IMG/VR virus record: IMGVR_UViG_3300047356_000655
Location: 1-37,495 of that record
From: a virus
Strand: one strand, 5' to 3'
Length of the DNA stretch: 37,495 nt
The position numbers and the translations under genes are program-made. This document shows positions 1 to 37,495 of this stretch, in pieces; the first letter of the stretch is position 1, and each line of letters opens with the position of its first letter. The notes beneath the pieces were generated by a model that saw only the letters and a program-made list of their open reading frames with translations, did no database searches and was not told the DNA's origin.

Positions 1-4
1 ACCG

Positions 5-982
5 ATGTTAGGTTTTGCACCATTAGCTTCTGGCCCACTAGCTGATACAGGCGCTGATGGTGTTGTAAATCTAACTGTCAATGATGTTACAACTGGCAAT
101 CCAACAGTTGCCAGTAGTGCAATAACACAAGTTCACACTTTATCAGGTGTATATACGCCCAACGCGCCCCCTGCCCCTATTCTCACAATGTTTGAGGATG
201 AAAGTTTTTCTGCGCCTAATGTGCTAACTGGCAGCGTTCGGGTTCCATCAACGGCTATTACTCAAGTGCATGGGTTTAGCACTGCTAATATTAATTTTGG
301 AAATCCTACTGTTAGTGCAACTGGTATTAGTCAAGTTCACACACTTACAACTGAAAATTCAGACACTGGAAATGTAAGTGTTGCAACGTCTGAAATTACG
401 CAAATCCATAATATTACTACTAATAATGTTACAACTGGTGCAGTTAGCTTACTAAATATTGATCTGACTGAAGATCATAAGTTTAGTACTGCCGATATTA
501 CTTTTGGCGCTCCTACTGTGCCAACAACTGGCATTGCTCAAATACACACATTAAGCAGTGCAGAAATTTTAACTGGCGTTCCAGTTGTTGATAATATTGT
601 AGCTAGAATTTTTTACTTTTTTGCTGGGAACGATGTAATTGGCGGTGCGCCATCAATAGCAAATTCTGCAATAACTCAGGCGCATAATTTACTTTCTAAT
701 AGTGTTACCTGTTCAGCGCCCACAATTAACACAACAATTATACGGCAAGACCATAAACTTGCATCTTTAGAAATAGCCTTTGGAGCATTTGATGTTCCGC
801 AAGCACGATTTCCTTTTATGGAACTTTATCTTCCCGAAGAAATTTACACTGGCCAAACAATATTAGGGGAAAACTGGACTGATATTTCAACTAACACTGA
901 AAGTTGGAATAATATCGCCACTAACACTGAAACTTGGACTGATATTTCAAATCACACTGAAACTTGGGACAACGCGGCCTAG
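5..982 (+). CDS. Repeat-rich putative tail/adhesin structural protein (325 aa)
   Basis: I do not recognise a named family. Residues 1 to about 270 are roughly ten degenerate units of about 23 residues, each with a core like TGNPTVASSAITQVHTL followed by a short linker, which suggests a beta-rich repeat stalk. The C-terminus switches to an exact 10-residue period, W-[TN]-[DN]-I-x-x-x-T-E-[ST], three full copies plus a partial one (bases 875-979). It lies between a DUF6447-like gene (across the join of the window ends) and an S74 tail-fibre gene, so a fibre or adhesin role is inferred from context. The ATG at 5 follows the stop of the 37255-37482 gene if the ends are joined. The N-terminus could differ slightly, because the first codons fall in the mismatched terminal repeat. 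Confidence 0.75.
   Translation: MLGFAPLASGPLADTGADGVVNLTVNDVTTGNPTVASSAITQVHTLSGVYTPNAPPAPILTMFEDESFSAPNVLTGSVRVPSTAITQVHGFSTANINFGNPTVSATGISQVHTLTTENSDTGNVSVATSEITQIHNITTNNVTTGAVSLLNIDLTEDHKFSTADITFGAPTVPTTGIAQIHTLSSAEILTGVPVVDNIVARIFYFFAGNDVIGGAPSIANSAITQAHNLLSNSVTCSAPTINTTIIRQDHKLASLEIAFGAFDVPQARFPFMELYLPEEIYTGQTILGENWTDISTNTESWNNIATNTETWTDISNHTETWDNAA
875..979 (+). repeat. 30-bp tandem coding repeat
   Basis: Three 30-base units (875-904, 905-934, 935-964) and a 15-base partial unit each begin with TGG and encode W-x-x-I-x-x-x-T-E-x. The first and third units are nearly identical and the middle one has diverged. The regular Trp and Thr-Glu spacing suggests a small repetitive surface tip. 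Such repeats can change copy number by slippage. Confidence 0.85.
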
Positions 983-1016
983 CGTGGTAGAAAGTTATAA
1001 ATTAGGAGATTAAGTT

Positions 1017-2096
1017 ATGGCAATTACAATCACTACCCCAACAATTGGCGGTGACGAATCAACTTGGGGGTCTACCATTAACCAAGGATTAACCGCCATT
1101 CAGAATACTTTTAACGGATCTGGCACTGGGAAGGCTACAGTTGCACCTGATTTAAGCACACTTACAATCAATGGAACTAACGTAACTGCGACCGCTGCCC
1201 AATTAAATCATGTTCAAGGCGTGACATCATCAATTCAAGGTCAATTTGCTACAAAACAAAGCACAATAACTGGGGCCGCAACAACAATAGACACAGAAAA
1301 TTTAACCGTAAACAGAGCTTTAATTTCAAGCGGATCTGGAAAAGTTGCTGTTTCTGCAATTACTTCCACTGAATTAGGTTATTTAGATGGTGTAACAAGC
1401 AGTATTCAAACCCAACTTAATTCTGTTGGGTCAGGTACAATGAGTAGTTTCCAGCTTGAAGATGGTGATGGTACAGAAGTCACAATATCTGACGCTAAAG
1501 AGGTAAAGTTTGTAGAGGGTGGCGGCATAGATATAAACTGGACAGATACAGCCCCCGGTAGTAACGCCGATCCTTATGATATGACTTTTGCCCTTAAAGG
1601 TGATCAAAGATTATCAGCTTCTAATGATGTTTATGTTGGAAATCTGCATGAGCATCTGCATTTTAACGATGGGGATAATCGTATTGAGTTTATGGTTGTT
1701 GGCGGTGAGGAAATGAGGCTTTGGACTTCACCCACTAGCCCATATGCAGGTAACTTAGACGTAAACGGAAATATAACTGCATTCTCTACACTAGTTTCCG
1801 ATCAACGCTTAAAGCATGACATACAAAAAATAGATAACGCTTTAGATAAAATTAGCCAAATCAACGGTTACACATTTACTTACAACAAAAACAATAAAAA
1901 ATCGGCAGGAGTTGTGGCGCAAGAAATAGAAAAGATCTTACCTTCAGCGGTAGATAACAGAGAATTAGTATTTCATGGTCAAGAAGGTATTGAATATAAA
2001 ACTGTTGAATACGATCAGCTTCATGGGTTGTTAGTTGAGGCAATTAAAGAATTAAAAGAAGAAATTGAGGAGCTAAAGAATGGCTCTGCAAAGTAG
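1017..2096 (+). CDS. Tail fibre with C-terminal S74 intramolecular chaperone
   Basis: This is a trimeric tail-fibre or spike candidate of 359 aa. The N-terminal half is low-complexity Ser/Thr/Gly-rich, as in marine phage fibres (IT..TPTIGGDESTWG start, then a QLNHVQGVTSSIQ repeat at about 62 and again near 121). The last 100 residues carry the peptidase S74 (endosialidase-type) chaperone: SDQRLKHDI with Ser261 and Lys266 as the presumed self-cleavage dyad, then GVVAQE, ending in a charged coiled coil. In this family the domain assembles the trimer and then cuts itself off before the Ser. The start has a clear RBS (AGGAG, about 10 bases upstream). It overlaps the next gene by 17 bases. Confidence 0.9.
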   Translation: MAITITTPTIGGDESTWGSTINQGLTAIQNTFNGSGTGKATVAPDLSTLTINGTNVTATAAQLNHVQGVTSSIQGQFATKQSTITGAATTIDTENLTVNRALISSGSGKVAVSAITSTELGYLDGVTSSIQTQLNSVGSGTMSSFQLEDGDGTEVTISDAKEVKFVEGGGIDINWTDTAPGSNADPYDMTFALKGDQRLSASNDVYVGNLHEHLHFNDGDNRIEFMVVGGEEMRLWTSPTSPYAGNLDVNGNITAFSTLVSDQRLKHDIQKIDNALDKISQINGYTFTYNKNNKKSAGVVAQEIEKILPSAVDNRELVFHGQEGIEYKTVEYDQLHGLLVEAIKELKEEIEELKNGSAK

Positions 2097-3069
2097 CGGT
2101 TCAATAAGTTTAAATGAAATACACATAGAAGCTGGTGGTTCATCTAGTACAAGCGCCTCTATTAATGACAGCGATATTCGTGGTCTAATTGATAAGTCGT
2201 CAAGCGCCCAAATGTCATTTTCTGATTATTACGGAGCCTCAGCAGAAATTCTGTTAACATCTGGAGGTAATGTAAACGGTCAGGCTCAAAGGCAGGAAAT
2301 AACAGTATCAAGTTTTATTTCGTCTGGTGGTACTTTGCGTATACCTTCAACAATGTGGGTTTGGTCTGACAGTACGTCAACAGCAGCGCTTACTATTGAT
2401 ATACCTTGCACAATTATAAACGAGGGCAAAATAATTGGTAAGGGTGGTTTAGGAGGTAATGATACTAATGGCGCTGGTGCTGATGGTGGACCTGCTATAA
2501 AAATAAATTCTGGTGTATCTAATGTTACCATCACTAATAACTCTGGTGCGTATATAGCTGGTGGTGGAGGCGGTGGCTCTGCTTATGGTAAAGCAGGTGG
2601 AGGTGGTGGCGCTGGTGGCGGTGAAGGTGGACTTTCACACAATAGAGCCGTAGTAGCTGCTGGTGGTGTATTAAATGCTGTGGGGGCTGACGGTCAAGCA
2701 GGTTCAGCACCAAGCCATGGCGGTGAGGCAGGTGGCGGTGGTGGTTATCGTGACGAAAGTAGTGGTGGCTCAGAGTACACAACTAGTGCAGCAGCAGGTG
2801 GACGTATTTTGCCGGGAACACAGACTCAAGTTCATACTGGTGGAAGGTCTAGTTTAGTAGGATACGGTAGGGGTGGTGCTGGAGGTCAAGCAGGAGGTAA
2901 TGGAGCGAACGCAGGTAATGGTCAACGTGGAGCAGGAGGAGGTGGCTGGGGAGCAGCAGGTGGTGCAGGAGCAGTTCATGCAGGAGGAACAGCAGGTAAA
3001 GCCGTTGAGGACAGCGCTAATACTTACACGTTAAGCAATAGTGGTACGATTTATGGAGCTACAACATAA
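2080..3069 (+). CDS. Glycine-rich putative receptor-binding adhesin
   Basis: A 329-aa protein. The N-terminal 50 residues (SGSISLNEIHIEAG ... MSFSDYYG) resemble a module common at the start of marine phage virion proteins. A beta-rich middle follows, then from about residue 150 to the end there are many Gly-rich runs (GGGGGGS, GGGGGAGGGEGG, GAGGGGWGAAGGAGA). This pattern recalls phage adhesins built from polyglycine-II helices, such as the distal tip of T-even S16 fibres. That function is inference. It overlaps the upstream S74 fibre by 17 bases and the next gene starts at its stop (TAATG), so the three are probably translated together. Confidence 0.8.
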   Translation: MALQSSGSISLNEIHIEAGGSSSTSASINDSDIRGLIDKSSSAQMSFSDYYGASAEILLTSGGNVNGQAQRQEITVSSFISSGGTLRIPSTMWVWSDSTSTAALTIDIPCTIINEGKIIGKGGLGGNDTNGAGADGGPAIKINSGVSNVTITNNSGAYIAGGGGGGSAYGKAGGGGGAGGGEGGLSHNRAVVAAGGVLNAVGADGQAGSAPSHGGEAGGGGGYRDESSGGSEYTTSAAAGGRILPGTQTQVHTGGRSSLVGYGRGGAGGQAGGNGANAGNGQRGAGGGGWGAAGGAGAVHAGGTAGKAVEDSANTYTLSNSGTIYGATT

Positions 3070-4556
3070 TGCCTTTAGTCCCTTTAAAATTACCAGCAGG
3101 ATTTTACAGAAATGGCACAGAGTTTGATGCTAGTAACAGATGGCGTGATGGCAGCTTGGTAAGATGGAGAGATGGTAGTTTGAGACCTATTGGTGGTTGG
3201 CAAGAACGTAAGACATCTTTTAGTACTAATCCTCTTCGTGGCGCACATGCCTGGGAAGCAAATAATAACACAAGTTATTTTGCTGGAGGGTCACACAATG
3301 AACTGAAAGCAATGACAGCTGGTGGTACTGTTTATGATATAACTCCGTCAGGGTTGGCGACAGGTCGAGAAGATGCAGCGCAAAATTTAGGCTACGGCGG
3401 CGGTTTTTATGGTTATGGGTTTTTTGGCACAACACGACCAAGCAATGGTACATATTCTGAAGCGAGCACTTGGTCACTTGATAATTTTGGAGAAGAGCTC
3501 TTAGCAGTGCATTACGATGATGGTCGTTTGTTTCGTTGGGATCTTAACCCTTCCAATAATGCGGCAGTTGTTTCTGGAGCTCCAACAAACAATTTAGGTT
3601 TGGTTGTGACTGAGGAAAGATTTGTTGTTTGTTTAGGCGCTGGCGGAAACCCTCGTAAACTACAGTGGAGTGACAAGGAAGACTTTAGTACTTGGGTGCC
3701 GGCAGCCACAAATGAAAGTGGGGACATCTTATTACAAACTTCTGGGCAGATCTTCCAAGCTCTTAAAACTAGGGGTCAGACACTTATTTTAACTGATTTA
3801 GATACTCATGTGATGCGTTATATAGGCCCACCGTATGTTTACTCTGTTTCTAGGGTATCAACTGCGTCTGGAGCCGTTTCGCGTATGAGTGCAGTAGACA
3901 CAGATATGGGTGCATTTTGGATGGGGCAGAGAGGCTTTTTCCGATTTGACGGTAACACAGTACAAGAGCTTCCTTGCGAGGTTCATGATCACATTTTTGA
4001 TGATTTAAATAGAAACCAACAAAGCAAAATTTGGGCGTTTAGTAATACAGAGTTTTCTGAAATATGGTGGTTTTATCCTTCTGCAAATAGCACTGAAATA
4101 GATCGATACGTTGCTTATGACTTGTTGGAAAACCATTGGTTAATTGGTAATCTTAGCAGAACGGCTGGAGTCCCTAGAGGTGTATTTAGAAACCCAATTT
4201 TAGCTGGCCACAATGCTGACACAGACCTTTACGATCACGAAACAGGTTTAAATTATGATAGTGGCTCTATTTTCTGCGAGACTGGCCCGATTAGTTTGGG
4301 AGCTTCTGGAGATCAAATAGCGCGTGTGACTGAAGTTATACCCGATGAGAAAACGCAAGGTGATGTTAATTTAAAATTTAAAACACGATTTCACCCAAAC
4401 GATACTGAGCGCGAGTACGGTCCATTTAATCCTGCAAATCCAACGTCTGTTAGATTTTCTGGTCGTCAGTTGCGAATGCGCGTTGAGGGTGATCGATTAG
4501 CTGCCTGGCGCGTCGGAGCTATGCGTTTGGATATAAAACCTGGGGGGCGTAGATAA
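3069..4556 (+). CDS. Virion structural protein, possibly P22 gp10-like stabilisation protein
   Basis: A 495-aa protein. It begins MPLVPLKLPAGFYRNGTEF and continues with repeated RWRDGSLVRW and RPIGGW segments typical of a conserved phage virion protein. Later blades such as FYPSANSTEIDRYVAYD and NHWLIGNLSRTA suggest a WD-like or beta-propeller architecture. I see resemblance to the packaged-DNA stabilisation/tail-hub family of P22-like phages, but the assignment is tentative. Its start overlaps the upstream stop (TAATG) and its stop overlaps the next start in the same way. Position beside fibres and tail proteins supports a tail-tube or hub role. Confidence 0.8.
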   Translation: MPLVPLKLPAGFYRNGTEFDASNRWRDGSLVRWRDGSLRPIGGWQERKTSFSTNPLRGAHAWEANNNTSYFAGGSHNELKAMTAGGTVYDITPSGLATGREDAAQNLGYGGGFYGYGFFGTTRPSNGTYSEASTWSLDNFGEELLAVHYDDGRLFRWDLNPSNNAAVVSGAPTNNLGLVVTEERFVVCLGAGGNPRKLQWSDKEDFSTWVPAATNESGDILLQTSGQIFQALKTRGQTLILTDLDTHVMRYIGPPYVYSVSRVSTASGAVSRMSAVDTDMGAFWMGQRGFFRFDGNTVQELPCEVHDHIFDDLNRNQQSKIWAFSNTEFSEIWWFYPSANSTEIDRYVAYDLLENHWLIGNLSRTAGVPRGVFRNPILAGHNADTDLYDHETGLNYDSGSIFCETGPISLGASGDQIARVTEVIPDEKTQGDVNLKFKTRFHPNDTEREYGPFNPANPTSVRFSGRQLRMRVEGDRLAAWRVGAMRLDIKPGGRR

Positions 4557-4903
4557 TGCCCATCACACCACCGGTTATAGGCACAGATATCCGCCAATGG
4601 GGTCGAGAGCTTAACCTTTTTTTGCAGCGGAACCTAGGCAAGTTATTTTTTAAAAGCTCTGGGGACATACCAGCCGACAACGGAATTTTTCTTTGGGATG
4701 ATGCCAGTGGATATCCGGTTGTTTCGGCCGGTGGTGAATTCCGCCAAGTGGCAATGAAGCAAGCGACCCCCTCCTCTAGCACTGGCGCTCCTGGTAATAA
4801 AGCCGGGATGATAGCTTGGGACAATTCTTACATTTACGTCTGCACGGCAGACTACAACGGAAGTTCAAACATATGGAAAAGAGTAGCGCTAACGACTTTT
4901 TAG
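4556..4903 (+). CDS. Conserved small phage structural protein
   Basis: A 115-aa protein. The N-terminal part (DIRQWGRELNLFLQR) is helical. The C-terminal part (NKAGMIAWDNSYIYVC..., then IWKRVAL) is a beta-rich module that I recall at the ends of several marine phage tail proteins. No enzyme motif is visible. It starts at the stop of the preceding structural gene and overlaps the next gene by 31 bases in a different frame. A tail or neck role is inferred from position. Confidence 0.75.
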   Translation: MPITPPVIGTDIRQWGRELNLFLQRNLGKLFFKSSGDIPADNGIFLWDDASGYPVVSAGGEFRQVAMKQATPSSSTGAPGNKAGMIAWDNSYIYVCTADYNGSSNIWKRVALTTF

Positions 4904-5262
4904 GCACTAAGGAATTCGAGCGGTGTAAACCTTACATTGAGGCAGCCCTGGAATACACCGGCGGCACCCACGATATCATTGATATCTACGAGGGGCTCTA
5001 CAAAGGAACGATGCAATTATGGCCGGCAGAAAAAAGCTGCCTAGTAACTGAAATAATAAATTATCCAAAAATGCGAGTACTAAATATCTTCCTCGGTGGA
5101 GGCGATCTCACAGAAATTTTAGCTATGCATGAAGACGTGGTAGGTTGGGCAAAAGACCAGGGGTGTAGCGCATTGAACATGACTGGACGATTTGGATGGA
5201 AAAAACCGTTGGCGAAGCATGGGTGGAAGCCTATTCACAGTTCGTATGTTAAGGAGATTTAA
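4873..5262 (+). CDS. Small GNAT-like-fold phage protein
   Basis: A 129-aa protein. I place the start at ATG 4873, inside the previous gene, rather than 4816, because the added residues would be only an out-of-frame copy of the upstream gene. The sequence pattern (LWPAEKSCLVTEIINYP, then LNIFLGGGDLTEI, an alpha helix, then GRFGWKKPLAKHGWK) matches a compact phage family that I believe has an acetyltransferase-like (GNAT) fold, comparable in place and size to T7 gp13. The Gly-rich acetyl-CoA loop is weak, so it may be structural rather than catalytic. The next gene starts 3 bases after it. Confidence 0.7.
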   Translation: MEKSSANDFLGTKEFERCKPYIEAALEYTGGTHDIIDIYEGLYKGTMQLWPAEKSCLVTEIINYPKMRVLNIFLGGGDLTEILAMHEDVVGWAKDQGCSALNMTGRFGWKKPLAKHGWKPIHSSYVKEI

Positions 5263-5264
5263 AA

Positions 5265-6392
5265 ATGGGAAAAGGCGGATCATCGACTACGGCGGAAATC
5301 CCAGAATGGCTGGAGGATGCGGCACGTCGTAATCTTAACCAGGCTGATCGAATAAGTCGTATCGGTTCGTTACCTATGAGTTACGGCCCTACGGTCGCTG
5401 CCTTTACGCCAATGCAAAACAGTAGTTTTAACAATACTGCAAACATGGCTAGTGCGTTTGGGTTAGACTTGCCTACTGGTACGGCTGTAACCGGCGGAAT
5501 GGACGCGCCCACGACCTATGCAAATGGCGTGAGTGCTTACTCAGCTTTGCCGATATATAATCAAACAATGGAAGATTTTAGGTTAGACCGTCCTGGTCAA
5601 TCCTCATACATTGACAGCTTTTTTATTGATCCTTTCAGTGGTCAGCCAGGCAGTAATGTAGCGCCAATAATGAACAATCCAATGCCTATTCCGGCAGTAG
5701 GTCCAGGCGTCGGTGGCAGTAATAGCGGTGGAGTTGGCCAAGAAAGGGCCGACTTTATGGCTAACCATATGGCGCGGCAACAAAGAAACTTTGCTGACGG
5801 AGTAACAGCAAACCCTAGTTTTGGTTATGCTCAAGATGATAAAGGCGGTGTTGTTGCTCTTGGTTATGAAGGTGGACAGGTTGACCCAAGTTTAGCAAGA
5901 GCCGCTGGCTATACAACAATTAAGGACAAAAATCCTTTTGACATGACTTTTGGCGAACATTTTAGTCAAATGAAAAGTGATGTTTCTGAAATGCCTGGGC
6001 AAATCAAAAAGGACGTCGATGACGCAACAGTGATGTGTACGGCATACTATGAAATGGGAATGCTGCCAAAAGAGATTTGGAACCTTGACCGACGTTATGG
6101 TGTTAGGGTTTTAAGATCAGATCCTTTGCTTATGGAAGGTTATCACGTTTGGGGAATGCCAACTGCAAATTTTATTCGTAAAAAAACATTCTTTGCCGGT
6201 ATCGTTAGATCGATAATGTGGCCTATTGTTAAAGCCTGGGCGGAAGAAATGGCCCACTGCATGAAACCAAATAAATACAAAGCAAACTACTTTGGTAAAG
6301 CAATAAAGTTTTTAGGCGAACCATTCAGCCGTTTAGTCGGTAAAATTTATAAGTACCAGATACGTTTATCGGGTAGAAGGGCGGAGGTTTAA
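5265..6392 (+). CDS. Putative tail/neck virion protein
   Basis: A 375-aa protein with RBS AAGGAG 9 bases upstream. The N-terminal third (EIPEWLEDAARRNL ... TPMQNSSF) is a recurrent phage opening followed by Ala/Gly/Pro-rich low complexity. The C-terminal 125 residues form a distinct helical domain (DDATVMCTAYYEMGMLPKEIW ... YHVWGMPTANFI ... WAEEMAH) that I associate with other phage virion proteins as a C-terminal cap. The two parts differ in composition, so this may be a modular fusion. No catalytic motif seen. A conserved 18-base motif lies in its last codons (6346-6363). Confidence 0.75.
   Translation: MGKGGSSTTAEIPEWLEDAARRNLNQADRISRIGSLPMSYGPTVAAFTPMQNSSFNNTANMASAFGLDLPTGTAVTGGMDAPTTYANGVSAYSALPIYNQTMEDFRLDRPGQSSYIDSFFIDPFSGQPGSNVAPIMNNPMPIPAVGPGVGGSNSGGVGQERADFMANHMARQQRNFADGVTANPSFGYAQDDKGGVVALGYEGGQVDPSLARAAGYTTIKDKNPFDMTFGEHFSQMKSDVSEMPGQIKKDVDDATVMCTAYYEMGMLPKEIWNLDRRYGVRVLRSDPLLMEGYHVWGMPTANFIRKKTFFAGIVRSIMWPIVKAWAEEMAHCMKPNKYKANYFGKAIKFLGEPFSRLVGKIYKYQIRLSGRRAEV
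6346..6363 (+). promoter_or_regulatory. Conserved 18-bp motif, copy 1
   Basis: TTTATAAGTACCAGATAC lies within the last 50 bases of the preceding gene and 30 bases before ATG 6394. It matches copies at 13546, 15531 and 24351 at 16 or more of 18 positions. The core GTAnCnGnTAC is a dyad. It could be a promoter element or an operator for the internal-virion gene block that follows. Confidence 0.6.
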
Positions 6393-6393
6393 C

Positions 6394-7677
6394 ATGGCAG
6401 GACAAGGCGGAAAAGGTGGCGGAGTAGTTCAGCCAGGTGGACCTGTAGCGAATAGATCTGGTGGTGGCATGGATTTTATGCAGCCAGCAAACACTGGTGG
6501 AAACGGTATTTTACCTCCTGGTTCTCTTTCTACTTCTGACATGGGTATGGATGGTATGAGTACAACTCAGAGGGATTTTATTGCTACTCACGGTAAACCA
6601 TTTTCGCAGATGACGCCGGAGGAGCAATTTGCTGTTCAAAATCCAGTGTCAGCGCCAATGGCTCCAACAATTCCTCCGCCAATGATGCCTCAACCTCAAC
6701 AACCATTCAACGTCAACAATGCGTCGGCGACTGGTTTGCAAAATTCTATGGGCGCGACGACAAACTTACTTAACAGCCCGATCGACCAAAGTTCTTACGC
6801 AAACGCGGCGACTACTGGCCTCGGTCAATCATTAGGTACTACCGGCGGACTTACTGATGGACTAGTCAATCAAACTGGATACCGAAATGCTGGCACGGCT
6901 GGTTTGGGTCAGTCGATGGACACAACGTCTAACATTATGTCTGACGATTTAAACGTAGATCAGTTTAACAACCCCTACCAGCAACAGGTGGTGGACACGG
7001 TGCAGCAAGATATTGAGCGCCAACGTCAAATGGCCATGAACAATATTGGAGCTCAAGCTCAAGCGGCTGGCGCGTTTGGCGGATCTAGGCAAGGTGTGGC
7101 CGAGGGCGTGACCAACGCTGAGTTTGGCCGAATGGCTGCCAATGCCCTCGCCCCACTCAGAATGCAGGGTTACAACACGTCGGTCGCAAATGCGATGGCT
7201 GACAGAAGTGCTCGCCTGGGAGCTGCCGGACAACTTGGAAATTTAGCAAATACAACGCTTGGAAATGCGTTTACCGATCGAAGTCAACAGCTTGGCGCTG
7301 CCGGTCAGCAAGGAAACCTGGCGAACACAATGCTTGGAAATGTGTTTAACGCTCGCGGACAACAAATGGGAGCTGCCGGTCAGCTCAGCAATATGGCAAA
7401 CCAAGCGTTCAACACTGGTCGAACAATTAACCAGGATATGGCTAACCAAGGGTTACTGCAACAAAGCTTACAGCAAGCTCTCATCGACGCTGCTAGAGGG
7501 GATTTTGCTAATTATGGCCAAGCACCCATGAATAGTTTGAATGCGCCTATAGCGGCTCTTGGAGCGGCTCGATACCCAACGTCAACGACAAGCACACAAA
7601 ACCCAGGAGCATTAGGAATATTGGGTGCTCTTAAATATATTATGGGTCCACAAGCGGCAGCGATACCAGGTCTTTAA
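6394..7677 (+). CDS. Internal virion / ejection-type protein with repeats
   Basis: A 427-aa protein, rich in Ala, Gly, Gln and Asn and lacking Cys. Residues about 108-190 hold three repeats of about 28 residues (TGLGQSLGTT-type). A conserved helical block follows (NPYQQQVVDTVQQDIERQRQ, then AAGAFGGSRQGV), which I recognise from podovirus internal or ejected proteins. Residues about 270-345 contain three 25-residue repeats around LGAAGQLGNLANTTLGN. It is first in a run of three large genes linked by TAATG overlaps, the order expected for ejection proteins upstream of a portal. Function is by analogy. Confidence 0.8.
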   Translation: MAGQGGKGGGVVQPGGPVANRSGGGMDFMQPANTGGNGILPPGSLSTSDMGMDGMSTTQRDFIATHGKPFSQMTPEEQFAVQNPVSAPMAPTIPPPMMPQPQQPFNVNNASATGLQNSMGATTNLLNSPIDQSSYANAATTGLGQSLGTTGGLTDGLVNQTGYRNAGTAGLGQSMDTTSNIMSDDLNVDQFNNPYQQQVVDTVQQDIERQRQMAMNNIGAQAQAAGAFGGSRQGVAEGVTNAEFGRMAANALAPLRMQGYNTSVANAMADRSARLGAAGQLGNLANTTLGNAFTDRSQQLGAAGQQGNLANTMLGNVFNARGQQMGAAGQLSNMANQAFNTGRTINQDMANQGLLQQSLQQALIDAARGDFANYGQAPMNSLNAPIAALGAARYPTSTTSTQNPGALGILGALKYIMGPQAAAIPGL

Positions 7678-9230
7678 TGGATATAGCGACCGGCATAAGA
7701 TCAACAGCAAACCAACTTGGAATTTCTCCAATCGATCTTGCGACGGCTATCAGTTATGAGACTGGCGGTACGTTTAATCCTTTAGAGCTTGGCCCAGAAA
7801 CTAAATATGGTCAGCATCGAGGACTAATACAATTTGGCGAACCGCAAGCAAATCAGTATGGCGTTAGCTTTGAAACCCGTCCGCAAGCAATATCAACGCA
7901 GCTCGGCCCTGGAGCAGGAATATACCAATATCTCAAGGCAGTCGGCGTTAAGCCTGGCATGGGCTTGGAGCAGATATATTCAGCCATAAACACTGGCGGC
8001 GTTAACAACTTAAATATGACTGACGAGCGAGCTGGTGGAATGCCTGGCACTGTCGCCGAAAAAGTTGCCAGCATGGGCGACCACAAAAAAAATGCAGAAA
8101 AATTCATGGAGCTTGTAATGCAAAACCAACCGTTAAACACATCGCCTTTGTTGGATCCGCAAAACAACCAAGCGCCAGTTAACCAACAACCGACGGGAAT
8201 GGATAAAAACCCGTTATTCAGCATGTTGGGCAAGACTGTGGGCGGTGGGTTCAGCAAACTAAAAGACGCGGTGACAGGCAAAGATCCAGACGCTTCAGAT
8301 CGTTTGTCAATTGCTCTTATGTCGTTGAGCGGTAATCCAGGACAATTGCAACCTATGATTGCGATGGCCGCCCAGGACATTAAGGATCGTAAGACACAGC
8401 GAATTAATAACAAAAGCTTGGAATATATTAGACAAGTCGATCCGGAGCTGGCTAAGCTTGTTGAGAATGATCCAAGATTGATGCAGCAAGTGCTTTCTCA
8501 GGCAATGGCGAAGCAGCTCAAAGGCAAAAAGACTATTATGAGCGCGGCAGAAATTTTAGAACAATTTGGTCAAACTGTCCCTGACGGCTCTTATGAAGTT
8601 ACTGTAGGTAAAGACAATCAAGCTACAGATATCAGCCCAATTAATCCAAGGCTAACAACAGATCCTAAAGATTTAGAAAGGTTTAAAGCAGCTTTAAAAA
8701 CAAGTACTAGAGATGCAGGAAATTTTAGAGACGCGGTAACAAATTTAAGTCGGTTTGAAATGTTAGAAACTTATCTCGACGGCACCGATACTGGTTTTGT
8801 ACCAGGCTTAAAACAATTTATGTTTGAAAAGTTTAATATTGACAGACGAGATCAGTTTGCCGCTGCCGCCGCTGCTTTAATAAATCAAATTGTACCAGCA
8901 ATGCGCCCAAAAGGGTCTGGCCCAATGTCCGACAGGGACTTAGAAATGTTTAAGGCTTCAGCTCCGTCAATAGCTGCACTGCCTGGCGGTAACGCGCTAA
9001 TAGTAAAAACGCTTAAAGGTTTAGCGCAATATGAAAGAGACTTTGCAGAAATTCATCAAAAATTTCTTGATGACATAGAAGGATTTAATACGCCACAACT
9101 GCGTAATGCTGCAATCGATGCTTTAGAAGATCCGATGAAAGAGGCAAAAGCGTTTATGGTATCAAACCAATTGGCAAAAGCAGATGAGTCCACAATCACA
9201 AGAGAAGAAGCCTCAGAGGAGTTAAAATAA
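7677..9230 (+). CDS. Internal virion protein with N-terminal lysozyme/transglycosylase-like domain
   Basis: A 517-aa protein. Residues 1-150 look like a lytic-transglycosylase/lysozyme fold: AISYETGGTFNP with candidate catalytic Glu28, then RGLIQFGEPQA (residues 48-58) as the substrate-groove strand. The rest is helical and charged with no recognised motif. In podoviruses such virion-borne enzymes open a local hole in peptidoglycan during DNA ejection. Here it is fused to an internal-virion-type body. It starts at the stop of the preceding gene and ends at the start of the next (TAATG both sides). Confidence 0.85.
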   Translation: MDIATGIRSTANQLGISPIDLATAISYETGGTFNPLELGPETKYGQHRGLIQFGEPQANQYGVSFETRPQAISTQLGPGAGIYQYLKAVGVKPGMGLEQIYSAINTGGVNNLNMTDERAGGMPGTVAEKVASMGDHKKNAEKFMELVMQNQPLNTSPLLDPQNNQAPVNQQPTGMDKNPLFSMLGKTVGGGFSKLKDAVTGKDPDASDRLSIALMSLSGNPGQLQPMIAMAAQDIKDRKTQRINNKSLEYIRQVDPELAKLVENDPRLMQQVLSQAMAKQLKGKKTIMSAAEILEQFGQTVPDGSYEVTVGKDNQATDISPINPRLTTDPKDLERFKAALKTSTRDAGNFRDAVTNLSRFEMLETYLDGTDTGFVPGLKQFMFEKFNIDRRDQFAAAAAALINQIVPAMRPKGSGPMSDRDLEMFKASAPSIAALPGGNALIVKTLKGLAQYERDFAEIHQKFLDDIEGFNTPQLRNAAIDALEDPMKEAKAFMVSNQLAKADESTITREEASEELK

Positions 9231-11197
9231 TGACTTACGAAGAGGCTATCAGAAAAAGAAATGCGGCGGCTACGCTTTCTAGGCTTGAAGAGAGTGACGA
9301 TATCACAAAAGCTGAACAAGAAATTCTAGATAATTACAGAGCAAACAAAGAGCAAATAGTTAATGAAATTGTCGAAACTGAGGCGACTTATACCGGCGCA
9401 AAATCAGAGGCTCTTTTTAATTTAGATGACGAGATTTATGGAGCGTACAAGGCCGCCACAGATTTTCTTAAAAATGGAGATTTGCAAAGTGCTAAAGAAG
9501 CCTACGCCAGGCACCGTGACGCCGTCAGAAAGAAAAACGAAATGCTTGAATACTCTGCTCCAGACGAGTTTGGAAAAGGCAGAATAGGCGGAGCCGCAGG
9601 AACTTCCACTATCGGTTTGGGAGGCACTCAAGCTTTTAACCTGGCAAGAAACGCATCAATGGTTAAACAAATGTTAACGGGCGCTGGAGCTGGCGCTGCC
9701 TTGGCATCAGCCCCAGAATTTGGCGCTGGCGAGGACGGCTTTATTAACCGTCTAAAAAATGTTGGAGTTGTCAATCCTGCGATAGGCGGAGTAGCCGGTG
9801 GAGCTGCACCAGTTGCCGGCCGAGCTGTTGAGGGCGCAATTAATATTGGTAAAAATATTTATCGAGGCGGTAAGGATGGTTTCAAGGGGCAAGCTCTTCG
9901 AACAGTTGCAAATCAGATCAATAACTCTGAACAGTCAGGCATTAAGGTAAAAGAATACCTTAAAAGTTTAGGGCCGGAGGGAATGCTCGCAGACGTTCCT
10001 GGAGGAACACAAGGTCAAGCCATTGGCTTAGCATCTATTCAAGGTCAGGGATCAAATATTCTTCGTAAAAACATATTAGAGAGATCTGATGATGCCGGAG
10101 CTCGTATTGAAACTGATTTTAATAAAAATATTGGCGAAAAGGATGCCGGATATTTAGCGGAGATCGCTAGCAAGCAAAATAAAAGCACTGTTATAAGCCC
10201 TATGTATGAAAAGGCTAAAGCCAGTACAAAAACTTTTGACGTTCAAGATGTAAGAGACGCAATTGATGCAACTGCAACTGACGCATCAACAAGATCTAAA
10301 AACGCTATGAGCGAGTTGCTTAAAGATTTAGGCGAAGAGGGAAATTTATCAGCAAGAAAATTGCACAACATCAGGGTCGAGTTAAACGACACAATTGAGC
10401 AAGCATTTTTAGGTAAAGATGCTGGAGTTGGAATAAATTTAAAAGTTTTTTTAGATCAAATAGACGCAAAGTTAGACAATATTGATGGTTACGCCGCAGC
10501 CAGAAGTTCTTGGGCAAGCGAAAGCGCAATTGAACGAGCTATAGAAGAAGGACAGTCAGCATTCTCAGGTGGCAAGGCGACAGCGATTAGTCCTGCCAGA
10601 ATGGCAGACAAGCTTGCTAAAATGAACGACGCTGAACGTGAAGCGTTTAAAGCTGGAGCTAGAGAATATGTTGGCGCTCTGATGGGAACATCGAGAAACG
10701 ACGCAGCGGCAGCCTGGGCGGAATTTGGAAAAAATTGGAATGCCGAAAAATTAGAAATGATAATCGGCAAAACCCAAGCGCAAGAAGTCACCAGGCGGTT
10801 AATGGCGGAAGCTGAGTTTTCAAAAACAAAAAACCGAACAATTGACAACAGCCTGACGGCTTTTAGAGGAACAGCTAAAAAGGACATTGGTGATTTAACC
10901 GATCCTGCAACAGGTGAGCAACCAGGAGTAATAGGAAGAGGTAAACGCGCATTATTTGACGCGCCTATCAACGCTCTCATTGACGAAATTTTATACCGTG
11001 GCAAAAGAGGTAATCTTAACAAGCAGCTTGGTGAAATTTTAACTTTGCAAGGAAGTCAACGCGATCAGGTTGTTTCTACTTTGCTAGATGAGGCAGCCCG
11101 TATGAACGACCGAACCTTAGTAGATAAAATACTAAACGGATTATTTTCAACCGCCGCCGGCACGACTGCGATCTCAAAATATGTAGGTAAGGAATAG
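9230..11197 (+). CDS. Large internal virion protein (putative ejection protein)
   Basis: A 655-aa, mostly alpha-helical protein. Residues 1-110 are charged helices. Residues about 115-205 are rich in Gly/Ala small-residue patches (TGAGAGAALASA, GGVAGGAAPVAG), consistent with membrane-inserting or zipper packing. The remainder is a long helical body (VRDAIDATATDASTRSKN, MADKLAKMNDAEREAFKAGAREYVG). No enzyme motif is seen. It lies just upstream of the portal gene (1-base gap), so it probably belongs to the group of proteins stored in the head and ejected with DNA. Confidence 0.78.
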   Translation: MTYEEAIRKRNAAATLSRLEESDDITKAEQEILDNYRANKEQIVNEIVETEATYTGAKSEALFNLDDEIYGAYKAATDFLKNGDLQSAKEAYARHRDAVRKKNEMLEYSAPDEFGKGRIGGAAGTSTIGLGGTQAFNLARNASMVKQMLTGAGAGAALASAPEFGAGEDGFINRLKNVGVVNPAIGGVAGGAAPVAGRAVEGAINIGKNIYRGGKDGFKGQALRTVANQINNSEQSGIKVKEYLKSLGPEGMLADVPGGTQGQAIGLASIQGQGSNILRKNILERSDDAGARIETDFNKNIGEKDAGYLAEIASKQNKSTVISPMYEKAKASTKTFDVQDVRDAIDATATDASTRSKNAMSELLKDLGEEGNLSARKLHNIRVELNDTIEQAFLGKDAGVGINLKVFLDQIDAKLDNIDGYAAARSSWASESAIERAIEEGQSAFSGGKATAISPARMADKLAKMNDAEREAFKAGAREYVGALMGTSRNDAAAAWAEFGKNWNAEKLEMIIGKTQAQEVTRRLMAEAEFSKTKNRTIDNSLTAFRGTAKKDIGDLTDPATGEQPGVIGRGKRALFDAPINALIDEILYRGKRGNLNKQLGEILTLQGSQRDQVVSTLLDEAARMNDRTLVDKILNGLFSTAAGTTAISKYVGKE

Positions 11198-11198
11198 C

Positions 11199-13274
11199 AT
11201 GGAACTCAGAGAAAAAACTTTTGACGAGATAGAGAGCATTGTCTCGACGGCTATAGAGGATTGCGTGGATTTCGTGGAAACGGAAATAAGCGAAATCAGG
11301 ATTAAATGCGCTGAGTACATGGATGGAAAAACAAAGCTTGGTTTCGAGGAAGGTCGAAGCCGTGTTGTAAGCAGCAAGGTCAGAGACACAATTCAAGCGG
11401 TTAAACCGTCAATAATGCGCGTATTTATGAGCACCGACAAGCCGGTGGAATTCGTACCGAAAGGACCGGAGGACGTGGCGATCGCCGAGCAAGCGACAGA
11501 TTTTATTCACCACGAATTCCAAAGGCTGAACGGCTATAAAATTTTAAGCGATTTGATACACGACGCCCTGGTCAAGAAACAAGGGATAGCCAAGGCGTAT
11601 TACAAGACTTACCCAAAAGCTAAAATTCACATGTTTACTGATTTGACGGCTGACGAGCTTACATTGTTGGTTAACGAGCCTGGCGTCGAGGTTTTAGAAC
11701 AATCATCTGAAATGAACGAGGAAGAAGACGCGCCCTACTTTAGCGTCAAAATTCAACGCACAGAGACAAAGGGCGAGCTCTGCATAGAGAGTGTGCCTAG
11801 TGAAGAGTTCTTCATTTCTAGGGAAGCCAGGGATATTGATAGTGCCTATTGCACGGCCCACCGCACGGAGATGAGAGCTGGAGACGTCGTGGAAATGGGA
11901 TTTGACCCTGAGATTGTTTACGAGTTGGATAGCTTTGACAATGACACTGGCGTTCTCCAGGAAGAAAAATCCCAGCGACGCGGCTACACAAACAACAACG
12001 ACGACGATGAAAATGCCTTAGATCCAGCAATGAAAAACGTGTTAATTACGGAGGCATATATGCGGATCGATATCGACGGGACCGGCGTACCCGTACTGCA
12101 TAAATTTGTCATGGGCGGCACGTCTTACAAGTTGATGGACTACGAGCCTTGCGAACGTGTTCCGTTAATCAAAGTTGAAGTAGATCCGGAGCCACATAGC
12201 TTTTATGGTAATTCTTTGGCGGAGAAATTATGCGACGACCAAGATGCGGCGACAAGTGTATTACGCGGTGTTTTAGATAATGTCGCATTGGTCAACTCTC
12301 CGAGAATGGGTTTCGTCAACGGGCAGGTCGCGATCGACGACCTTTTAAACAATGAGATAGGAGGACTGGTCAGAATGAACCAGCCTGGGGCCGTGCAGGA
12401 TCTTTCAGTGCCATTTGTTGCCGGTCAAACTTTGAGCGCCCTCACCTACCTAGACAAAATGGTCGAGGCTAAAAGTGGTGTGACACAAAATATCGCGTTA
12501 AATCCTGACGCCCTCCAATCCACAACAAAATCGGCAGTAACTGCGGCGGTCGAGGCGGCAGCCGGCCAGGTCGAGGTGATGTGCAGAAATATTGCGGAAG
12601 GATTTAAGGATCTGTTTAAGCTATTGCTGGAGTTGACACACAAAAATTTCGACGAAGAAAAAGTTATGAAGCTTAACGGTGTGTTTGTGCCGGTCGATCC
12701 AACAGCGTTTGATTTGAGCTATGACGTCAGCATTAACGTCGGGCTAGGAACAGGACGCGAAGACGAGCGCGTAGCAGCCCTCCAACAAGCCCTACAGTTA
12801 CAAATGCAAGTGTATGGCCAGTACGGGGCGCAAAACGGTTTAGTCAGCCTGACAAACATCAGGAACTCCCTGGCGGATATATTGGCCGTCAACGGCGTCA
12901 GAAATAGCGACAGATACTTTGCGCCGATAAATCAAGAAATTGAGCAACAAATGCTCGCGCAACAACAACAGCAACAACAAGCAATGTCGCAACAACAGCA
13001 GGATCCAAACGCGGCATATCTCCAGGCTGAGCAAATGAAAGCTCAGTCAAAAGCCGGCACAGATATGGCCAGGCTACAGTTTGACGCTGCCAAGGCGACG
13101 GCGGACGACGATCGAGAGCGCGATAAGATGGCCCAAGACTTACTTGTCAACGCGGCTAAGATTGCCGGTCAATACGGATCGACAGTGGACGTGGCGGCAA
13201 TTAAGGCCGAGCAAGATAAGATACGGACCGTTGCCGGTATCGCACAACAAGGAATGAATAATGGACAACAGTAA
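11199..13274 (+). CDS. Portal protein (P22-like, large)
   Basis: This is the dodecameric DNA gate at the head vertex. 691 aa is close to the roughly 700-aa size of P22-type portals. The N-terminal part (VRDTIQAVKPSIMRVFMS, then ERVPLIKVEVDPEPHSFYGNSLAEKLCDDQD in the middle) is characteristic. The C-terminal region is helical, with a Gln-rich run (LAQQQQQQQAMSQQQQ, about residue 585) that resembles the C-terminal barrel extension. The next gene overlaps its end by 14 bases. TerL, MCP, scaffold and internal proteins nearby support the call. Confidence 0.92.
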   Translation: MELREKTFDEIESIVSTAIEDCVDFVETEISEIRIKCAEYMDGKTKLGFEEGRSRVVSSKVRDTIQAVKPSIMRVFMSTDKPVEFVPKGPEDVAIAEQATDFIHHEFQRLNGYKILSDLIHDALVKKQGIAKAYYKTYPKAKIHMFTDLTADELTLLVNEPGVEVLEQSSEMNEEEDAPYFSVKIQRTETKGELCIESVPSEEFFISREARDIDSAYCTAHRTEMRAGDVVEMGFDPEIVYELDSFDNDTGVLQEEKSQRRGYTNNNDDDENALDPAMKNVLITEAYMRIDIDGTGVPVLHKFVMGGTSYKLMDYEPCERVPLIKVEVDPEPHSFYGNSLAEKLCDDQDAATSVLRGVLDNVALVNSPRMGFVNGQVAIDDLLNNEIGGLVRMNQPGAVQDLSVPFVAGQTLSALTYLDKMVEAKSGVTQNIALNPDALQSTTKSAVTAAVEAAAGQVEVMCRNIAEGFKDLFKLLLELTHKNFDEEKVMKLNGVFVPVDPTAFDLSYDVSINVGLGTGREDERVAALQQALQLQMQVYGQYGAQNGLVSLTNIRNSLADILAVNGVRNSDRYFAPINQEIEQQMLAQQQQQQQAMSQQQQDPNAAYLQAEQMKAQSKAGTDMARLQFDAAKATADDDRERDKMAQDLLVNAAKIAGQYGSTVDVAAIKAEQDKIRTVAGIAQQGMNNGQQ

Positions 13275-13497
13275 TATTAAAGCGGACGACGCAAAATTTT
13301 TACAAAAAAATGGCACGTTCCAACTATTGCTGAAAGAGGTTCGCGAAAACCAAAAAGAGGTTTTTGCAAACAGTGCCGCCGACGAGATCGAGCGGCGTGA
13401 GGAGGCTCATGCAATTCTGCGAGCCGTTAACCAAATGGAAGCGCACCTCGACGCCGTCGTGACGGCAGAGACGCTCCTACAATATAGAAAGAGTTAG
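13261..13497 (+). CDS. Small conserved protein between portal and scaffold
   Basis: A 78-aa, hydrophilic, helix-rich protein (EEAHAILRAVNQMEAHLDAVVTAE). It overlaps the end of the portal gene by 14 bases and precedes the scaffold by 4 bases. I know short proteins of this type between portal and scaffold in related phage contigs but no function. It could be an assembly partner. Confidence 0.75.
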   Translation: MDNSNIKADDAKFLQKNGTFQLLLKEVRENQKEVFANSAADEIERREEAHAILRAVNQMEAHLDAVVTAETLLQYRKS

Positions 13498-13501
13498 TAC
13501 C

Positions 13502-14488
13502 GTGACTGAAGCGACTAATCAAATGACAGAAGTTCTGGAACAAATTTTAAATGTACCAGATACCCAAACTGAAACAGAAGCTGTTGAAACAACTGACGAG
13601 ACACCGCAAGAAGCGATTGAAGCAGTTGAGCAAACGGAAGAAGTGGAAGTAGACGAAGCCGACGACGACAGTGATTTACTGGAGTTCGAAGCAGACGATG
13701 AGGATATTGAAGACGACCAAATCGACGCTCCCATAGAGCTTTCTGATGACTTAATGATTGAATACAAATCTGACGGCGAAATAAAGAAAGCAACCTTGGG
13801 GGAGCTAAAGCGAGATAAAAGCGGCCAAGATTATATCCAGCGGCGAATGCAAGAAGTTTCTGTGTTAGAAAAAGAACTTAAAGCACAAAACGAGCAATCA
13901 TCCGTGCAACGCCAACAAATGTTGGATTTTTTCAACCAAGCAAAAGACCAAGGTATGCAGGAGCCTACTCCACCGTCTGCCGACCTGTTTGATAGCGACC
14001 CGATCGCTTACATGCAGGAAAAGCTAAAATACGACGAGAGAAAAACTCAGCATGATGCCAGGGTCACTCAATTAAACGAGCTCCAAATGCAGCAAAACGC
14101 TGCTCATGAGGCGCGTTTACAAGAGTACACAATGAACCAAGCGCAAATGTTAACGGAAAAGCTCCCTGAGATTGCGGACCCCGACAAGGGTGAAACGATC
14201 AAAAAGGGCATTGCGGAAACCGGAGCATTCTATGGCTTTACTCCCGAAGAACTCGGATCAGTAAGGGATCATCGATATATCCTGGCTATGCATGATGCGA
14301 TGCGTTATCGGCAATTGGTTCAGAAAAAAGCCAAGGCCACCTCCGGTAAAATGGAGAGCCTGGGAACTGTGAAAGCTGGGGTGAAGAAAAAAGCAAATGC
14401 ATACAGCGCCAAACAAAAAGCAAAGGTGAAAAACAGTATGCAAAATACAGGCAGCGTCGATGACGTAGCTAAATTTCTCTTGTCGTAA
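13502..14488 (+). CDS. Putative head scaffolding protein
   Basis: A 328-aa protein with a GTG start at 13502. The first 100 residues are extremely acidic (VEVDEADDDSDLLEFEADDED), followed by coiled-coil stretches rich in Gln/Glu/Lys. The C-terminus is basic (KAGVKKKANAYSAKQKAKVKNS), the usual capsid-binding end of scaffolds. The profile and the place directly before the capsid gene fit scaffolding; sequence similarity is not needed for this. A copy of the 18-base motif lies in the coding sequence 45 bases after the start. Confidence 0.85.
   Translation: MTEATNQMTEVLEQILNVPDTQTETEAVETTDETPQEAIEAVEQTEEVEVDEADDDSDLLEFEADDEDIEDDQIDAPIELSDDLMIEYKSDGEIKKATLGELKRDKSGQDYIQRRMQEVSVLEKELKAQNEQSSVQRQQMLDFFNQAKDQGMQEPTPPSADLFDSDPIAYMQEKLKYDERKTQHDARVTQLNELQMQQNAAHEARLQEYTMNQAQMLTEKLPEIADPDKGETIKKGIAETGAFYGFTPEELGSVRDHRYILAMHDAMRYRQLVQKKAKATSGKMESLGTVKAGVKKKANAYSAKQKAKVKNSMQNTGSVDDVAKFLLS
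13546..13563 (+). promoter_or_regulatory. Conserved 18-bp motif, copy 2 (inside scaffold gene)
   Basis: TTTAAATGTACCAGATAC is identical over all 18 bases to the copy before the nuclease gene at 24351. Here it encodes L-N-V-P-D-T of the scaffold. An 18-base identity between coding and non-coding places is most easily explained by selection on DNA or RNA. Confidence 0.6.
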
Positions 14489-14503
14489 CGAAAGGACAAA
14501 CCA

Positions 14504-15496
14504 ATGGCTGTAAATGCTAACACAAATAAGACGTATGACGTCTCAACAATTAGGGAAGATTTGCATTCTGCAATGCTATCTCTAACGCCTACGGACACAC
14601 TTTTGATGAGCACAATTGGCTCACGAAACGTCGATAACACTTACTACGAATGGTCAGAAGTAGATTTGGCGTCAGTCGATACATCAAATCGCCAACTTGA
14701 AGGTGATGTGCTTGGGAACAGTGCGCCTACCAATGCTGTTCGTAAGGGTGGATATACACAAATATCAGCTAAAGTGAGCGAAACTTCATCAACGGCAAAC
14801 GCTGTAAATGGCGTTGCTTCCGCGCAGACTATTGCGAAGCAAGTTGCTTACAAATTGCAGGAGCTGAAGCGTGACATGGAGTCGATGCTTTTAGACAATA
14901 CAGCGGCAAGCGCTGGAACGGCTAGTGCTGCAAGAGCGACCGCTGGTTTGCCAGCTTACCTAACCTCAAACGTAAATCGAGGAACAGGTGGAGCAAACGG
15001 CACAACATCCGGAACTGGCGAAGCTGGTTTTGTAAATGCTGCCGCTACTGATGGCACACTTCGGCCCATTACTGAGGCTCTTCTGAAAGACGTAGTAGCT
15101 AAATGCTGGAATGCTGGGGCAACTCCAACTGTCGTGATGTGTGGCTCTGCTCAAAAGCAGAAAATCTCTACCTTCACTGGTAACGCGACACGCTTCAAAG
15201 AGGCAGAAGATGCAAAACTTTCAGCCGCGATTGACGTCTACGAAAGTGATTTTGGCCAAATTCAGATATTGCCGAACAGGTTGATGAGATCCAGGACAGT
15301 GAGCAGCGTCGATTATACTCCAGACGTGCTTGTTTTAGATCCGTCACACGCTGAAGTGGTTTACTTGCAGACTGCTAAGCAAGAGCCATTGAGCAAAACC
15401 GGTCTGTCAGAGCGCCGATTAATCTCGTGCGAATATGGCCTCCAGGTAACTTCGCAGAAAGCCCACGGGATCATAGCGGACATCAACGCAACATAA
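14504..15496 (+). CDS. Major capsid protein (SU10-like, DUF5309-type)
   Basis: A 330-aa protein. PTDTLLMSTIGSRNVDN near the N-terminus followed by the E-W motif (YEWSEVDL) and SAKVSETSSTANAVNG are features of the HK97-fold SU10/DUF5309 capsid family. The C-terminal segment (QIQILPNRLMRSR, then VLDPSHAEVVYLQ) forms the A-domain strands in that family. It has RBS AAAGGAC 9 bases upstream of ATG. It is followed by a very stable hairpin. Expected to be the most abundant virion protein. Confidence 0.93.
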   Translation: MAVNANTNKTYDVSTIREDLHSAMLSLTPTDTLLMSTIGSRNVDNTYYEWSEVDLASVDTSNRQLEGDVLGNSAPTNAVRKGGYTQISAKVSETSSTANAVNGVASAQTIAKQVAYKLQELKRDMESMLLDNTAASAGTASAARATAGLPAYLTSNVNRGTGGANGTTSGTGEAGFVNAAATDGTLRPITEALLKDVVAKCWNAGATPTVVMCGSAQKQKISTFTGNATRFKEAEDAKLSAAIDVYESDFGQIQILPNRLMRSRTVSSVDYTPDVLVLDPSHAEVVYLQTAKQEPLSKTGLSERRLISCEYGLQVTSQKAHGIIADINAT

Positions 15497-15501
15497 ACTT
15501 T

Positions 15502-15523
15502 GATGGGGCAGAAATGCCCCATC
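15502..15523 (+). terminator. GNRA-capped hairpin after capsid gene (attenuator or mRNA stabiliser)
   Basis: A perfect 9-bp stem (GATGGGGCA and TGCCCCATC) closes a GAAA tetraloop, 6 bases after the capsid stop. No T-run follows (CTCAATATTT), so it is more likely a partial terminator or an RNA-stabilising 3' end than a full terminator. This could set capsid expression above the downstream genes. Confidence 0.7.
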
Positions 15524-15530
15524 CTCAATA

Positions 15531-15548
15531 TTTAAAAGTACCAGATAT
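15531..15548 (+). promoter_or_regulatory. Conserved 18-bp motif, copy 3
   Basis: TTTAAAAGTACCAGATAT lies between the capsid hairpin and the next ATG at 15560. It has the same spacing to the start (12 bases) as the copy at 24351. It probably restarts or controls expression of the connector block. Confidence 0.65.
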
Positions 15549-15559
15549 GGAAAGCTGTT

Positions 15560-15808
15560 ATGAAGATTGAAATTATTACTGATCGAAGACCTTGGGCGGC
15601 AGGATCTCCATCCCAAAAAGGTGATCGCGTTGAAGTAAACGACGATGAGGGCCAAGCACTGTTAGATGCTGGTTTTGCCGTCGAAGTAAAAATTAAAAGA
15701 GCTAGAACTGCGAGCGGCAAGCTCCAGGCAGACGATCCATCAACTCCTAATGTCAATGAAGCTTGGGAAGGTGGCAAAGCTCCAAAGAAAAAGAAAGCTA
15801 AGAAATGA
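15560..15808 (+). CDS. Small protein after capsid gene (head-associated candidate)
   Basis: An 82-aa protein. The first half contains KGDRVEVNDDEGQALLDAGFAVEV, a short beta/helix module that I recognise from the small genes that often follow phage capsid genes. The C-terminus is a basic tail (KAPKKKKAKK). It may decorate the head or connect it, but no family is certain. RBS GGAAAG precedes the ATG, and the stop overlaps the next start (ATGA). Confidence 0.75.
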   Translation: MKIEIITDRRPWAAGSPSQKGDRVEVNDDEGQALLDAGFAVEVKIKRARTASGKLQADDPSTPNVNEAWEGGKAPKKKKAKK

Positions 15809-16080
15809 GCGTAAAAACAAAAATTCTCGATGAGGACGGTAAAATAATTGTTAACCGTACCCAGGATGTTCAGCGCATTTTAGATTGGAACAAAGAGCGC
15901 AACATTGAAGGACACAACAGAAAATCTGAAATGAGGCATGTCGGGTCAATTCCATATGTCGTTGTTGAAATGTGGATGAATGAGTGTGGCGCTAAACTGG
16001 GCAGCCAGGAGCTAACCGAGTACATTAAAAAGAAATTAATGTCCGGCGATTACAGCAAGCTGTTAGCTAACGGTTATTAG
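15805..16080 (+). CDS. Conserved small podovirus protein, possible head-tail connector factor
   Basis: A 91-aa protein. The pattern R-T-Q-D-V-(Q/E)-x-I-L-x-x-N-K near residue 20 and MRHVGSIPYVVVEMWMNE in the middle is a conserved block found in small podovirus proteins encoded after the capsid gene. Function is not known to me. The ATGA overlap with the preceding gene suggests translational coupling. Confidence 0.75.
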   Translation: MSVKTKILDEDGKIIVNRTQDVQRILDWNKERNIEGHNRKSEMRHVGSIPYVVVEMWMNECGAKLGSQELTEYIKKKLMSGDYSKLLANGY

Positions 16081-16081
16081 G

Positions 16082-16276
16082 ATGGATAAGCGCACAGTCC
16101 AATCAGCTCATGCCAGGATCGATCTCGTCGAGAAAGACATGGTGGAGGTCAAGACTGAGCTCCGTATACAGCTTAAAGATCTTTACGTTCGCACCAAGCG
16201 TACTGAGCAGATCCTTTGGGCGGCTGCCGGTTCTATTATTGCCCTGCTAATCACGGTGTTGATGAAGGTCGGCTAA
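16082..16276 (+). CDS. Small membrane protein, XhlA-like
   Basis: A 64-aa protein. Residues 1-42 form an amphipathic, charged coiled coil (HARIDLVEKDMVEVKTELR), and residues 44-62 are one membrane segment (ILWAAAGSIIALLITVLM). This layout is that of haemolysin XhlA-type phage lysis accessories. Its stop overlaps the next start (TAATG). It is first of a set of small membrane proteins leading to the holin and lysozyme. Confidence 0.75.
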   Translation: MDKRTVQSAHARIDLVEKDMVEVKTELRIQLKDLYVRTKRTEQILWAAAGSIIALLITVLMKVG

Positions 16277-16566
16277 TGGAAAATTTTAAGCTTCCTCTTG
16301 TCCTGGTGATTGCTTTGGGGGCTCAACTTGTTGGGGCTGTATTTTGGGGATCAAATATACTCAGAGATATCAGCGACAACACTGCCAGGACAGACGAGCT
16401 GATAGAGATCTTGCTAGAAACTGAGGAAGCTCTTGAGGAGGTGGACGAGGAAATTTGGGCAGACATGGATAATCTTGTCAAACTGCAAACCCAAATTATT
16501 AAAATCCAAGCTCGTATATCTATCCTGGAAAAAACAGTAGAATTTACTCGACGCGATGGGATGTAA
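16276..16566 (+). CDS. Membrane-anchored coiled-coil protein
   Basis: A 96-aa protein read from ATG 16276, which overlaps the upstream TAA; the longer frame from 16216 would duplicate the previous gene out of frame. Residues 5-25 (KLPLVLVIALGAQLVGAVFWG) form an N-terminal membrane segment. The rest is a strongly acidic coiled coil (IEILLETEEALEEVDEEIW). There is no lipobox, so it is not an obvious o-spanin. Located in the lysis cassette; function unknown. Confidence 0.75.
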   Translation: MENFKLPLVLVIALGAQLVGAVFWGSNILRDISDNTARTDELIEILLETEEALEEVDEEIWADMDNLVKLQTQIIKIQARISILEKTVEFTRRDGM

Positions 16567-16568
16567 CG

Positions 16569-17027
16569 ATGGAACCCATGTCAATCGTCCTCGGAATAAC
16601 CAGCGCGTTAAAAGCCGGTCGAAATTTGGCCAGCTTGTCGAAAGAAATTGGAAATTTTTTTGATAGCGCAGACACGGCTAAAAAGAACCATTCACGCAAA
16701 ATGCAAAAGTCTTTCACAAGCGTAAACCAGGAGGCTCTTTCGACCTTTGCCGACAAGCTTGCCTATGACGAAGCTGAAGCGTCCTTAAAAAAATATATCG
16801 ATGAAAGTTTAGGGCCATCGTATTGGACCCAGCTCTTAAAAATTAGAAAAGAAATACTCGTTGAGAAACGCGAAGAGGAAGCCAGAGCGCGTCGAGAAGC
16901 CCAGGCAAAGCAAGAAATGACACTGACAGTCGTCTCAATTTTACTGTTACTCCTGGGCGCTTTTGTGGCCGCTACTTGGTTTCTACAACGCCAGGGGTAC
17001 TTCGACGTGTGGGAGTATTTCAAATGA
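16569..17027 (+). CDS. C-terminally anchored helical membrane protein
   Basis: A 152-aa protein. It has a long charged helical body with a basic/acidic coiled coil at about 90-116 (KRKEEEARARRE-like) and one C-terminal membrane segment at about 118-139 (LTVVSILLLLLGAFVAATWF). It is a tail-anchored topology of unknown role. It might act as a spanin-like bridge or an anti-superinfection protein; nothing in the sequence decides this. The next gene starts inside its stop (ATGA). Confidence 0.72.
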   Translation: MEPMSIVLGITSALKAGRNLASLSKEIGNFFDSADTAKKNHSRKMQKSFTSVNQEALSTFADKLAYDEAEASLKKYIDESLGPSYWTQLLKIRKEILVEKREEEARARREAQAKQEMTLTVVSILLLLLGAFVAATWFLQRQGYFDVWEYFK

Positions 17028-17197
17028 TATACGCTCTTGTCTGGTTTCACTTCATACGAACAGACCACCTCCAGTATTATTTAATAGATCAGTATTCCAA
17101 CCAGGAGGCTTGCCAGGTCGAGAGAGATAAGGCCGGCGTTTTGATAACCGGTAATGACATGATTTTAGAATGCGTTTTGTTGGATGAAGATGGTTGA
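17024..17197 (+). CDS. Small unknown protein
   Basis: A 57-aa protein starting at ATG 17024, overlapping the previous stop. The N-terminus is hydrophobic (MIYALVWFHFI) and the middle is DHLQYYLIDQYSNQEAC with two Cys (C30, C50). I have seen similar short proteins in marine phage contigs but no function is known. It may be secreted or membrane-tethered. Confidence 0.68.
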   Translation: MIYALVWFHFIRTDHLQYYLIDQYSNQEACQVERDKAGVLITGNDMILECVLLDEDG

Positions 17198-17306
17198 GGT
17201 GAAACGTAATAGATGGATTGTTTATAAAAATGGACGGGTTGTAATACAAACTTCATGTAAAAGATTAGCAATAAGGATTATGCAAAATGGCTCACGTTAT
17301 AATTGA
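17184..17306 (+). CDS. Very small basic protein (40 aa)
   Basis: An open frame reading MKMVEVKRNRWIVYKNGRVV and ending after NGSRYN. It overlaps the preceding gene by 14 bases and the next by 20. The alternation of basic and hydrophobic residues resembles a short beta-hairpin. It fills an otherwise empty 89-base gap, and an internal ATG at 17190 also fits. Moderate support only. Confidence 0.5.
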   Translation: MKMVEVKRNRWIVYKNGRVVIQTSCKRLAIRIMQNGSRYN

Positions 17307-17487
17307 TGATTGGAAAATAGTTCCTCGGCTTATGATGTTGGCGGTGACTGTCTTAACCTATCAGTCAGTGCACTGGTATATGGGTTTAGAGACGCCGACA
17401 AATGGACAGGCTGGTTTAGTCTCCGTGTGCATGGGAGCTCTCACTGGTTGCTTTGGAATTTGGATGAATAAGGAGGCAGCTAAATGA
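17287..17487 (+). CDS. Two-TM holin-like protein
   Basis: A 66-aa protein with two membrane segments (about residues 13-32, RLMMLAVTVLTYQSVHWYM, and 42-62, GLVSVCMGALTGCFGIWM) and a short basic C-terminus. The size and two-helix hairpin suit a class II holin or anti-holin. RBS AAGGA lies 10 bases upstream. Its stop overlaps the next start (ATGA). Confidence 0.8.
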   Translation: MAHVIIDDWKIVPRLMMLAVTVLTYQSVHWYMGLETPTNGQAGLVSVCMGALTGCFGIWMNKEAAK

Positions 17488-17879
17488 TACAATTATTAGG
17501 AAATGCTCTGGGTCCGGTGGCTAATCTTGCTGGATCCTGGTTGCAGGGAAAAGCCGACGCAAATGCAGCAAATGCAAAATTAAAACTTACTGAGGCTGAA
17601 GCAAAAGCAAAGATACTTTTATCGAAGGAAACATCTACTGCCGATTGGGAACGCATTATGGCAGAGGGTACTCAAAATTCGGTCAAAGATGAAATTGTCA
17701 CAATTTTGGTTCTAGCGCCTGTCTGTCTATGCTTCATTCCTGGTTTAGAACAAACCGTTCAAAACGGATTTGATCGTCTTTCTGAGTTGCCCCAGTGGTA
17801 CACCAATCTCGTTTTAGTTGTCTGCCTTAGTGCAATTGGTATCCGTGGCGGCAAGCAGTTTTTTGGCGGTAAAAAATAA
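17484..17879 (+). CDS. Holin of the 3-TM (GTA-release) type
   Basis: A 131-aa protein. An N-terminal amphipathic/hydrophobic stretch (1-20), a charged Ala-rich helix with KADANAANAKLKLTEAEAKAK, and two clear membrane segments (about 71-88 and 105-121) match the 3TM holin family found in alphaproteobacterial phages and gene-transfer agents. RGGKQFFGGKK closes the C-terminus. It would time membrane permeabilisation for the muramidase just downstream. Confidence 0.85.
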   Translation: MIQLLGNALGPVANLAGSWLQGKADANAANAKLKLTEAEAKAKILLSKETSTADWERIMAEGTQNSVKDEIVTILVLAPVCLCFIPGLEQTVQNGFDRLSELPQWYTNLVLVVCLSAIGIRGGKQFFGGKK

Positions 17880-17968
17880 TGGAAACCTGGCAAGCAGTAT
17901 TGCTGACGATGGTCAGCATTAACACGATCGTCAATTGCTGGCGACTTTACCTGGAGGCAAAGAAATGA
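17879..17968 (+). CDS. Tiny membrane peptide between holin and lysozyme (29 aa)
   Basis: ATG 17879 overlaps the holin stop (TAATG) and its own TGA overlaps the lysozyme ATG at 17965 (ATGA). The product METWQAVLLTMVSINTIVNC plus RLYLEAKK is one membrane helix with a basic end. The double overlap and the hydrophobic pattern support a real translated gene that couples the two lysis genes. It could be an anti-holin or a spanin substitute; not recognised. Confidence 0.6.
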   Translation: METWQAVLLTMVSINTIVNCWRLYLEAKK

Positions 17969-18504
17969 AAGAGAATTGGAACGATTTTTTCGAAATGCTC
18001 ATTAAACATGAGGGTGGTTTTACTGACAATAAACTTGATAAAGGAAACAAGGAAGACGGCCACGGCAACGAGGGATCTACTATGCTGGGCGTCACTGCTT
18101 ACAACTGGGCCAAGTACACCGGCAAGCCAGCTCCTAAAGACGTTATGAGAAAATTAACTAAGGAAGACGTGAAGCCGTTTTACGAAAAAGATTACTGGCG
18201 ACCAATACGAGCAGACGATTTATTTAGCGGTTTGGATTACTCGGTGGCGGACATGGCCGTGAATGCCGGACCGTCAAGGGCTGCCAAGCTCCTGCAACGT
18301 GTCTTATCTGTAAAAACTGATGGGAAGATTGGTAATCAGACCCTTAAGGCAATGCACGATCACCAACCAAAAGAGCTGATCGAAAAGTATTACGACGCTC
18401 GCGAAGGGTTTTATCGAAAGCTTAATGATTACAAAACTTTTGGAAAAGGTTGGTCCAGGCGTAATAAAGAAACCCTGGAAAAATCTTTGTCGATGATAAG
18501 TTAA
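17965..18504 (+). CDS. Endolysin: GH108 N-acetylmuramidase
   Basis: 179 aa from ATG 17965. The GH108 signature HEGGFT with catalytic Glu16 lies at residues 15-20, followed by STMLGVTAYNW, the Y-W-R-P motif (DYWRPI) and the YSVADMAVNAGP helix. Residues about 105-175 are the peptidoglycan-binding domain that accompanies this family (DGKIGNQTLKAM). It hydrolyses the glycan backbone at the end of infection. No signal peptide is present, so it needs the holin. It is the last gene of the rightward late block and ends next to a strong terminator. Confidence 0.93.
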   Translation: MKENWNDFFEMLIKHEGGFTDNKLDKGNKEDGHGNEGSTMLGVTAYNWAKYTGKPAPKDVMRKLTKEDVKPFYEKDYWRPIRADDLFSGLDYSVADMAVNAGPSRAAKLLQRVLSVKTDGKIGNQTLKAMHDHQPKELIEKYYDAREGFYRKLNDYKTFGKGWSRRNKETLEKSLSMIS

Positions 18505-18505
18505 A

Positions 18506-18533
18506 AGGAGCCCTACTGGGGCTCCTCTTTTTT
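18506..18533. terminator. Bidirectional intrinsic terminator
   Basis: An 8-bp perfect stem (AGGAGCCC and GGGCTCCT) with a 5-base loop is followed by CTTTTTT on the + strand and by TTTT on the - strand. It sits between the stop of the lysozyme and the end of the leftward operon, ending transcription from both sides. Confidence 0.9.
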
Positions 18534-18584
18534 CTCGTCTTTATGTTTGAAATATTTCTTTAAACAAAGCTTTTGTATTGTCAT
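18513..18584 (-). CDS. Possible 23-aa basic peptide at operon end
   Basis: The ATG overlaps the TGA of the preceding leftward gene (TGATG) and the frame runs 23 codons (MTIQKLCLKKYFKHKDEKKE then EPQ) into the terminator stem. The coupling supports translation; the size and the overlap with the terminator argue against. Low confidence. Confidence 0.35.
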   Translation of the reverse strand: MTIQKLCLKKYFKHKDEKKEEPQ

Positions 18585-18835
18585 CAGTCTTTCCTCGGCA
18601 ATCCGTACTCTCTGATAACTCGCCCGACATGCGACAGAGAGATGTTTAAATAGCCGGAAATTTGAGCTCTAGTATTACCGCGTTTAATCATTTTATCGAC
18701 ACGCTCAGCCGTTTTGCTTAGAACCTCCAACTCTGGCCTACTGTCCACGACCATTCCCCACTTTTTGCGGAGCCTCCGGTTTGCTACTTTGGCGTCCTCC
18801 TTCATCCTGGATAGCGGATCCATTTCATTTTTCAT
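18584..18835 (-). CDS. Helix-turn-helix DNA-binding protein candidate
   Basis: An 83-aa basic protein. The C-terminal part (GNTRAQISGYLNISLSHVGRVIREYGL, residues 53-79) reads as a helix-turn-helix in which ISLSHVGRVI would be the recognition helix. The N-terminal half is a charged helix. It overlaps the preceding leftward gene by 11 bases. A regulatory role within the leftward block is inferred. Confidence 0.75.
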   Translation of the reverse strand: MKNEMDPLSRMKEDAKVANRRLRKKWGMVVDSRPELEVLSKTAERVDKMIKRGNTRAQISGYLNISLSHVGRVIREYGLPRKD

Positions 18836-19088
18836 GGTCGTCCTCCGCTATAGTCCAATATGGTTTGTTACGATAAAAATTTTCCTTGATGTAACCCTTA
18901 TCGATCAACGTGCGGACGTGTGGGTAGATGCTCTGACGGCTTGCCCTTTCTTTGCAAACCTGGATCCCGTCAACTTGACCGGTCGCCATGTCTTTAAGCG
19001 TAGGGCTTCGATGCTCCGGAAACCGTCTGTAGAACTCGCAGAAGTAATCGTAGATTTCCTTTTGTGGTTTTGTGAGAGGATGTTTCAA
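18825..19088 (-). CDS. Winged-helix protein, LexA N-terminal-like
   Basis: An 87-aa protein. The sequence PLTKPQKEIYDYFCEFYRRF resembles the LexA-type DNA-binding domain (LTxxQxEIYDYI), followed by a recognition-helix-like SRQSIYPHVRTLIDKGYI and a wing (NFYRNKPYWTI). There is no peptidase domain, so it is not a self-cleaving repressor. It may be a phage transcription regulator. It overlaps the preceding leftward gene by 4 bases. Confidence 0.75.
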   Translation of the reverse strand: MKHPLTKPQKEIYDYFCEFYRRFPEHRSPTLKDMATGQVDGIQVCKERASRQSIYPHVRTLIDKGYIKENFYRNKPYWTIAEDDHEK

Positions 19089-19363
19089 TGGTAAACCTCC
19101 TGATCTCCGATAAGCTGCACTTCGACTTTGGTGCCATCATTTGAAATGGATACCTTGAGATTTTCCGTTTCAACTTGTTTAAGGCCCAGAGAAACCATAC
19201 CTTCCGCTAAGGTTTCTGTAGTAAGCTCTCGTATTGTTTCCCACTTGGCCACATTTGCCAAAGCAGAAGTAACGTTTTCCACTAACTCGTTTACATGGTT
19301 TTTATAATCGGGATCTAAAGTGCCTGGCTCTTCATTTTGAAATTTATATTTCTTTAGTGCCAT
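19085..19363 (-). CDS. Unknown small protein
   Basis: 92 aa from ATG 19363, chosen because GAGGGGG lies 7 bases upstream; a longer reading from 19390 has no RBS. The product is helical and acidic in the middle (LVENVTSALANVAKWETIRELTTETLAEG) with a beta end (LKVSISNDGTKVEVQLIG). No family recognised. Overlaps both neighbours by a few bases. Confidence 0.68.
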   Translation of the reverse strand: MALKKYKFQNEEPGTLDPDYKNHVNELVENVTSALANVAKWETIRELTTETLAEGMVSLGLKQVETENLKVSISNDGTKVEVQLIGDQEVYH

Positions 19364-19584
19364 CCAAACCCCCTCGCCACCCATAACCATAGGTAGCCTA
19401 TGGCGAAGATGCTCAGGGCAGCGAGGACGTCTTCAATGATACTGATTATTCTGTTTGGTTTAATTAGGTCAATCTGTCTGATTAGCCTAACCTGTTTTTC
19501 TGTTACATTAGAATACTTCAACATTATATATATTATGCGAAAACCCTTAATGTAATCAGAAAGCCGCTTATATTTTATTGGCAT
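19354..19584 (-). CDS. Small C-terminally anchored membrane protein
   Basis: A 76-aa protein with RBS GAGGAG 6 bases before ATG 19584. The first 45 residues are very basic (YKRLSDYIKGFR, KQVRLIRQIDLIKPNR). Residues 52-70 are a membrane helix rich in Trp and Leu. The basic cytoplasmic side facing a single membrane anchor could mean an inhibitor of a host membrane process; this is a guess. It overlaps the next leftward gene by 10 bases. Confidence 0.7.
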   Translation of the reverse strand: MPIKYKRLSDYIKGFRIIYIMLKYSNVTEKQVRLIRQIDLIKPNRIISIIEDVLAALSIFAIGYLWLWVARGFGWH

Positions 19585-19601
19585 ATCGCTCTCCTCGTGT
19601 T

Positions 19602-19619
19602 GTTATATGTTCCAGATAC
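19602..19619 (+). promoter_or_regulatory. Conserved 18-bp motif, copy 5 (reversed relative to gene)
   Basis: GTTATATGTTCCAGATAC matches the consensus TTTAWAWGTACCAGATAC at 16 of 18 positions. It lies in the 59-base gap upstream of the leftward gene that starts at 19584, at 18-35 bases from the ATG. The same distance is seen for the copy near 22595. It points away from the gene, but its core is nearly palindromic. Confidence 0.5.
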
Positions 19620-19643
19620 CTTTTTATAAGTACCCACTACGGT

Positions 19644-20036
19644 TTAATAGTCGTCGTTAAGCTCTTGGTCCCTGGCGAGGTCTTCAAACCCCAGTGTATT
19701 CACCCGATGGTCATTACCATTGATGTACTCATATCGCTCCGCTCCGCGTTCCCGTGGATCTTGTGGAGTGATTTGGCCAAACTGGTGGTTCATTTCCACC
19801 AGAAGATTTTGAGCTAACGTGGTTCTGTCAGAGCCACGCATAGAGTTTGACTTGTCGATCTCCGCAATCCGGTCGGCGTATTCCCGTAATATGCTCGCTG
19901 CCTTGTTTACATGCGACGGATGCCACATTGGGATTGCTATTCTTCGCTTCCACTGCATCATGCCGGCGCTGAGCTTGTACATGGTCTTGTTCAATTTCAG
20001 CTTACGCGGCTTTTCAGTGTGGTAGTTGATCTTCAT
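19644..20036 (-). CDS. Unknown protein with basic N-terminus
   Basis: 130 aa from ATG 20036, chosen because GGAGGAAG lies 5 bases upstream. The N-terminal 40 residues are basic (HTEKPRKLKLNKTMYKL, MQWKRRIAIPMWHPSHV). The C-terminal half is acidic (DPRERGAERYEYINGNDH). I do not recognise it. The Trp/His-containing segment (PMWHPSHVNKAASILREY) may be a helical nucleic-acid-binding part. It belongs to the leftward operon. Confidence 0.7.
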   Translation of the reverse strand: MKINYHTEKPRKLKLNKTMYKLSAGMMQWKRRIAIPMWHPSHVNKAASILREYADRIAEIDKSNSMRGSDRTTLAQNLLVEMNHQFGQITPQDPRERGAERYEYINGNDHRVNTLGFEDLARDQELNDDY

Positions 20037-20094
20037 GTCTTCCTCCTGTCCTGAGATTGTAGTGCTTTTGTCTCGGTTGCAATACACCTTAACT

Positions 20095-20601
20095 TTACAC
20101 AGATGTGTCAACTAAGTTTACACATTCATGGTCATCATTGAGGCTCTTTAGATACTTAATGCTGCTTGTTAAATACGACATTTCAGCCGTGTAATATGTG
20201 TCAGCAAGCCAACCGCAGTATTTAACGTAAAGGTCTATTAAGTTGGGCTTTGCAGTAATTTTACGTTCTTTTTCAATTCGACAAACTGAAATCCAATCAG
20301 CTTCCTCACACTCTTTTACAAAACCCTCAATTGATTGCCTAGATGCGACACCTAAGTTTACAAGTTCTTGTACGGTAACTGGACAGTTATCCATTGAAGC
20401 GCGAATTAAATGTAAATAAAATTTTCTTTTTTCTACGGTTGATAGAACCCAGTTTTTTAATTCCTCTTCTTGCTGATCATACGTTTTCCGTTCACCCATA
20501 ATAATGCCAATTTCAATTTCTAAGTTTTTCTTTGCCCAAGTCTTAGTCAAATCACTAATTAAATTTTTGCGACAGCAATCAATTTTTGTGTCCATTTTCA
20601 T
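20095..20601 (-). CDS. Winged-helix protein coupled to the dead recombinase gene
   Basis: 168 aa from ATG 20601, whose A overlaps the recombinase stop (ATGA) with GGGAG upstream. Residues about 60-112 look like a MarR-type winged helix (KFYLHLIRASMDNCPVTVQE, VASRQSIEGFVKECEEADWI). The rest is Lys-rich at the N-terminus and aromatic at the C-terminus. The gene is clearly more AT-rich than the recombinase gene next to it, which suggests a different origin. The tight coupling suggests the two proteins act together, for example as a DNA-binding pair. Confidence 0.75.
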   Translation of the reverse strand: MKMDTKIDCCRKNLISDLTKTWAKKNLEIEIGIIMGERKTYDQQEEELKNWVLSTVEKRKFYLHLIRASMDNCPVTVQELVNLGVASRQSIEGFVKECEEADWISVCRIEKERKITAKPNLIDLYVKYCGWLADTYYTAEMSYLTSSIKYLKSLNDDHECVNLVDTSV

Positions 20602-21329
20602 TTTATTACTCCCTGTCTCTTCAATAAATTTTTTACAGTTTGAGAATACCAAATCCCTCGGACTTCCCTGTTTTCTTTTCTTCGTTGGGCGGGCGTCGGC
20701 ACTTCCGCCGCGTTGAGCTGCCTGGCTATTTCAGACATATTCATACCCTGCTTGAGGTAACTCTCAATGAGCCCCCACACTTCCTGGTCGCGCTCCCTGG
20801 CAAGTCGTGCCTGGGCCTCGTTACCTAATCGATCTGTCTCGTCCTTATTGTCATGAAGACCGAGGCTCTCTATTATTTTGCCGGATCTAGTTTTCACGGG
20901 CTTGCCCTGTTTCAACAGTGACTTTATCTGGTCCAGGGCAGCCTTAGACTTAGCAGCCAACCTGGTGCGCTGCTCGTCGGCCTGGACGCTAAGAATAGCG
21001 ATGGAGGATCCGTTGACCCTGGGCTCGTCGGCCACGACAATATCTATTCCGTATTGGTCCGCCTGGTACGCGAGCCAACCCAAGGCTTGCCATCGTTTTT
21101 CAAACATTCCCGACAGACTAGCTATGGCAAAAGTCGCCTGGTGCTTGCGGCAAAACCTGGCGCACTTCATCAGCATCACTCTGTCTTCGGCGTCTAACGT
21201 CTCATTGCCTGGCTTCTCTGAAAAAAGTTCGATCGATGCGGCGGTACCTAAAAAATATTCCGTAATTGCCACGCGTTGGTCGGCCTGGATTTCTTTGTCG
21301 CCACCGACAATAAAGGCCCCTACTCGCAT
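20598..21329 (-). CDS. Serine-recombinase-family protein lacking catalytic residues
   Basis: A 243-aa protein, RBS GGGAG. The layout follows small serine recombinases/invertases: an N-terminal resolvase fold (1-105), the long linking helix (106-140), and a C-terminal recombinase helix-turn-helix (about 185-240, GMNMSEIARQLNAAEVPTP ... WYSQTVKNLLKRQG). The catalytic landmarks are absent. The usual Y-x-R-V-S is AFIVGG (residues 5-10), with neither the Arg nor the Ser. The usual K-x-D-R-L-x-R is SLSGMFE (71-77), with neither the Asp nor the two Arg. The remaining fold is otherwise normal in length. A DNA-binding but non-cutting protein is therefore likely. It overlaps neighbours by 10 and 4 bases within the leftward operon. 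Confidence 0.8.
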   Translation of the reverse strand: MRVGAFIVGGDKEIQADQRVAITEYFLGTAASIELFSEKPGNETLDAEDRVMLMKCARFCRKHQATFAIASLSGMFEKRWQALGWLAYQADQYGIDIVVADEPRVNGSSIAILSVQADEQRTRLAAKSKAALDQIKSLLKQGKPVKTRSGKIIESLGLHDNKDETDRLGNEAQARLARERDQEVWGLIESYLKQGMNMSEIARQLNAAEVPTPAQRRKENREVRGIWYSQTVKNLLKRQGVIK

Positions 21330-21502
21330 GGTTTATGCTCCCGTATCTCGATCTTATCGCCACCATCAATGACGTGATCCTGCCAGGTATACTCGTAAAA
21401 TTTACCCAGATTATTGTGTATGCAGTAGTTAACTGCTTGCGTGTAAGTTCCAATAAATAGCACCCGATCTGTGCTTTTATCAACTACTTTTCTAATGGCC
21501 AT
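21320..21502 (-). CDS. Unknown small protein (60 aa)
   Basis: A 60-aa protein with a beta-alpha-beta look (MAIRKVVDKSTDRVLFIGTY, then QAVNYCIHNNLGKFYEYTWQ). No family known to me. Its ATG overlaps the upstream TAA (TAATG) and its end overlaps the recombinase start by 10 bases, so it is translated as part of the operon. Confidence 0.7.
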   Translation of the reverse strand: MAIRKVVDKSTDRVLFIGTYTQAVNYCIHNNLGKFYEYTWQDHVIDGGDKIEIREHKPCE

Positions 21503-21669
21503 TACTCTTCCGCCTTTTCTAATTTCATCCTGACAAGCTCTAAAGCGCCCATTTCTTGTATAGAAAAAAAGCCTGGGCCGTCGTCTTCGATGTCCTCCAA
21601 GGCAATATTCAATTCCCGAATAGCATGACGTAACATTCTCGCCTCTATCGGTCTAATATCTATTTTCAT
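21502..21669 (-). CDS. Unknown small acidic protein (55 aa)
   Basis: The frame begins MKIDIRPIEARMLRHAIREL and continues with an acidic patch (ALEDIEDDGPGF) and a helix (QEMGALELVRMKLEKAEE). RBS GGAGG lies 6 bases upstream. Its stop overlaps the next start (TAATG) and its ATG overlaps the preceding stop (ATGA), which supports translation. No family recognised. Confidence 0.65.
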   Translation of the reverse strand: MKIDIRPIEARMLRHAIRELNIALEDIEDDGPGFFSIQEMGALELVRMKLEKAEE

Positions 21670-21878
21670 TTCTTCCTCCATACTGTGTAACTGCCGGCAA
21701 ATCTGTCATTGTAGCGCGTGACGACGCTTTTCTTGCCATGCAGTTCGATCAATTCTTTTTCCAAAATATTGGCTAACTTTACTGGTAAATTTTCCACGCA
21801 ATCGCCTGGTTTCATTTCGTGTGCCATATCTATGATTTGCTGATACGGCAGCGGTTTTTGCACTATCTGAAAGTTCAT
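21666..21878 (-). CDS. Unknown small protein (70 aa)
   Basis: A 70-aa protein: a helical first half (PLPYQQIIDMAHEMKPGDCV, then NILEKELIELHGKK) and a basic end (VVTRYNDRFAGSYTVWRKK). No recognised family. Overlaps both neighbours by 4 bases. Confidence 0.68.
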   Translation of the reverse strand: MNFQIVQKPLPYQQIIDMAHEMKPGDCVENLPVKLANILEKELIELHGKKSVVTRYNDRFAGSYTVWRKK

Positions 21879-22081
21879 TGGTCAGATCCATACATTTGTT
21901 TTTCTGCCCAACGGACAAAAGATTGTAGCTCACTGCCCTCAGTAATTCCATTGTCGCTTGCGGCCTGTTTTAAAGCTGACCGAGGCTCTAAAAAAACACC
22001 AGGATATTCTGGATCTTCACACATATCCATAAGTTCGTAAGCATCTGACAAAGCTTTTTTTGCGTTTTCTAATGTAAGCAT
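21875..22081 (-). CDS. Small protein sharing its 5' end with the 22613-22819 gene
   Basis: A 68-aa protein beginning MLTLENAKKALSDAYELMDM. The first 27 coding bases after the second base of codon 2 are the same as in the gene at 22819 (M-F-T-L-E-N-A-K-K-A), but the rest differs: here EDPEYPGVFLEPRSALKQAA and EKQMYGSDQ. It looks like a modular duplication of the start. Function unknown. Its ATG overlaps the upstream stop. Confidence 0.7.
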   Translation of the reverse strand: MLTLENAKKALSDAYELMDMCEDPEYPGVFLEPRSALKQAASDNGITEGSELQSFVRWAEKQMYGSDQ

Positions 22082-22326
22082 TATTCTTCTCCCAATGTGG
22101 TTGCGACAACATGCTCTCCCATGTGTTCTGCAAGGGTTATTTTCTGCCCAACCTCTGAAGTTAAAAGTTCTCTTAATTTCTGTATCATGCCATCATCACC
22201 CCAATAAGCGTCTAAATTCCACTCTTCAGAAACAAAGTTTTCCATTGTGCAAATTTGGGGTTCAACATTATCCCCATAACCTTCCAACCACTCCACTTTA
22301 AATTGCATTTTGCGAATAGCTACCAT
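22081..22326 (-). CDS. Unknown small acidic protein
   Basis: 81 aa from ATG 22326, which overlaps the upstream TGA (TGATG) with GGAG just upstream; a GTG nine bases earlier is possible. Trp-rich and acidic (VEWLEGYGDNVEPQI, EEWNLDAYWGDDGM, EHVVATTLGEE). Unrecognised. Acidic small proteins in phage early regions sometimes mimic DNA and block host defence, but nothing here proves it. Confidence 0.68.
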   Translation of the reverse strand: MVAIRKMQFKVEWLEGYGDNVEPQICTMENFVSEEWNLDAYWGDDGMIQKLRELLTSEVGQKITLAEHMGEHVVATTLGEE

Positions 22327-22577
22327 CACACCCACTCCATTTGTTTGGTTTTGATATTACGCATTTTCATGCCGGTGCAACCGTACTCGAACATCCAATC
22401 ATCTAAAGGCTCAAACAGTTTTTCTGTCTGATTATCGTTAGAATAACCACGGGCATATAGAATGTTATCATCATCATATAGCTCAAAGTAATGTGGGTAA
22501 GCAGTGGTTTCTGAGGCGGTGCGTGACCGTGTTTCTTCTTCATCAATCACGTTATGCGTTATAATATAGTTTGACAT
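22326..22577 (-). CDS. Unknown small acidic protein
   Basis: An 83-aa protein with RBS AAAGGAG 8 bases upstream. It has a beta-rich core (HYFELYDDDNILYARGYSND, PLDDWMFEYGC) and a basic end. Its leader (AAAAGGAGACAC) is nearly identical to that of the gene at 22819, and a copy of the 18-base motif lies 18-35 bases upstream. Unknown function. Confidence 0.7.
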   Translation of the reverse strand: MSNYIITHNVIDEEETRSRTASETTAYPHYFELYDDDNILYARGYSNDNQTEKLFEPLDDWMFEYGCTGMKMRNIKTKQMEWV

Positions 22578-22594
22578 TTAGTGTCTCCTTTTGT

Positions 22595-22612
22595 GTGTCT
22601 GGTAGTTATAAA
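22595..22612 (-). promoter_or_regulatory. Conserved 18-bp motif, copy 4 (leftward)
   Basis: On the - strand the sequence is TTTATAACTACCAGACAC, which matches the consensus TTTAWAWGTACCAGATAC with two differences in the core (C for G at position 8, C for T at 16). It lies 18-35 bases upstream of ATG 22577, immediately before the RBS, the same place as the copy near 19602. Confidence 0.5.
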
Positions 22613-22819
22613 TTAATATCCAAATTCAGCTCTAGCTTCCAAAATTAAAGATCTCATTTCTTCCTTGCCCCAGTCCCATAACTGAATGGCAAAATCGCCA
22701 TCGTAGTTATTTGCATTCAGCCATTCTACTAATTCGTCTAAAGTTTTTTCGTCGGCCAAGCTAAGCTCACAACTATCTTCGTTGAAATAAGCTTTTTTTG
22801 CGTTTTCTAATGTAAACAT
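22613..22819 (-). CDS. First gene of the leftward operon; small acidic protein
   Basis: A 68-aa protein beginning MFTLENAKKAYFNEDSCELS and continuing with DEKTLDELVEWLNANNYDGD. It is acidic and its start is duplicated in the gene at 21875-22081. RBS AAAAAGGAG lies 8 bases upstream. It is the first gene after the divergent regulatory region. Function unknown. Confidence 0.7.
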   Translation of the reverse strand: MFTLENAKKAYFNEDSCELSLADEKTLDELVEWLNANNYDGDFAIQLWDWGKEEMRSLILEARAEFGY

Positions 22820-22947
22820 CTGGTGTCTCCTTTTTGTCTTGGTTCCGTCTTCTTTACATAAATATCAACTGCTATCATATTTACAAGTACCACATATGAT
22901 TTAAATGTACGAAAAATATAATTAATTTAAGAGAGAATAATAAAAGC
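22820..22947. promoter_or_regulatory. Divergent regulatory region between leftward and replication operons
   Basis: A 128-base AT-rich gap separates the leftward gene at 22819 from the rightward gene at 22948. It contains two motif-like sites on the + strand: TTTACAAGTACCACATAT (22880-22897) and TTTAAATGTACGAAAA (22900-22915), both beginning like the 18-base consensus. A TATAAT (22917-22922) follows the second and is a good -10 candidate for rightward transcription. No clean -35 was found. This is the natural place for a switch between the two blocks. Confidence 0.5.
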
Positions 22948-23112
22948 ATGGAAAATCAGAGAGTTGCGGTATTTCTGCGCGTCGAAAAAAAATACGCTGA
23001 ATGGCTAAAAAAAGAGGCAAACGAGCAGAAACGCACGATCTCATCTCAGTTTGAGGTGATTTGCGATAACAAAATGGAGCAGCAAGATGAGCAGATATTA
23101 CGCAGGGATTGA
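22948..23112 (+). CDS. Ribbon-helix-helix DNA-binding protein (54 aa)
   Basis: A 54-aa protein reading MENQRVAVFLRVEKKYAEWL, then NEQKRTISSQFEVICDN. The beta-strand VAVFLRV followed by two helices (KYAEWLKKEANEQ, TISSQFEVICDN) is the layout of Arc/MetJ-type regulators. It is the first gene of the rightward replication block, close to the divergent regulatory region, so it may be an autoregulatory repressor. It overlaps the next gene by 26 bases. Confidence 0.75.
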   Translation: MENQRVAVFLRVEKKYAEWLKKEANEQKRTISSQFEVICDNKMEQQDEQILRRD

Positions 23113-23539
23113 CCCAGGTTACCGCACCGGCGGCGTTGCCTTGGTTAACGGTGATTGGGCCGAGGTATACGACCTCCCTATTTGGACTGACGGCGGCGTC
23201 AACACGTTGGAGCTCAGTCACATATTAAACAGCGTACCAGTTGATTTTGTAATAGTGGAGAAGCAGGGCGCTCGGCCAATGCAGGGCGTTAGTTCCGCCT
23301 TTAAGCTCGGCGTTGGATACGGGCAAATTTTGGGCGCCCTAGCTCTCCTTCAAATGAAGTACGCCGAGGTCACGCCTGGTAAGTGGAAAAAGGCAGCATC
23401 AGTGCCGGCAGATAAAGACGGCGCGAGACGGATTGCGACCAGGACGTTCCCTAAACTAGCTGCCCAGCTCAGCCGCAAGAAGGACGAACATAGGGCCGAA
23501 GCGCTGCTCATGGCTAACGCCGCGAGGATGTTCGAATGA
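23087..23539 (+). CDS. RuvC-like Holliday junction resolvase / endonuclease
   Basis: A 150-aa protein. The RNase-H-like signature starts with AGIDPGYRTGGVALV (Asp9), then FVIVEKQGA (Glu58), and ends with KKDEHRAEALLMA, where Asp133 and Glu138 complete the acidic cluster. The phage family resolves branched DNA before packaging or during recombination. It starts inside the RHH gene and its stop overlaps the next gene's start (ATGA). Confidence 0.88.
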   Translation: MSRYYAGIDPGYRTGGVALVNGDWAEVYDLPIWTDGGVNTLELSHILNSVPVDFVIVEKQGARPMQGVSSAFKLGVGYGQILGALALLQMKYAEVTPGKWKKAASVPADKDGARRIATRTFPKLAAQLSRKKDEHRAEALLMANAARMFE

Positions 23540-23697
23540 GCGATGTATACGCCACCATATCGCTTCTCAAGCACAAGTTAATGGCATTGGAAGTAGATCT
23601 CCAGCGACCTCCTGACAGACCCAGCGCAACGCAACGTGTCCAGAGCTGCATTGCCCTGGTGGAAATGATTGAGCGACAGATGGGAGAAGAAAAATGA
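23536..23697 (+). CDS. Small helical protein between resolvase and Mom-like gene (53 aa)
   Basis: The frame reads MSDVYATISLLKHKLMALEV, then RPPDRPSATQRVQS, then EMIERQMGEEK. It starts with ATGA overlap with the resolvase and ends inside the next gene's start (ATGATGG). It is predicted as a helix-turn-helix-like hairpin, but without a clear recognition helix. No family known. Confidence 0.65.
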   Translation: MSDVYATISLLKHKLMALEVDLQRPPDRPSATQRVQSCIALVEMIERQMGEEK

Positions 23698-24347
23698 TGG
23701 AAGTAAAAAGCATCGAAAGTAAAGAAACTGATATCTGGCTTCTTAGTAAACATTACGCAAAGCGAAAATGTCAAAGGATGTTCTGCTTTGGTCTTTTTAT
23801 AAAAGGTGAAATGGAAGGAATTGTAACTTACGGAATGCCACCGTCTCCGCAAGTTGGAAGAGGATTTTTAGGGGAAGAAAATCGCACCAAAGTTATAGAA
23901 TTGAATAGACTTTGTATTAATGAACGAGCCCCAAAAAATTCAGCATCTTTTCTTGTTGGCAGAAGTTTAAGGCTATTAAAAAAATGGTCTATTGTCAGTT
24001 ATGCTGACGGGGCTATGGGGCATATTGGTTACATTTATCAAGCTACTAATTTTCTTTATTGTGGTGCAGCTAAATCGCACGACAAAGAATATTTTATTGA
24101 TGGGCAGTGGGTACATGCAAAAGTTTTAACAAATCGAGGCATCTCTGCACCGTCTGTTTATGCAAAAGAAAATAATATTTTAACAAAAAACCCACAACCA
24201 AAGCATAGATATATTTACTTTGGTGACAAAAATTTACGCAAGTATTTAAAATATGAGGTGCTCCCTTACCCAAAAGGCAAAACCAGCCGTTATTTATCAC
24301 CTGACATTATTTCAGAAAAACAATTTGAAATGCCTTTTTATGCTTAA
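23694..24347 (+). CDS. mom: Mom-like DNA-modification (anti-restriction) protein
   Basis: A 217-aa protein. It shows the features of phage Mu Mom and its relatives: KHYAKRKC near residue 20, GIVTYGMP (42-49), VIELNRLCIN (67-76), APKNSASFLVGR (79-90), SYADGAMGHIGYIYQATNF (102-120). Mom adds an acetamido-type group to adenine N6 and protects phage DNA from many restriction enzymes. The gene is markedly AT-rich beside the GC-richer resolvase and nuclease genes, which suggests recent acquisition. Either of two adjacent ATG codons (23694, 23697) may start it. The gene symbol is given by family resemblance. Confidence 0.85.
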   Translation: MMEVKSIESKETDIWLLSKHYAKRKCQRMFCFGLFIKGEMEGIVTYGMPPSPQVGRGFLGEENRTKVIELNRLCINERAPKNSASFLVGRSLRLLKKWSIVSYADGAMGHIGYIYQATNFLYCGAAKSHDKEYFIDGQWVHAKVLTNRGISAPSVYAKENNILTKNPQPKHRYIYFGDKNLRKYLKYEVLPYPKGKTSRYLSPDIISEKQFEMPFYA

Positions 24348-24350
24348 TAA

Positions 24351-24368
24351 TTTAAATGTACCAGATAC
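24351..24368 (+). promoter_or_regulatory. Conserved 18-bp motif, copy 6
   Basis: TTTAAATGTACCAGATAC lies in the short gap after the Mom-like gene, immediately before an AAGGAG RBS (24370-24375). It is identical to the copy at 13546. Because it abuts the RBS, it could act as a promoter with a very short leader or as an operator blocking translation or transcription. Confidence 0.65.
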
Positions 24369-24380
24369 TAAGGAGATAAT

Positions 24381-25205
24381 ATGAAACCTGGTTTATACAG
24401 AGACATTTCAAACGCAGATTATCACGGAACTACAGCTATTAACGCGAGCTTCTTAAAGTCCTGGGTGCTCTACTCTCCATTCCACGCAAAGTATGGGAAA
24501 AATGACATCAATAAAATCGTCGCTGACCTGGGAACTGCAACACATTCAGAGGCTTTGCAGCCAGAGTTAAACCTCGTGGAGCTCTCGACTGAGAAAACCA
24601 GGGCAACTAAAGCTTACAAGGAGCACGAGCAGCGTTGCATTGAGCAAGGTAAAGTCCTGCTCACACAAAAAGATTATGACATGGTGCAGGGCCTCGTGAA
24701 CGGCGTTGAGATTGATGGTGGCGAGATAGTCGGCGGATTGATGGGAGATCCGCACTGCAAAAAATTGCTGACAGAAAAGGACAGGGTTTGCGAGGCGTCG
24801 ATCTTCGTAATTGACCCTAAAACGGGCAAGCTCAAGAAAGCGAGGCCCGACATATTTAGTGAAAAATTGGGGATGATGGGCGACGTTAAAACGTGTCAGG
24901 ACGCATCGCCTCGTAAATTTGGCAGAGAGATATTTTTGAGGGGCTACCACTTGCAGGCTGCTCACTATATTTTATGCGCCCAGGAACATGGACTAGAAAT
25001 TAAAAACTGGGGATTTCTAGCCGTGTCTAAAACTTGGCCTTACCCAGCGCACTTCCACATGTTGGACGATTACGTCTTGGATTACTCCAAGCAAATTTGT
25101 CGTGCGGCTTACGAGGAAATGCAACGGGCCGAAGAAGCCGGTGTCTACGACACTAGGTGGCCAAGTTTCTCAACTCACGAACTCCCAGAATATTTGAATA
25201 ATTAA
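24381..25205 (+). CDS. RecE/Exo VIII-like PD-(D/E)XK exonuclease
   Basis: A 274-aa protein. The order of motifs is that of RecE-type and AddB-type nucleases: His55 (GTATHSEAL), Glu138 (VCEASI), Asp157 (RPDIF), Asp168-x-Lys170 (GDVKTC) and the Q-x-x-x-Y motif at 192-196 (YHLQAAHY). The family degrades double-stranded ends for recombination. The neighbour is an ssDNA-binding protein, a common functional pair. RBS AAGGAG lies 6 bases upstream. Confidence 0.87.
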   Translation: MKPGLYRDISNADYHGTTAINASFLKSWVLYSPFHAKYGKNDINKIVADLGTATHSEALQPELNLVELSTEKTRATKAYKEHEQRCIEQGKVLLTQKDYDMVQGLVNGVEIDGGEIVGGLMGDPHCKKLLTEKDRVCEASIFVIDPKTGKLKKARPDIFSEKLGMMGDVKTCQDASPRKFGREIFLRGYHLQAAHYILCAQEHGLEIKNWGFLAVSKTWPYPAHFHMLDDYVLDYSKQICRAAYEEMQRAEEAGVYDTRWPSFSTHELPEYLNN

Positions 25206-25216
25206 AGAGGTAAACT

Positions 25217-25999
25217 ATGGAATTACGAGACAATCAAATGCGGTTAACTAACGTTGAGGTGCTATGGCCTCGGTTAGATAAACCATACAAAAAGAATAAC
25301 GCCACCGGCCAATGGGATCCGACAGAACTGACGGACGGCGAAGGAGCCTACGACGTCATTTTAAAATTGCAGCCGGACCAAGCTGAAGAGCTCGGCAAAA
25401 AGATGAGCGCAATGTTTAAGGCAAATTTCGCTGACAAGCATTGGCTGCAAAAGGTCCGCGATCCTGAGACTGGCGGCGATAGCGACGTGCCGGTTAAAAA
25501 ATGGCAGGATCTGTTTAAGGAAACGGAAGACGGTCGGTTCCAAAGAAAATTTCAAATCAAGACATACGGAACGCCAACCACAAAACCTAAAATTTTTGAC
25601 AAGCATTTTGATCCGATTGGCGTGGCAGAACGCGAGCCCGATTTTCAGATGACAACCGGCAGCATGGTCCACGCGGTCATTAGCGTCAAGGCTTGGACGT
25701 TTGGGAGTAAGTGCGGAATAAGCACTCGCCCTGATGCGTTTATGGTTCTCACGAGAGCTGAGCGTAAACCTCCGTCAGAGGGTCAGGCAAAGCAAAACTA
25801 CTTTGGAGATCTCGCCGAGACTAAAACGCAGTCCGAGGGCGAAATGATTTTCGGCGACCAGGCAGTGCCAACGACACCGGAACCAATGGGAAGAGCAACT
25901 ATCGAGGCGGCGAGCCCGTTTCCTGATGCCGGAAAGAAAAAGGACGTTGGTATTCATCCGTCGCTCGATGGCGGCATAGCTGACGAGATCCCCTTCTAG
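25217..25999 (+). CDS. Enc34-like ssDNA-binding protein (DUF2815-type)
   Basis: A 260-aa protein. The N-terminal RLTNVEVLWPRLDKPYK, then GAYDVILKL and the central IKTYGTPTTKPKIFD and SMVHAVISVKAW strands fit the phage single-stranded DNA-binding family with an OB fold. The C-terminal tail (about residues 190-260) is low complexity and ends with EIPF, similar to SSB-like acidic tips. It protects ssDNA for replication and recombination. Its stop overlaps the next gene (TAGTG). Confidence 0.87.
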   Translation: MELRDNQMRLTNVEVLWPRLDKPYKKNNATGQWDPTELTDGEGAYDVILKLQPDQAEELGKKMSAMFKANFADKHWLQKVRDPETGGDSDVPVKKWQDLFKETEDGRFQRKFQIKTYGTPTTKPKIFDKHFDPIGVAEREPDFQMTTGSMVHAVISVKAWTFGSKCGISTRPDAFMVLTRAERKPPSEGQAKQNYFGDLAETKTQSEGEMIFGDQAVPTTPEPMGRATIEAASPFPDAGKKKDVGIHPSLDGGIADEIPF

Positions 26000-27930
26000 T
26001 GCCTGACTTTCCCAAAGCATATTGGGCCGAGTGGAGCGAGGCGATTATCAATCGATACTCCTTGCGAGAGGGGCCAGTGGGCGAGCACCACGGAAGTTGT
26101 CCAAATTGTGGACACAACGACTGGCCATCAACCAGGTTCTGGATCCATCAACGCGACGGCCTGGTAAAGTTCCAGTGCCGTCAGTGCAACGACTTCCAGG
26201 CGATCGTCGAGATCCTGGAGCACGACGGATGCTGGCCCCTGCTCGAAAAGAAACGACCGGAAATCAAGCTGAAGCAAAGCGGCAAGGATTACTTTGCCAA
26301 TGTTGTGCCTATGCCCAAGCAGGAGGATCCACCAGTGCAGTTCGACCCGTATACGCCTTACCATGAAAGAAAAGGAGTTGAGCTCATAGGCGCGGTGCTT
26401 GAAGGCTCTGACGTGGTGGTGCCATTGTTCAATACTAACCGTGAGCAAGTTGGCCATCAGCGTATCAACCCGACAGGAATTAAGCGCTTCAATCCTGGTC
26501 TTAAAAAAGATGGCGGAGTGTTTGGGGTTGTCGGTAAATTAGATTTCACGGGCAAGTGCTTCGTCAGTGAGGGATGGGCTACTTCGGTGTCCGTTCACAT
26601 GGCAAGCGATTACACGCCGGTTATCTTTGCCCTGGACGCCGGTAACCTGGCGACAGTATGCCAGGCGCTGCAAGAAACATGGCCGGACATGGAGCTAGTC
26701 ATAGCAGCCGATAACGATGCAAACCAGAAAGGCCAGGACGCAGCCAAGAGCACGGGATTACCCTGGACGGCGCCGGCAATGCCAGACACAGATTGGAACG
26801 ACCTCCACAAATCGCAGGGATTGCAAAGCGTGGCGACGGGGCTGAAGACACTGAAGCGACCGGAGAGCTTACTCGATGAGCTCGTGTGGATCGGCGACGC
26901 AAAGCCAATGCTTCAGTCGAACTATCTGATTAAGAACTGGCTGGGCTCCAAGCAGATGACGGTCGTCTACGGGCAAAGCAATACGGGTAAGTCGTTTTTT
27001 ACGCTCGACATGAGCTACCACATTGCCGCCGGTCGCACCTGGCACGGGCATAACGTGAAGCAAGGCGTCGTTCTTTATTATGCAGCGGAGGGCGGATCCG
27101 GTTATCTCAATCGAGCTCGTGCCATCCAGGACCATTACGGTGACGAGAACGTGCCGTTGGCGATACGTCCCTGCCCTGTCAACTTGCTCGATCCAGAAGC
27201 GGATCTGCCAAAGCTCCTGGCGCAAATAGATATGGTCAAAGAGACGCACGGCGAGATTGCAATGATTTGCGTCGATACCCTTAGTAGATCGATGGTTGGG
27301 GGAAACGAAAATTCACCAGAGGCGATGACGGCCATAATAAATTCCGGAGATCTGTTGAGATCCCATGCAGATTGCAGCATCGTTTTTGTGCATCACTCCT
27401 CAAAGGCTAACGAAAACGCAGCCCGTGGCCATTCCAGCCTCCGAGCCGCGACAGACACTGAAATAGAGGTGAACGTCGATGAGGTAAGCGGAATTCGCTT
27501 TGCCAAAACAACGAAGCAACGAGAGATCGAGGGAGGCCGTGAGTTCGCTTTTGAATTAGAGACAGTTATCCTGGGCGACGACGAAGACGGCGACAGCGTG
27601 ACGAGCTGCTACATCATGCCGGTGACTGAAGAGCGCAAGCAAGAAGCCAAGGTTAAGTTAAACGCGACCGACAAGAAAATGATCGAATGCTTTCTTCAAT
27701 TGCAGGGCGATAACGTCGGCAAAGCTAATCCAGGCGGCACTGGCTATCCGGAAAGCGGAACCAGGCACATGATTGATATTGATGATCTGCGAAAACATTA
27801 CTTGGGCAAAACAACAACAAAAAACGCAAGCCAGTCGTTTACCAGACCGTTCAATAATCTCGTCAACAAGGGGCAAATAGCCGTCAATGACGGGTTTTGT
27901 TGGTTAACCGCCAGAAAGTACAAATTATGA
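25999..27930 (+). CDS. Primase-helicase (zinc finger, TOPRIM, RepA-like ATPase)
   Basis: A 643-aa protein with a GTG start overlapping the previous stop. Domains in order: a zinc-binding motif at 34-63 (CPNCGH and CRQCND, Cys34/37/60/63); a TOPRIM domain at about 185-245 (FVSEGWATSVSV with Glu191; AADND with Asp238/240); and a RepA/DnaB-type ATPase at about 300-540 (Walker A GQSNTGKS 325-332; Walker B AMICVDTLSR; sensor VFVHHSSK). Such fusions both prime and unwind. The C-terminal 100 residues are a winged-helix-like tail. It is the main replication protein, and the iteron cluster lies directly after it. Confidence 0.93.
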   Translation: MPDFPKAYWAEWSEAIINRYSLREGPVGEHHGSCPNCGHNDWPSTRFWIHQRDGLVKFQCRQCNDFQAIVEILEHDGCWPLLEKKRPEIKLKQSGKDYFANVVPMPKQEDPPVQFDPYTPYHERKGVELIGAVLEGSDVVVPLFNTNREQVGHQRINPTGIKRFNPGLKKDGGVFGVVGKLDFTGKCFVSEGWATSVSVHMASDYTPVIFALDAGNLATVCQALQETWPDMELVIAADNDANQKGQDAAKSTGLPWTAPAMPDTDWNDLHKSQGLQSVATGLKTLKRPESLLDELVWIGDAKPMLQSNYLIKNWLGSKQMTVVYGQSNTGKSFFTLDMSYHIAAGRTWHGHNVKQGVVLYYAAEGGSGYLNRARAIQDHYGDENVPLAIRPCPVNLLDPEADLPKLLAQIDMVKETHGEIAMICVDTLSRSMVGGNENSPEAMTAIINSGDLLRSHADCSIVFVHHSSKANENAARGHSSLRAATDTEIEVNVDEVSGIRFAKTTKQREIEGGREFAFELETVILGDDEDGDSVTSCYIMPVTEERKQEAKVKLNATDKKMIECFLQLQGDNVGKANPGGTGYPESGTRHMIDIDDLRKHYLGKTTTKNASQSFTRPFNNLVNKGQIAVNDGFCWLTARKYKL

Positions 27931-28120
27931 TGGTTATACCAAGCTATACCATAAATAGTGTGATGTCTAAGTACCTGATTGTTATACATAAAATATATCA
28001 AAATGGTATAAATGGTATAGTTTGGTATATGTTTTGGTATTGGCAACGCCAAGTATACCGAAAATACCCTTTACCTTTAGGTAAGGGTATTCTTGGTATG
28101 GTTGCTCGGTCGGTATTAAA
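27931..28120 (+). promoter_or_regulatory. Iteron-like TGGTATA cluster, candidate replication origin
   Basis: In this 190-base gap without a gene, TGGTATA or its reverse TATACCA occurs at 27935, 27945, 28004, 28013 and 28023, with near matches at 27983, 28035, 28054, 28094 and 28110. Many sit 9-12 bases apart, that is, about one helical turn. At 28063-28091 an imperfect 12-bp hairpin (AATACCCTTTACC and GGTAAGGGTATT, 4-base loop) is built from the same letters. The place, directly after the primase-helicase, fits an origin. An operator cluster for a repressor is the alternative. Confidence 0.6.
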
Positions 28121-28351
28121 ATGCTGACCGAAGAGGATCTCAAAAGGTTGGAGTGGAAAGCTCCGGATTACGGAGAGATGACCGAGCAGGACTTCCTGCG
28201 TTTACTCAGAGCTGTCACAGATCTGGTGGAGCTGGAGTCGATCGCTAATCGGAAGCGACACCTCAACATGCCGGACCTGAGAAGTTGGAATAACTTCCAA
28301 CGCCAGGCGATCATCCAACGCAAGTGGGAAATTCAGAATGGACGAGGATAA
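28121..28351 (+). CDS. Unknown small protein
   Basis: A 76-aa, charged, helical protein (MLTEEDLKRLEWKAP, TEQDFLRLLRAVTDLVELE, RSWNNFQRQAIIQRKWE). There is no clear RBS, and a TGGTATA-like site abuts the ATG, so it may be controlled by that cluster. No family recognised. It overlaps the next gene by 14 bases. Confidence 0.68.
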   Translation: MLTEEDLKRLEWKAPDYGEMTEQDFLRLLRAVTDLVELESIANRKRHLNMPDLRSWNNFQRQAIIQRKWEIQNGRG

Positions 28352-28652
28352 GATGCGCGTCCAAATGATGGAGTTCGAACGCAAGCGAGCGAAGCTAGGA
28401 TTACGCGCTGCCCTGCCCGACGATAAGAAGCGCCGCAGAACGAGGGAACCGTTGTCCAGGCACGAGCTGCACGTTCTGACATTTATGCGAGCCGAGGGGA
28501 TATTAGATCTCGTGACGTTAGCCGGCGCGATGGACGAGACAAAGCAAGAGATGTTGGAGCAGCTCCACACACTAATCGATCGAGGCTACGTCAAAGTGGT
28601 GAGCGATCGAGGTTACGCGAAATACAGAGCGAGAGGTAAAGATGAACTATAA
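28338..28652 (+). CDS. Basic winged-helix-like protein
   Basis: A 104-aa protein. The N-terminal half is basic (RKRAKLGLRAALPDDKKRRR). Residues about 45-100 (LSRHELHVLTFMRAEGILDL, QEMLEQLHTLIDRGYVKVVS) look like a winged helix. It might bind DNA at the neighbouring origin or the terminase region. It overlaps both neighbours by about 11-14 bases. Specific role unknown. Confidence 0.7.
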   Translation: MDEDKMRVQMMEFERKRAKLGLRAALPDDKKRRRTREPLSRHELHVLTFMRAEGILDLVTLAGAMDETKQEMLEQLHTLIDRGYVKVVSDRGYAKYRARGKDEL

Positions 28653-28926
28653 AACAATTTTAGACAGAGCGAATAATATCCTGACGGATCGTGAAGACAG
28701 CTACGGAGACGCTCGACCATTGCATGAGACGATAGCTGATAGGTGGACGTCCGTCGTGCAGGACAAGTTAAAGCCTGGCGAGAAGCTTACAGCCTACGAG
28801 GTTGCTCGGATGATGGCAGAGCTGAAAGCTTCACGGATGGATAACACCGGCTTTCACGAGGACAGCTTGCTAGATCAAATCAACTACCTGGTAATCGCGT
28901 ACCGATTGCAAATGGATGACGTGTAA
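28642..28926 (+). CDS. DUF6378-type phage protein
   Basis: A 94-aa protein. The motifs LTDREDSYGDARPLHETIAD, then MMAELKASRMD and SLLDQINYLVIAYR match the DUF6378 family common in phages. It is predicted all-helical, possibly related to MazG-like nucleotide pyrophosphatases, but catalytic residues are not evident. It is the last gene before the structured gap. Confidence 0.78.
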   Translation: MNYKTILDRANNILTDREDSYGDARPLHETIADRWTSVVQDKLKPGEKLTAYEVARMMAELKASRMDNTGFHEDSLLDQINYLVIAYRLQMDDV

Positions 28927-29168
28927 TTTTGGTTGGCTCGGGGATCTGTGGTTATGATTAGACATTACCTCGAAAAGGTTATCGGTTCCTCCCGATCGGT
29001 ATCCTCAAACTGGCAGCGCGAGGTTCTTCTCCCAAGTTCTTTTGCTCTCGCGCTGCCCTCTTTAACTACGTCGCGACACTCGGCGACGGGGTCGCGCACA
29101 CGCGCACACGCGAGGCAAATAACATAAACAGTTAACATAATGTAAATTATGCGAAAAAGGATAATCTT
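28927..29168 (+). other. Gene-free structured stretch (hairpins, Z-DNA-prone tract)
   Basis: About 240 bases without a supported gene. It contains a perfect 11-bp inverted repeat (GGCAGCGCGAG at 29012-29022 and CTCGCGCTGCC at 29047-29057, 24-base loop), smaller stems at 28981-28996 and 29070-29087, and the 20-base alternating purine-pyrimidine tract CGCGCACACGCGCACACGCG (29093-29112). An AT-rich palindrome (CATAAT/ATTATG) follows at 29136-29151. This could be an ncRNA, a transcription boundary or part of a packaging start. Nothing in it resembles a tRNA. Confidence 0.65.
29012..29057 (+). other. Perfect 11-bp stem-loop
   Basis: GGCAGCGCGAG pairs perfectly with CTCGCGCTGCC across a 24-base loop rich in C and T. 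CTCTTTAACT follows, too weak a T-run for a typical terminator. It is best regarded as a structural element. Confidence 0.75.
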
Positions 29169-29270
29169 ATGAAAACGCTGATAACCGCAATGATATCAAT
29201 GGGTTACAAAATCCTTGACCGGATCCGGAATGCACTAGAAACCAAAAATGTCGCAAATAGACAAAAATGA
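29169..29270 (+). CDS. Possible 33-aa peptide upstream of terminase
   Basis: ATG 29169 follows AAGGAT at a suitable distance. The product begins MKTLITAMISMGYKILDRI and continues RNALETKNVANRQK, an amphipathic helix with a charged end. It is the only open frame in this gap with an RBS and a plausible composition. It could be a leader peptide for the terminase operon. Confidence 0.4.
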   Translation: MKTLITAMISMGYKILDRIRNALETKNVANRQK

Positions 29271-29386
29271 CCCCCCCCCTCCAGAATTTAGACCCCCCGT
29301 CCTGGACCAGGTCAAGACACACACGAACGCCAAAATTTGGCGAGAGAAAACCAAATAGGATAACATTAATTAGCAGGAGTTCATAC
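29271..29386 (+). promoter_or_regulatory. Palindrome-rich leader before small terminase (candidate pac/operator)
   Basis: This 116-base gap holds a run of nine C (29271-29279), a second run of six C, the 11-base palindrome CCTGGACCAGG (29301-29311) and the 15-base palindrome CGCCAAAATTTGGCG (29328-29342). Terminase small subunits often bind close to their own gene, so it is a candidate packaging-initiation or autoregulation site. Confidence 0.5.
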
Positions 29387-29893
29387 ATGGCCGGAAGACC
29401 AAAACGCCGCCAGGCATTGGAGAAGATCGAAACGCGAGGTGGTGCAGATTACCTTCAAGATTTTCTCATGTCTGGCGGCACCATAAGCAGCCTGGCAAAA
29501 GATCTCGATCTTAACCGAGGCTACCTTCACCGGTTGCTTATAAATCACGACGAGTACAGCAAAGCGATTGAAGCGATACGCGAAAAGGCAGCGGACGCAC
29601 ACGCGGAGATGGGCTTCCAAATTTTTGAAAATTTGGCAAAAGAGCGGCAGCTTGAGCGCGACCAGGCGGACGAAGGATCTCGGACAAAGGATCTCAACCA
29701 GGTGGATGTTGCTATTGCCAGGGAGAAAGCCAGCCAACATCGATTTGTTGCCACGGCTTGGAACCAGAACCGGTACGGCACCAGGGCCGGCCAGACGGAG
29801 GTCACGATCTCCCTGGGCGATATGCACCTCGATGCTTTGCGAAAAATGAAAACTATTCCGGACGCCACGAAGGTTATCGAAAATGACGACTAA
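29387..29893 (+). CDS. terS: Terminase small subunit
   Basis: 168 aa from ATG 29387 (RBS CAGGAG). Residues 32-52 (TISSLAKDLDLNRGYLHRLL) are a helix-turn-helix for DNA recognition, followed by a long helical oligomerisation region (AHAEMGFQIFENLAKERQLE) and a C-terminal tail. It recognises phage DNA and starts packaging with TerL, whose gene overlaps it by 11 bases. An in-frame upstream ATG at 29267 was rejected because it reads through palindromes and C-runs. Confidence 0.85.
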   Translation: MAGRPKRRQALEKIETRGGADYLQDFLMSGGTISSLAKDLDLNRGYLHRLLINHDEYSKAIEAIREKAADAHAEMGFQIFENLAKERQLERDQADEGSRTKDLNQVDVAIAREKASQHRFVATAWNQNRYGTRAGQTEVTISLGDMHLDALRKMKTIPDATKVIENDD

Positions 29894-31286
29894 TTTCATG
29901 GAGGAGTTTGTCGCGACGTATCAAAACGATCCGGTGCGGTTTGTTAAGGAGATCCTTGGAGTTGAGCCTTTTGATTACCAGGCGGAATTTTTGCGAGAGG
30001 TTGCCTCCCCTACTAGACGTTTGTCGGTTCGATCGGGTCATGGAACGGGAAAATCAACGACGGCGAGCTGGGCAATGCTATGGTTCTTGATGCTCAAGTT
30101 TCCCTGCAAGGTTGTTGTTACGGCCCCCACTAGCTCGCAGCTATTCGACGCGATGTTTTCTGAGTTAAAGCGGTGGATCGGAGAGTTGCCCAAGGAGCTG
30201 CAACAATTGCTTAACGTGAAGTCTGATCGTGTGGAGCTTGTAGCGGCGCCGGCTGAAGCGTTTATTTCTTGCCGGACGGCGAGAGCTGAGAACGCAGGGG
30301 AGGCCCTGGCAGGGGTTCACTCCGACAACGTGTTATTAGTTATCGACGAAGCCAGCGGCGTACCGGAGGTCGTTTTCGAGGCAAGCGCCGGTTCAATGTC
30401 ATCCGTTAACGCGACGACGTTGATGTTGTCGAACCCTACCCGTTCCAGCGGCACATTTTTTGAGAGCCACAACCGAATGCGGAAAAGTTGGTGGACCAGG
30501 CGGTGGAGCTGCCAGGATAGCCCGTTGGTTGCTGAAGAGTTTATCGACGAGATGCGTGACCGATATGGCGAGAATTCCAGCGCGTTTATGGTTCGCGTCA
30601 TGGGTGAATTTCCGTTGGCGGACGACGACACGATAATTCCGTTTCACCTTGTTGAGGCAGCGCAGCATCGTGACATTGAGGAGAGCCCTGAGACGCCTAT
30701 GGTGTGGGCTTTGGACGTTAGTAGGTATGGAGGCGATAAAACCGCGTTATGCAAGCGTAGAGGCTCCGTAGTGACCGAGCTGCGCTCCTGGGGTGGCTTG
30801 GACCTTATGCAGACTGTTGGCCGTGTGAAGGCCGAGTACGACGCCCTGGAGCCGTTTGAGCAGGAAAACCTGGAGATAATGATTGACAGTGTCGGAATGG
30901 GCGCCGGTTGTTTTGACAGGCTTGATGAGCTTGGGGTGCCGGTTCGCGCTATTAACGTGAGCGAGAGCCCGTCCATGAAGGAAACTTATTTAAACTTACG
31001 CGCAGAGCTTTGGTTTAAGACAAAAGCCTGGCTAGAAAACCGGTCGTGTAAGATACCGAGAAATGATCAGCTTTTGTCGGAGCTGACGTCGCTGCGGTAT
31101 ACGTTTACGAGCTCCGGAAAAATTAAAGCGGAAAGCAAACAGGATCTCAAGAAGAGAGGCTTCAACTCACCCGATCTCGCGGACAGTTTATCGTTAACTT
31201 TTGCGAGTGACAACGCGACGGCCATGTCTGGCGCGTTTAAGCGTTATCGCGGCGACCTCCGGCGCAACCTCCAGGGCATCGCATGA
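29883..31286 (+). CDS. terL: Terminase large subunit (packaging ATPase-nuclease)
   Basis: A 467-aa protein. The ATPase has Walker A SGHGTGKS (51-58) and Walker B LLVIDEAS (151-158). The motif LSNPTRSSGTF (182-192) is the coupling motif. The RNase-H-like nuclease has Asp278 (ALDVSRYGGD), Asp335 (IDSVGMGAG), and SPDLADSL (429-436) with Asp431/434. It is slightly short but complete. It pumps DNA into the head through the portal and cuts the concatemer. Confidence 0.95.
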   Translation: MTTNFMEEFVATYQNDPVRFVKEILGVEPFDYQAEFLREVASPTRRLSVRSGHGTGKSTTASWAMLWFLMLKFPCKVVVTAPTSSQLFDAMFSELKRWIGELPKELQQLLNVKSDRVELVAAPAEAFISCRTARAENAGEALAGVHSDNVLLVIDEASGVPEVVFEASAGSMSSVNATTLMLSNPTRSSGTFFESHNRMRKSWWTRRWSCQDSPLVAEEFIDEMRDRYGENSSAFMVRVMGEFPLADDDTIIPFHLVEAAQHRDIEESPETPMVWALDVSRYGGDKTALCKRRGSVVTELRSWGGLDLMQTVGRVKAEYDALEPFEQENLEIMIDSVGMGAGCFDRLDELGVPVRAINVSESPSMKETYLNLRAELWFKTKAWLENRSCKIPRNDQLLSELTSLRYTFTSSGKIKAESKQDLKKRGFNSPDLADSLSLTFASDNATAMSGAFKRYRGDLRRNLQGIA

Positions 31287-31347
31287 AATTTAGGTGATAT
31301 TGCCTGGCTCATGTTAATTTGATCGCAAGATTAAACAGGAGTTTTTT

Positions 31348-31389
31348 ATGTACGGCAAAGGTAAGAAAAAAGGCGGCAAGAAGAAGTAA
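31348..31389 (+). CDS. 13-residue Lys/Gly peptide
   Basis: The frame MYGKGKKKGGKKK has a clear RBS (CAGGAG, 7 bases upstream) and the next gene starts 5 bases after its stop. Nine of its 13 residues are Lys or Gly. It is below the size of normal annotation but is the first of four consecutive lysine-rich small genes. Confidence 0.5.
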   Translation: MYGKGKKKGGKKK

Positions 31390-31394
31390 TCGCT

Positions 31395-31565
31395 ATGGCA
31401 ACCAAGGCGAAGAAAAAATCTTTAACTGCTCGGCAAAAAGCTACGATGAAAAATCACTCGCAGCATCACACGGCAGCTCACATGCGTGAAATGACAAAGC
31501 TGATGTTGGCTGGCTCTACGTTTACTGCCGCACACAAAAAAGCAATGAAGAAAGTGGGGCGATAG
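31395..31565 (+). CDS. Small basic protein (56 aa)
   Basis: It begins MATKAKKKSLTARQKATMKN, then HSQHHTAAHMREMTKLMLAG, then FTAAHKKAMKKVGR. It is strongly basic with His-rich helices and no acidic patch. Its stop is followed at once by the next ATG (31566). The composition suggests binding to nucleic acid; no family is known to me. Confidence 0.7.
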   Translation: MATKAKKKSLTARQKATMKNHSQHHTAAHMREMTKLMLAGSTFTAAHKKAMKKVGR

Positions 31566-31739
31566 ATGGCAAAGCGACCTGGTCTTTATAGAAATATCGC
31601 TCGTAAAAAAGCTAGGATAAAAGCCGGCAGCGGCGAAAAAATGAGGAAGAAGGGGGACAAAGGGGCTCCCACCAACAAGGCATTTAAGGAAAGCGCCGAG
31701 ACTGCCAAAAAGCGGCCAGCAAAGAAAAAGAAAAAATAA
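31566..31739 (+). CDS. Conserved small Lys-rich phage protein (57 aa)
   Basis: It begins MAKRPGLYRNIARKKARIKA, contains GSGEKMRKKGDKGAPT, a motif I recall in a widespread small protein of podo- and cyanophages near terminase genes, and ends KKRPAKKKKK. Its stop overlaps the next start (TAATG). It probably binds DNA or the capsid; function is not established. Confidence 0.75.
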   Translation: MAKRPGLYRNIARKKARIKAGSGEKMRKKGDKGAPTNKAFKESAETAKKRPAKKKKK

Positions 31740-31957
31740 TGGCGGCAACGCGGAAGAAAGTGCCAGCGAGCAAAAAATACGCAAACGGCACGACGTATAA
31801 AGATAGCCAGGGCAGAACGCACAAGCGGACGTCTGCCAAGGGAACGAAACGGGGCGATAATTATTGCGCCAGGTCGAGCGGTCAGAAGCAGACTGCAAAA
31901 GTTAAAGTTCGCCGCAAAGCCTGGGGGTGTCGCGGCAAGAAGTCGGTAAGAGGATAA
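31739..31957 (+). CDS. Small basic protein with Gly/Lys and two Cys (72 aa)
   Basis: A 72-aa protein: MAATRKKVPASKKYANGTTY, then DSQGRTHKRTSAKGTKRGDN, then YCARSSGQKQTAK and ending WGCRGKKSVRG. The HKRTSAKGTKRGDxYCARS segment recurs in related phage contigs. It carries Cys43 and Cys64. Likely DNA-binding, or a virion component like its neighbours. Overlaps the preceding gene by one base. Confidence 0.72.
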   Translation: MAATRKKVPASKKYANGTTYKDSQGRTHKRTSAKGTKRGDNYCARSSGQKQTAKVKVRRKAWGCRGKKSVRG

Positions 31958-33256
31958 ATGGCGTATCTCAAACAAGGCGGTGAAGCTTTATTAAGTATGC
32001 TGGGCAAGCCAGCCGGCTCCGATCCTCGTTACAGAGGTCGAGCGCCTGATCGTACTGAAGTAAGTTTTTTAAGATATAATCCAGACATAAAACCTGGTCG
32101 CGGCATTTCTGCTCGAATGCAACAATCTATGTCAGCTCTTCGAGAGCCAAATAATCCTATGCGCCAGGAAATTTTAGATAACATCGAAAACGGTTTAGAT
32201 GTTGGCGAAGACTGGTACAACACAGAAGAATTGCGAGACTGGTTTATTGCCGGTCATGGTGAAAACGAAGGTCACCGAAGATGGTCAGAGTACATCGATC
32301 TAGTCGGTGCAGCTTCTCCCAGGTCAAAAGTTCCGCCTAATGTGGCGAATGCGTCAGCGATTAATCAAAGGCTGTACGACAACTCTGCAATGCCAGGAAG
32401 CAATCAAACCTACAGAGAGGCTTTGCAAGACGCACGAAGTGTAGATGATACGTCTCCTATCGCTAAATCTCGCGAAGAAGGTTACGGACATTTAGCTGGC
32501 AGAAACCAAGAGTTAATTGTTGCCGATCAGCTTCGAGGCGGTTGGTCCGGCGCTCCACAAATGGACGACATAACCAAAAGAGCTTCAACGGCTGTAGTAA
32601 ACCCAAAGCCAAAAGGCTTCGCACAATCCCTAAAAGGTTCCGCGAAAAATTTTGCTGCCGATATGCATTTCACAAGATTTATTGCTATGGCCTCAAAAGA
32701 TCCGAGATGGCTTGCGACAGGAGGCGATGTGTCGGCTGAATTTAGAAAAGAAATTTTAAGTAAGTTTCCAAAAGCAAAAAAATATTTTGGTAAACGCCAG
32801 GCCGGTGATAAAATAACTGATACTTTCAAAGCTCAAAAATCCGTCACTGACGGCGTTTTAGAATTAGACGATATTTCAGAATATCCTGGTGTTTTTGTCG
32901 AAATGCCAAACGACAACGAGTACAAAGCATTTGAAGATTTTATGTTTGAGCTTGGCGAAGAAATGGGCCTGACTGGTCCGCAAGCACAAGCTGCATTGTG
33001 GATGGGCGCGGCAAGAAAAACAAAAGTTGCTGACGAAAGCCAGGTTACTTTCATGCAAGCCATGAGAGATCGAGCTGCTACAAAAGCGGCAGAAACTGGC
33101 CAAACATCTGAACAGGTTTTGTTTGATTTTATTATGAACCGAGGTTTGTTGTCTGCGCCATTTGCTGGCGGTGGTGTCCTGGGAGCTTTATCAATGCAGG
33201 AGCCGCAACCAGGGCAACCTGAGAGCCCCCTCTATTACAACATGAGGGCGCAATGA
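31958..33256 (+). CDS. Unrecognised conserved phage protein, virion candidate
   Basis: A 432-aa protein. Features: NTEELRDWFIAGHGENEGHR, then YIDLVGAASPRSKVPPNVAN, then a central KPKGFAQSLKGSAKNFAADM and AALWMGAARKTKV. I associate this order (a DWYxTxxLRDWF opening, SPxSxVPxNVxNA, QAxxALWxGA) with a broadly distributed phage protein, but cannot give its role with certainty. The helix-rich pattern recalls helix-hairpin-helix DNA-binding folds. The C-terminus has a Gly-rich hydrophobic patch. Directly follows the basic cassette. Confidence 0.7.
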   Translation: MAYLKQGGEALLSMLGKPAGSDPRYRGRAPDRTEVSFLRYNPDIKPGRGISARMQQSMSALREPNNPMRQEILDNIENGLDVGEDWYNTEELRDWFIAGHGENEGHRRWSEYIDLVGAASPRSKVPPNVANASAINQRLYDNSAMPGSNQTYREALQDARSVDDTSPIAKSREEGYGHLAGRNQELIVADQLRGGWSGAPQMDDITKRASTAVVNPKPKGFAQSLKGSAKNFAADMHFTRFIAMASKDPRWLATGGDVSAEFRKEILSKFPKAKKYFGKRQAGDKITDTFKAQKSVTDGVLELDDISEYPGVFVEMPNDNEYKAFEDFMFELGEEMGLTGPQAQAALWMGAARKTKVADESQVTFMQAMRDRAATKAAETGQTSEQVLFDFIMNRGLLSAPFAGGGVLGALSMQEPQPGQPESPLYYNMRAQ

Positions 33257-33825
33257 GCGATAAGATAGCAAACATAAAAAACAAAGTTGCAGGATTAAAA
33301 GAGCAGCAAGTACGACGTAAGTACGACCTTACGATGGGCGTAGACGGCGAAGCTTTTGAGATGATCGAGCCACGAGAACCCAACATGGTATTGTCTGGTC
33401 GTAATCGAGGTCGAGGCGTAGATGGTCGCTATAAATTTTCCCAGGAAGAGCTGCAAAAGGCATTGAAAGCCAGCGATACAGAAAACAGAATAGGTAGTTC
33501 TATTTTTGATTTTGTCTTGCAGAATACCGGAAATCCTAGAGTTGCCAGGCAAGTAATGAACGTCGCCGGCTTTATGCCAGGCGTTGGCACTGCGATGGGC
33601 GGGGAAGACGCTTACGACGCCGCAAGAAATATTCCGGACGCTTATCGGTTTAATGGTATTCCTGGAGTTTTAGGTCAGCTCGGCACTGTCGCCCTGGGCG
33701 CTGGTGATGCTGCTTTGTCGTTAGCTCCATTTGCCAAGCCAGTCGTTAAGGGAGCTGCCCAGGCAGCCAGACCGGTATTCAAGGAGCTAGAGCAGTACTT
33801 TAGGCGCGAAGGAAAGATGCAATGA
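33253..33825 (+). CDS. Putative virion-internal protein with Gly/Ala-rich membrane-like segment
   Basis: A 190-aa protein. The N-terminal 80 residues are basic and charged. Residues about 100-165 are rich in Ala/Gly/Leu (GFMPGVGTAMGGEDA, GVLGQLGTVALGAGDAALSL), resembling segments of ejected virion proteins that insert in membranes. Overlaps its neighbours by 4 bases on both sides (ATGA). Role inferred from composition and place. Confidence 0.7.
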   Translation: MSDKIANIKNKVAGLKEQQVRRKYDLTMGVDGEAFEMIEPREPNMVLSGRNRGRGVDGRYKFSQEELQKALKASDTENRIGSSIFDFVLQNTGNPRVARQVMNVAGFMPGVGTAMGGEDAYDAARNIPDAYRFNGIPGVLGQLGTVALGAGDAALSLAPFAKPVVKGAAQAARPVFKELEQYFRREGKMQ

Positions 33826-34442
33826 GTATAACAACTTTCGCTGAGCTCAAGACTAGTATTGCCGACTTTCTTAATCGTGATGATTTATCGACGGTAAGCG
33901 AAACTTTTATTTCGTTAGCTGAAGCAAATTTCAATCGCGACATAAGACACTGGCAAATGGAGAAGCGAGCAAACGCAAATCTAGATACTCAATTTACTGC
34001 GTTGCCGAATGATTTCCTGGAGCCTATCAGAATGAGCTTAGCAACGGCAGACCACGACGTATTAGAAATGGTAGGCACGGCGGAAATTTCGACGCTACGA
34101 GCTGAAGCCTCTAATACCCTGGGCAAGCCAAAATATTTTACAATTGTTGACGGCAGCATCGAGGCGTTTCCGTCGCCGGACGGAACTTACACGCTTGAGA
34201 TGTTGTACTATGAAAAAATAGACGCATTAAACAGTAGCAACACGTCAAACTGGCTGCTCACAAATCATCCAGACGTGTATCTTTATGGGAGCTTAATAAA
34301 CAGCGCCCCGTACCTGGGTGACGATAACCGGCTGACTGTCTGGGCGTCTTTATATCAAAATGCAGTCAAGAATATTAACAGTGAGGGCGAACGAGCCAAA
34401 ACAGGCGGTTCCGGTCGTCGCATTAAAATAAGGAGTTATTAA
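33822..34442 (+). CDS. Head-tail adaptor protein (SU10 adaptor-like)
   Basis: A 206-aa protein. The helical start (FAELKTSIADFLNRDDLSTV, then FISLAEANFNRDIRHWQME) and the later ALPNDFLEPIRM and EAFPSPDGTYTLEMLYYEKI strands match the SU10/phiEco32-type adaptor family. It binds below the portal to form the neck. This fits the SU10-type capsid protein. Confidence 0.87.
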   Translation: MSITTFAELKTSIADFLNRDDLSTVSETFISLAEANFNRDIRHWQMEKRANANLDTQFTALPNDFLEPIRMSLATADHDVLEMVGTAEISTLRAEASNTLGKPKYFTIVDGSIEAFPSPDGTYTLEMLYYEKIDALNSSNTSNWLLTNHPDVYLYGSLINSAPYLGDDNRLTVWASLYQNAVKNINSEGERAKTGGSGRRIKIRSY

Positions 34443-34444
34443 TC

Positions 34445-34816
34445 ATGGCAACTATAGCAGACAGAATACTGGATAATGGATTAACCGTCCTTGACACTGA
34501 GGCGACAAGGGTCGATGTGACGTCACAAGAAAGCACGACATACGCAGAAGCCACTTCTACGCATACTCTTGGCAACTCCACATCTGTTACAATTAGCGCA
34601 CCAGCGGATCGAACAGGCGGAGGTCGTAAAGTGACCATGAGCGCAATTAGTGATGGAACGGTTACAGGAACTGGTACTGCAACACATTATGCTCTCAGCG
34701 ATACCACAAACAGTAGATTATTGGTAACTGGCTCTTTGACAGCAAGCCAATCTGTTACGTCAGGAAATACATTTTCATTGGAAGCATTAGACGTTGGCAT
34801 TCCTGACCCAAGCTAG
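34445..34816 (+). CDS. Small beta-rich phage structural protein
   Basis: A 123-aa protein. It starts MATIADRILDNGLTVLDTEA and carries Ser/Thr-rich strands (YAEATSTHTLGNSTSVTISA, GTATHYALSDTTNSRLLVTG). I have seen this protein next to fibres in marine phage contigs. Possibly a fibre base or a neck protein. RBS AAGGAG lies 10 bases upstream of its ATG. Confidence 0.75.
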   Translation: MATIADRILDNGLTVLDTEATRVDVTSQESTTYAEATSTHTLGNSTSVTISAPADRTGGGRKVTMSAISDGTVTGTGTATHYALSDTTNSRLLVTGSLTASQSVTSGNTFSLEALDVGIPDPS

Positions 34817-34826
34817 GAGTTAATTA

Positions 34827-37253
34827 ATGGCTAACGTCTTAGCAAATCGAGTTAAGGTAGCAACATCTACAACTGGCACAACCTCACCCATTGTTTTGGG
34901 TAGTGCCGTTGCAGGGTTTCAAACTTTTGCTGATGGCGGTATTAGTGATGGTGATGTCGTGAGATACACAATTATTGATGGCACTGCATTTGAAATAGGC
35001 ACTGGTACTTACACGCATAGTGGCACAACTTTATCTCGTACATTAACTGAAAGCTCTACTGGCTCACTGTTAAATTTATCTGGCAGTGATGTTGAGGTTT
35101 TTATTACCGCTGCAAATGAGGATTTGGTTTTAAAAGAGGCAAATGGTGACGTAAAATTTGCTGACAACGATAAGATCCGTCTAGGTGATGGTGATGACCT
35201 ACAGATTTACCATGATGGTAATCATAGCCGAATTAAAGATTTAGGCACTGGAAGTTTGGTTATAGGAGCAGACGAGTTTATTGTACAAAACGCTGCTGGA
35301 ACAGAAAACAAACTTGTAGCCACAACGGATGGGGCTGTAACTTTATCCCACAACGGCTCAACTAAAATTGCTACCACCGCTACAGGTGTAGATGTTAGTG
35401 GCACTGTCACGGCTGATGGGCTGACTGTGGATACATCAGATCAAGTGCTTATTAACCACAGTGGTGATGGTGGGGGTATTCGGATAGACAGTACCAATGT
35501 CACAAATACAAGCAGCCTAAGATTCGGAGATGTCGCAGACAACTACATCGGTGCGCTAGAATACAATCATAGTAACGATTCTATGACAATGTATGTAAAC
35601 AACGCAGAACGTATGCGTATTGACAGCGATGGTAAGGTTGGCATTGGTGCAGCGCCTAGCTATACATTAACTGTACAAAAAGATGTAGACGACTATATAG
35701 CTAAACTAGAAAACGATGGTAACTCAACTTCATCTAATGGTCTTTGGGTTGACACACGATGGAACACTGCAACCAACACACCTTTTCAAGTAACAACAAA
35801 CAGTGGAACAGCACCAGTTATTGTTGCTAAAGGTGACGGTAAGGTTGGCCTTGGAACTTCGGCCCCTGCACGTTTAATGGAATTATCTAATACAACTAAC
35901 CCTGCGATAAGGCTTAATAATGGCAACTCAAATGTTGATATTGGTGTAGCTTCATCAGCAGGGGCTTTACTAAGTGGAGCAGCAGACGATGATTTAGTAA
36001 TTGCACGAAATGGTGCATACGGAATTAGTGTAGGTACTAATGGTTCTACTAGATTAAAAGTAGATGCGTCAGGTAACTTGCTTGTAGGCACTAGCACAAG
36101 CAGACCTGCTGAATTTAGCCATCCAGACGGTTTTGCTGTTCGAGCAGATGTAACAGGTCAAATACAGAATACTGTAACAGATGCTTCTTGTGTTTTTTTT
36201 AATCGTGATGGAACTGACGGTTCAATTGTTTCGCTGAGAAAAGAAGGCACTGATATTGGGAGTATTGGGACTTCTGGTCTAGATTTAACCATTGGCACAG
36301 GTGACGTTGGATTAAAGTTTAATGATGCTTCAAACAGAATTGATCCTTGGAATGTAAGCACAAACACATCAGTCGATGGTGCCTTTGACTTAGGTAAAAC
36401 TGACAGACGTTTCAAAGACCTCTACCTCTCAGGAAAAGTTGTTGCAGAACAAATTGTAGATAATGTAAGATCTGACACTTACATAGAGTTTGGAGGAACT
36501 TTAGACCAAATTTACTTTTACACTAGTACTGAAAAACGTGTGACTATTGGGGATGAGTCAACTTCTGGAAGTTCTGGCGTTCTCACCGTACATAGTAATG
36601 CTGGAGATGGTCAAAGATTTATTCACTTCAAGGAGGGCACTACTGGTAGGGGGGGAATAGGTGAAAGAGAAGGTGATTTATTTATAACTTCTCGTTTTAC
36701 TGGTTTTAGATTTGATTGGTTCTCAACTCATATAACTCCCGGAACAACTCAAGGGAACTCAACTGACGATGTGGATTCGCTTGGATATTCAAATGCTCGT
36801 TGGAAAAATATATATGCAACGAATAGCACAATTCAAACTTCTGATGAGCGTGAAAAGCAACAAATTGAACCCCTTACAAATGCAGAAATAGCCGCTGCAA
36901 CAGCTATCAGTAAACTTTTTAAAACTTTTAAATGGAACAGTTCAGTTGCTAGTGAGGGTGATGGCGCAAGAATACACACTGGGGCTATTGCTCAAGAAGT
37001 AGCAACCGCAATGGCTAATGAAGGGCTAGACGCAACTAAATATGCGTTTTGGTGCGAAGATACATGGTGGGAGGCTGAAAACGAAGATGGCTCTATAGAA
37101 GTTCAATCTAAACCAGAAATGGAAGCCCCAGAGGGCGCAGTACAGAAAAACAGAAAAGGTATCAGATACCCAGAACTGTTGTGTTTTATTGGTGCAGCAA
37201 CGGAGCAAAGATTAAGCAGTATTGAAACAAGACTAGCAAATTTGGAAGGATAA
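34827..37253 (+). CDS. Large tail fibre with C-terminal S74 chaperone
   Basis: An 808-aa protein. The N-terminus ([40 protein letters not shown]) is a virion-anchor module of marine phages. The centre has repeated fibre strands ([43 protein letters not shown]). The C-terminal 137 residues are an S74 chaperone: Ser672 and Lys677 in SDEREKQQI, then GAIAQEVA. A coiled coil ([18 protein letters not shown]) closes it. It is a second, different fibre from the one at 1017-2096. Confidence 0.92.
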
Positions 37254-37254
37254 A

Positions 37255-37482
37255 ATGACAGAAAACACAGATAATATAATTAACATCAACGGTGAAGAAT
37301 TTAACGCTAATGACTTTGATGACAAGCAAAAATACTTAGTTGCTCAGTGCAAAAGTTGCCAAGACAGAGTTGCAAAAATCAGATTTGAACTCGACAGAGA
37401 AAGCGCAGCTTTAGATCATTTTACGAGCGCTCTTATTGCCACTATTGGAGCAAGCAAGAACGCAGATAAAAAGGCTTCCTAA
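37255..37482 (+). CDS. DUF6447-like small protein at window end
   Basis: A 75-aa protein. ININGEEFNANDFDDKQKYL and a coiled coil (VAQCKSCQDRVAKIRFELDR) match the short family placed after fibre genes in cyanophages and related phages. It has an acidic opening and a helical end with a short basic tail. Only 1 base separates it from the fibre gene. If the ends are joined, the gene at position 5 follows directly. Confidence 0.8.
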   Translation: MTENTDNIININGEEFNANDFDDKQKYLVAQCKSCQDRVAKIRFELDRESAALDHFTSALIATIGASKNADKKAS

Positions 37483-37495
37483 CCGATGGTAGGTT
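37482..37495 (+). repeat. Near-identical copy of window start (terminal overlap)
   Basis: ACCGATGGTAGGTT at the end differs at one base from ACCGATGTTAGGTT at 1-14. The stop codon of the last gene runs into it, and the ATG it contains would be the first codon of the gene at 5. A circular assembly with one mismatch in the overlap is the simplest reading. Confidence 0.6.

Follow-up and report, generated by a model that had tools for sequence, protein, structure and literature searches.

A serine recombinase homologue without cleavage residues in uncultured phages: a probable DNA-binding regulator kept in a conserved gene module

What does a serine recombinase do once the residues that cleave DNA have gone, and why would a virus keep its gene intact? 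The question is raised by the window, which is the whole stretch of DNA analysed here, a 37.5-kb uncultured virus record, where such a gene is located within a leftward run of small genes that starts from about 22819. The gene and its immediate neighbours are the following:

20598..21329, minus strand: dead serine recombinase homologue of 243 amino acids, with an ATG start and no internal stops
21320..21502, minus strand: small gene of 60 amino acids, directly upstream; it shares 10 bases with the recombinase start, and its equivalent in the related contig L015 is at 4609-4794
20095..20601, minus strand: winged-helix, MarR-like partner of 168 amino acids, whose ATG overlaps the recombinase stop (ATGA), a position conserved in most loci
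19644..20036, minus strand: P130, a 130-amino-acid protein of unknown family, third gene of the module and conserved with the recombinase

The recombinase frame is open over its whole length and overlaps the genes on both of its sides, which agrees with the earlier description of the gene as intact. The original prediction also assigned to the protein the full-length recombinase plan, with a resolvase fold, a linking helix and a C-terminal helix-turn-helix, and this plan is supported by the PF07508 match, by hhalign, by the AlphaFold2 model and by its comparison in VIA-align. The 243 amino acids are divided as follows:

residues ~1-112: resolvase fold
residues ~107-140: helix E
residues ~143-178: linker
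residues ~179-240: Recombinase helix-turn-helix

The Recombinase profile PF07508 matches the window protein with E=2.2e-5 (25.1 bits against the curated cut-off of 21.1), and in Pfam searches it is present in 14 of the 15 family members. The Resolvase profile PF00239 gives no match with the window protein alone as the query; nine of the 15 members match it at E<=1, the best at 3e-6. Three divergent relatives match a DNA invertase family of PHROG over nearly their whole length, and when the family is aligned by hhalign with short resolvases of the active type, the probability is 99.3% for residues 9-240 over 197 columns. The AlphaFold2 model, for which 15 sequences were used instead of the six close sequences that reached a pLDDT of only 51, is of moderate confidence (mean pLDDT 75, pTM 0.48) and has the order of strands and helices found in resolvase, with a long E helix. 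Its top VIA-align matches are the catalytic domains of serine recombinases, with Z of about 8-10.1: IS607 TnpA (10.1 over 95 residues, 2.4 Å), TP901-1 (9.8), Bxb1 (9.4), Sin (about 9) and gamma-delta (8.1). No relative turned up when solved structures were searched by sequence. Both the model and the profiles are of the serine recombinase type and not of the tyrosine recombinase fold, and the zinc domain and coiled coil of large serine integrases are absent, the protein stopping at residue 243, directly after the helix-turn-helix. By fold and ancestry, as judged from the profiles and the predicted model, the window protein is a member of the serine recombinase superfamily.

The catalytic positions were scored across 35 distinct family members from uncultured-virus contigs. 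In the window protein residues 5-10 are AFIVGG and residues 71-77 are SLSGMFE, exactly as read before, when the whole catalytic set was taken to be replaced. That wording is too broad, because the equivalents of R8, S10, K65, D67, R68 and R71 are gone, whereas those of R45 (R50) and R119 (R121) are invariant in 35/35 members, as are Glu at the D36 position (E38) and, in the helix, the glutamines Q15 and Q18. The S10 equivalent is Ala or Gly in every member with a residue there, 34 of the 35 counted; L077 has His at residue 10 in its own numbering, and the outlier L079 has a Ser one position before the S10 equivalent, without the other catalytic residues. The R8 equivalent is F, V, Y, A or T, that of D67 is S, K or V, that of R68 is G or D, and R71 varies; the K65 position is occupied by the conserved S/T71. 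In every VIA-align comparison the aligned range begins with residue 1 or 2, which places residue 10 on or beside the catalytic serine. These structural alignments have strand 1 in register from there on, and the pairing of R2 with R8 that had been read from a MAFFT alignment was therefore dropped. A Ser at position 11 was also rejected as a substitute nucleophile, considering that it is found in some members only and that the window protein has Asp there. None of the 35 distinct members has the catalytic set, and the alignments show no other set of Ser and Arg residues in the active site. Going by the aligned positions, the known strand-cleavage chemistry is gone in every member and the ancestral frame of the pocket is retained in part.

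Every relative comes from a metagenomic contig, detected in IMG/VR scans seeded with short peptides. They consist of a close group at 79-91% identity, a wider group at about 43-51% and two outliers, for which identity to the L048 member is 45% and 41%. A search of 50,697 phage records gave no family member; similarity to other recombinases or DNA-binding proteins was only about 25-30% there. Likewise, no copy was found in the 84,980 bacterial and archaeal species genomes scanned, a search that, with its short peptide seeds, does not prove absence. When six active-type recombinases are included in a tree, the dead set forms one side of a well supported branch (99/98). Such a topology, built on a small choice of active-type proteins and containing some long branches, fits a single catalytic loss at the base, relative to the active-type set used.

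Loss of catalysis in an otherwise complete gene raises the possibility of a decaying pseudogene that is still open by chance, and the deletion of the gene in one relative (L015) could be read in this way. However, dN/dS is about 0.1 (0.08-0.15 in pairwise comparisons among close relatives), the 35 homologues are intact or end-truncated and have no stops, and both the overlaps and the partner genes are conserved. By domain, dN/dS is 0.17 in the core, 0.12 in helix E, 0.18 in the linker and 0.10 in the DNA-binding domain. Purifying selection maintains both the resolvase and the DNA-binding domains, and the conserved positions do not vary at random as they would in decay; with values of about 0.17 for the core and 0.10 for the DNA-binding domain, the pseudogene explanation is refuted.

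One reading that would fit the low dN/dS of the core is that the pocket has been rebuilt, so that Q15, Q18, E38, R50, S/T71, Q120 and R121, which are invariant or nearly so across the 35 members while the R71 equivalent drifts, carry out other chemistry or sense a ligand. We regard this as distinctly unlikely, considering that the Ser10 position has no conserved nucleophile and that most of the retained residues (the R45, R119, Gln and Asp/Glu equivalents) were inherited from the ancestor and may have no more than a structural role. The catalytic domain may do more than hold the dimer together, because it is nearly as constrained as the DNA-binding domain and contains the invariant Q15, Q18, E38, R50, R121 and S/T71.

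The nearest detectable active-type relatives are short resolvases, mostly of alphaproteobacterial plasmids. The short plasmid resolvases of Skermanella, Paracoccus, Gemmobacter, Roseomonas and Hymenobacter (about 220-240 amino acids) have domain order and length in common with the dead family, align with it nearly end to end and have a similar recognition region. They keep the motifs Y-x-R-V-S and K-L-D-R-L-x-R, whereas the dead family has neither, and its loop after the nucleophile position is shorter and its linker longer. This kinship, together with the conserved dimerisation helix E, is what would be expected of a dominant-negative or decoy subunit, which would block recombination by pairing with, or competing against, active serine recombinases encoded by the host, its plasmids or rival phages. 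Such a role appears unlikely to us: at an identity of only about 25-30% to the active-type proteins found, mixed dimers are unlikely, and the fixed operon partners suggest a role internal to the phage. PADLOC defence profiles had no match among 11 members.

The explanation that we consider probable is that the protein binds DNA at specific sequences, as a regulator or bridging factor without catalytic activity, and that its ancestor was a short resolvase like those of bacterial plasmids. The ancestor would have consisted of a resolvase domain and a Recombinase helix-turn-helix, as in the short resolvases carried on bacterial plasmids; it would have lost the strand-cleavage chemistry and retained the dimerisation helix and the DNA-binding domain. 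The protein would now be produced from the leftward operon along with the winged-helix partner and the 130-amino-acid protein, and would act as a sequence-specific regulator or bridge on DNA. The conserved DNA-binding domain suggests that the protein binds DNA, and dimerisation through helix E and an effect on transcription or DNA topology are presumed; the recognition-region residues W227, T231, N234 and R238 are invariant. For the repurposed DNA-binding protein that had originally been proposed, the catalytic loss, the intact gene and the kinship with full-length serine recombinases speak in favour, whereas the binding itself is a property that we infer.

The recombinase is accompanied by a recurrent order of genes, in which it is followed usually by the winged-helix protein and then by P130. 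A search with P130 yielded 24 contigs, all of which carry the dead recombinase except one that ends just upstream of P130. In most loci the partner gene starts in or near the recombinase stop codon; in a few loci no such gene was found there. Its divergence is much faster than that of the recombinase. The copy in L048 scores above the Pfam MarR_2 cut-off and other copies have weaker MarR-like matches; the window copy has no Pfam match above the cut-off. Clearly different versions of the partner are seen in the window, L002 and L003, beside recombinases that are 79-86% identical. The divergence of the partner between close relatives hints at fast diversification or swapping.

All three module genes are missing from L015, the primase of which is 85% identical to that of the window. 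The scar is visible as an open reading frame at 4403-4618 on the minus strand, reading MRVGAFIFACKG..., in which MRVGAFIF, the first eight residues of the recombinase, is joined to downstream sequence. L015 is a natural deletion of the three-gene unit, which may be recent, and shows that at least one phage can do without the module. As a tentative and somewhat doubtful suggestion, the module could be a control unit of phages that has not been described before, with a recombinase that no longer cleaves and is still competent for synapsis looping or bridging phage DNA with the fast-diverging winged-helix partner and setting the timing of phage gene expression.

Possible targets of the protein were considered at the GTACCAGATAC sites of the window and in the region between the leftward operon and the rightward run from 22948, which comprises a ribbon-helix-helix-like gene, a Mom-family gene, a PDDEXK nuclease-like gene, a Toprim/AAA primase-helicase and terminase genes:

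22820..22947, no strand assigned: divergent control region that heads the leftward operon and contains the conserved dyad as well as, at 22887, a GTACCAGATAC-like element
22948..23112, plus strand: small protein of ribbon-helix-helix-like type, encoded by the gene that opens the rightward operon; its Pfam RHH_5 match is weak and below the cut-off
6353, 13553, 15538, 19609, 24358 and 37159: GTACCAGATAC sites in the window; also 22887, with two mismatches

The Mom-family protein at 23694-24347 (PF25680, E 8e-46) is likely encoded by a DNA-modification gene, and L015 has a different gene at this position, possibly a DNA methyltransferase. The leftward operon ends with two small putative helix-turn-helix proteins at 18584-19088 (minus strand; weak LexA-like and homeodomain-like matches), so that several putative DNA-binding proteins are found in it. 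By the primase-helicase the closest isolates are Roseobacter phages, at 31-49% identity, and the phages of this family are probably marine, as their isolated relatives suggest.

The dyad in the control region has the consensus GATAGCANTNTGCTATC, of which the window has the imperfect version AATATCAACTGCTATC at about 22861-22876; depending on the clade it is GATAGCANTNTGCTATC, GATATCACTGTGATATC or GATAGCTATTAGCTAGC, and it sits between divergent operons at the same place in related loci. A plausible leftward promoter has the dyad in its spacer, and the ribbon-helix-helix-like gene is kept in those related loci that reach the region. Owing to this position in the promoter and to the conservation of the adjoining gene, we favour the ribbon-helix-helix protein at 22948 over the recombinase as the binder of the dyad, which is a candidate operator. 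The other element, GTACCAGATAC, is a near-palindromic 11-mer of which the window has six copies at <=1 mismatch, where 0.22 would be expected. A general search of the window for enriched k-mers revealed low-complexity words only. Several GTACCAGATAC sites lie between or just ahead of genes, often after TTTAAA-like sequence. Related contigs carry the element as well, in some cases as two tandem copies that follow the P130 gene and are spaced by 21 bp, and those that reach the divergent region have a GTACCAGATAC-like element there. As a recombinase target GTACCAGATAC finds no support: L015, which lacks the module, still has it, and in one subclade it is replaced in the divergent region by GTACTAAACAC, although the recognition region of the recombinase is nearly unchanged. 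The dyad persists in L015 as well, which weakens the case for the divergent region and GTACCAGATAC as the binding sites that had been suggested for the recombinase.

Neither tyrosine nor serine integrase families have a match in the window, and therefore no active recombinase was found there for the window protein to assist. It could still be an accessory, architectural subunit of real recombination if the active recombinase came from the host or a co-resident element, which would suit a phage that has no integrase of its own; at the accessory sites II and III, S10A subunits of Tn3 resolvase remain functional (PMC9943657). This is very unlikely, since the species genomes, scanned with short peptide seeds, contain no copy that would make a prophage state evident, and a non-exhaustive search recognised no res- or att-like pair of sites.

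Compared with Tn3/gamma-delta resolvase, the dead family has the resolvase fold and helix E in common and keeps the R45 and R119 equivalents, but the former is an active strand-exchange enzyme with S10, R8, D67, R68 and R71 and has another DNA-binding domain. By analogy, the S10A subunits support the view that such a fold can be useful without cleavage. The closest isolates by primase-helicase, the Roseobacter phages CRP-406, CRP-811 and CRP-823, have a similar layout of the early region with divergent operons, but no annotated recombinase-like gene. Vaccinia F16, which is targeted to nucleoli (PMC11980589), is likewise kept by a virus and predicted to be an inactive member of the serine recombinase superfamily, but it belongs to a eukaryotic virus, and the likeness is one of description. 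Among open-licence papers no described dead serine recombinase of phages was found.

If the regulator reading is true, this widespread phage family, uniformly dead, with conserved partners and a natural deletion, would show cleanly that a DNA-cutting enzyme can be made into a regulator, and it would offer a natural test of the use of synapsis without cleavage. It also follows that the "recombinase" or "integrase" annotations by which environmental phages are called temperate can be wrong. What was known before are F16, as one predicted inactive serine recombinase in a eukaryotic virus, and, for the tyrosine class, a recombinase turned regulator: MrpR, the master repressor of the Bacillus prophage SPbeta, which has lost its recombinase function (PMC10516654). 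MrpR differs in its tyrosine recombinase fold, which is unrelated to serine recombinases, and in that its repression is proven. By analogy it is the nearest functional parallel of the window protein, as a phage protein with a recombinase fold that has lost catalysis and regulates through repeated DNA elements (PMC10516654).

Follow-up and report, generated by a model that had tools for sequence, protein, structure and literature searches.

Directly behind the primase-helicase gene of a marine phage, short words of the form TGGTATA recur on both strands. What is this repeat array for, and which protein reads it? The window, the whole stretch of DNA analyzed here and 37,495 bases long, is a virus record. 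Family searches found in it a portal protein (phrog_1216), a RecE-type exonuclease, a Gp2.5-like single-strand binding/annealing protein, a RuvC-like resolvase, a Mom-like protein, and the primase-helicase. The Mom-like DNA modification protein (23694-24347; Pfam PF25680, E 8e-46) is encoded beside the replication genes. The nucleotide search of a phage collection with the window gave no match, and the Rfam search gave nothing above the gathering scores.

Based on sequence comparison, it is very likely that 27931-28120 is the replication origin of the phage and that the primase-helicase encoded immediately upstream recognizes it in cis through a winged helix at its C-terminus. The features are collected in Table 1.

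Table 1. Features of the primase-helicase gene, the repeat array, and the genes behind it
Feature	Position	Strand	Basis or remark
Primase-helicase gene, 643 aa, GTG start: Toprim_3, AAA_25, and C-terminal winged helix	25999-27930	+	Pfam PF13362, PF13481; PHROG DNA primase / primase-helicase families
Predicted winged helix, residues ~555-641, proposed iteron reader	27661-27921	+	AlphaFold2 pLDDT 77.8, order H-E-H-H-E-E
Third helix of the predicted winged helix, putative recognition helix, residues 610-623, including 611	27826-27867	+	Helix 81-94 of the model
Residue 607, just ahead of the recognition helix	27817-27819	+	
Left inverted iteron pair, TATACCA at 27935-27941 and 27945-27951	27935-27951	-	Exact words; kept in relatives
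A+T-rich spacer (74% A+T), candidate unwinding element	27957-28003	+	Base composition
Degenerate IHF-like site, one mismatch	27968-27980		Within the A+T-rich spacer
Central direct iterons, TGGTATA at 28004-28010, 28013-28019, and 28023-28029; TGGTAT at 28035	28004-28040	+	Register kept in relatives
Inverted iteron cores ATACC (28055, 28064), both within the 5' arm of the nested hairpin	28055-28068	-	
Hairpin, stem of 12 pairs with a single bulged base and loop TTTA (28076-28079); putative priming site for single-strand initiation	28063-28091	+	Energy folding
Direct iteron cores at 28086, 28095, and 28112	28086-28116	+	
76-aa protein, without family match	28121-28351	+	Dispensable for array presence in relatives
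104-aa protein, C-terminal half predicted winged-helix-like; possible regulator, unlikely iteron reader	28338-28652	+	

The repeat array and its hairpin

The primase-helicase gene ends with the stop codon at 27928-27930, and the array starts directly behind it. The repeats described in the sequence-only reading were recovered: 27931-28120 contains five exact TGGTATA/TATACCA, two on the minus strand and three on the plus strand, and 11 copies of the core GGTAT. In 2000 dinucleotide shuffles of the 190 bases, the core averaged 1.6 copies and never exceeded 6. The five identical 7-mers alone are less extreme, as 28 of the 2000 shuffles gave some 7-mer at least five times. The whole record of 37,495 bases contains seven TGGTATA, five of them in the array, against a chance expectation of 2.82, and none of 100 shuffles reached seven. 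When 190-base segments were scanned across the record in 10-base steps, a count of five was reached only by those overlapping the array.

The suggested spacing near one helical turn holds for neighboring words, which are 9-12 bases apart, but not for the whole set, which is broken into blocks. From left to right, a spacer of 52 bases separates a pair of inverted words from four direct ones; then come another inverted pair, the hairpin, a direct pair, and a single direct word. As had been noted from the sequence, the stretch is A+T-rich (66%) and gene-free; the list of reading frames has no likely gene in 27931-28120, and the overlapping frames are mechanical only. The general feature of iteron origins, a repeat cluster beside an initiator gene together with an A+T-rich segment, is present.

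The spacers were scanned with the IHF consensus. The exact consensus was observed in 26 of 86 related spacers, whose rows are kin sequences, versus 0.8% of shuffles. The spacer of the window has IHF-like matches only at one mismatch, a level reached by 12% of shuffles.

The hairpin of 12 pairs with a 4-base loop, also proposed earlier, was confirmed by energy folding, with one bulged base added. Energy folding was used instead of a gap-free hairpin search, which misses bulged stems. Further outer pairing (28056-28060/28094-28098) flanks the inner stem.

Relatives of the locus

Scans of IMG/VR with the helicase, the 76-aa protein, and the 104-aa protein gave 18, 13, and 28 loci, respectively, several of which share contigs. 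For viral relatives, the alignment search contributed the best 80 of 451; from bacterial genomes, it contributed 15 loci, all titled with alphaproteobacterial genera. Among the relatives with names are the cultivated Roseobacter phages CRP-811 and CRP-823 as well as Rhizobium phage 16-3. Each row had to be unique, to contain the stop codon, and to extend at least 150 bases beyond it, which left 82 distinct regions. With four named phages, 86 regions were obtained, each of 210 bases except for two that were read longer.

The array stays behind the primase-helicase gene across lineages, including those with other downstream genes. A repeated 7-mer at a shuffle p of 0.01 or below was observed in 62 of the 86 regions versus 3 of 85 control regions located 500-710 bases downstream. 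The 24 regions above p 0.01 mostly contain three to five copies, with p between 0.015 and 0.12. Repeats were observed in three of four gammaproteobacterial phages (Salicola CGphi29, Idiomarinaceae 1N2-2, and Alteromonas XX1924). The fourth, Vibrio phage 1.210.O, and the distant relatives L155, L167, and L168 either have repeats at chance level only or lack a cluster behind the gene. When IMG/VR was searched for stretches with three TGGTATA words close together, 29 were obtained, including one known relative, L081.

The nearest group comprises 22 distinct intergenic sequences, 19 of which were realigned. Their layout is nearly fixed, and their length is 191-204 bases except for L050 (98 bases). 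The word is TGGTATn, TGGTACG, or TGTTACG, and the copies change in concert. More distant words are found behind the homologous gene: TTATGACG in L018, GTATGAA in L118 and L126, TTAGGACA in L154, TTTGTAGT in CRP-811, and GCGTGACA in 16-3. The word is confined to the locus in complete phages; all 10 copies of TTTGTAGT are at the locus in CRP-811, and likewise all 10 in CRP-823. For phage 16-3, 13 of 17 copies of GCGTGACA are at the locus.

Some arrays are irregular. In L050 (contig IMGVR_UViG_3300017911_001171), three words are left; the greater part of the array and hairpin is missing, and a TGGTACGCT repeat marks the junction. This is either a natural deletion or an assembly collapse between repeats. 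L225 and L226 contain two words, TTTCCTACG and TTTCCGACA, in one array and are possibly caught between specificities. In L138 and L153, the hairpin arms have TGGTATA-like words and the remaining array has AATGTTAT; the arms may have a separate history.

By energy folding, 80 of 86 regions have a most stable 44-mer with z below -2, and in 66 its z is below -3; in a few rows this stretch is not the homologous hairpin. The common core of the hairpin in relatives is CC-TTTA-GG, CC-TATA-GG, or CC-TTAA-GG. Because the outer arms are inverted iterons, covariation of the outer arms proves nothing. Pairs between iterons reported by RNAalifold were dropped as evidence, since concerted change in inverted iterons mimics base pairing, and the evidence was restricted to the apical stem. 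The four apical pairs lie outside the iteron letters and covary independently of the repeats. Among their 76 cells, 98.7% are paired and 18 have changed on both sides. None of 500 shuffles was as high by either measure, and the signal was lost when the arms were slid. This covariation favors a structure that would actually form, in either DNA or RNA.

The iteron word and the winged helix

The helicase domain is RepA-type hexameric, as indicated by a profile match (E 1.1e-5) to 1g8y, the RepA of RSF1010. The AlphaFold2 model, which covers the last 114 residues of the primase-helicase, predicts a winged helix. With VIA-align, the best Z was 9.2, to a winged-helix/DNA structure, and the neighbors include the winged helices of ORC and MCM as well as CRP. 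Assignment to a PDB family was abandoned, as the best E by Foldseek was only 0.05 and the Z of VIA-align (7.6-9.2) was spread over many winged-helix proteins.

Residue 611, in the predicted recognition helix, agrees with the class of the word in 39 of 39 rows. Arg is associated with words in ...AC, and Ser or Asn with words in ...AT. These 39 are the rows among the 82 whose C-terminus fits a GK....N..Q-type pattern. The class was determined by the majority of ...AC or ...AT words in the array; the mixed arrays of L045, L046, L096, L103, and L105 contain three ...AC words beside five to nine ...AT words. Among up to 573 sufficiently filled columns in the alignments of the helicase (380; 39 rows), the 76-aa protein (81; 37 rows), and the 104-aa protein (112; 37 rows), the column of residue 611 is the only one without error. 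Residue 607 corresponds to the only column that separates base 3 (G versus T) among the ...AC words, in 21 of 21 rows. This rule is restricted to the ...AC group because the window combines Thr at 607 with TGGTAT.

A tree was constructed for 36 rows from the helicase without the winged-helix domain, as three of the 39 rows were too short. On this tree, the word and the residue each require five changes. Supported independent pairs agree in three of three cases for each trait, a number with which the sign test cannot reach p 0.05.

Sister genomes with different words (six pairs) are 63-78% alike in the 60 bases holding the recognition helix and 87-92% alike over the last 60 bases of the gene. 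They are mostly 60-77% alike in the array (87-92% in single bins) and mostly 80-100% alike beyond it. Exceptions are L045, which dips to 73% about 300 bases before the gene end, and the pair of L105, which is uneven throughout. This profile speaks against a single swapped block of domain and array. As the domain and the array are adjacent, shared inheritance explains some of the association.

Further families were compared by eye. NKS is associated with TTTCCTAT (L231), and NKR with TGCGACG (L227) and TTTCCGACG (L223). L235 has Arg at the equivalent of 611 and seven TGTGACG, while L237 has Ser with four TGTGACG and four TGTGATG; their C-terminal domains are similar. The register of the word in these distant families was set by judgement, so the fit there is a lead rather than a test. 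Together, the comparisons suggest that the tail of the primase-helicase reads the repeats and that the repeat and the reading residue change together in evolution.

Function of the array

The sequence-only reading had proposed a candidate replication origin, with GC skew as one check and the proteins encoded at 28121-28652 as possible binders. Comparison strongly supports the origin itself, as the array follows the primase-helicase across lineages and the word tracks its winged helix. The skew does not point to the array. In all four genomes analyzed (the window, CRP-811, CRP-823, and 16-3), both the minimum and the maximum of cumulative skew are away from the array, and GC skew was dropped as an origin marker. 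In the window, the skew follows gene direction and switches sign at about 18.5 and 22.5 kb, where the longer frames change strand. The GC skew at third codon positions changes from -0.02 before the array to +0.07 after it, a sign change too weak to use. The segment 18584-22900 contains mostly minus-strand reading frames and shows reversed GC skew; an integrase match within it is weak (E 7.5e-5).

The two small proteins are unlikely binders. The 104-aa protein is winged-helix-like, but no column of either alignment, in the 37 rows each, predicts the word. Within the sequence available for each locus, recognizable homologues of both proteins were missing at 36 of 86 loci, 24 of which still have significant repeats. 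In L014 and L016, the 104-aa protein has diverged (60% identity to that of the window) and the word is unchanged. It is likely that the iteron binder is the C-terminal domain of the primase-helicase rather than these proteins. The same observations weigh against the words being operators for a regulator, either the 104-aa protein or the primase-helicase, of the genes for the 76-aa, 104-aa, and DUF6378 proteins, without any origin. The array does lie directly upstream of this co-directional gene set, the possible regulator is predicted to be winged-helix-like, and a weak promoter-like match ends at 28122. However, more than 10 words with a hairpin exceed what operators usually need, and operators without an origin are unlikely. 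As for the gene at 28642-28926, which matches Pfam DUF6378, it also matches PHROG families named phosphofructokinase; a CRP-823 protein near the helicase is annotated as dATP/dGTP diphosphohydrolase, and the PHROG name may be wrong.

An origin could also serve a second role. The iterons of iteron plasmids are also bound to repress or limit initiation, and the array, located between the helicase and the downstream genes, might in the same way repress these genes or limit initiation. Its many copies and inverted pairs would permit pairing of arrays, but the downstream genes differ between lineages; this double role is possible, if rather doubtful. It is very unlikely that the hairpin ends transcription of the helicase operon as an intrinsic terminator, with the words as a side effect of the arms. 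A mechanical terminator-like match is seen at 28068-28087, but the words reach far beyond the hairpin. In the relatives in which the homologous stem was located, the eight bases after it mostly contain zero to three T, with four or five in the AATGTTA lineage and the CRP phages. A partition or packaging site in place of a replication origin is the least probable and can hardly be expected: clustered repeats are typical of such sites too, but no partition gene was found among the proteins scanned, a subset of the window's reading frames, and the word tracks the helicase domain.

For a replication origin, we infer binding, melting, loading, and priming from the observed anatomy and the observed co-variation of the word with the recognition helix. 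Several primase-helicase molecules would attach through their winged helices to the TGGTATn words in both orientations. Around the A+T-rich spacer, this binding would melt the DNA, perhaps with bending by host IHF. A RepA-type hexamer would then assemble on the exposed strand and unwind the DNA. The nested hairpin, extruded or exposed as a single strand, could be the landing site, where the Toprim domain would lay the first primer for extension by a host polymerase.

Of the systems described so far, P4 alpha, RSF1010, and pRN1 come closest. According to PMC4234260, P4 alpha combines a Toprim primase, a helicase, and a repeat-binding winged helix in one protein; oriV of RSF1010 (IncQ) contains RepC iterons with the short stem-loops ssiA and ssiB nearby, at which the primase acts; and ORF904 of pRN1 is a primase-helicase with a C-terminal winged helix, whose gene is directly followed by an essential stem-loop origin. 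Like P4 alpha, the 643-aa protein has a Toprim primase fused to a helicase (PF13362 and PF13481), and its predicted winged helix, a candidate counterpart of that in P4 alpha, co-varies with the repeats. The helicase of P4 alpha belongs to SF3, whereas the helicase here is AAA_25/RepA-type (1g8y match) and did not classify as SF3. Unlike in P4, the array follows the gene immediately and has a covarying hairpin within it, and the word is different and variable.

RSF1010 shares the RepA-type hexameric helicase (the same 1g8y profile match) and the combination of iterons with a short stem-loop. RepA, RepB', and RepC are separate there, whereas Toprim, helicase, and winged helix are in one protein here; the primase is of another type, and the iterons here are short words of 7-8 bases. 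The covarying hairpin may correspond to the single-strand initiation hairpin of RSF1010, and by analogy with the stem-loops next to its iterons, it is a putative priming site used by the primase. In pRN1, a primase-helicase with a C-terminal winged helix (predicted here) and a stem-loop region directly behind the gene are similar, but the primase is archaeo-eukaryotic, the helicase is SF3, and the large stem-loop has no iterons. In lambda and P22, the iterons bound by the phage initiator O are part of the O gene, and a separate protein acts as helicase. Phage iterons with a phage initiator are proposed here as well, but the array is outside the gene, and no O-like family was found among the replication-region proteins scanned. 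In the best reading, the origin follows the plan of P4 alpha, but its helicase is RepA-type and its hairpin resembles those of RSF1010.

The replication start of these phages is not described in the literature found. A term search of the roseophage paper (PMC12629253) led to one passage and no origin, and the AP-16-3 paper (PMC10460002) has no mention of replication, origin of replication, repeats, primase, or iteron. Literature titles and the starts of abstracts, a coverage mostly outside subscription papers, gave no description of these origins. With the array, a probable origin becomes computable for a widespread group of phages and proviruses whose hosts are marine and soil Alphaproteobacteria, as well as for some gammaproteobacterial phages.

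A broader proposal, which we consider about equally likely to hold or to fail, is a one-protein replicator with a specificity code. One residue would set one iteron base (Arg/Lys for C, Ser/Asn for T, and perhaps Asp for G) and a second residue another (Ala for G, Thr/Gly for T). Origin and initiator would shift together in few steps, leading to mutually blind replicons, and the hairpin would be the landing pad of the primase in a fused RSF1010-like replisome. How an initiator and many copies of its site change specificity together thereby becomes testable. Natural near-pairs exist (L103/L105 versus L109/L110, and L235 versus L237), which make a swap of one residue and one base feasible.
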